This document shows positions 1 to 32,097 of a DNA stretch of 32,097 nucleotides, one piece after another. The notes beneath the pieces were generated by a model that was not told the DNA's origin, ran no database searches, and was given only the letters and a program-made list of their open reading frames with translations. The stretch comes from Verrucomicrobiota bacterium (lineage in GTDB: Bacteria > Verrucomicrobiota > Verrucomicrobiia > Verrucomicrobiales > Akkermansiaceae). A program made the position numbers and the translations under genes. Within the stretch, counting starts at the first letter, position 1, and every line of letters starts with the position of its first letter. Location: positions 1 through 32,097 of the forward strand of contig WBXD01000008.1 in the NCBI GenBank assembly GCA_008932935.1, written 5' to 3'.

Positions 1-1
1 C

Positions 2-2932
2 TCGCAAACATGGACCAACGACGGCACGCTGAGCGTTGCCGGGGCTATCACTAACAGCGGCAATTTGCTAACAACAACCGGTTCGGGCGTCACCACCATC
101 AGCGGCGACATCACCGGCGTTGGCGGATTGTCCAAGGCGGGCGCGGGCACCACGACCTTGTCGGGCACTGCCAACTCCTACAGCGGCCAGACCACGGTTG
201 CGGCGGGAACACTGTCGCTAACTGGAACGCTCAATACCGGGGAAAACACCACATCGCAGGTGACCATCGGCACGACGAACACCGACAACGCTCTGATGAA
301 ATCCTCAGGCACGCTCATCGCCGGCACCACCACTGCGCCGAGTTTGCGCGTGGCGGCGGTGGCCGGAGCGGCGGGCGCTTTGCATATCTCAGACCAAGCC
401 ATTTCCACAACCTCCGAACTCTGGCTCGGAAGCGGTGCGGGCGCTTATGCGGGGTTGAGGATCGCTGGCGGATCGCTCACCTGCGGCGGCAATCTCGTCG
501 CGGGCTTCGACAACGACCGCGCACTGGTCAGCCAGACAAGCGGGACCATCGGGATCACCACCAACCAGTTGATCATGGCATCCGGAGGTGCCGGGTCGAT
601 GGCCGTGGCCAATCTATCCGGCGGCTCGCTCACGGCGGCCAACCCCGCCACCGGCGGCGCCTGCGTGGGAGACTCGGGCACTGGCACACTCAATAATTTC
701 ACCAGTGCCGTATTTCTATCCGGAAGCGGATTGCTGGTCGGCAAAAACCCCGGATCCGTGGGAATCGTCAACTTGCTCGGAGGATCGGTCGCCACCAACC
801 GGGTCGCCGCCGGAACTGGATCTTCCACCCTCAACTTCAACGGCGGCACGCTCACGGCCAACGCCTCTACGGGTGCCTCGTTCTTCACCGGCCTGGGAGG
901 AACGTATATCTATGGGGCCGGAGGCACGATCAACGCCGCATCCTATAACAACACGGTGGCCCAGCCGCTGCTCGCCCCGCTTGGCTATGGAGTGAGCGCG
1001 ACCGGTCTGACGGTGAGCGGCGGAGGGTATATCGATGCCCCGCTCGTCGTGGTTTCCGGCGGCGATGGCAGCGGTGCCTGCGCGGTGGCTAACATCGACG
1101 CCTCTGGCAATCTAACCGGCATCACCATCACCAATCCGGGCAGCGGCTACACCATCCCGCCCGTTTTCACACTGACAGGTGGCGGCATCGGCAACACCGG
1201 CGCAATCGGCGGCAGCGCGACCTTGGTGGCTAACACCAGCGGCCTGCTCACGCTGACGGGAACCAGCGGATCGCTGACGTTTCCATCCGCCGCCGCCAAC
1301 ACCTACAGTGGCGGCACGCTGGTCATCGGTGGCCTGCAGGTGACCGCGGCTTCCGCCACGGCATTTGGCAGCGGCACGTTGACCCTCAGGCAATCGGGCG
1401 CTACCGGCATCACCTGTCTGAGCGTCGCAGGCGGAGTCACTCTGGCCAACCCGCTCGCCATGAACCTGTCGTATGCCCGCAACGGGGTCGCTTCCACCGA
1501 TGGCAGCAACACCCTCACTGGTCCCATTTCCCTCAGTGGCGGCTCGCAGATCGTGGCATTCCAGAACACGGGGGCGAGCGGATCGCTTTTCACCATCAGC
1601 GGCCCGATCACCGGCTACACCTTGTTCAACAGCCTGTCGTTCCGTGGCAGCGCGGGGGCGAAAGGGCTTGTCGCGTCCACAATCACGTTGGGATCGGGTT
1701 GCACGGTGGACAACAACGGTTCCGCTATCTGGACCTTCAGCGGCAGTGGCAGCAGTTGGCCAGCCACGGCCATCCTCGGATCCGGCAACATCATTGTGGC
1801 GGCGGACAACGCGCTGGCGACCAACTCGGTGATGGGTTCTGGTGGCTCTAGCACTGCGACGGGAGCCCTCGACCTCAACGGCTACAATCAGACTTTCGCC
1901 GGGCTCAACAGCACGAACGTTCATCTAAAGATCGGCAACGGGGGTACTAACTCCGACTCACTGCTCACGCTGAACAACCCGAACCCGCAGACGTTCAGGG
2001 GCTCCATCGTTGACGCACTGGGGTCCGGCACACGGAAAGTGGCGCTGGTGCTCACGGCCGGGACGCAGACGCTGTCAGGCGCCAACACCTACACGGGCAC
2101 CACAACCGTTAACGGCGGCGTGTTGCAGGTCAACGGCAGCACCGCCGCTGGCAGCGCCGTGACGGTCATCAGCGGCTCGCTCGCCGGCACGGGCAGTGTT
2201 TGGGGACTGGTTAGTATATCTTCCCCAGCCACCATCAATCCCGGCGTGATGGGCGCGGTGGGCACGCTCACGGTGGGCAGCGCGGTCATCTCAGGCACCT
2301 ATGTCTGTGACCTCGGGGATAGTTCATCAGACATGCTGGCGGTTGCCGGTGCCCTCGTTTTGGACCATGCCACCCTGGCGTTCAATCCGCTGGGCTATCC
2401 GGCATCCGACGGTTACACGATCGCGAGTTATAGCGGGGCCACTCCCGCGTTTACCACGGTGAAGAACCAGCCGTCGGGATATCATCTGGACTACAGCCAG
2501 GCGGGCTTGATCCGGCTGATGAAGACGGTCGGATACGAGTCATGGGCGGCGGGCCTCGGGCTCGACGCAAGCAACAACGGACCGATGCAGACTCCTGCTG
2601 CAGACGGCATCCCAAATCTGCTGAAATACGTCTTCAACGGGGATCCGCTGAGTTCCTGCCCATATGTGCTGCCAAGCCCGGCGGTGGGTGCCCAAGGGCG
2701 CTTGGTGTTCACCTACTTCCGCCGCGCGGAGTCGGTGGGCGAAACCACCCAGACCCTCGAATACGGGACGGACCTGTTGGGATGGACCAAGGTGACCATC
2801 CCTGCCACCTCGTCGGGCATGTTTGTCATCACGCCGGACACGCCGAGCCCCGGCGTTGAAGAGGTGGTGGCGACCGTGCCGCCGCCTGGCAACATAGGCC
2901 ATATCTTCGTGCGGCTGAGGGTGAACCAGTAG
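2..2932 (+). CDS. Autotransporter-associated beta-strand repeat protein (5' partial)
   Basis: The reading frame is open from the left edge, so the N-terminus and any signal peptide lie outside the window; about 976 residues are visible. The protein is rich in Gly, Ser, Thr and Ala. It carries clear copies of the beta-strand repeat known from autotransporter passengers: one near its visible start (GAGTTTLSGTANSYSGQTT) and one about two thirds along (TLSGANTYTGTTTVNGG). A central stretch has a GSGYTIPP-type module. The last ~140 residues change composition and resemble the C-terminal tails of secreted verrucomicrobial proteins (DGIPNLLKYVFNGDP). No autotransporter barrel, PEP-CTERM anchor or catalytic motif is visible. 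By family knowledge it is probably an extracellular or surface protein with a beta-helical fold. Its substrate or partner cannot be told from sequence. Confidence 0.8.
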   Translation, partial: SQTWTNDGTLSVAGAITNSGNLLTTTGSGVTTISGDITGVGGLSKAGAGTTTLSGTANSYSGQTTVAAGTLSLTGTLNTGENTTSQVTIGTTNTDNALMKSSGTLIAGTTTAPSLRVAAVAGAAGALHISDQAISTTSELWLGSGAGAYAGLRIAGGSLTCGGNLVAGFDNDRALVSQTSGTIGITTNQLIMASGGAGSMAVANLSGGSLTAANPATGGACVGDSGTGTLNNFTSAVFLSGSGLLVGKNPGSVGIVNLLGGSVATNRVAAGTGSSTLNFNGGTLTANASTGASFFTGLGGTYIYGAGGTINAASYNNTVAQPLLAPLGYGVSATGLTVSGGGYIDAPLVVVSGGDGSGACAVANIDASGNLTGITITNPGSGYTIPPVFTLTGGGIGNTGAIGGSATLVANTSGLLTLTGTSGSLTFPSAAANTYSGGTLVIGGLQVTAASATAFGSGTLTLRQSGATGITCLSVAGGVTLANPLAMNLSYARNGVASTDGSNTLTGPISLSGGSQIVAFQNTGASGSLFTISGPITGYTLFNSLSFRGSAGAKGLVASTITLGSGCTVDNNGSAIWTFSGSGSSWPATAILGSGNIIVAADNALATNSVMGSGGSSTATGALDLNGYNQTFAGLNSTNVHLKIGNGGTNSDSLLTLNNPNPQTFRGSIVDALGSGTRKVALVLTAGTQTLSGANTYTGTTTVNGGVLQVNGSTAAGSAVTVISGSLAGTGSVWGLVSISSPATINPGVMGAVGTLTVGSAVISGTYVCDLGDSSSDMLAVAGALVLDHATLAFNPLGYPASDGYTIASYSGATPAFTTVKNQPSGYHLDYSQAGLIRLMKTVGYESWAAGLGLDASNNGPMQTPAADGIPNLLKYVFNGDPLSSCPYVLPSPAVGAQGRLVFTYFRRAESVGETTQTLEYGTDLLGWTKVTIPATSSGMFVITPDTPSPGVEEVVATVPPPGNIGHIFVRLRVNQ

Positions 2933-3088
2933 GGACCGCATGGCAGCAGCGCCGCAGACTGTGCACGCACCGAAGAAAATACGTCCAAGACAGGCAGGCT
3001 GCCTGGCCTCCGGCGGCGATGATTGGCGACATGGGTAGTTTGGCCTTGGACATTGCGTCTAACCGGTACAAGCTGCGCGTACCCCGCG

Positions 3089-3874
3089 ATGCTGCAATAT
3101 TCCAAACAAGCTGATGAACGCCGCGAAGCCGGACCGCTGGAATGCTGGTGCCTGCACGGCGCCGTGGGGGTGGCGGCGGATTGGCGCGGGTTGGCCAAGC
3201 GGTTGGCGGCGGCGGCCATTAGCAGTCGCGCGGTGGATTTGTGGCGCTTTCTGGAGGATGGGCCTCAGCCATTGGAGGGCTTCGGCAAGGCACTCAACTC
3301 CGACGCGGGGGGTGAGGTGTTTCGCGGCAGCGGGCGGGCGTTGTTAGGATATTCGCTGGGCGGGCGGCTGGCGCTGCACGCATTGTTAGAAAAGGGCCAC
3401 CCGTGGCAGGCGGCGGTGTTGGTGTCGGCGCATCCAGGCTTGGAAGCTGCGGTGGAGCGGGCGGCGCGCCTGGAAACTGACGCGGCGTGGGCGGCGCGGG
3501 CGTTCGGCGGGGATTGGCAGCAGTTTCTAGATGCTTGGAATGCCCAGCCAGTGCTGGGTGCCACGGCGATCCGCGAGGCGGCGGCGGCCCGCGCATTGGT
3601 CACCCGGAGGCGCGAGGTAGCCCGCAGTTTCATGGATTGGTCGCTCGGAGCGCAGCAACCGCTGTGGCAACGGTTAGGCGAAATCACCATTCCGGTGTTG
3701 TGGGTGGCGGGCGAGCGGGATGACAAGTTTCTCGCACTGGCCCGCCGCGCCGTTAGTTTGTCCCCGCACGCGCGGCTCGCCGTGGCCCCCGCCTGCGGCC
3801 ATCGCGTGCCCTGGGAAAACGAGGCCTGGTTAGCCGAAACCACCGCCCGGTTTCTTAAGTTAGGCTACTTCTAA
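3089..3874 (+). CDS. Alpha/beta hydrolase, MenH-like (SHCHC synthase family candidate)
   Basis: A 261-residue alpha/beta hydrolase. I chose ATG 3089 because the longer frame from 3023 adds a low-quality N-terminus. Visible landmarks are the oxyanion segment CLHGAVGVAADW near residue 21, the nucleophile elbow GYSLGGRLAL with Ser89, an acid-bearing strand WVAGERDDKF (Asp211/212) and the C-terminal histidine in CGHRVPWENE (His238). GYSLGGR, SAHPGLE and GERDDKF resemble MenH, which makes 2-succinyl-6-hydroxy-2,4-cyclohexadiene-1-carboxylate in menaquinone synthesis. No other men gene is in the window, so the pathway assignment is an inference and a generic hydrolase remains possible. It has no signal peptide and is likely cytoplasmic. 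Its TAA stop shares bases with the stop of convergent pheT. Confidence 0.7.
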   Translation: MLQYSKQADERREAGPLECWCLHGAVGVAADWRGLAKRLAAAAISSRAVDLWRFLEDGPQPLEGFGKALNSDAGGEVFRGSGRALLGYSLGGRLALHALLEKGHPWQAAVLVSAHPGLEAAVERAARLETDAAWAARAFGGDWQQFLDAWNAQPVLGATAIREAAAARALVTRRREVARSFMDWSLGAQQPLWQRLGEITIPVLWVAGERDDKFLALARRAVSLSPHARLAVAPACGHRVPWENEAWLAETTARFLKLGYF

Positions 3875-6255
3875 CGAAATTTCACGCCGAGCTGGCTGGT
3901 TAGGGCGGCGAGCAGGCGCTGGTGGGCGGCATCGACCTCGTCGGATTTGAGGGTGCGTTCGCTGGCGCGATAGTGGAAGCGATAGGCCAAGGATTTGCGC
4001 TCCACGGCCAGCTTGACGCCGGTGGGATCGGTGAACACGTCGAAGCATTCACAGGCCACCAGCAAGGGCTCGGCCGCCTTGTCGATGACGCTTTCAATTT
4101 GCGCGTTGGCGGTGGTCAGCGGCAATTCCATCGCCGCGTCGCGCGACGAACCCGGGAACAACGGCAGATCCACCACATGCTGGATCCCGCCTAGCAACTT
4201 GCGCAGTTTTGCCAGATCAAACTCGGCCACATACACCGGCGCGGTGAAGTCCAGCTCGCGTTCGCGGGCCGGGGCGAGCCGGGCGAATACGCCGACGACT
4301 TGGCCGGCGAGCTTGATGTCGCAAGCGAGCACAAAGCCCGGGCGATCCTTGGGAGAGAAGCGGATTTCGCGCCCGCCCAGCAAGGCGGATAGAACGCCCT
4401 TTAGATCATACATGTCGGCATCGCGCTGGGTTTGCGCCCACCCGAATGGTTCGGTCGGTCCGGCTAACAGGATGGCCAGCGCGTCGCTCTCCTGATCGCG
4501 CGCCTTGCCGCCGCCGGCATTGCGAAATACCCGCCCCAATTCAAAAAACCGCAGGGACTTCACTTGTTGGCCGACGTTTCTAACTGCCGAAGCGAGCAGG
4601 CCCGGCACCAAGCTCGGACGCATCACCGCATGATCCTCGCTGAGCGGCAGCTTCACCCGGATGAGGTCGCCATCCAGCAGTGGCCGCGCCATCAGGGAAT
4701 CGCCCACCTGGTGGCCGGCGATGAGTTTGATCGTCTGGCATTCGTACAATCCGAGGGCCGCGAGACGCCGCCGCAACACCATGTCCGCGTCATACGCCGC
4801 ATCACTGGCGCTCGCCGGTACAAAGGTGCCTGCCAAGCGCGACGGCACCTTGTCGAGCCCGTGGACGCGGGCAATTTCTTCCACTAGGTCGATGTGGCGC
4901 TGTAGGTCGGCGCGGAATGACGGCACTTCCCAGGTGGCATCCGCCAGCTTGGTTAGGCCGAGCCGCGTGAGAATGGCCTCGGCGTCCGGCAGGGAAATCG
5001 AACTGCCCATCAGCTGGTTGAGCTTGGCGACGTCTAGGGCCACCGGACGGGTGAGTACGGGCGCCTCGCCCGCTGTTAGATTAGCAACCTCGGCGCTGCC
5101 GCCGGCAGTTTCCAAAATGAGTTTGACCGCAAGCGCGGAGGCGGCGAGCACGCCCGCCGGATCGACCCCGCGCTCGAAGCGGTAGGATGAATCCGAGGAC
5201 AAGCAGCAGCGGCGCGAGGTGCGGCGAATGCCAGAGGGAGTGAAATACGCCGATTCCAACAAAATGTCGGTGGTCGCCGCGGTCACCCCGCTGTCGGCGC
5301 CGCCCATCACGCCGCCGAGGGCCAGGGCGCGGCCGGAGGCATCGGCGATGAGCAGATCATCGGTGGTTAGAATATGTTGGGAAGCGTCGAGCGCGAGAAA
5401 CACCTCGCCCTCCACGGCGTGGCGCACCACGATGCCGCCGCTGAGTTTGGCGGCATCGAAGGCGTGCAGCGGCTGGCCGAGCTCGTGCAAAACATAGTTG
5501 GTGACATCGACGATGTTGTTGATCGGGCGCTGGCCGATTGACTCTAAGCGTTGCTTGAGCCACGCCGGGCTGTCTTGCACAGTCACGCCAGTGATGCGCA
5601 CGGCGGTATAGAGCGGGCAGGCTGTAGGCGCTGCGATGCGGATGGCAGAGGTGGGCGAGACGCCCACGCTCCTTGAAGGGAGATCCAGCGGTTGGAGCGG
5701 GGTTTTGAGCAAGGTGGCCAGCTCGCGGGCCATGCCGCGGTGGCTGAGTAGGTCGGGGCGGTTAGGTGTTACCTCCAACTCCAACAAAACATCGGAGTCG
5801 AACATTTCCATGAGCGGTTTGCCGATCTGGGAATCCGGCGGGAGGATGAGCAAGCCGTCCTCGCCAGCCTGCAGGCCGAGTTCGGCGGCGGAGCACAGCA
5901 TGCCGCGGGACTCCACCTTGCGCATCACCGTCTCACTGATGGTGAAGCCGCCGGGCAGCGCGGTGCCCGGCAGCGCGCAGGGGACCTTGTCGCCCACTTG
6001 GTAGTTTTGCGCGCCGCACACGATCTGCCGCAAGCTGCCTTCGCCCGCGTCCACTTGGGTGACCTTGAGCCGGTCGGCATGCGGATGCTGGACGGCCTCC
6101 ATCACTTGCGCCACCACAATTTTGTCTGAGGTGATGCCTTTGATAACGATGCCTTCGACCTCGACCCCGGCGAAGGTGAACAGGTCATCGATTTCCTGGA
6201 TCGATTTTCCAGTTAGGTCAAGGTGGGTTGCGAGCCAATTCAATGAGATGTTCAT
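3871..6255 (-). CDS. pheT: Phenylalanine--tRNA ligase beta subunit
   Basis: A 794-residue protein with the full PheT architecture. The N-terminus MNISLNWLATHLDL leads into an EMAP-type tRNA-binding domain (about residues 45-150, with VCGAQNYQVGDKVP and ESRGMLCSAAELGL). The B3/B4 editing region follows (ITGVTVQDSPAWLKQRLESI and VDVTNYVLHELGQPLHAFDA), then the B5 region and the catalytic-like core. The C-terminus is an anticodon-binding FDX-ACB domain (FPGSSRDAAMELPL to the end). Length and domain order are normal for bacterial PheT. With PheS it forms the alpha2-beta2 enzyme that charges tRNA-Phe in the cytoplasm. It lies downstream of pheS on the same strand after a 173-nt spacer with interspersed repeats. 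Its stop overlaps the stop of the convergent hydrolase gene. Confidence 0.97.
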   Translation of the reverse strand: MNISLNWLATHLDLTGKSIQEIDDLFTFAGVEVEGIVIKGITSDKIVVAQVMEAVQHPHADRLKVTQVDAGEGSLRQIVCGAQNYQVGDKVPCALPGTALPGGFTISETVMRKVESRGMLCSAAELGLQAGEDGLLILPPDSQIGKPLMEMFDSDVLLELEVTPNRPDLLSHRGMARELATLLKTPLQPLDLPSRSVGVSPTSAIRIAAPTACPLYTAVRITGVTVQDSPAWLKQRLESIGQRPINNIVDVTNYVLHELGQPLHAFDAAKLSGGIVVRHAVEGEVFLALDASQHILTTDDLLIADASGRALALGGVMGGADSGVTAATTDILLESAYFTPSGIRRTSRRCCLSSDSSYRFERGVDPAGVLAASALAVKLILETAGGSAEVANLTAGEAPVLTRPVALDVAKLNQLMGSSISLPDAEAILTRLGLTKLADATWEVPSFRADLQRHIDLVEEIARVHGLDKVPSRLAGTFVPASASDAAYDADMVLRRRLAALGLYECQTIKLIAGHQVGDSLMARPLLDGDLIRVKLPLSEDHAVMRPSLVPGLLASAVRNVGQQVKSLRFFELGRVFRNAGGGKARDQESDALAILLAGPTEPFGWAQTQRDADMYDLKGVLSALLGGREIRFSPKDRPGFVLACDIKLAGQVVGVFARLAPARERELDFTAPVYVAEFDLAKLRKLLGGIQHVVDLPLFPGSSRDAAMELPLTTANAQIESVIDKAAEPLLVACECFDVFTDPTGVKLAVERKSLAYRFHYRASERTLKSDEVDAAHQRLLAALTSQLGVKFR

Positions 6256-6428
6256 GGGAGAGATATGGGAAAGATATGGGAAAGATATTTAACCGCAGAT
6301 GGACGCAGATAAACGCAGATGGCAGAAGAAAATTGAGAGGACAGCAAGCATGAAGCGGAGTGTATTCCTGATAACTCATAACTGATAACCTCTTCATCTT
6401 GCGTCTTGGGTCTTGAAGTCTTGGGTCT
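6256..6428. repeat. Repeat-bearing spacer between pheS and pheT
   Basis: This 173-nt spacer holds several short-period sequences. A GATATGGGAAA unit is repeated at 6272-6290. An ACCGCAGATGGACGCAGATA tract with three CGCAGAT units lies at 6291-6321. ATAACTCATAACTGATAACC lies near 6371-6390. A degenerate 7-nt periodic tract (CTTGCGT, CTTGGGT, CTTGAAGT, CTTGGGT) runs from about 6400 to 6431. The last ends at the pheS stop. The same sequence styles recur in other intergenic gaps of this window, so these look like interspersed elements, not a gene. No open frame of substance is present. Confidence 0.7.
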
Positions 6429-7445
6429 TCAGGCGAATTGCTTGAGGAAGCGCACGTCATTCTCGATCAGTAGCCGGATATCCCGGATGCCCCAGCGGAT
6501 CATCGCGAGACGATCCAAGCCCATGCCGAAGGCGAAGCCGGTGGTTTTTTCCGGATCGTAGGCGTTGTCATTGCGCGAGGTGTTGATTGCGTCAAACACA
6601 GCGGGATCGACCATGCCGCAGCCGGCGACCTCGATCCAGCGCGGGGCCTGGCCCTTGATCTGAAGTTTGACGTCGATTTCGAAACTCGGTTCGGTGAAGG
6701 GGAAGAAATGCGGGCGGAAGCGCACTTCGGTAGTGGTGCCGAAGAGTTCGCGGAAGAAATACTCGAGGGTGCCTTTGAGATCTGGCAACGAGATATCATT
6801 GCCGACGGCGAGACCTTCGAGTTGATTGAAAACCGATAGATGAGTGGCGTCGATCTCATCGCGGCGATAGGCCGAGCCCGGCGCGATAATGCGGATCGGG
6901 GGGGCTTGTGCCTCCATCGTGCGGATTTGCACGCTGGACGTGTGGGTGCGCAGAAGTTTGCCGGAATCAAAGTAGAACGTATCCTTGGCGTTGCGAGCCG
7001 GGTGATCGGCCGGCGTGTTGAGTGCATCAAAGCAGTGGAACTCGTCCTCAATCTCTGGCCCGTCCGCCAAAGCAAAGCCTATCCGGCGCAAAATTCCGAT
7101 CGCCTGATCGCGGATTTGGGTGAGTGGGTGCAGCGCGCCGAGAGGCAGCGCGCGGGCCGGCAACGTAGCATCGATGCCGACCAGCGCGGCGCGGTCGGCG
7201 ATTCCGCGCAGGGCGGCCTGAGTAGCATCGAGGGCGTCGGTGATGGCGGCGCGCGCGGCATTGAGGAGTTGGCCGACGGCGGCCTTATCCTCTTTGAGCA
7301 CGTCCTTGATGCCGGCCGCAGCCAGAGTGAGAGTGCCCTTTTTGCCGAGTACGGCGACGCGGGCGTCATCCAGCGTGCGCTCGCTAGTGGCAGCGGCGAT
7401 GTGGGCGAGGGCGTCTTTTTCGATGGCTTCGATTTGCTCCTTCAT
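6429..7445 (-). CDS. pheS: Phenylalanine--tRNA ligase alpha subunit
   Basis: A 338-residue catalytic subunit of phenylalanyl-tRNA synthetase. I chose ATG 7445 (MKEQIEAIEKDALAHI) because the family begins with this coiled-coil arm; an upstream ATG at 7493 would add 16 unlikely residues. The class II core is complete: HPLTQIRDQAIGILRRIGF, a DTFYFDSGKLLRTHTSSVQI segment (motif 2 region), LEGLAVGNDISLPDLKGTLE, RFRPHFFPFTEPSFEIDV, the glycine-rich VAGCGMVDPAVF, and motif 3 GFAFGMGLDRLAMIRWGI. Spacing and length are standard. It is probably co-transcribed with pheT, although the 173-nt spacer with repeats is long for this pair. The upstream gap carries a 46-bp palindrome. I saw no T-box or Phe-rich leader peptide. 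Confidence 0.97.
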   Translation of the reverse strand: MKEQIEAIEKDALAHIAAATSERTLDDARVAVLGKKGTLTLAAAGIKDVLKEDKAAVGQLLNAARAAITDALDATQAALRGIADRAALVGIDATLPARALPLGALHPLTQIRDQAIGILRRIGFALADGPEIEDEFHCFDALNTPADHPARNAKDTFYFDSGKLLRTHTSSVQIRTMEAQAPPIRIIAPGSAYRRDEIDATHLSVFNQLEGLAVGNDISLPDLKGTLEYFFRELFGTTTEVRFRPHFFPFTEPSFEIDVKLQIKGQAPRWIEVAGCGMVDPAVFDAINTSRNDNAYDPEKTTGFAFGMGLDRLAMIRWGIRDIRLLIENDVRFLKQFA

Positions 7446-7594
7446 GGGAAAGGCCATTGCAATAGCCGTAAATCCGCCGCAGGTCAAAGCCAAGTTGGGC
7501 GGGATGAAAGAGAAATGGAACTCCTGATGAGAAGACTCAAGACCGCAATCTTTACACTCCGGTACCTACATTGTGCTTCCAATCCTTTCATTCC

Positions 7595-7640
7595 GGTTAG
7601 GACATTCTGACGTCCGATCGGACTCCAGAATGTCCTAACC
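7595..7640. repeat. 46-bp near-perfect palindrome upstream of pheS
   Basis: The 15-nt arm GGTTAGGACATTCTG (7595-7609) is followed 16 nt later by its exact reverse complement (7626-7640). The intervening bases contain a perfect 12-nt palindrome GTCCGATCGGAC (7612-7623), leaving only two mismatched pairs over the whole 46 bp. It lies in the 242-nt gap between the mgtC-like stop and the pheS start, both on the minus strand. It could act as a bidirectional terminator or processing hairpin, or be a small palindromic mobile element. It has no run of T after either arm, so a classical intrinsic terminator is not shown. Confidence 0.8.
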
Positions 7641-7687
7641 ATTTCGGTCGGTGCATTACCCAGGCAGTTATTGCCGCCAGTCGCGAT

Positions 7688-8410
7688 TCACTGGAGGTGC
7701 TCGGCGAGCGGTTGCTGGCCGCGTTCGTGGATGGCGATCACGCCGTGGAGGGACGCCAGAGCGTCGAGAAACTCATGCAGGTGGCGGCGAGGCAGCCGCA
7801 GGTCGAGTTGTGCACGTACGGTTCCATCCGGCAAATTCGCGTATATCAAGGCTTGGTCACTGAGGCGGAAGTCTTCGCGCAGCCGCTCGATTTTAATCCG
7901 CACCTTGCCATGGTCCGGGTCGAATTTTAGCTCGATGCCGACGCTTTGCACTCCACCCAAATGGTGCATTTCCCATTTGAGTAGCAGCACCAGTACAATG
8001 CGCACCAGTAGGCTGAGGCCAAACCCGGCCAGCGCAAAGCCCGCGCCAACCACCATGCCGATGGCCGCGGTGACCCAAATGGTGGCGGCAGTGGTCATGC
8101 CGCTGACGCCGTTGCGTGAGTGGAGGATGGCACCGGCGCCGAGAAATCCGATGCCGGTGACAATCTGACCCGCGACCCGCCCGGAATCCCCGCTGCTGCT
8201 GATGAACAAAAATGACATTAGCGTAAACACCGTCGAGCCCAGGCAGACGAGGGTCAGGGTGCGCAAGCCGGCCGGCTTTTCATGCCGCTCACGCTCCGCT
8301 CCCACAATGGCACCGCAGACGACGGAGGTGACGGCTAACAAAATTTCCAACCCCGGCGAAGGCAACCCATCGCGTAGGGAACGGGTCATTAATTCAGATA
8401 GATAGGGCAT
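7688..8410 (-). CDS. MgtC/SapB family membrane protein
   Basis: A 240-residue protein with the MgtC signature. The N-terminal half has about four hydrophobic segments and the conserved GAIVGAERERHEKPAGLRT, VCLGSTVFTLMSF, QIVTGIGFLGAGAIL and TTAATIWVTAAIGMVVGAGF blocks. The C-terminal ~90 residues are a soluble, ACT-like cytoplasmic domain (VRIKIERLREDFRLSDQ). In other bacteria the family is linked to magnesium limitation, modulation of F-type ATPase and virulence. Its function here is not known, and SapB-type proteins without a Mg role are common. The gene stands alone, with no mgtB-type transporter nearby and no recognisable Mg-responsive leader. It is separated from the downstream pheS by a palindrome. 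Confidence 0.88.
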   Translation of the reverse strand: MPYLSELMTRSLRDGLPSPGLEILLAVTSVVCGAIVGAERERHEKPAGLRTLTLVCLGSTVFTLMSFLFISSSGDSGRVAGQIVTGIGFLGAGAILHSRNGVSGMTTAATIWVTAAIGMVVGAGFALAGFGLSLLVRIVLVLLLKWEMHHLGGVQSVGIELKFDPDHGKVRIKIERLREDFRLSDQALIYANLPDGTVRAQLDLRLPRRHLHEFLDALASLHGVIAIHERGQQPLAEHLQ

Positions 8411-8620
8411 CGGGGCTCGCTTGCGGGTTCAAGTGACAGGGGTTAGATCCAGCGCGAGGAGGAGTGGCAAAACGGCACTCGCTAGGCGCGGACGCCCAGC
8501 ACGATCCATTGAGTTGACGCGGCAGAGGATTGGAAGAGGCGGTGGGCGTTCCGCGAACTCGGCCGAGCTGTAGAACGCCCGATGCTGTTGACTTAACCTC
8601 TTGGTCGTTTGACAGAGGCT

Positions 8621-8637
8621 CCTGGCAGGATGCCAGG
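8621..8637. repeat. GGCAGGATGCC-type hairpin element
   Basis: CCTGGCA-GGA-TGCCAGG forms a perfect 7-bp stem with a 3-nt loop. It lies in the 259-nt gap between the aldose epimerase stop and the mgtC-like start. The core GGCAGGATGCC, followed by a GCGC/CCACC-type tail, recurs at 12219-12349 and 18534-18555. This marks an interspersed family, and also suggests the hairpin could end or stabilise the epimerase transcript. Confidence 0.6.
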
Positions 8638-8669
8638 GCCACCTGTGGCGCGGGCAGCCTCCCCGGCGC

Positions 8670-9803
8670 TTACTTCTTGCTGCCGAAGCGGTAGATGGTG
8701 GTGCTTTTGAGCGCCTTGCCGGGCTTGAGGATGGTGTTGGGGAACGTCGCCTGGTTAGGGGAATCCGGATAGTGTTGGGTTTCGAGGCAGAAGCCGTTGC
8801 GAAACTCGTACTTTTTGCCGGCCTTGCCAGTGTTTTTTCCATCGAGGAAATTGCCGCAATAGAATTGGATGCCCGGCTCGGTGGTGAGCACTTCCATAGT
8901 GCGACCGCTGGTCGGTTCGTACACCTTGGCAGCCAGCGCCAGTTCGCCGCCTTGGTTGTCGAGTACCCAGTTGTGGTCATAGCCGCCGCCAAATTTCATT
9001 TGTTCGTCCGCGGCGGTAATGTGGGCGCCGATGGCGGTGGGCTTGGTGAAGTCGAACGGGGTGCCGGCCACCGGGGCGAGCTTGCTGGTGGGGATGAGGC
9101 CGGCGGTGACCGGAGTGAACTTGGCGGCGGCGAGCATCAACTCGTGGCCGAGAATATCGCCGTTGCCTTCGCCCTTGAGGTTGAAATAACTGTGCTGGGT
9201 GACGTTGACCGGGGTGGCCTTGTCGGTGGTGGCACGATATTGGATCTTCCACTCGTTCTTGTTATTAAGGGAATAGGTGACGCTCAGGCTGAGGTTGCCG
9301 GGGTAGCCTTCTTCGCCATCCTTGCTCAGATAGGTGAACGTCACTGCCTGCGAGCCGTCCTTGTTGAGGAGGCCTGCGCCTTTCCAGACGACCTTGTCAA
9401 AGCCCTTGAGACCGCCATGCAGGGAGGTCTTGATGCCACCGTTCTCATTGTTGGTGGCGAGGGTGTAGGTCTTGTCATTAAGGCTAAACTTGCCCTCGGC
9501 AATCCGGTTGCCATAGCGACCGACAATCGCGCCGAAGTAGGGTGTATCCTTGATGTACTCGTCCACCGTGTTGTAGCCGAGCACGATATCGGCAAGTTTG
9601 CCGTCGCGGTCGGGGGTCTCGAGGCTCAGCACGATGGCACCGTAGGTCATGGCCCGGAGCTTGATGCCGTGGCTGTTGGTGAGGGTAAACACCTCGATGG
9701 GAGTGCCCTCGGCAGTCTTGCCAAAGGCTTCGGCTGTAGGAGCTTCGGCAGCCAAGGCGCAGGCGCTGAAGGCGGCGTAGAGAAACAGGGTGGTTGATTT
9801 CAT
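8670..9803 (-). CDS. galM: Aldose 1-epimerase, secreted
   Basis: A 377-residue galactose mutarotase. I chose ATG 9803 because it gives a clean signal peptide (MKSTTLFLYAAFSACALAAE), so the enzyme is probably periplasmic. The frame open to 9893 adds residues without support. Family landmarks are FTLTNSHGIKLRAMTYGA, GRYGNRIAEGKF, TSLHGGLKGFDK, the catalytic histidine block TQHSYFNLKGEG, YDHNWVL and the catalytic glutamate block GFCLETQHYPDSPN. It interconverts the alpha and beta anomers of aldoses such as glucose and galactose. Export of GalM is usual in bacteria that digest polysaccharides outside the cell. It lies downstream of a degraded sulfatase gene on the same strand with a 117-nt gap. 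This suggests a former sulfated-glycan utilisation pair. Confidence 0.93.
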   Translation of the reverse strand: MKSTTLFLYAAFSACALAAEAPTAEAFGKTAEGTPIEVFTLTNSHGIKLRAMTYGAIVLSLETPDRDGKLADIVLGYNTVDEYIKDTPYFGAIVGRYGNRIAEGKFSLNDKTYTLATNNENGGIKTSLHGGLKGFDKVVWKGAGLLNKDGSQAVTFTYLSKDGEEGYPGNLSLSVTYSLNNKNEWKIQYRATTDKATPVNVTQHSYFNLKGEGNGDILGHELMLAAAKFTPVTAGLIPTSKLAPVAGTPFDFTKPTAIGAHITAADEQMKFGGGYDHNWVLDNQGGELALAAKVYEPTSGRTMEVLTTEPGIQFYCGNFLDGKNTGKAGKKYEFRNGFCLETQHYPDSPNQATFPNTILKPGKALKSTTIYRFGSKK

Positions 9804-9920
9804 GGTGACTTCGGGATGGTTGCGATGGTTGGGGGCTGGCTGCGAATCGAACACCTGCCGCCTGAGAGTCCCGGTTTTAGCCTCGGGTTTCAAGCCCGAT
9901 GTTGAATTTTTCGGTAGATG

Positions 9921-10741
9921 TCACTCGGGGCGGCTGTGGCCCGGCTTGCGGAGGTCCTCTAACCTGGCCGCCATCGCCTTTACCCGCGGCGGTTCCTTGG
10001 CGGCTAGATCGGTCTTTTGGGAGAGATCGGCGGTGAGATTGTATAATTCGAATTGCGGTCCGGCGGCGGATCCCTGCAGCTGGCGGTGACCGTCCTTTTC
10101 GATGAGAACCCACTCGCCCTCGCGCAACGCCAGCGCTGACTGGCCGTTGTTTTGCAACACCAGATGGTCGCGAACAGGCGTGGCGGGCGTTTCGCCGAGC
10201 AGCGCGGGCAGCACGTTGAAACTATCCGGGGCGGCCGCCGGATCTAGCGGTTGGCCGGTGAGCGCGGCGAAGGTGGCGAGCGTGTCGATATGGGCGATAA
10301 GCGCCGCGGTGGTGCTGCCGGGCTTGATGTGGCCGGGCCAGCGGGCGAGAAACGCCTCGCGGTGCCCCCCCCCTCGTACAGCGAGCTGGTGAAGACGACC
10401 AGCGTGTTGTCGGTTAGTTTGAGCCGGTCGAGGGTGGCGAGGACTTCGCCGACGCACCAGTCGAGTTGATGGATCACGTCGCCGCGCCAGCCGCAGCCGC
10501 TGGTGCCGCGGAACCGCGGAGCGGGCACCATCGGCTCATGGATATCGTGGGTGGCTAGATAGAGGAAAAACGGGTCGGCCTAGTTGGCTTCGATGAACTT
10601 GACCGCCTTGGCCGCCAAGGTGTCGGCGACGTCGTCGCTGAGAACGTATACGATGTTAGGTCGGGCACCCCCGGCAGCGGCAGGCAACAGCGCGGCAAAA
10701 AATCCGGTGGTGAGGGCACTCAGTGCGTGGCGGGTGTTCAT
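9921..10741 (-). pseudogene. Sulfatase (arylsulfatase family), degraded by deletions, a stop and a frameshift
   Basis: Pieces of one sulfatase are spread over two frames. It starts at ATG 10741 with a signal-like N-terminus and the conserved opening ARPNIVYVLSDDV. It then jumps directly to ADTLAAKAVKFIEAN near 10632, losing roughly 200 residues that should include the CxPSR-type formylglycine site. An in-frame TAG at about 10581-10583 interrupts before ADPFFLYLATHDIHEPM. The text continues to TLVVFTS, then skips the DNGG metal-binding segment and resumes at SLYEGG. A run of nine C on the + strand (10365-10373) shifts the frame before HREAFLARWPGHIKPG. The C-terminus then reads normally to TGA 9921. 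No active enzyme can be made. Homology of the pieces is my recognition of typical sulfatase text. Assembly error is a weaker alternative. Confidence 0.85.
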
Positions 10742-10995
10742 GCGGGGGATGCAGGGGAACCTGATGCCGCTCCCGCGTGTGGTGAGGGCAGCGGCGGCGC
10801 GGGGCGCCAGCAGGCACAGAACCAGCAGGGGTGATAGATGCTTAGGGGGCCAATGGTACGCGGGGAGGGGGCGGAGTAGGAGGGTGCTTGGCCATGCCTG
10901 CCTGTCAAGCATTGTCCGAAGTCACCTGGATTTTTTGTGCGCGGTGCCAGGATCCCCGCTTCCCAAGGCCCGGGTTTCGCGCTAGGGCTTGGGGC

Positions 10996-12051
10996 GTGCT
11001 TCGCTCACTCCGGTTGACGGACTTCCGCTGTTTTGAATCGCTGGCTATTGAGGTGCCGGCGAGCGGTGGCGTGTTTGTGGGCAACAACGCACAAGGCAAA
11101 ACGTCTATTCTCGAGGCGCTATGCGTGTTGGTGCGGCTCCACTCGCCACGCACCCGTCGCCTGGCGACTATGGCACGCAGCGGCAGCGAGGGTTTCGGCG
11201 TGGCGGGCGACCCCTGGCAGCAGGAGCGGCAAGTCCGCCAATCGCGCGATGGGCTGTCGCTCAAGGTAGAGGGCGAAATCCGCGCCAGCCAGGGGACCTA
11301 CCTCAATGACGGCGGTCTGGTGGTGTGGATGGGCAACGAGGACCTCGACCTCATCCGTGGCCCCGGTGAGCAACGCCGCCGCTACCTCGATTTTCTAGGC
11401 ACCCAACTCGATGCGGACTACCGCCGCGCCTGGTCGCGCTACCGGCACGCGCTGCGAGCCAAAAACCTGCTGCTCAAAGACGCGCGGCCACGGGACGGGG
11501 AAATTTTTGCCTACGAGGATATCCTCGTTGTCACCGGCACCCTGCTGATGGAATCCCGCAGCCGCCTGGTGGCCGAACTCGCACCGCTGGCCGCCACCGC
11601 ACAGCGCATCGTCAGCGGCAGGGACGAGGTCCTGACGCTCCACTACCTGCCTGCCAGCGGTCCCGACTTGCGCGAGGCGATGCTGCAGGCCCGTGAGCGC
11701 GAGGCGAGACTGCGCCAAGCGGTGGTTGGCCCGCATCGCGACGAGCTCGGGCTGCGGCTCCACGGCATGCCCGCCGCGGATTACGCCAGCGAAGGGCAGT
11801 TGCGCACGCTGGCCCTCGCGCTCAAGCTCGCCCAAGGCCAGTTGCTGGAACAGCGTGCGGGAACGCCCCCGATCTACCTGATGGATGATATTTTCGGCGA
11901 ACTCGATCCGGCCCGCCGCAATGCGCTGATGAACCATCTGCCCGCTACGGCCCAGAAATGGATCACCACCACCCACCTCGACTGGCTCCGGGACACTCCA
12001 GAAGTGGCTGCGATCACACGCTTCCATGTCGCTGATGGCAAAGTGAGTTAA
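10996..12051 (+). CDS. recF: DNA replication and repair protein RecF
   Basis: A 351-residue SMC-like ATPase that helps load RecA at ssDNA gaps through the RecFOR pathway. I chose GTG 10996 because RecF begins with the sequence seen there (LRSLRLTDFRCFESL); the frame open to 10888 adds 36 unsupported residues. Landmarks are Walker A GNNAQGKTS at residues 29-37, the RecF arm (NEDLDLIRGPGEQRRRYLDF and YRHALRAKNLLLK), VGPHRDELGLRLHG, a signature-like region SEGQLRTLALALKLAQ, and Walker B with D-loop YLMDDIFGELDPARR. The length is normal. It is divergent from the sulfatase remnant and not beside dnaA, dnaN or gyrB, so it lies outside the classical replication-origin cluster. No promoter was recognised. 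Confidence 0.9.
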   Translation: MLRSLRLTDFRCFESLAIEVPASGGVFVGNNAQGKTSILEALCVLVRLHSPRTRRLATMARSGSEGFGVAGDPWQQERQVRQSRDGLSLKVEGEIRASQGTYLNDGGLVVWMGNEDLDLIRGPGEQRRRYLDFLGTQLDADYRRAWSRYRHALRAKNLLLKDARPRDGEIFAYEDILVVTGTLLMESRSRLVAELAPLAATAQRIVSGRDEVLTLHYLPASGPDLREAMLQAREREARLRQAVVGPHRDELGLRLHGMPAADYASEGQLRTLALALKLAQGQLLEQRAGTPPIYLMDDIFGELDPARRNALMNHLPATAQKWITTTHLDWLRDTPEVAAITRFHVADGKVS

Positions 12052-12501
12052 GTCGCGACGATATTCCCTGGCGTCGTGAGGAGTGACGACCCGTAATAAC
12101 CGCCGCCTCCACAATGGAGTGTCGGCTTGAGCCGGCGCATGTGCGGTGCGAAGGCAACCTGCGTCTGGCTCAGCTCATTCTCGCATCATGGGCCGCCGGA
12201 CAAGAATGCCCGGTCCACGGGGAGCGCCGGCATCCTGCCGAACCCTCTTTCGAGAAGCCGCGCCTTGAGCTAGCCAGACGCAGATCCATGCTCTTCAAAG
12301 AGGGTTCGGCAGGATGCCAAACCCAGCCGGCAGGATGCCGGCGCTCCCCACCACATAGCCCATCCCATCTCATTCTCCTTTGCGACCCTTTGCGGCCTTT
12401 GCGCCGCTGCGGTAAATCTTCAAGTGAGTCGGGAGGTTCACGGGCCGGGCTTGCGCATTCACCACAGGAATGGGGTGGCTCGATACGCAGAAACTGCCGC
12501 C
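12052..12501. repeat. Noncoding repeat island with nested inverted repeats
   Basis: No credible gene is found in these 450 nt. There are two 22-nt perfect inverted repeats that share the left arm. Bases 12219-12240 pair with 12328-12349 (the outer CGGCAGGATGCCGGCGCTCC type). Bases 12229-12250 pair with 12297-12318 (GGCATCCTGCCGAACCCT type). A third pair, CTGCGTCTGGCT near 12159-12170 and AGCCAGACGCAG near 12272-12283, extends the structure. At 12371-12437 is a CCTTTGCG-periodic element ending in CTGCGGTAAATCTTCAAGTG, which recurs at 21801-21860 and inverted at 29200-29240. The region looks like a cluster of interspersed palindromic elements. Confidence 0.75.
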
Positions 12502-13062
12502 CTAAATTCCGAGGCGATCATCGAGGGTGGCCAAGGCGTCCTCGTCGAGCACAGGGCGGGCGGTCTGCTGCCAATGCGGGGGAGGCTCTGGCAGTTGGAT
12601 CCAACTGCGGCAGCCGCCGAAGCTAGCCTCGTAGGGAAGCTCCCAAGGGCTGGCCAGTTGCCGCACCCGCACCAGCGCGAGGTGGATGCTACCCGAGCTC
12701 ATGCCTAGACCTTCCCAATCGAAGCGGTCGCGCACGGTTTGGCTGGAGTAGATGTGAAACGGTTCGAGCGCCGCCACTTTGTCCCAATCCGTCAGGGTGA
12801 TGGCCCACAGCGCCTCGGCATGGTGGGTGATGCGGATGGGCTCGCCTACCTGCCATTCGGGCAGCGGGGTGACGCTGCCCTCGCGGACCTGATTGGCCTG
12901 GACGTGGAAACGGGTGGGGAAGAGGAAGAACGATTTATGGGCAAAAGAAAACCCGTGGCGGCCCTCGTGGATACCGCCCTTACGCAGCAGGATAGCTTGG
13001 CGACCGCTGGCCAGCGCCTCGCAGACGACCTGCCATTCTTTAAAACCGGTGGTTTCGTGCAT
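12502..13062 (-). CDS. DUF1802 family protein
   Basis: A 186-residue protein beginning MHETTGFKEWQVVCEAL. The N-terminal block LLRKGGIHEGRHGFSFAH, followed by FFLFPTRFHVQ, matches what I know of the DUF1802 family. That family is a small uncharacterised group found in cyanobacteria, firmicutes and verrucomicrobia. No signal peptide, membrane segment or catalytic motif is visible, so it is probably cytoplasmic. It has a TAG stop at 12502. Upstream, a hairpin-rich gap of 117 nt separates it from the small zinc-ribbon gene on the same strand. No function is assigned. Confidence 0.75.
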   Translation of the reverse strand: MHETTGFKEWQVVCEALASGRQAILLRKGGIHEGRHGFSFAHKSFFLFPTRFHVQANQVREGSVTPLPEWQVGEPIRITHHAEALWAITLTDWDKVAALEPFHIYSSQTVRDRFDWEGLGMSSGSIHLALVRVRQLASPWELPYEASFGGCRSWIQLPEPPPHWQQTARPVLDEDALATLDDRLGI

Positions 13063-13179
13063 AAGAGAAGACGATGAGACGCAAGATACAAGACTACAAG
13101 ACGCAAGATAAGAGGAAGAAACAAGCCGTGACGTCTCTTTTCTTGCGTCTCTTTTCTTGTGTCTTCGAGTCTCGCGTCT
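13063..13179. repeat. AAGACGC-periodic inverted repeat
   Basis: The gap between two minus-strand genes holds a left half built from degenerate 7-nt units (GACGCAA, GATACAA, GACTACA) and a right half with the complementary units (TTGCGTC, TTGTGTC). The best arms are 13099-13114 (AGACGCAAGATAAGAG) and 13135-13150, complementary at 15 of 16 positions with a 20-nt loop. A related tract is found at 6400-6431. It could form a strong hairpin in the transcript after the zinc-ribbon gene. Confidence 0.65.
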
Positions 13180-13413
13180 TCACGTTAGATCTTTAGCCGT
13201 GACGGACGTTTGCTCGCGCGAACCTAGCAGACGGGCTTGGCGCACCACCTGGGTCGGGGTCGCATCAAAGCGAAAGCTATGGCAATTTGGGCAGATATCG
13301 GTGCCGCCACCCACGATCGAGTTGCAGCCTTCACATACCTTGTAGGCTGCTGGATTGGCCGCAATCTTGGCCGCGGCCTCGGCCCGCGTGCTGGGTGGCT
13401 TGGGGACAGGCAT
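13180..13413 (-). CDS. Small zinc-ribbon protein
   Basis: A 77-residue protein with two CxxC knuckles, Cys27-x2-Cys30 (VCEGCNSIVG) and Cys41-x2-Cys44 (ICPNCHSFRF), eleven residues apart. This is the layout of a zinc ribbon. The N-terminus is Ala-, Pro- and Lys-rich and the C-terminus is short. No signal peptide is seen. It lies 66 nt downstream of rpsT on the same strand and could be co-transcribed with it. The conserved ribbon and a plausible length make it a real gene in my view, but the partner (DNA, RNA or protein) is unknown. Confidence 0.65.
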   Translation of the reverse strand: MPVPKPPSTRAEAAAKIAANPAAYKVCEGCNSIVGGGTDICPNCHSFRFDATPTQVVRQARLLGSREQTSVTAKDLT

Positions 13414-13479
13414 GGCTGGATGAAAAAAGCGGCACCGGCGGCCGACCCGCTCGTTTCGAGGTTCCTGGGAAACCTGGGC

Positions 13480-13743
13480 TCAGGCGAGAGCGGCCAGAGC
13501 TTTGGCGGTCTTGCGCTTGAGATTGGCGGCCTTGTTGGGGTGGATGAGGTTGCGTTTGGCGGCCTTGTCCACGGCGGAGGTGAAGGTGCTCGCTGCGGTG
13601 GCGGCGCCAGGTTGATCGCCGGCGGCGACGGCGGCAAGGGTCTTGCGGCGGAGCGTCTTCATGCGGGTTTTTTCCGCGCGATTGCGTTCGGTGCGGACTT
13701 CAGTTTGACGGACGCGCTTGAGGGCGGATTTCGTGTTGGCCAT
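13480..13743 (-). CDS. rpsT: 30S ribosomal protein S20
   Basis: An 87-residue basic protein that binds 16S rRNA in the small subunit. It has the classic opening MANTKSALKRVRQTEVRTER, a Lys/Arg-rich helical first half (NRAEKTRMKTLRRKT) and the conserved C-terminal helix (VDKAAKRNLIHPNKAANLKR). The length is normal for S20. It starts at ATG 13743 without a visible Shine-Dalgarno sequence. It is a single-gene locus, as usual, with the small zinc-ribbon gene following. Confidence 0.95.
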   Translation of the reverse strand: MANTKSALKRVRQTEVRTERNRAEKTRMKTLRRKTLAAVAAGDQPGAATAASTFTSAVDKAAKRNLIHPNKAANLKRKTAKALAALA

Positions 13744-13835
13744 GGTATTGGGGGAGAGCTTGCCGTTCTGTGTAACAGGCGGGAACGGAAGCTAAAGATT
13801 GATGCCTCGCTGTCAAGCACCGGTTTGCGGATTTT

Positions 13836-14597
13836 TCAGGAACGGCGTTTGGTGAGGGTCGGGCTCGGCGTGGGTGGCGCCGGTTTGGCGGAGTTACCCG
13901 CTTGGGCGGATGCTGGGATGGGGGTAGTGGCGGCTTGGGCGGCGGCAGCGGCAGCCTGGGCGGCGGCGCTGGCGGAGTCGGCGGCGCGGGCTGAAGCGAT
14001 GGAGCTATTGACAACGAATACATCAGCGCCGAGGCCGACGCGGTCGTAGAGATCGATGACGTCGCGCCCCCCCATACGGATACAGCCATAGGACGCGGGA
14101 GTGCCCAGACGGCGTTCCTCGGGGGTGCCGTGAATGTAGATGCAGCGGGCGAAGGCGTGGCGGTTGGCCGCTTCGGTGCCGCGCAGCCACAGGATGCGGC
14201 TGACGATCGGGTCGCGGCCGGGGGCATCGGGAGGGATGACTTCGCCGGTGAACCGGCGCTGTTTGAAAACCCCACCAGCGGGGGCGCGGTCGCCGATTTT
14301 GCGGCTCACTTCCATGCGACCGAGGGGGGTGCAATAGCTGCCATCGCGATCACCGAGGCCAAACTTGGAGGTGGAAATCTTGTAAGACTTGACTGGCTTG
14401 CCGCCGCGCACCAGCAGCAAGCGCTGGTCGCGGACGCTGACGATCATTTTATTGGAGCCATCCTTGTCGCTGCAGCCGCACCCGGTGAAGGTCAACGCGA
14501 CGAAAAGGGCGCCGCCGGCCTGAAGCAAGCGACGCAGCGGGGAGCCGGGGTCTTGCCCGGAATTAGGGTTTGTTGCGGAAGGAGGCGTCACGGGCAA
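13836..14597 (-). CDS. L,D-transpeptidase (YkuD domain) lipoprotein
   Basis: A protein of up to 253 residues. The N-terminal hydrophobic stretch ALFVALTFTGCGCSD looks like a lipoprotein signal with a somewhat atypical lipobox. The YkuD domain begins at MIVSVRDQRLLLVRGGKPV and ends with the active-site motif IYIHGTPEERRLGTPASYGC followed by IRM. This gives the catalytic His and Cys in HGT-x7-PASYGCIRM. The C-terminal ~60 residues are an Ala/Pro-rich tail. Such enzymes form 3-3 peptidoglycan cross-links or attach proteins to peptidoglycan. The start is uncertain: TTG 14597 overlaps the upstream glycosyltransferase by 35 nt, while TTG 14528 would place the signal peptide right at the N-terminus. 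The overlap suggests co-translation with that gene. Confidence 0.88.
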   Translation of the reverse strand: MPVTPPSATNPNSGQDPGSPLRRLLQAGGALFVALTFTGCGCSDKDGSNKMIVSVRDQRLLLVRGGKPVKSYKISTSKFGLGDRDGSYCTPLGRMEVSRKIGDRAPAGGVFKQRRFTGEVIPPDAPGRDPIVSRILWLRGTEAANRHAFARCIYIHGTPEERRLGTPASYGCIRMGGRDVIDLYDRVGLGADVFVVNSSIASARAADSASAAAQAAAAAAQAATTPIPASAQAGNSAKPAPPTPSPTLTKRRS

Positions 14598-16071
14598 GGA
14601 TGGGCGCGGTCGCAGGGAGCATGTGAGCGAGGGACGACAGCGAGGTGTAGAAGAATCCCACAGGGAAAGGTAAAAGCAAGATGGCAGATGCCCAGCGGCC
14701 CTGCATGACGGCCTCGACGACGACGAAGAGGAAAAAGAAGCCGAAGAGCAACTCGACGAAGGGGGTGAGGGTTTTCATGGCCTTGTAGCTGCTGTTTCTC
14801 CAATCCTGGCGCTTGGCCTGGCCGATGCCGTACTTGGGGGTGCGGACGAAGCCGGACTGATGGTTGCAGAGGGCCTCGATGACGGCCTTGGCATTGCTGA
14901 TGGACATACCGATGCCAAGCGCGAGGAGCAGCGGCAGGTAGGGGATTTCCCGCCACCACGAGCCGGGCCGCAATGCCTTTTGCGATACCAGATAGAACAG
15001 GACCACCGACACCGACGAGAAGAAGAAAATCGGCACGTTGACGATGTAATAGCCGTATTTACCGAAGTCTGGCTGGCAGTGCTGGTTGGGATAGATCAGG
15101 AAGCACAGGCAGATGAGCATCAAGTAGGCGAAATTTGACGTCAGGTGGGCGGTGGCCTCCATTTTGACGAAGAGAGGCACGTCGGCTCTCCAGATGGCGG
15201 GGAGGACTTTTTTGCAAACTTGGATGGAGCCTTTGGTCCAGCGGTGTTGCTGGCTCTTGAAGCCGTCCATGTCCACCGGCAGTTCGGCGGGTGTTTCCAC
15301 GTCGTTGAGGAAAACGAAGCGCCAGCCTTTGAGTTGCGCGCGGTAGCTCAGGTCCATATCCTCGGTGAGCGTGTCGTGTTCCCAGCCGCCCGCATCGGTG
15401 ATGCAGGATTTGCGCCAGATGCCGCCGGTGCCGTTGAAGGTAAAGAAGCGGCCCGAGCGATTGCGGGCAGTTTGCTCGAGCTCGAGGTGCCCGTCGAGGA
15501 ACATCGCCTGAATGCGGGTGAGCACGTTGTAGGTCCGGTTGAGGTGGCCCCAGCGCGTCTGGATCAGGCCGATGCGTTCATCGGTGAAATAATGAATGGT
15601 TTTTTGCAGCAAGTCCGGATTGGGAACAAAATCCGCGTCGAGGATGAGCAGGTACTCGCCCTTGGCGGTCTGGGTGCCATTTTCCAGCGCTCCGGCCTTG
15701 TAGCCAGTGCGGTCGCTACGGTGAATGTGCTCGGCGTCGAAGCCGCGGGCCTGCAGACGAGCGATGCCCTGGCAGCAAATATCCACGGTTTCGTCGGTCG
15801 AGTCGTCCAGCAGCTGGATCTGGATTTTTGCTTGCGGGTAGTCAAGGGCGGCCACCGAGTCGAGCAGGCGGTCGACGACGTGCATTTCATTGAAGACCGG
15901 GAGCTGGATGGTGACCAGCGGGAGTTCGGAGAAGTGTTTGAGGGGCTGGGGGCGCTTGCGAGCGTGCTTCAGGTAAAGGAAAACAATGGTCAAGCGGTGC
16001 GAGCCGTAGCCGGCCAGACCGATCAAGACCATAATGTAGGAAAAATACCAAAGGGGCGAAGACCAGTTCAT
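14563..16071 (-). CDS. Membrane glycosyltransferase family 2, CslA/cellulose synthase-like
   Basis: A 502-residue processive-type inverting glycosyltransferase. One N-terminal membrane segment (about residues 8-34) is followed by the GT-A domain. That domain carries VTIQLPVFNE, LLDDSTDET (Asp89-Asp90), LDADFVPNPDL (Asp145 and Asp147), LTEDMDLSYR with catalytic-base Asp near 238-240, and the Q-x2-R-W motif in SQQHRWTKGS at 274-278. Four or more C-terminal membrane segments follow. The D,D,D,QxxRW pattern is that of cellulose, mannan and hyaluronan synthases. QTRWGHLN and the overall text resemble bacterial relatives of plant CslA glucomannan synthases. The polymer made is not known. It overlaps the L,D-transpeptidase gene, pointing to a joint role in the cell envelope. 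Confidence 0.9.
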   Translation of the reverse strand: MNWSSPLWYFSYIMVLIGLAGYGSHRLTIVFLYLKHARKRPQPLKHFSELPLVTIQLPVFNEMHVVDRLLDSVAALDYPQAKIQIQLLDDSTDETVDICCQGIARLQARGFDAEHIHRSDRTGYKAGALENGTQTAKGEYLLILDADFVPNPDLLQKTIHYFTDERIGLIQTRWGHLNRTYNVLTRIQAMFLDGHLELEQTARNRSGRFFTFNGTGGIWRKSCITDAGGWEHDTLTEDMDLSYRAQLKGWRFVFLNDVETPAELPVDMDGFKSQQHRWTKGSIQVCKKVLPAIWRADVPLFVKMEATAHLTSNFAYLMLICLCFLIYPNQHCQPDFGKYGYYIVNVPIFFFSSVSVVLFYLVSQKALRPGSWWREIPYLPLLLALGIGMSISNAKAVIEALCNHQSGFVRTPKYGIGQAKRQDWRNSSYKAMKTLTPFVELLFGFFFLFVVVEAVMQGRWASAILLLPFPVGFFYTSLSSLAHMLPATAPILARDASFRNKP

Positions 16072-16375
16072 GCAAGTTTGGGGAAGGGGGACGGACTTAA
16101 CCGTGGCTTAGGTGCGAGTGATCAAACCCAAAGTAAAATGGGGCAGGTGATGGCACGAAAGAATGCGGCGAGCCGCGGAGCACAGCAGAATCCGCGGCAC
16201 GAGTCAAGCGTTGATTGTCAGGGCTGGCTTGACCCGCATCGCCCGCGGTGGCAGGGCGAATTTTTGCACGGCGCCTGGATGATGGGGACCTTTTTTGCTA
16301 AAAAAGGCAAATCGGAACGGCAGGGTTACCGTGTTTTACTACAGATTTCTCAAGGAGATTCCGATTCTCTACTAT
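16072..16375. other. Intergenic gap with one short perfect hairpin
   Basis: No gene is supported in these 304 nt between the helicase stop and the glycosyltransferase start, both on the minus strand. CCTTTTTT (16289-16296) and AAAAAAGG (16300-16307) form a perfect 8-bp inverted repeat around GCT. It lies about 70 nt past the helicase stop and could assist transcription termination, although no T-run follows the stem. The gap should also contain the glycosyltransferase promoter, which I could not identify. Confidence 0.5.
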
Positions 16376-18100
16376 TTATCTGTCACCATGTAAGGGACCG
16401 CGGTCGCGGTCGATGCGGAAGGGGCGGCCGCGGAGGCGGGCGTTGCGGGTGCGGTCGACGACTTGCTGGACGAAGGCTTCGGGGACATCGACGAGCGAGT
16501 GTTTCGGGAACAGTGAGATGCGTCCCAGACAGCCATCGGGCAGACCGGCCTCGCGATACAGCATGCCGACAATCTCCTTGGCCATGACTCCATGAGTTTT
16601 CCCGAGGGATAGGAAGAGACTGGCCATGCCGGCCTCGGCGCTGTGAACCTCCCTAGAACCCGAGCGCTCCTGGTGCTCGGGCCGCTCCTGGCGGGGTTTC
16701 GGCCCACCCTCGCGCTGAAAGCCGACGTCTCTGGATTTTTGAAACTTGGGGTCGCGAGGATCGCGGCGTTCCGGCTCACGATCTTCCTCGATGGCCGAGC
16801 CTTCGCGGCCACTCGCCTCGCGCAGCAAGGTCACCAAGGCGCCGGCGATATCCGTCGGGGTGTGCCCTTGTTCGAGCAGGCGGTCGATATTATCCTGATA
16901 GGCGTCAAATTTGCCGCTTTCGAGGCGTTCTTTCAAGGAATCAAAGATGAGGTCGGCGCGGCGGCCTTCGACTTGTTCCTGGGACGGGATGCGCTCGCGG
17001 CGAATCAGCGAACGGGTGTAGCGCTCGATGGATTGGATGCGGTAAATTTCCCGCCCATAAACAAAACTCACGGCCCGGCCCGAACGGCCGGCGCGGCCGG
17101 TGCGGCCGATGCGGTGGACGTAGTCCTCGGGGTCGGTGGGCAGGTCGTAGTTGAAGACAATGTCGATTTCGTCGATGTCGAGGCCGCGGGCGGCGACGTC
17201 GGTGGCGACCAGCAACTCGACAGAACCCTCGCGGAAACGCTTGAGCACGCGTTCGCGCATTTGCTGGGTCATATCGCCGTGCAAGCGGTCGGCAGCATAT
17301 CCGCGGTTGACGAGGTCTTCGGTACATTCATCCACCGAGCGCTTGGTATTGCAAAAAATGACCGCCAGACGTGGCGGGCTCATGTCGAGAATGCGCGAGA
17401 GTACTTCGACTTTCGAGCGTTGGCGCACTTCGAAGTACGATTGATCGACGGTGGAGACGGTGCGGGATTTTTGCTGAACCTCGATAATTTCGGGGTTTTT
17501 ACCGAAGCGCTGGATGAGGCGGGAGACCCCCGGATTCATGGTGGCCGAGAAAAATAAGGTCTGATGCTCAGTGGGAAGGGCTGCCAACAACTCGTCCATT
17601 TCATCGCGGAAACCCATGTCCAGCATGCGATCGGCCTCATCGAGAATGGCCAGCTTGACGCGCGAGGCATCAAGGGAACCGCGCCGCAGATGATCCAACA
17701 GGCGGCCGGGGGTCCCCACAATCAGCTGAGCCCCGGAGCGCAGGGCACGCAATTGGCGATCCATCGGCGCCCCACCGTAAACCGGGGTGGCGTGCAGACC
17801 GATGAGTTTCGCACCCAAGCGATGCACGTCCTCGCACACTTGCACTGCGAGTTCGCGCGTCGGACACAAAATGAGCACCTGAGGATAGAGTGACTCCACT
17901 TCCAGCAAGGCAAGGGCCGGCAAAGCAAAAGCGGCGGTCTTGCCGGAGCCGGTTGCAGACAGGCCGACCAGATCCCTGCCCTTCAAGGCGGTCGGGATGC
18001 TCATTGCTTGGATTGGCGAGGGGCGCTCGTAGCCCAGGGTTTCGATGGCTTCAAGCAGGCATGCGGGAAGGCCGAGTTCGGAGAAAGGTGGTGTTTCCAT
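16376..18100 (-). CDS. DEAD-box ATP-dependent RNA helicase with DbpA-type RNA-binding domain
   Basis: A 574-residue helicase. I chose ATG 18100 (METPPFSELGLPACLLEAIE) because this is where the Q-motif region begins; the longer frame would run through the tRNA gene. Motifs in order are the Q-motif (GYERPSPIQ), Walker A SATGSGKTAAF at 48-58, PTRELA, TPGRLLDHL, DEAD at 154-157, SAT at 185-187, VIFCNTKRSVDE, TDVAARGLDIDEIDIV and HRIGRTGRAGRSG. An Arg/Glu-rich linker leads to a C-terminal domain of about 75 residues (MASLFLSLGKTHGVMAKEIV) resembling the DbpA/CsdA RNA-binding fold. By family it remodels rRNA or cold-stabilised mRNA. DeaD/CsdA is the nearest classical match, but I do not assign a symbol. 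tRNA-Arg lies upstream on the same strand. Confidence 0.93.
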   Translation of the reverse strand: METPPFSELGLPACLLEAIETLGYERPSPIQAMSIPTALKGRDLVGLSATGSGKTAAFALPALALLEVESLYPQVLILCPTRELAVQVCEDVHRLGAKLIGLHATPVYGGAPMDRQLRALRSGAQLIVGTPGRLLDHLRRGSLDASRVKLAILDEADRMLDMGFRDEMDELLAALPTEHQTLFFSATMNPGVSRLIQRFGKNPEIIEVQQKSRTVSTVDQSYFEVRQRSKVEVLSRILDMSPPRLAVIFCNTKRSVDECTEDLVNRGYAADRLHGDMTQQMRERVLKRFREGSVELLVATDVAARGLDIDEIDIVFNYDLPTDPEDYVHRIGRTGRAGRSGRAVSFVYGREIYRIQSIERYTRSLIRRERIPSQEQVEGRRADLIFDSLKERLESGKFDAYQDNIDRLLEQGHTPTDIAGALVTLLREASGREGSAIEEDREPERRDPRDPKFQKSRDVGFQREGGPKPRQERPEHQERSGSREVHSAEAGMASLFLSLGKTHGVMAKEIVGMLYREAGLPDGCLGRISLFPKHSLVDVPEAFVQQVVDRTRNARLRGRPFRIDRDRGPLHGDR

Positions 18101-18210
18101 AAGGGAGGCGTGGCGTGTGGGGGGGGCTGGCGCTGACTGTCTGACGCATCCCCGCCGCTCCCGGCGGAGAGTCATCGACTCGTTCAACGCGGAAAACAAG
18201 CAATTTCGAC

Positions 18211-18285
18211 TGGTGGTCCCGAGTGGAATCGAACCACTACCTACGGCTTCGGAGGCCATCGTCCTATCCATTGGACCACGGGACC
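18211..18285 (-). tRNA. tRNA-Arg(CCG)
   Basis: On the minus strand the acceptor GGTCCCG (18279-18285) pairs with CGGGACC (18215-18221), with discriminator A and an encoded CCA (18211-18213). The D-arm reads GTCCAATGGATAGGAC. The anticodon stem ATGGC/GCCGT encloses the loop CTCCGAA, giving anticodon CCG for the CGG arginine codon. The T-arm GTGGTTCGATTCCAC is perfect. All arms are of standard size. It lies 110 nt upstream of the helicase start. Confidence 0.96.
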
Positions 18286-18831
18286 ATTGCGCTGGTGGGC
18301 GCGGCGGCCATTGATAGCTGGCGGTGGCAGGCATGGCAAGCACAAGCCGGAAAAAACCCGTGCGGCGTCGGCGGCTCATGCCAGCCCCGAGAATTATGGC
18401 GACGGTGACGAAACGGGCGGGCGAAGGAAGATTCTCAAAGTCTAAAGTCTAAAGTCTAAAGTCTAAAGTCTAAAGTCAGCTTAGAATTCGCGGTTCTTCG
18501 ACTTTAGACTTTCAGACCTTCAAGGAGAGGCGGCGGGCAGGATGCCCGCGCCACCTGGCATGGCTGCCGCGTCTCGCGGCAGGCCGTGCCTGCGTGCCTC
18601 TGGCCGCAGTGCCCATGCGCAGCGAATGAACATGCGCCAAGCTTGGTCTACCACAGGCTCGCGCCGCGAGACGCGGCTCCCACGGCCTGCGGCCGGAGGC
18701 CGCAGCCACCTGGCATGGCTGCCGCGTCTCGCGGCAGGCCGTGCCTGCGTGCCTCTGGCCGCAGTGCCCATGCGCAGCGAATGAACATGCGCCAAGCTTG
18801 GCCTACCACAGGCTCGCGCCGCGGCAGCGGC
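18286..18831. repeat. Noncoding repeat island: 7-bp tandem array, hairpin and 118-bp direct duplication
   Basis: These 546 nt between tRNA-Arg and the secretin stop hold no credible gene. At 18436-18477 is AAAGTCT-type DNA in six 7-bp copies (the first differs by one base). Its last 13 nt (18465-18477) are the exact reverse complement of 18500-18512. At 18534-18555 is a GGCAGGATGCC-family unit. A 118-bp block at 18551-18668 is repeated at 18706-18823 with one mismatch (18647 against 18802), a period of 155 nt. Each copy contains the perfect hairpin CTGCCGCG-TCT-CGCGGCAG (18564-18582 in copy 1). The second copy ends 8 nt before the secretin stop codon. Confidence 0.85.
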
Positions 18832-21669
18832 TCAGTCGCTGGCGGGCGGGCTGGGTTTTTTGGCGGAAGTTTTGGCGGGGGGCGGCGCGGTTTTGACGGT
18901 AGGTTTGGCCGCGGTTTTGACGCTGGCTTTTGCGGGAGCAGGAGCAGGAGCGGGAGCAGGAGCGGGCTCTACGGGAATGGCCTTGGGTGGGCAGCGCTTG
19001 GTAGCGAACGGCGCGGCCGAGTTGGGCGGGGGCAGGTCCTCGGCACCGTCGGCAAAGCGGCGGGTATCCGTGCTGGATTTGTAGCGGTGGTCCATATCAG
19101 CCTGGACGGCATCGAGGGTACCGCGCCCTGTGACGATGGATGGCTGGATAAAGATCAGCAGTTCGGCTTTCTCTGTAGTTTTGGTGGTAGAGGAGAAGAG
19201 TCGGCCGAGGTAGGGGATGCTGCTGAGGAGCGGGATGCCAGAGACATTATCTCTTTTTTTACTGCTGATCAAACCGCCGAGGACGATGGTTTCGTTGTTA
19301 GGAACGGTGACGGTGGTGAGGATTTCACGGGTGGTGATATTCGGTGGCTTCGGCGTTGAGCCAGGAACAATGGGTGAAGTATCCACCTGTGCTTCATCGT
19401 CGATGAGGGCGATTTGCAGGGTGATTTCTTTTTCGGAATTGATCAGTGGGATCACTTCGAGTTTGAGCACGACGTCCTGATATTGGTACTGGGTGCTGAC
19501 GGTGCCGTTAGCGCCTGGGGCACCGTAGGTGTTGTTGGCGGTGGGCACGGAGATGCGCTCGCCGGTTGAAATGGTGCCTTTTTGGTTGTTGGCCGTGAAG
19601 ATGCTGGGTCTGGCAAGCACGGTGAATTTATTGGTCGATTGTAGCGCCTGCAAAAAGACGTTGAGGCTGCTGCCGATCTTGCCATAGAGTTGTAGACCGC
19701 CAGTCGCGGCCAGCGAACCGGGAGAGAATGGCGTGGTAATGGCTGGCGTGTTGCCTGTCGCTGGCGTGATGATCGGGAGGATCGGCAGATTGGGGCCGCC
19801 ACCAGACCCGCCACGGGTCGCGAAATTGCCATCGCTGTAGAGATAGTCGACGCCGAGTGCTTTGCTGTCGCTGAGGGAGAGCTGACCGATGACGGTGGAG
19901 ATCATGACTTGATCGGCTTTGACATCGACCTGATCGAGGAGGCGTTCGATGATTTCGAGGCCAGAGGGAGGGCCTTGGACGACGATGGAGTTGGTGATAT
20001 TATCGGCGACGAGGAGGGTGCGGCCGACGAGGCGGGATTCCGGGGCGCTGGTGGCATTGGGATTGCTGAGGGAACCACCGCCGCCGCCAGATGCGCCGCC
20101 GCCGCCCGTGCCGCCGCCGGAACCACCGCCGAAGGACGAGTTGCCACCGCTGGTGGCGGAGGCGGTGCGACCGGTGTTGCCGATGGCGCCTGTGCTGCCG
20201 CTGCGACCGCCGGTATTGCCGGTGTTGGAGCCGGTGTTGGAGCCGCCGCGATTGCTGCCGCGACTGGCGCCGCCCGCGCCACCCGCGCCGCCGCTATCAC
20301 CGGTGCTGGTGAAGGCGCGGTTGAGGGCATCGGAGGCGATGGGCAGGAAGTCGGAGACGGTGAGGAATTTGAGTTTGCGGCGGAGGAAGGTTTTTTCGCT
20401 CGTTTCGATGTCGAACTCGCGGATGAGTCCTTCAACGAAAAGCAGATCGACCGGGCGGCCCATGGCGAAGATCCGGTTGGTGCGCGGTTCTGGAATGATT
20501 TGCACCGGCGTGTCGACGCTAGTGGCGGCGCCCGCACTCAGGGCGGCGGTTTTTTGGAGCGGGGCCCCAGGCACGACGGCGGCGACGGGAGCGGCGGGAG
20601 CCCCGGCGCGCTGGACGGCAGCGCTTTTTTGCGCTTGTTGTTGGGTATTGAGCAAATCGTTGAGGGTGCCAGCTAACTCGGTGACGTCGGCATATTTGAC
20701 GGAAATGAAGCGAGTGGCGGTGACATCGGCGGGTTTGTCGATTTCCTCCTTTAGTTTGATGAGCCTGCGGATGAGGGAGGTATTTTCGGTGATGACCACC
20801 GAGCCATTGAGGGGGGCGATGGACCCGTAAGTGCCGAAGGTGCCGATAATCTGGGTAAATGCTTGGGCAGCGGTCTCGGGCTTGATGTGCTTGAAGGTCA
20901 TTACGTAGGAAACGACGCCCTCGCCATCGGGCAAGGGGTCGTTTTCGTTCAGCACATCATAGCCGATGCCGGGCAACCTGGCGGCCACAGTCAGGAAATC
21001 CAGATTGGCGTCCTTATCATCGGGCATGAAGACGAAGTTTTCGATGCCGGCGGCTTTTTTGAGGAGTTCGGCGGCCTGGGCATACGTGAGGGGGTCCTCG
21101 GCGCTGGCATCCTGGACGAAGGCGAACTCGGCGGCGGCGGCGGCGGCGGAGACGATGACGCGGCGGCCGGTGTACTTGCGGTATAGAGCGGCCAACTCGG
21201 AACCCTTAAGCGACGCTTGTTCGATCGGCTCAATAATTTTGGTAGCGCCCAGCGGCACATTGGCATCGCGCACGGGTTTGCGGGACGGCACCAGCGGGCC
21301 TGCCGGTTCCGCAGGCTCAGCGCCAGCAGTCTTGGCCGGGCCACCGAGCGGGGTCTTGGCCGGGCCGCCGAGCGGGGTCTTGGCCGGGCCGCCGGGCGTA
21401 ATCCTGGCGGGGATCGCGGGAGAGGTTTTGACGGGAGGGGGCGTCACCGCAGCCGGAGCGGGAATGGCAGCCGGAGCGGGAACGGCAGCCGGAGCAGGAA
21501 CGGCAGCCGGAGCAGGAACGGCGGCTGGAGCGGGAATCGCGGCCGGTTCCGGGGTCGGGGCAGGCGCCTCTGGTGCTGGGAGCGGAGGGGTTCCGGGAGC
21601 GGTGGGGGCCTGAGCGGCGGCAAAGGTAAGGCTCAAAGCCAGGAGTGCAAAAAATCGGAGGACAGGCAT
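18832..21669 (-). CDS. gspD: Secretin (GspD/PilQ superfamily)
   Basis: A 945-residue outer-membrane channel protein of a type II secretion or type IV pilus-like machine. ATG 21669 gives a clear signal peptide (MPVLRFFALLALSLTFAAAQ). An Ala/Pro-rich segment with tandem repeats follows (to ~115). N-domains come next (140-430, with MTFKHIKPETAAQAFTQIIG, ITENTSLIRRLIKLKEEI and SVKYADVTELAGTLNDLL). A Gly/Ser/Asn-rich linker runs from about 458 to 533. A further N-domain (LVADNITNSIVVQGPPSGLE) precedes the secretin domain (590-850) with VTVPNNETIVLGGLISSKKR, GIPLLSSIPYLGRLF and ELLIFIQPSIV. The C-terminus is again Ala/Pro/Lys-rich. It is larger than classical GspD (about 650-700) because of the low-complexity parts. 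It is the last gene of the minus-strand cluster. Confidence 0.93.
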   Translation of the reverse strand: MPVLRFFALLALSLTFAAAQAPTAPGTPPLPAPEAPAPTPEPAAIPAPAAVPAPAAVPAPAAVPAPAAIPAPAAVTPPPVKTSPAIPARITPGGPAKTPLGGPAKTPLGGPAKTAGAEPAEPAGPLVPSRKPVRDANVPLGATKIIEPIEQASLKGSELAALYRKYTGRRVIVSAAAAAAEFAFVQDASAEDPLTYAQAAELLKKAAGIENFVFMPDDKDANLDFLTVAARLPGIGYDVLNENDPLPDGEGVVSYVMTFKHIKPETAAQAFTQIIGTFGTYGSIAPLNGSVVITENTSLIRRLIKLKEEIDKPADVTATRFISVKYADVTELAGTLNDLLNTQQQAQKSAAVQRAGAPAAPVAAVVPGAPLQKTAALSAGAATSVDTPVQIIPEPRTNRIFAMGRPVDLLFVEGLIREFDIETSEKTFLRRKLKFLTVSDFLPIASDALNRAFTSTGDSGGAGGAGGASRGSNRGGSNTGSNTGNTGGRSGSTGAIGNTGRTASATSGGNSSFGGGSGGGTGGGGASGGGGGSLSNPNATSAPESRLVGRTLLVADNITNSIVVQGPPSGLEIIERLLDQVDVKADQVMISTVIGQLSLSDSKALGVDYLYSDGNFATRGGSGGGPNLPILPIITPATGNTPAITTPFSPGSLAATGGLQLYGKIGSSLNVFLQALQSTNKFTVLARPSIFTANNQKGTISTGERISVPTANNTYGAPGANGTVSTQYQYQDVVLKLEVIPLINSEKEITLQIALIDDEAQVDTSPIVPGSTPKPPNITTREILTTVTVPNNETIVLGGLISSKKRDNVSGIPLLSSIPYLGRLFSSTTKTTEKAELLIFIQPSIVTGRGTLDAVQADMDHRYKSSTDTRRFADGAEDLPPPNSAAPFATKRCPPKAIPVEPAPAPAPAPAPAKASVKTAAKPTVKTAPPPAKTSAKKPSPPASD
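20071..20298 (-). repeat. Gly/Ser/Asn-rich coding tract inside the secretin
   Basis: About 75 codons encode a nearly uninterrupted Gly, Ser, Asn and Thr tract between two N-domains of the secretin. Short imperfect repeats (GSNTGSNTGNTGG, then GGGSGGGTGGGGASGGGGG) give the DNA a strong periodicity. Flexible linkers occur in secretins, but this one is long and unusual. It is likely to vary in length between strains. Confidence 0.7.
21329..21538 (-). repeat. Two tandem repeat arrays in the secretin N-terminal region
   Basis: At 21449-21538 an 18-bp unit (GCAGCCGGAGCAGGAACG and variants) is repeated five times and encodes hexapeptides such as VPAPAA. At 21329 to about 21396 a 24-bp unit (starting GTCTTGGCCGGGCC) is present in almost three copies and encodes the octapeptide GGPAKTPL. 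Both keep the reading frame. They form an extended Pro-rich spacer between signal peptide and N-domains. Confidence 0.8.
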
Positions 21670-21719
21670 GGGGGAGGAGGAATTTGGAGTGACGAAATGA
21701 AATTGGTTGCAGCGGGGGT

Positions 21720-21862
21720 TTTTAACCACGGATTACACGGATTGAAGAGGATTACACGGAAAAGATGACATCAGACAGGATTGTTCTGGATAACCCATTC
21801 CACTTTGCGCCCCTTTGCGTCCTTTGCGACTCTGCGGTAAATCTTCAAGTGAGTCGGGAGGG
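21720..21862. repeat. Interspersed repeats between GspC-like gene and secretin
   Basis: At 21721-21761 is TTAACCACGGATTACACGGA with a second TTACACGGA after AGAGGA. At 21801-21860 is a CCTTTGCG-periodic tract ending in CTGCGGTAAATCTTCAAGTG and AGTCGGGAGG. Its last 30 nt are identical to the element at 12371-12437. It abuts the stop codon of the upstream gene (TAA 21863-21865), so it is transcribed if the cluster is a single operon. Confidence 0.75.
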
Positions 21863-22477
21863 TTAGCGGCCGGAGGGGCGCTGGTAATTGCGGCCGCCGG
21901 AACGGCCGCCGGGTTGAGCGCCGGGTTGAGCGCCGGTGGTGGGAGGTGGGACGACGCGTGGCCGTGGCTGGAGCACAGCTGGGGCGGGGACTTGTGGAGC
22001 TGCAGGAGGGACCGCTTGGCCGGGCATCTGTGGTTGGCCCGGCATTTTGGGCGGGGCTTTGGCGACAGACGGCTTGGGCGCGCTGAGTTTTTCGTCGAAA
22101 GTGACGCTGCCGGTGATGGCCCCCTTGGACAGATAGACGACGGTGCCAAGCGGCTTGTCAGGGTTGCGCTCAATGCGCAATACTTGGTACTCGGAGGACT
22201 GGTCGGTATCGATGGGCGGCACCGCTTCGGCCGGGTTTTTCTTATTAATGAGGGTGATCAGATAGCCCCCGGCGATGGGAGCGATGCCTTTAAGCGCCCA
22301 ATCTGCAAAGGGGTTGACCACCGGGCCGTCTTCCACCGGCTTGGGCGGGGCGGTGAAGGGGGATTTGGTCCATAACTCGGTGTAGCGGGAGAGCGGGGCC
22401 TTCTTCGGCAGTTCCGCCGCCTGCAACCCAGTGAGGACGAGCAGCAGCAGCAGACCGGGACGGATGATGGAGTGCAT
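21863..22477 (-). CDS. GspC/PilP-like component of the secretion cluster (tentative)
   Basis: A 204-residue protein. ATG 22477 gives a signal peptide or membrane anchor (MHSIIRPGLLLLLVLTGLQA); the longer frame to 22636 has no support. The mature part opens with RYTELWTKSPFTAPPKPVED. It contains a small beta-rich region about 100 residues long (LKGIAPIAGGYLITLINKKN and TDQSSEYQVLRIERN) and ends in a Pro/Gly/Arg-rich tail. Position just before the secretin, an N-terminal anchor and a small beta domain are what one expects of GspC or PilP, the periplasmic connector to the secretin. The assignment is by context; direct sequence similarity is weak. In Akkermansia a gene of unknown function, Amuc_1099, lies between the secretin and Amuc_1100, as I recall, so the order appears conserved. 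Confidence 0.65.
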   Translation of the reverse strand: MHSIIRPGLLLLLVLTGLQAAELPKKAPLSRYTELWTKSPFTAPPKPVEDGPVVNPFADWALKGIAPIAGGYLITLINKKNPAEAVPPIDTDQSSEYQVLRIERNPDKPLGTVVYLSKGAITGSVTFDEKLSAPKPSVAKAPPKMPGQPQMPGQAVPPAAPQVPAPAVLQPRPRVVPPPTTGAQPGAQPGGRSGGRNYQRPSGR

Positions 22478-22500
22478 GGGAAAATCAGGCGGGTTCGAGG

Positions 22501-22575
22501 ATGCCAGAGGCCGGTACGACACCGCGGAAATTGCCGACGGCAATTTCCGCTCCGGTGGAAGCGCAGGTCTGGCAT
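22501..22575. repeat. Nested hairpin inside the secretion cluster
   Basis: GCGGAAATTGCC (22524-22535) and its exact reverse complement (22539-22550) form a 12-bp stem with a 3-nt GAC loop. Outer arms ATGCCAGA (22501-22508) and TCTGGCAT (22568-22575) enclose it. It occupies most of the gap between the PilO-like stop and the GspC-like start. It may stabilise or process the polycistronic mRNA, or attenuate read-through to the two outer-envelope genes. There is no T-run. Confidence 0.7.
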
Positions 22576-22587
22576 GGGTGAGGCATG

Positions 22588-23118
22588 TCACGCGGATGGC
22601 TCGGGTACGAACCATTGTTCGACCGTGGCGGTGCAATCGATAAGAGTGTCGTCATCTTTGTTAGGCGAGAGGCGGATGTAGGTCACGCAGCGGAGGTTGT
22701 CAGGCGAGTTGAGATGGTCGAACCAAGTGTACAGCGAGTGCTCGGGACCGACGACGGTGAGACTGACTTTGACGCGGTGGAAATAGTGGCCGGTTTGGTC
22801 GGTGGGAAGAAGTTTTTCGGTTTTGAAGGTGAGGCCGACGACGGGCACGTCCTTTTCAGCCAGCTCCAGCAAGGCGGTGAGAACCGGCTGGCTCTCGCTA
22901 GGTTTGGGCTCATGTTGGGCGAGCCATGCCATTTGGCTCTCGACCTCCTCGCGGCTGGCGTGGATGGCTTCGGCGTGTTTCAGGTCGGTTACGGCTTTGA
23001 AGTGCTTGCCGGCGATGTCGGCTTGCAGCTTGACGAAGTAGTTGAAACCTAACAAATTAAGGATAGCGAAGCCGCCGACGGCGAAGAAGATGAGGAGTTT
23101 TTTTTCACGAGGGGACAC
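22588..23118 (-). CDS. PilO/GspM-like inner-membrane protein
   Basis: A 176-residue protein with a short cytoplasmic N-terminus (MSPREKKLLIFF), one membrane helix at about residues 8-26, a charged probably coiled-coil stretch (AVTDLKHAEAIHASREEVES), and a C-terminal domain with alternating strands (VVGLTFKTEKLL, HRVKVSLTVVGPEHSLYTWF, DCTATVEQWF). This is the layout of PilO and GspM, the ferredoxin-like periplasmic proteins that pair with PilN or GspL. It follows the GspL-like gene after 96 nt. By position it corresponds to Akkermansia Amuc_1100, which is longer (about 317 residues). I cannot show sequence homology to that protein here. Confidence 0.72.
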   Translation of the reverse strand: MSPREKKLLIFFAVGGFAILNLLGFNYFVKLQADIAGKHFKAVTDLKHAEAIHASREEVESQMAWLAQHEPKPSESQPVLTALLELAEKDVPVVGLTFKTEKLLPTDQTGHYFHRVKVSLTVVGPEHSLYTWFDHLNSPDNLRCVTYIRLSPNKDDDTLIDCTATVEQWFVPEPSA

Positions 23119-23168
23119 AGGCAGGGGAAGGCAGGGGGGTGTGGAATGGCAAGGGAACTCGTCTAGTA

Positions 23169-23212
23169 ATGCCGCAGGTGGCGGGATTTGTCGGCGGGGA
23201 CCGACAAGGCAT
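23169..23212. repeat. Hairpin in the GspL-PilO gap
   Basis: TTGTCGG (23188-23194) and CCGACAA (23201-23207) form a perfect 7-bp stem with a 6-nt loop, inside outer arms ATGCC (23169-23173) and GGCAT (23208-23212). It lies directly after the GspL-like stop. The ATGCC/GGCAT outer arms are also seen in the hairpin at 22501-22575. Confidence 0.5.
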
Positions 23213-23214
23213 GG

Positions 23215-24447
23215 TTAATTTTTGGGTGGGGCGGCGGTGTAGACGAATTCCCAGCCGCGGATGCTTTTGGAGGCTTCGGGCGTTTGCCAAACGAGGCCGA
23301 CGAGGTCATTGCTCTTGCGCAGGGCGAGACTGAACTGACCGACGGCGGCCTGTTGCTGAGCCTCGCCGGTGAGGGAGATTTCGGTGGCGGTGACTTCGGC
23401 GGTTTTCAGGCGGAGGCTGCTGTTGGGGGGGATGCAGCGGGAAATGCGGTAGAGGATATCGACTGGGGCCTGGCTGAGATCGACGGCGTGGTGGAGTTCG
23501 TCCCACTTGGCGAGATGGGTGGTGAAGGCGATGGCATCCGGGGCCGCGGCCTTGGCATGCTTGCGCAGCAGGGCAGTGTCGGTGTGGGTTTTCCAAAGTT
23601 GGTAGCTGGAAAAGCCGATGAGGCCGAGATAGGCGAGGGCGACGGCGGCGATGGCGAGGATGACGTTGCGGCGGCGGCGTGCGCTGCGGCGGGCGGCGCG
23701 CACGTCGGCGGGCAGGAGTTTGCTGCGGGGGTCGGGGAGGACGGGGGCGGGGCGGGGCGAGACGTCCACCGGGACGTTGAAGGCTCCAGCCAAGGCACCG
23801 GGAGACGTCTGCTCGGCATGCGTCCAGAGCAGCACGCGGGAGGGCGTCAAGTCGATGTCTTGGAGCGACAACTGGATGATGGCGAGGCGAATTTCGCGGA
23901 CCAAGGAGTCATCGGGAGTGGCCGCCGAGGTGGAAGTGGCTTGGCAATAGACGGGTTTGCCCTGATGGGAGAGGCAAAACACCCAGCGGCCGAATTCCTT
24001 CCACACCGCCAGACAATCGCCGGGCATCGGGTAGGCGCGGGCCGAGATATCGAATTCCTTGGGTCCGCGCAGCGGCAAATCCCCATCGACGGGGGCCCGC
24101 AGGTGGACCGAGAGCAGGGCGGTGGTGTGGCCTTGGCGGGCGATGACGAAGGTGTCGGTGAGTTGGCCGGCCATCGGGTCTGGGCGCATGCCGAGGCCCT
24201 CGGCATGCATCACCGCGAGTTCTGGAAACAGCGAGTCGTCCTCACTGGTGACCTTCATCGGAATGGCGGTGATGGCCTTGACCGGGAAAAACATCAGGAT
24301 GTCGCCGCTGGGAACCCCGATTAACTCGCTGGCACGCGCGCTGGGCGAGGCGGTATGGAGGGTGAACTCCGCCTCGGCTTGGCTGGTCCAGATTTCCCAA
24401 CCGGTTGCGCCGGGGACGAGGAGGATTTGATCGGTGGGCTTGCTCAC
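23215..24447 (-). CDS. gspL: GspL/PilM-PilN-like assembly platform protein
   Basis: A 410-residue bitopic protein. A cytoplasmic part of about 260 residues is followed by a very basic stretch (RRSARRRR), one membrane helix at about 262-283 (VILAIAAVALAYLGLIGF), and a periplasmic domain of about 125 residues (ILYRISRCIPPNSSLRLKTA and ATEISLTGEAQQ). The periplasmic part resembles the PilN/GspL ferredoxin-like fold, and the cytoplasmic part is in the position of the actin-like PilM/GspL domain. Clear nucleotide-binding motifs are not visible, as is usual for GspL. The family links the assembly ATPase to the envelope complex. It starts with GTG 24447, which overlaps the gspK stop as GTGA, a sign of translational coupling. 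Amuc_1101 would be the positional counterpart in Akkermansia. Confidence 0.8.
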   Translation of the reverse strand: MSKPTDQILLVPGATGWEIWTSQAEAEFTLHTASPSARASELIGVPSGDILMFFPVKAITAIPMKVTSEDDSLFPELAVMHAEGLGMRPDPMAGQLTDTFVIARQGHTTALLSVHLRAPVDGDLPLRGPKEFDISARAYPMPGDCLAVWKEFGRWVFCLSHQGKPVYCQATSTSAATPDDSLVREIRLAIIQLSLQDIDLTPSRVLLWTHAEQTSPGALAGAFNVPVDVSPRPAPVLPDPRSKLLPADVRAARRSARRRRNVILAIAAVALAYLGLIGFSSYQLWKTHTDTALLRKHAKAAAPDAIAFTTHLAKWDELHHAVDLSQAPVDILYRISRCIPPNSSLRLKTAEVTATEISLTGEAQQQAAVGQFSLALRKSNDLVGLVWQTPEASKSIRGWEFVYTAAPPKN

Positions 24448-25382
24448 GGGATGATTTCTTCGAAGCGGTCGAGAAGCGCGGGTTGGCCGGTACGGTTGCG
24501 CACGACAACCGTGATGCGGCGCTTGGCCGAACCGGCGGTACCGGTGCTCTCGATGCGGGTGGTGGTATCGTTCACGGTGAAGCGCTGGGCTAAGTCAGGG
24601 CGACTATTGATGTCGACGCCCAAAAGAGCAAGCGCGTCCTTTGGAGAAGTGAAAAGGACGTCGTCCTCGGTATCGCGCACGCCGTCCTGGCCGCATACAG
24701 ACCTGGGGATGAGGGCTGCCAGTTCGACGGAGACATCGGCGGCGACGGCGATGAGTTCGGCGGGGGCATCGTTGAGGTCGAGGCTGCCGCTGCTCCAGAC
24801 GGTGAACCAGTTGCGCCAATCCGGGCGGACGGCTTCGACGAGCTCCATGCCGCGGACCAGGCGCATTTCATCAATGTTGTAAAATGGCCGGTTGAAGGGC
24901 TGGTTGATGCGACCCTGGCTTTCGTACCAATCTTTTTCGGCACCGTTGAGCGAAACGTTGTCATCGGCGTCGATCCAGTCGGCGAGGCAGGCGGTGATGG
25001 CTTGAGCGGTGTTGAGTTCGAGGCCCCAGGAGATGAACAGGTCGCGCAGCAGGGCGGTATCGTTGTGCAGGAGGATGGTATTGATGTTGAAGCGGCCGCC
25101 TTCGGAGAGGATTTTCACGTCATAGCCGCCGCCGGCGGCCTCATCGAAGTGGTGGAGGATGGGATCGGCGCGTTTGACGACGGGATTGGAGCCGACGGCG
25201 ATGCCGATTTCGGCGATATTGCGGGCGCGGGAGCCGTGGACTTTGGCGCTGGTGAGCTCCATATCGAAGGAGATGACGCGCAGAGCGACCATGGTGGCCA
25301 TGCCGAGCACCGCGATGAGCCACAGCACGGCGATCAAGGCGAAACCTTGAGAGCGCTGGGATTCTGGTGGGTGAAGGGACAT
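24444..25382 (-). CDS. gspK: Minor pseudopilin GspK
   Basis: A 312-residue large pseudopilin. The prepilin-type N-terminus is SQGFALIAVLWLIAVLGMAT, with cleavage expected after Gly13. Glu5 is replaced by a hydrophobic residue, as is typical of GspK. The globular part has the family blocks GGRFNINTILL, ITACLADWIDADDNVSLNGA, PFYNIDEMRLVRGM and LDLNDAPAELI, and a GxxDTEDDVL segment suggestive of Ca binding. GspK caps the pseudopilus tip together with GspI and GspJ. The start at ATG 25382 lies 5 nt after the gspJ stop. The end overlaps the gspL start. Confidence 0.9.
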   Translation of the reverse strand: MSLHPPESQRSQGFALIAVLWLIAVLGMATMVALRVISFDMELTSAKVHGSRARNIAEIGIAVGSNPVVKRADPILHHFDEAAGGGYDVKILSEGGRFNINTILLHNDTALLRDLFISWGLELNTAQAITACLADWIDADDNVSLNGAEKDWYESQGRINQPFNRPFYNIDEMRLVRGMELVEAVRPDWRNWFTVWSSGSLDLNDAPAELIAVAADVSVELAALIPRSVCGQDGVRDTEDDVLFTSPKDALALLGVDINSRPDLAQRFTVNDTTTRIESTGTAGSAKRRITVVVRNRTGQPALLDRFEEIIP

Positions 25383-25387
25383 CCTTA

Positions 25388-26173
25388 TTATTTTATGCTG
25401 CCGGCACCGGGGAGTTTGCCGGTCGGAAGGGTAATGGTGCCAGGCGTGGTGGTGCCAGGAGCGATGGGAGTGGGAGCGGGAGTGGCGCCCCCACCTTGCA
25501 TGATTTGGCGCAAGGCGACTTCGGGATTTTGCTTGGAGGGAATCCAGAAGATATGGCGCATTTCCTCGCCTTTGTCACCGAAGGCGAGGGTGAGTTCGAG
25601 TTGGAGCGGCAGGCGGCCCTGGATATCCCAATCGTATTGCCACTCCATGGAGGAGCCATCGAGCACGCGCCACTCGAAGAAGGCGACGTCCTTGACGAGT
25701 TCAACTTCGGCGAAGGGTTTGTTGTCGAGGTTGCTCTTGGCGCCATCGAGGGATGCGGAGCCCTCGAGGATTTCATTTTCGTAATAGCGCAGGACGATGG
25801 ACAAGAAGCCACTGCGGCGGCGCACGGTGGAGAGTTGGACGGCTTTGGCGATGCGCGGCTGACCACCCCAAGTGAAGCTGAGAGGGACGTTCTGGAGGGT
25901 GAGGTCGGAGAGGTATTGGCCGCTGGTTTTCTGCACCTGCAGATCGAAGCGGGCATTGCCCGGCAAGGCCGAGAAGCGCTTGCCCAGCAACTCGAAAAAC
26001 GCCTGATGCAGCATTTCCTCATTCTGCGATTTGACCAGCAGGTTGCCCAAACTCAGCGACGAGCGGGCAATCCCAAACACCATCCCAATGAGAATGGTAA
26101 ACAGCAGCATCGCCATCACGAGCTCCAGCAACGTGAAGCCTGCTCGCCGCGGATTGTTGGCCCGGTGCTTCAT
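25388..26173 (-). CDS. gspJ: Minor pseudopilin GspJ
   Basis: A 261-residue prepilin-like protein. I chose ATG 26173 (MKHRANNPRRAGFTLLELVM) because it gives a short basic leader and overlaps the gspI stop as ATGA. The leader cleavage site is Gly before FTLLE, with Glu5 present. The helix is followed by a beta-rich domain (FLSIVLRYYENEILEGSA, DVAFFEWRVLDGSSMEWQ) and a Pro/Gly/Thr-rich tail (TPIAPGTTTPGTITLPTG). Position and size fit GspJ, a tip component of the pseudopilus, although sequence alone would also allow another PulJ-type pilin. Confidence 0.82.
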   Translation of the reverse strand: MKHRANNPRRAGFTLLELVMAMLLFTILIGMVFGIARSSLSLGNLLVKSQNEEMLHQAFFELLGKRFSALPGNARFDLQVQKTSGQYLSDLTLQNVPLSFTWGGQPRIAKAVQLSTVRRRSGFLSIVLRYYENEILEGSASLDGAKSNLDNKPFAEVELVKDVAFFEWRVLDGSSMEWQYDWDIQGRLPLQLELTLAFGDKGEEMRHIFWIPSKQNPEVALRQIMQGGGATPAPTPIAPGTTTPGTITLPTGKLPGAGSIK

Positions 26174-26589
26174 GGCTGGTACATGCGGCCGTAGCGCCAG
26201 GTTTCTGCGGCGCGTTCTTTCCAAACGCCGGTTTCATACCAGCGGGCGCTCACGGTGATGAGGTACGTTTCCTGCAGTTTAACACCGTCTTTGTTTTCAA
26301 GATTATTGAGGAGGGTGATGGCGGTGGTCATCTCAATGCCGCTCTTACCGATCGGGTTGCTGGTGCGGCCTTCTTCGAGTTGGGGCAGCGACAGGGTCTC
26401 GTCCAGCGCACTATCGAGAATGCGGGTGATGCGCAGCTCGTTTTGGGCCAAGCCAGCGGCGGCAGCCATCCGGTGCATGGCGACGGCAAAGCCGGTGGCG
26501 GCAGCACTGAACACAGCCAGCGCCAGAATGACCTCGAGCAAGAGGAATCCGCGCTGGCCCTTGCGGCCGGAATGGAACGAAGACATCAT
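26170..26589 (-). CDS. gspI: Minor pseudopilin GspI
   Basis: A 139-residue prepilin-like protein. The start is ATG 26589 (a second ATG follows at 26586), overlapping the gspH stop. The leader ends in GQRG before FLLLEVILALAVFSAA, with Glu5 present. A small C-terminal domain (ITLLNNLENKDGVKLQETYL, SARWYETGVWKERAAETW) matches the size of GspI, which begins assembly of the pseudopilus tip complex. It is coupled to both neighbours by overlapping stop and start codons. Confidence 0.82.
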   Translation of the reverse strand: MMSSFHSGRKGQRGFLLLEVILALAVFSAAATGFAVAMHRMAAAAGLAQNELRITRILDSALDETLSLPQLEEGRTSNPIGKSGIEMTTAITLLNNLENKDGVKLQETYLITVSARWYETGVWKERAAETWRYGRMYQP

Positions 26590-27173
26590 CTGACTTCCAT
26601 GATGGTTTGGTCGAGGTCGATGGAGGCGGTGAGCGGGTGATAGGTATCTTCGATGTAATTGCGGCCGAGGTTGAGGCGCACGCTTATCGGTTCGCACAGG
26701 CCATCGGGATCGAAGCGCCAGACATGCACGGCGCGATCACTCATCGGCAACCAACCCTCGGTGTTCCAGCGGCGCACAAAACTCGCCATCTTCGGGTCGA
26801 GGCTCAATTGGGAATGCACCGGACTGGCGACTCCGGCGCTGGGCATGATCACCCGCTCGCCGCCAATGGTGTGGCCGCTGGCGGTTTTTTTCTCCTCTTG
26901 GCCGGACTCGGCGAAGGGCAAGAGTCGCACTACCCCCGGCCGGAACTCTAGGGCATAAGGGATTTGCTGGAGAATCGAGATCGTGCGGGCCCGCCTGGCC
27001 AACAATTCAACCTCCCCGGAGGCGTTGCGCAAGTCGCGCTCATCGGAGGAAAACACCATGACCGACACGGCACCACCGATCAACACGGAGGCAATTGCGA
27101 GAACCATGACGATCTCGATGAGCGTGAAGCCCCGGCCGAGTTTAGTAGAGGTCCTGGCTGCTAATGTCATCAT
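26586..27173 (-). CDS. gspH: Pseudopilin GspH
   Basis: A 195-residue prepilin-like protein. I chose ATG 27173 (MMTLAARTSTKLGRGFTLIE); the second ATG at 27170 is also possible. The cleavage site is Gly before FTLIEIVMVLAIASVLIGGA. The rest is beta-rich (ARTISILQQIPYALEFRPGV, DRAVHVWRFDPDGLCEPISV, YHPLTASIDLDQTIMEVR). The RTISILQQIPYALEF segment is reminiscent of GspH. The start overlaps the end of gspG by 32 nt. Confidence 0.82.
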   Translation of the reverse strand: MMTLAARTSTKLGRGFTLIEIVMVLAIASVLIGGAVSVMVFSSDERDLRNASGEVELLARRARTISILQQIPYALEFRPGVVRLLPFAESGQEEKKTASGHTIGGERVIMPSAGVASPVHSQLSLDPKMASFVRRWNTEGWLPMSDRAVHVWRFDPDGLCEPISVRLNLGRNYIEDTYHPLTASIDLDQTIMEVR

Positions 27174-27585
27174 CTGTTCCTTCCTGGCCGTCTTTGCCTC
27201 GGCTGATGATTTCAAAGTCGGTCACGTTTTTCTTGCCCGGAAAGCGGTACTGGTACTCGCTGCCCCACGGGTCAAGCGGCACTTTGTCGGCGACTTTGCT
27301 CCACATGCGCGGTATCGGTGCGGAGTTAGGCTTCTCCACCAGCGAGCGCAGTCCTTGTTGGGTGGTGGGGTATTGTCCACCGTTGAGTTTGTACATCTCC
27401 AACACGCTGCGCAAGGTCGCACAGTCGTTTTTGACTTGGGTGAGTTTGGCGGAATCGCCGATGCCACGCATGGCGAAGATGGCCCCGCCGAGGATCATCG
27501 CGATGATGCCGAGGACGATGACCATTTCAAGCAGGGTGAAACCGGAGTTACGGCGGGCTTTGCGGGATGGAGGAGGCAGTTGCAT
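27142..27585 (-). CDS. gspG: Major pseudopilin GspG
   Basis: A 147-residue major pseudopilin. ATG 27585 gives the leader MQLPPPSRKARRNSG before FTLLEMVIVLGIIAMILGGA. The globular part has the classic GspG text: LRSVLEMYKLNGGQYPTTQQ, GLRSLVEKP, PLDPWGSEYQYRFPG and the calcium-site ending DFEIISRGKDGQEGTDDDI. This strong match makes a type II secretion-like machine the best reading, ahead of a type IVa pilus. It is the first gene of the minus-strand cluster, so the cluster promoter should lie in 27586-27940. Confidence 0.94.
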   Translation of the reverse strand: MQLPPPSRKARRNSGFTLLEMVIVLGIIAMILGGAIFAMRGIGDSAKLTQVKNDCATLRSVLEMYKLNGGQYPTTQQGLRSLVEKPNSAPIPRMWSKVADKVPLDPWGSEYQYRFPGKKNVTDFEIISRGKDGQEGTDDDISSQDLY

Positions 27586-27940
27586 GGAGGTGGTAGGTCT
27601 GGGTTCCGGGTGAACCTTGCACGGAAGTGAACACCGGGCGACTCCAAAGTTGTCGGCAATTTTGTTTTGAGCATGAGAACCCGCCGCCGCAGAGACGAAT
27701 CGTCCCCCTTGACCTGCGGCAACGAGGTCTTGCCGCGGCCAATGGCCTGATGGTGGCTCCCTGAGTCGCCACGCAATGAAAAGCGCTGATCGAAGCGTCT
27801 GGAACGTGCTCGTTGCCGTGCCTGCTACAATGCGGCAGATATTGGTGCGCGGCGCGTTATCCGGCGGCAGACCTGCAAACGGCTGCCAAATATCTTGCCA
27901 TGGCAGTGGCATTGAGGCAGATTGGGCGTTCCCAACCATT
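27586..27940. promoter_or_regulatory. Divergent intergenic region: promoters of the gsp cluster and the dehydrogenase
   Basis: These 355 nt separate gspG (minus) from the carboxynorspermidine dehydrogenase (plus). The frames that extend into it have no family support. It must contain at least one promoter in each direction, but I could not pick convincing -35/-10 pairs or an operator. A CCTTGACCTGCGGCAACGAG stretch near 27709 includes a TTGAC box without a convincing partner. Confidence 0.4.
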
Positions 27941-29164
27941 ATGAAACCAGTCCTTTTGATCGGAGCCGGCGGCGTCGGCAGTGTCGTGGCCCACAAATGC
28001 GCCATGTTGCCGGAGGTATTCGGCCCCATCACCCTAGCGTCGCGCACGCTCTCGAAGTGCGACGCGATCGCCGCCCAAGTGAAACAACGCTGCGGCCGCG
28101 AGTTGGCCACCGCGCAGGTGGATGCGGACGATGTGCGCCAGACTGCGGCGCTCATTAGGAGTACGGGGGCGAAGTTGCTCATCAACGTGGCGCTGCCCTA
28201 TCAGGACCTGACACTCATGGACGCCTGTCTGGAGGCGGGCTGCGACTACTTGGACACCGCCAATTACGAGCCCAAGGACGTGGCGAAATTCGAGTATAGC
28301 TGGCAATGGGACTACCAGGATCGGTTTGTGCAGGCCGGGTTGTGCGCGGTGCTGGGGTCTGGGTTTGACCCGGGAGTGACGAACGTATTCACGGCTTGGG
28401 CGCTCAAGCACCAGTTTGATGAAATCCACACCCTCGACATCATCGACGTGAACGGCGGCAACCACGGCAAGGCGTTTGCGACGAACTTCAATCCGGAGAT
28501 CAACATCCGCGAGGTCACCGCGCCGTGCCGGCATTTTGAGGACGGGGCGTTCGTGGAAAGCGCCGCGATGTCGTGCCACCAAGCGTTCACCTGCCCGGAG
28601 GAGGTTGGCAGCTACGAGATTTACCGGATGTACCACGAGGAGCTCGAATCGCTGGTCAAACACATCCCGACCCTGCGCCGCGCTCAATTCTGGATGTCGT
28701 TCTCACCCAATTACTTAAAACATCTCGAGGTGCTCCAAAACGTCGGCATGACGCGCATCGACCCAGTCATGTTTCAAGGCCATGAAATCGTGCCGCTGCA
28801 ATTTCTCAAAGCGCTGCTGCCTGATCCGGGCGAGCTCGGCCAATCCACCAAAGGCAAAACCTGTATCGGCAACGTCATCACCGGTCTCAAGGATGGCCAG
28901 CCCAAGGCGGTTTACATCTACAACATTTGCGACCACGAGGCGTGTTTCGCCGAAGTGGGCTCGCAGGCGATTTCCTACACCACCGGGGTGCCGGCCATGC
29001 TCGGCGCCAAGCAAATACTGGCGGGCGGCTGGCGCCAGCCCGGCGTCTGGAACATCGAGCAACTCGATCCCGATGCCTTCATGGCCGACCTCCAAGTCCA
29101 CGGCCTGCCATGGCAATGCCGCGAGCTCACCCCAGCCCAGGCCGCCAACTTCCAGGTGGCCTGA
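27941..29164 (+). CDS. Carboxynorspermidine dehydrogenase (saccharopine dehydrogenase family)
   Basis: A 407-residue NAD(P)H-dependent enzyme. I chose ATG 27941 because MKPVLLIGAGGVGSVVAHKC starts directly with the Rossmann strand and GAGGVG motif; the frame to 27776 adds 55 unsupported residues. Further blocks agree with my memory of the Vibrio enzyme: ITLASRTLSKCDAIAAQVK, LDTANYEPKD, GLCAVLGSGFDPGVTNVFTA, DVNGGNHGKAFATNFNPEIN, FWMSFSPNYLKHLEVLQNVG, QAISYTTGVPAMLGAKQILA and NIEQLDPDAF. The reaction condenses aspartate semialdehyde with a diamine to make carboxynorspermidine or carboxyspermidine, the alternative bacterial polyamine route. The partner decarboxylase gene (nspC) is not in the window. 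It is cytoplasmic. Confidence 0.9.
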   Translation: MKPVLLIGAGGVGSVVAHKCAMLPEVFGPITLASRTLSKCDAIAAQVKQRCGRELATAQVDADDVRQTAALIRSTGAKLLINVALPYQDLTLMDACLEAGCDYLDTANYEPKDVAKFEYSWQWDYQDRFVQAGLCAVLGSGFDPGVTNVFTAWALKHQFDEIHTLDIIDVNGGNHGKAFATNFNPEINIREVTAPCRHFEDGAFVESAAMSCHQAFTCPEEVGSYEIYRMYHEELESLVKHIPTLRRAQFWMSFSPNYLKHLEVLQNVGMTRIDPVMFQGHEIVPLQFLKALLPDPGELGQSTKGKTCIGNVITGLKDGQPKAVYIYNICDHEACFAEVGSQAISYTTGVPAMLGAKQILAGGWRQPGVWNIEQLDPDAFMADLQVHGLPWQCRELTPAQAANFQVA

Positions 29165-29515
29165 ACCACCGCGGCCGGGCGCGTCAAGCCAGGGATTATC
29201 CTCCCGAGTAACTTTAAGATTTACCGCAGAGGCGCAAAGGCCGCAAAGGAGCGCAAAGGAGAATGGGTTATCGAGAAATATCCGGTCTTGCTCCGCGTCC
29301 CTTAGCGACCTTCGCGCCTCTGCGGTAAGCTTTTGGCCGTTACTCAACGTTCCACACCCGCCCGCCGGGTTCTGGTGCTAAAAAGGACAATGGAAAGGGG
29401 TGCGGCGACGATTTTTTACCACTGAGGGGACTGATTGCCACTGAAAACACCAGGTTTTTTCGCGCAATACGACATTTCCCTTGCACGCTCGTGCCCACCC
29501 TACCAGATTCTGCCC
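29165..29515. repeat. Intergenic inverted pair of CGCAAAGG-type elements
   Basis: From about 29200, CTCCCGAGTAACTTTAAGAT leads into TTACCGCAGAGGCGCAAAGG and further CGCAAAGG units to 29262. This is the reverse complement style of the elements at 12371-12437 and 21801-21860. A partner in the opposite orientation (TTAGCGACCTTCGCGCCTCT, then GCGGTAAG) ends near 29329, so the pair could form a long hairpin with a loop of about 40 nt after the dehydrogenase stop. A TTACCACTGAGGGGACTGAT tract follows at 29416-29435. No gene is seen in the gap. Confidence 0.75.
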
Positions 29516-31342
29516 GTGAATCGCCGCCCAATCATCCCATTCGTCGCGTTGGCAATGCTCGCCACTTCGTCAATTGGCTTCGGCCAGTCGCGTTTGTACT
29601 TGTGGACTGACGCGACTTACCGCCAACAAAGCCTGACGCAAATGGATTTCCGTGGCGTGGGCGAGTTTGGCGTGCTGTTGCAAGAAAACATCCCAGTACT
29701 CACCACCTGCAGGTGGAATTTTTATGATTATGCTCTTTATGATCCACGGCGCAATCCAACTAAGATCATAACGACGCCCCTGCTCCCTATAAATACCAAG
29801 CCCATCGGCAGTACAGCCCCCCCAGCCACCCCCCCAGACGGTCTGGGCCCTGTCAATGCGTTCCCTCCCGATAGCCTTACCGGAGATAAGCGTCCGGGCC
29901 CTTGCATCTATGGCGCCAACGCCTATTTCCCCGTAAGCGAGTTCCACCCAGGCTCGCAACGCTTCGGCTTGGGTCTACCTCGTTACTGGGAAGTGCAACC
30001 TATAAAGCCAAATACGATGGGGCGCATCGCGGCGTTCCAGCAGGCGTACACGTCGTTTTACGCTGCGCCGCCTAGCACACTCCTCCGTCCGATGGGCGAG
30101 TTTGTCGATGAATCGTACTTGTTACCGAGCCAACCTTTCGAGGTGGCGCAATACCGCTACGGACCTCTCCGATACGACACGGCCAACACGGTGAAATACA
30201 AAAATGGCCCGGCGGCAGGCGCTGACATGAAGTCCCAGATTGTTCCAGGAGATTACATTTTCCATTTCCCATTTGTGTCGGACGCGACGATTCCCGTGAG
30301 CATTACAGCGACTCACCTACCCATTCCCGAGGGCTGGAGTAATCAGGGCACCATCACGTCAAGTAACAGCTACTTCGGCTTCCGCTTCACTAAATTGAAC
30401 GGCAAACCCCTGGTCTGGGCCGCCGATGGCTTTGTGGAAATCGACCCCAGAATGATCAACACCTTGGAGTGGGAGGGCAATACTGGTAATCTCGTCTTCC
30501 CAGCGGTGGATGAACTGGATATATCTATCGTGGACTTGGGTCTCACCCTGGGCGCGCCCGGCAATGCCAATAAGGATCCTGTCAATCCCACAGATCCAAC
30601 GCTCCCCCCCAACCTCCTGTTCCCGCTAGATCAAAGCCCTTTTCCGCTGCCCAGCCCCACTATCACGAGTTACACTTTCCCGCCAAATATCACCGCGTTG
30701 CCAAATCCCGCAGCACCCACCTTCCAATTATTGCCAATTTCGGAATGCATCCTCAAACTGGATCTAGTGCGCGCTGCCCCCAGCGATGACAGTAAGGCCT
30801 CCTACGATGTTTCGGAGCGCTATTACCAGTTGCCAGTGCGCTATGTGAATAATACATACGCCGGCTGGGCTACCTGGGCCTTCCGCAACGCCTACGGCCT
30901 CACCGCTGCCGCCAGGCTGCCGACGGCCGACCCCGATCATGACGGGTACACCAATCAGCAGGAATTCCTGCTGGGAACCGACCCTACCAACCCCAATTCC
31001 CATCCCGCTGCGGCCCATATCGCCTTTATTCAAAGCCGCGCCACACGCTCCACTTCCACCACCGCCTCAACCGCGTCCACGTCCACCACCACCCCTGCTA
31101 CAGGTCACTGGGAAACGTCAATGACCAAGGCGGTGGTGTCGGCCACCGTCTCCTATACATACGAGTTCAGCAGCGACATGCAGACGTGGCGCAGCATCGA
31201 GGCCAACGATCCGGATTGGCAGGTCATCGACACCAACAGTGAAATCAAGCTGCAAAGCCGCTCCTCGCAGTTGAATGGCACTGGCTTCCTGCGGACTAAG
31301 ATAGTGGACACGACCCCCGCCAATCAACCCGCAGCGCAATGA
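29516..31342 (+). CDS. Secreted protein of unknown function with type-3-like calcium motif
   Basis: A 608-residue protein that I do not recognise. I chose GTG 29516 because it begins a good signal peptide (NRRPIIPFVALAMLATSSIG, cleavage likely after GFG); a TTG at 29435 would bury it. The mature N-terminus (QSRLYLWTDATYRQQSLTQM) is followed by a Pro/Tyr/Asn-rich body with beta character and a Pro-rich stretch near residues 365-440. At about 500 is DPDHDGYTNQQEFLLGTDPT, a thrombospondin-type-3-like or EF-hand-like Asp loop typical of secreted verrucomicrobial proteins. A Ser/Thr tract (TRSTSTTASTASTSTTTP) and a beta-rich end follow. No anchor is visible. The less extreme GC content and many aromatic residues set it apart from its neighbours. 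Confidence 0.75.
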   Translation: MNRRPIIPFVALAMLATSSIGFGQSRLYLWTDATYRQQSLTQMDFRGVGEFGVLLQENIPVLTTCRWNFYDYALYDPRRNPTKIITTPLLPINTKPIGSTAPPATPPDGLGPVNAFPPDSLTGDKRPGPCIYGANAYFPVSEFHPGSQRFGLGLPRYWEVQPIKPNTMGRIAAFQQAYTSFYAAPPSTLLRPMGEFVDESYLLPSQPFEVAQYRYGPLRYDTANTVKYKNGPAAGADMKSQIVPGDYIFHFPFVSDATIPVSITATHLPIPEGWSNQGTITSSNSYFGFRFTKLNGKPLVWAADGFVEIDPRMINTLEWEGNTGNLVFPAVDELDISIVDLGLTLGAPGNANKDPVNPTDPTLPPNLLFPLDQSPFPLPSPTITSYTFPPNITALPNPAAPTFQLLPISECILKLDLVRAAPSDDSKASYDVSERYYQLPVRYVNNTYAGWATWAFRNAYGLTAAARLPTADPDHDGYTNQQEFLLGTDPTNPNSHPAAAHIAFIQSRATRSTSTTASTASTSTTTPATGHWETSMTKAVVSATVSYTYEFSSDMQTWRSIEANDPDWQVIDTNSEIKLQSRSSQLNGTGFLRTKIVDTTPANQPAAQ

Positions 31343-31423
31343 TACCGCAGGTCGCGGGCGCTGGCCGGACACTAGTGGGGCGTTGTGGCTGAGCAATTGC
31401 CAACCGGCCACCTTGGACAGTTC

Positions 31424-32097
31424 ATGCCATTGACCTTAATCGACACTCCGGAGGCGCTGGTAAGTTACCTCGCCGCCAGCCGCTTCGGCGATACCGCGCC
31501 GATTTGCGCGATAGATACCGAAGCGGACAGCCTGCATCGCCACCGCGAGTCGCTGTGCTTGGTGCAATTTGCCGCAGGCGAGGATTGCCTGCTCATTGAT
31601 CCGCTGGCCATCGACGATCTTTCCGCGCTGGGGCAGTTTCTCGAGCGGGCGGTGGTGTGGATGCACGGCGCCGACTACGACATGACCATGCTCAAGCGCG
31701 AGTTTGGCAGCTTGCCGGCCACCGTCTATGACACCCAGATCGGGGCCCGCTTGTTGGGCGTGCGCCGCTTCGGCTTGGGCGACTTGGTGCTGCACTATTT
31801 CGGCATTGAATTGGCCAAAGCCTACCAAAAGGCCGATTGGGGGAAGCGCCCGCTGACGCCAAAAATGGTCGATTACGCCTTGAACGATGTGCGTTACCTG
31901 CTGCCAATGGGCGACAAAATCGTCGCCGATCTCCGCGCCAAAGGCCGCTACGAGTGGTTTGAACAAAGTTGCCAGGCCGCCCGCAAAAAGGTGCTGGAAC
32001 GCGAGGAGGGGCGCGAGGACGTCTGGCGCATTCAAGGCTCCGGTAAGTTCGATCCCCGCACTCTCGCCTGCTTGCGTGCCCTCTGGTACTGGCGCGA
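31424..32097 (+). CDS. rnd: Ribonuclease D (3' partial)
   Basis: The first 224 codons of an RNase D-type 3'-5' exoribonuclease, running off the right edge. ATG 31424 gives MPLTLIDTPEALVSYL; a GTG at 31385 in the same frame is an alternative. The DEDDy exonuclease motifs are all visible: CAIDTEADSLHRHRESL (Asp and Glu of motif I), WMHGADYDMTMLKREFG (motif II), and VDYALNDVRYLLPM (motif III, Tyr and Asp). Between them are VYDTQIGARLLGVRRFGLGD and KADWGKRPLTPKM, typical of RNase D. The HRDC domain seems to start near GKFDPRTLACLRALWYWR at the end. The enzyme matures tRNA 3' ends and other small RNAs in the cytoplasm. Confidence 0.92.
   Translation, partial: MPLTLIDTPEALVSYLAASRFGDTAPICAIDTEADSLHRHRESLCLVQFAAGEDCLLIDPLAIDDLSALGQFLERAVVWMHGADYDMTMLKREFGSLPATVYDTQIGARLLGVRRFGLGDLVLHYFGIELAKAYQKADWGKRPLTPKMVDYALNDVRYLLPMGDKIVADLRAKGRYEWFEQSCQAARKKVLEREEGREDVWRIQGSGKFDPRTLACLRALWYWR

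Follow-up and report, generated by a model that had tools for sequence, protein, structure and literature searches.

Akkermansia encodes Amuc_1100 in a cluster that also contains a secretin, and an operon with a similar order of parts in another genome of the Akkermansiaceae raises the question of whether the two are counterparts or different machines. The operon lies in a window of 32,097 nucleotides (the whole stretch of DNA analysed; contig C8 of a 2.24 Mb genome that is 71% complete). An earlier note had pointed to a row of genes for a secretin, a 204-residue protein, a PilO-like protein and a GspL-like protein, and this row is indeed present on the minus strand (Table 1). The order that the note gave for Akkermansia is likewise correct, as in genome G063 genes 1102-1101-1100-1099 and then the secretin gene follow each other on one strand. 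The "full pseudopilin set" that it had described is there in the form of GspG, H, I, J and K at 24444-27585, but the H, I and J matches are weak and lie below their equivalog cut-offs. Altogether, the operon occupies 18832-27585 on the minus strand and is transcribed in the order GspG-H-I-J-K-L-M, 204-residue protein, secretin; it very probably represents the core of a type II secretion system (T2SS), with inner-membrane, pseudopilin and outer-membrane parts. The true start of the GspH-like protein is probably internal to its open frame, and the secretin starts at 21729 or at an internal ATG at 21669, the coordinate used in the earlier note. A proline-alanine repeat near the N-terminus and a glycine-rich stretch in the middle of the protein were also seen in the secretin.

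Table 1. Genes of the window operon, in the order of transcription.
Feature	Coordinates	Strand	Evidence
GspG major pseudopilin	27142..27585	-	TIGR01710 121 bits (cut-off 88.85); Pfam T2SSG
GspH-like minor pseudopilin	26586..27215	-	TIGR01708 34.8 bits (below cut-off 80); prepilin N-methylation motif over cut-off
GspI-like minor pseudopilin	26170..26595	-	TIGR01707 E 6e-6, below cut-off
GspJ-like minor pseudopilin	25388..26224	-	Pfam N_methyl over cut-off; TIGR01711 E 0.0018, below cut-off
GspK minor pseudopilin	24444..25382	-	Pfam T2SSK_1st 53.8 bits (cut-off 26.2)
GspL, 410 aa	23215..24447	-	Cytoplasmic N-terminal part, membrane segment and PilN-like periplasmic domain
GspM/PilO-like subunit, 176 aa	22588..23118	-	Membrane segment, coiled coil and two alpha-beta-beta units
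204-residue exported protein, proposed GspC/PilP-like link	21863..22477	-	Position between GspM and GspD; conservation; weak fold matches
Secretin, GspD type, 965 aa	18832..21729	-	TIGR02517 (GspD) best model, 283.6 bits (cut-off 351.35); Pfam Secretin and Secretin_N over cut-off

The least recognizable member of the operon is the 204-residue protein, for which a comparison with family models gave no match. The six best structural matches of its confident core (residues ~56-132) were all to PilP or GspC (Z 3.9-5.2; GspC 3oss at Z 4.6, PilP at up to Z 5.2), although such Z values can also reflect a common arrangement; they agree with the position of the protein between GspM and GspD. In a crude motif test on 64 relatives, 43 had a signal-peptidase-like A-X-A motif downstream of the hydrophobic stretch, and one had a lipobox. 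The description of the protein as anchored is therefore doubtful, and judging from these motifs cleavage after export is more likely. No recognizable anchored GspC was found in the window operon, a point against the T2SS reading. A profile comparison with Amuc_1099 lent no support to homology of the two proteins, as its score of 18.7 was reached by two of 150 column shuffles.

The composition and order of the operon are widely maintained in the family. GspM follows GspL in all 56 family loci of a set that combined 30 loci from a GspL search with 26 picked among more divergent loci, and the 204-residue family is present in 55 of them. A set of 72 loci from named genomes has GspL in 72, GspM in 68 and the 204-residue protein in 65. 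All nine genes appear in the order of the window in 44 of these 72 loci, most of the others ending at a contig edge, and the order is under selection. A swapped neighbor (K/J or L/K) was listed in four of the 72 loci, which we read as an artefact of ordering overlapping open frames by their starts.

We consider it very probable that the window carries the structural operon of an Akkermansiaceae T2SS, which is a distant relative of a separately encoded, pilus-type Amuc_1098-1102 system, and its function would accordingly be secretion. In such a machine, GspG together with H-K would form a periplasmic pseudopilus, while GspL and GspM would build the assembly platform at the inner membrane, through which a cytoplasmic ATPase drives growth of the pseudopilus. 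Between this platform and the secretin ring, the 204-residue exported protein would probably act as a bridge, in the manner of PilP or the homology region of GspC, and the secretin would provide the exit through the outer membrane. The ATPase and GspF (contig C150) as well as a prepilin peptidase (contig C83) would be supplied from outside the operon. C150 bears a gspE gene, cut by the contig start, paired with gspF; C83 encodes PilC and a prepilin peptidase, and C16 two PilT proteins. Given the 71% completeness of the genome, that the gspE-gspF pair of C150 serves the window operon is a guess. A third secretin machine is encoded on contig C36 (L004 1-12358), with its own PilB/GspE-like ATPase, GspF and a weak GspM, in addition to a prepilin-like protein and a PilT-like ATPase.

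Like known T2SS gsp operons, the window operon encodes GspG, GspK, H/I/J-like pseudopilins, a protein of the GspM fold, a GspL with a PilN-like periplasmic domain and a secretin in a conserved order. Unlike those operons, it has no linked gspE-gspF pair and a short exported protein in the place of GspC, and its L, M and 204-residue proteins have diverged so far that their families are not recognized from single sequences. There are also likenesses to the PilMNOPQ proteins of the type IV pili of Myxococcus and Pseudomonas: the 176-residue protein has PilO as its closest structural match, the C-terminus of GspL is matched by PilN, and the list of weak matches for the 204-residue protein is headed by PilP. 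The window differs from PilMNOPQ in that a single protein combines the PilM and PilN parts, its cytoplasmic portion being PilM-like by position only, and in that the operon runs on into the pseudopilin set. Parts of T2SSs and type IV pili may be interchangeable enough to make gene content indecisive, and the operon could instead build a pseudopilus-like or pilus-like fiber for adhesion or DNA uptake. The scores of the secretin and of GspH, I and J, which fall short of the T2SS equivalog cut-offs and speak against the T2SS reading, would fit such a fiber, as would the appearance of PilP besides GspC among the best matches of the 204-residue protein and the closeness of PilO to the window GspM. 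However, GspG and GspK exceed their T2SS cut-offs, and a separate PilT-PilT pair, PilC and the Amuc locus are available for a pilus. We thus regard a fiber as improbable and retain the T2SS as the reading of the operon.

The 176-residue protein is the one for which a relationship to Amuc_1100 had been proposed. Its AlphaFold2 model (mean pLDDT 92.1) shows a long helix, comprising the membrane segment and a coiled coil, that is followed by a helix-strand-strand-helix-strand-strand succession. In VIA-align, PilO of Pseudomonas came first (Z 12.8, 97 residues, 2.3 Å), and a Myxococcus PilO model (Z 12.1) and another PilO (Z 10.8) also scored above Amuc_1100 (Z 9.9, 105 residues, 3.7 Å); PulM (Z 9.3), periplasmic XcpY (Z 8.7) and EpsM (Z 8.0) preceded the first unrelated entry, a ferredoxin-like fold at Z 7.5. 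Foldseek likewise returned PilO (E 1.8e-6) and Amuc_1100 (E 1.6e-3), so that the structural similarity anticipated in the earlier note was indeed found. The GspM family profile matched PilO in 3jc8 (E 6e-6), and Pfam T2SSM was matched in 33 of 54 relatives of the 176-residue protein. These comparisons show that the 176-residue protein, PilO, GspM and Amuc_1100 share one fold.

Whether this fold has been inherited from a common ancestor is less readily read from the sequences. A profile alignment of GspM and Amuc_1100 covers 44-45 columns of a strand-helix-strand core, with a score that was reached by none of 150 column shuffles. A tool profile comparison of the two gave a probability of 6.5% (P 0.0057) and, with another alignment, of 28-41% (P 6e-4 to 3e-4). 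Searched against the PDB, the Amuc_1100 profile found Amuc_1100 chains and two chance entries (E 0.5), with no PilO or GspM. In the 13 family genomes of genus g3, which we identify as Akkermansia because one member has an Amuc_1100 that aligns with the solved protein along its length at 542 bits, the GspM profile had six matches up to E 10 and none in eight of the genomes. Two of the six lie inside Amuc_1100, two (E 0.08-0.19) in 628-638-residue frames adjoining Amuc_1100, which we take for Amuc_1101, one elsewhere in G084 and one in G113. The likeness of the 176-residue protein and Amuc_1100 could have arisen by convergence on a ferredoxin-like fold, given the weak tool comparison, the outcome of the PDB search and the Z values of up to 7.5 for unrelated ferredoxin-like folds. 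We nevertheless think this unlikely, as the two proteins agree in their entire topology (membrane segment, coiled coil, two alpha-beta-beta units) and in operon position, the profile score withstood all column shuffles, and of the six weak matches in Akkermansia, four are located in Amuc_1100 or Amuc_1101. Common descent of the 176-residue protein and Amuc_1100 is likely, though not proven.

For the neighboring pair, GspL and Amuc_1101, the evidence is more uneven. The GspL family profile matched Myxococcus PilN in 3jc8 (E 5e-6), and Pfam PilN was found in 23 of 38 relatives of the window GspL. Among the 15 Akkermansia genomes of a phylum sample, the GspL profile gave one match each in three (E 6.5e-4 to 9.3e-4) and none in the other 12; the matched gene is that of Amuc_1101, by its coordinates in G063 and, in the other two, as inferred from adjacency. 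A profile comparison of GspL with Amuc_1101 yielded a score of 39.7, reached by none of 150 shuffles, over the membrane segment and the adjoining stretch. The N-terminal domains scored 20.7 compared to a best shuffle of 20.2 (0 of 60), which is marginal, and the score of the periplasmic parts was reached by one of 60 shuffles and lends no support. The suggested link between the two proteins thus stands as a weak profile relationship that lies mostly in the membrane segment. A PilN-like domain was searched for in the C-terminus of Amuc_1101 and not found; Amuc_1101 may show some similarity to the PilN start motif. Amuc_1101 contains a strong PilM domain, while GspL has none at the sequence level. 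The L/M and 1101/1100 pairs may well go back to a single common origin. The further idea that Amuc_1100 derives from the PilO/GspM subunit of a secretion system was not borne out, since Amuc_1101 has the PilM domain of a type IV pilus; with this domain and the description of the cluster as a type IV pilus, descent of Amuc_1100 from an ordinary PilO is simpler.

The genome of the window contains a complete Amuc_1098-1102 locus of its own on contig C70. All five genes are in the Akkermansia order and exceed the curated NCBIfam cut-offs (Amuc_1102, 230 bits, cut-off 55; Amuc_1101, 858 bits, cut-off 650; Amuc_1100, 291 bits, cut-off 180; Amuc_1099, 371 bits, cut-off 50; Amuc_1098, NF042912, 1021 bits, cut-off 750), and a search with the C70 Amuc_1100 found the solved Akkermansia protein at E 4e-15. 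Between its two domain matches, the C70 Amuc_1100 (L005 3668-4828) also has a long insert of proline-alanine-lysine repeats. Of 31 Amuc loci (C70 and 30 others), all contain 1101 and 1100, and 29 also contain 1099 and the beginning of 1098; the other two are short stretches. The family models of Amuc_1099, Amuc_1100 and Amuc_1101 found no match up to E 1 in the three window proteins. With Amuc_1098_fam, the window secretin scores 54.5 bits (46 in a search of the genome), short of the cut-off of 750, whereas its score with the G036 secretin of the T2SS is 811 bits; for the Amuc_1098 of an Akkermansia, the scores are 710 bits with the C70 secretin and 26-27 bits with that of the window. On these scores, the window and Amuc_1098 secretins are placed in different clades. 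The Amuc_1098-1102 cluster of Akkermansia resembles the window in the order secretin, small protein, PilO-like and PilM/L-like protein and in the fold of the PilO-like member, but lacks pseudopilins and has a secretin of another clade and an Amuc_1101 with a full PilM domain.

Most of the sampled family genomes contain both loci. The window GspL was matched in 93 of 117 family genomes and the Amuc_1100 family in 110 (94 over its cut-off); 86 genomes have both, 24 Amuc_1100 only, seven GspL only and none neither. Contamination of draft genomes does not explain this coexistence, because five single-contig genomes (G036, G082, G098, G019 and G048) have both loci, ~3.1 Mb apart in G036 and ~17 kb in G098. 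In the latter case (contig C1, ~1287093-1306366), further secretin genes lie between the T2SS GspL and the Amuc_1100 gene. The C70 locus, the coexistence in relatives and the secretin scores rule out orthology of the window operon with Amuc_1098-1101, and the neighbors of the two loci do differ, the outcome that the earlier note had named as speaking against its proposal. Despite the same four-part order, the match of the GspM fold to Amuc_1100 and the position of the Amuc_1101 gene as the sole match of the GspL profile in three Akkermansia genomes, we give next to no credence to a true orthologue from which Amuc_1100 would emerge as a derived secretion-system subunit, with a genuine five-gene locus coexisting in the same genome and in single-contig relatives, the wide gap between the secretin scores and no Amuc_1099/1100/1101 family match in the window. 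The window operon and Amuc_1098-1102 are distant relatives, not counterparts, and the Amuc locus is a separate pilus-type system in the genome of the window.

Akkermansia itself has one of the two loci. A single-protein search detected the window GspL in none of its 13 family genomes, while Amuc_1100 is present in all 13, in some below its cut-off. Exactly two GspF/PilC domains, in one protein, were found in all 13, compared to at least four in 91 of the 93 GspL-bearing genomes; outside Akkermansia this count fails to separate the groups, because 11 other genomes without a GspL match show two to six. Each of the 13 genomes has two secretins. The second of these was considered as a T2SS secretin and rejected, because in G063 it is a paralogue of Amuc_1098 and has no GspL, GspM or pseudopilin gene next to it. 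This second Amuc_1098-type secretin, with TPR repeats, occurs in G063 (L187 6157-10365) and G036 (L188 5939-9960) and is followed in both by a 509-547-residue protein without a Pfam match. As 14 of the 16 family genera sampled have the window GspL, loss of the T2SS in Akkermansia is the simpler reading.

PilO and GspM are located at the inner membrane. A 2017 paper (PMC5332112) gives an account of the Amuc_1098-1102 cluster and locates Amuc_1100 outside the cell, and in a 2023 review (PMC10688800) the cluster is treated as one for a type IV pilus, 1098 being its PilQ. A 2026 review (PMC13119276, citing a 2020 paper) likens the Amuc_1100 structure, with two alpha-beta-beta motifs, to type IV pilus and T2SS proteins, so that the core of the idea in the earlier note is already in print. 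In the literature searched, nothing beyond PMC13119276 was found on Amuc_1100 in relation to PilO, PilN or T2SSs, or on an Akkermansiaceae T2SS. To the extent of this search, it is new that the two loci coexist and that Akkermansia lacks this T2SS.

Two paralogous machines that could plausibly be confused can now be told apart, and Amuc_1100, a probiotic, host-signalling protein, is put in the PilO/GspM structural family via a sister system in the same cells. Its published location outside the cell conflicts with the inner-membrane location of PilO and GspM, a conflict that is directly testable. We tentatively propose, at somewhat less than even chances, that Amuc_1100 is a PilO-type subunit of a pilus alignment complex held in the inner membrane by its N-terminal helix, that its reported surface location and its TLR2 signalling would be due to protein that has been released rather than to a pilus component, and that Akkermansia lost the T2SS of its family and kept only the pilus machine. 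The absence of this T2SS from Akkermansia bears on how this gut genus exports its mucin-degrading enzymes.
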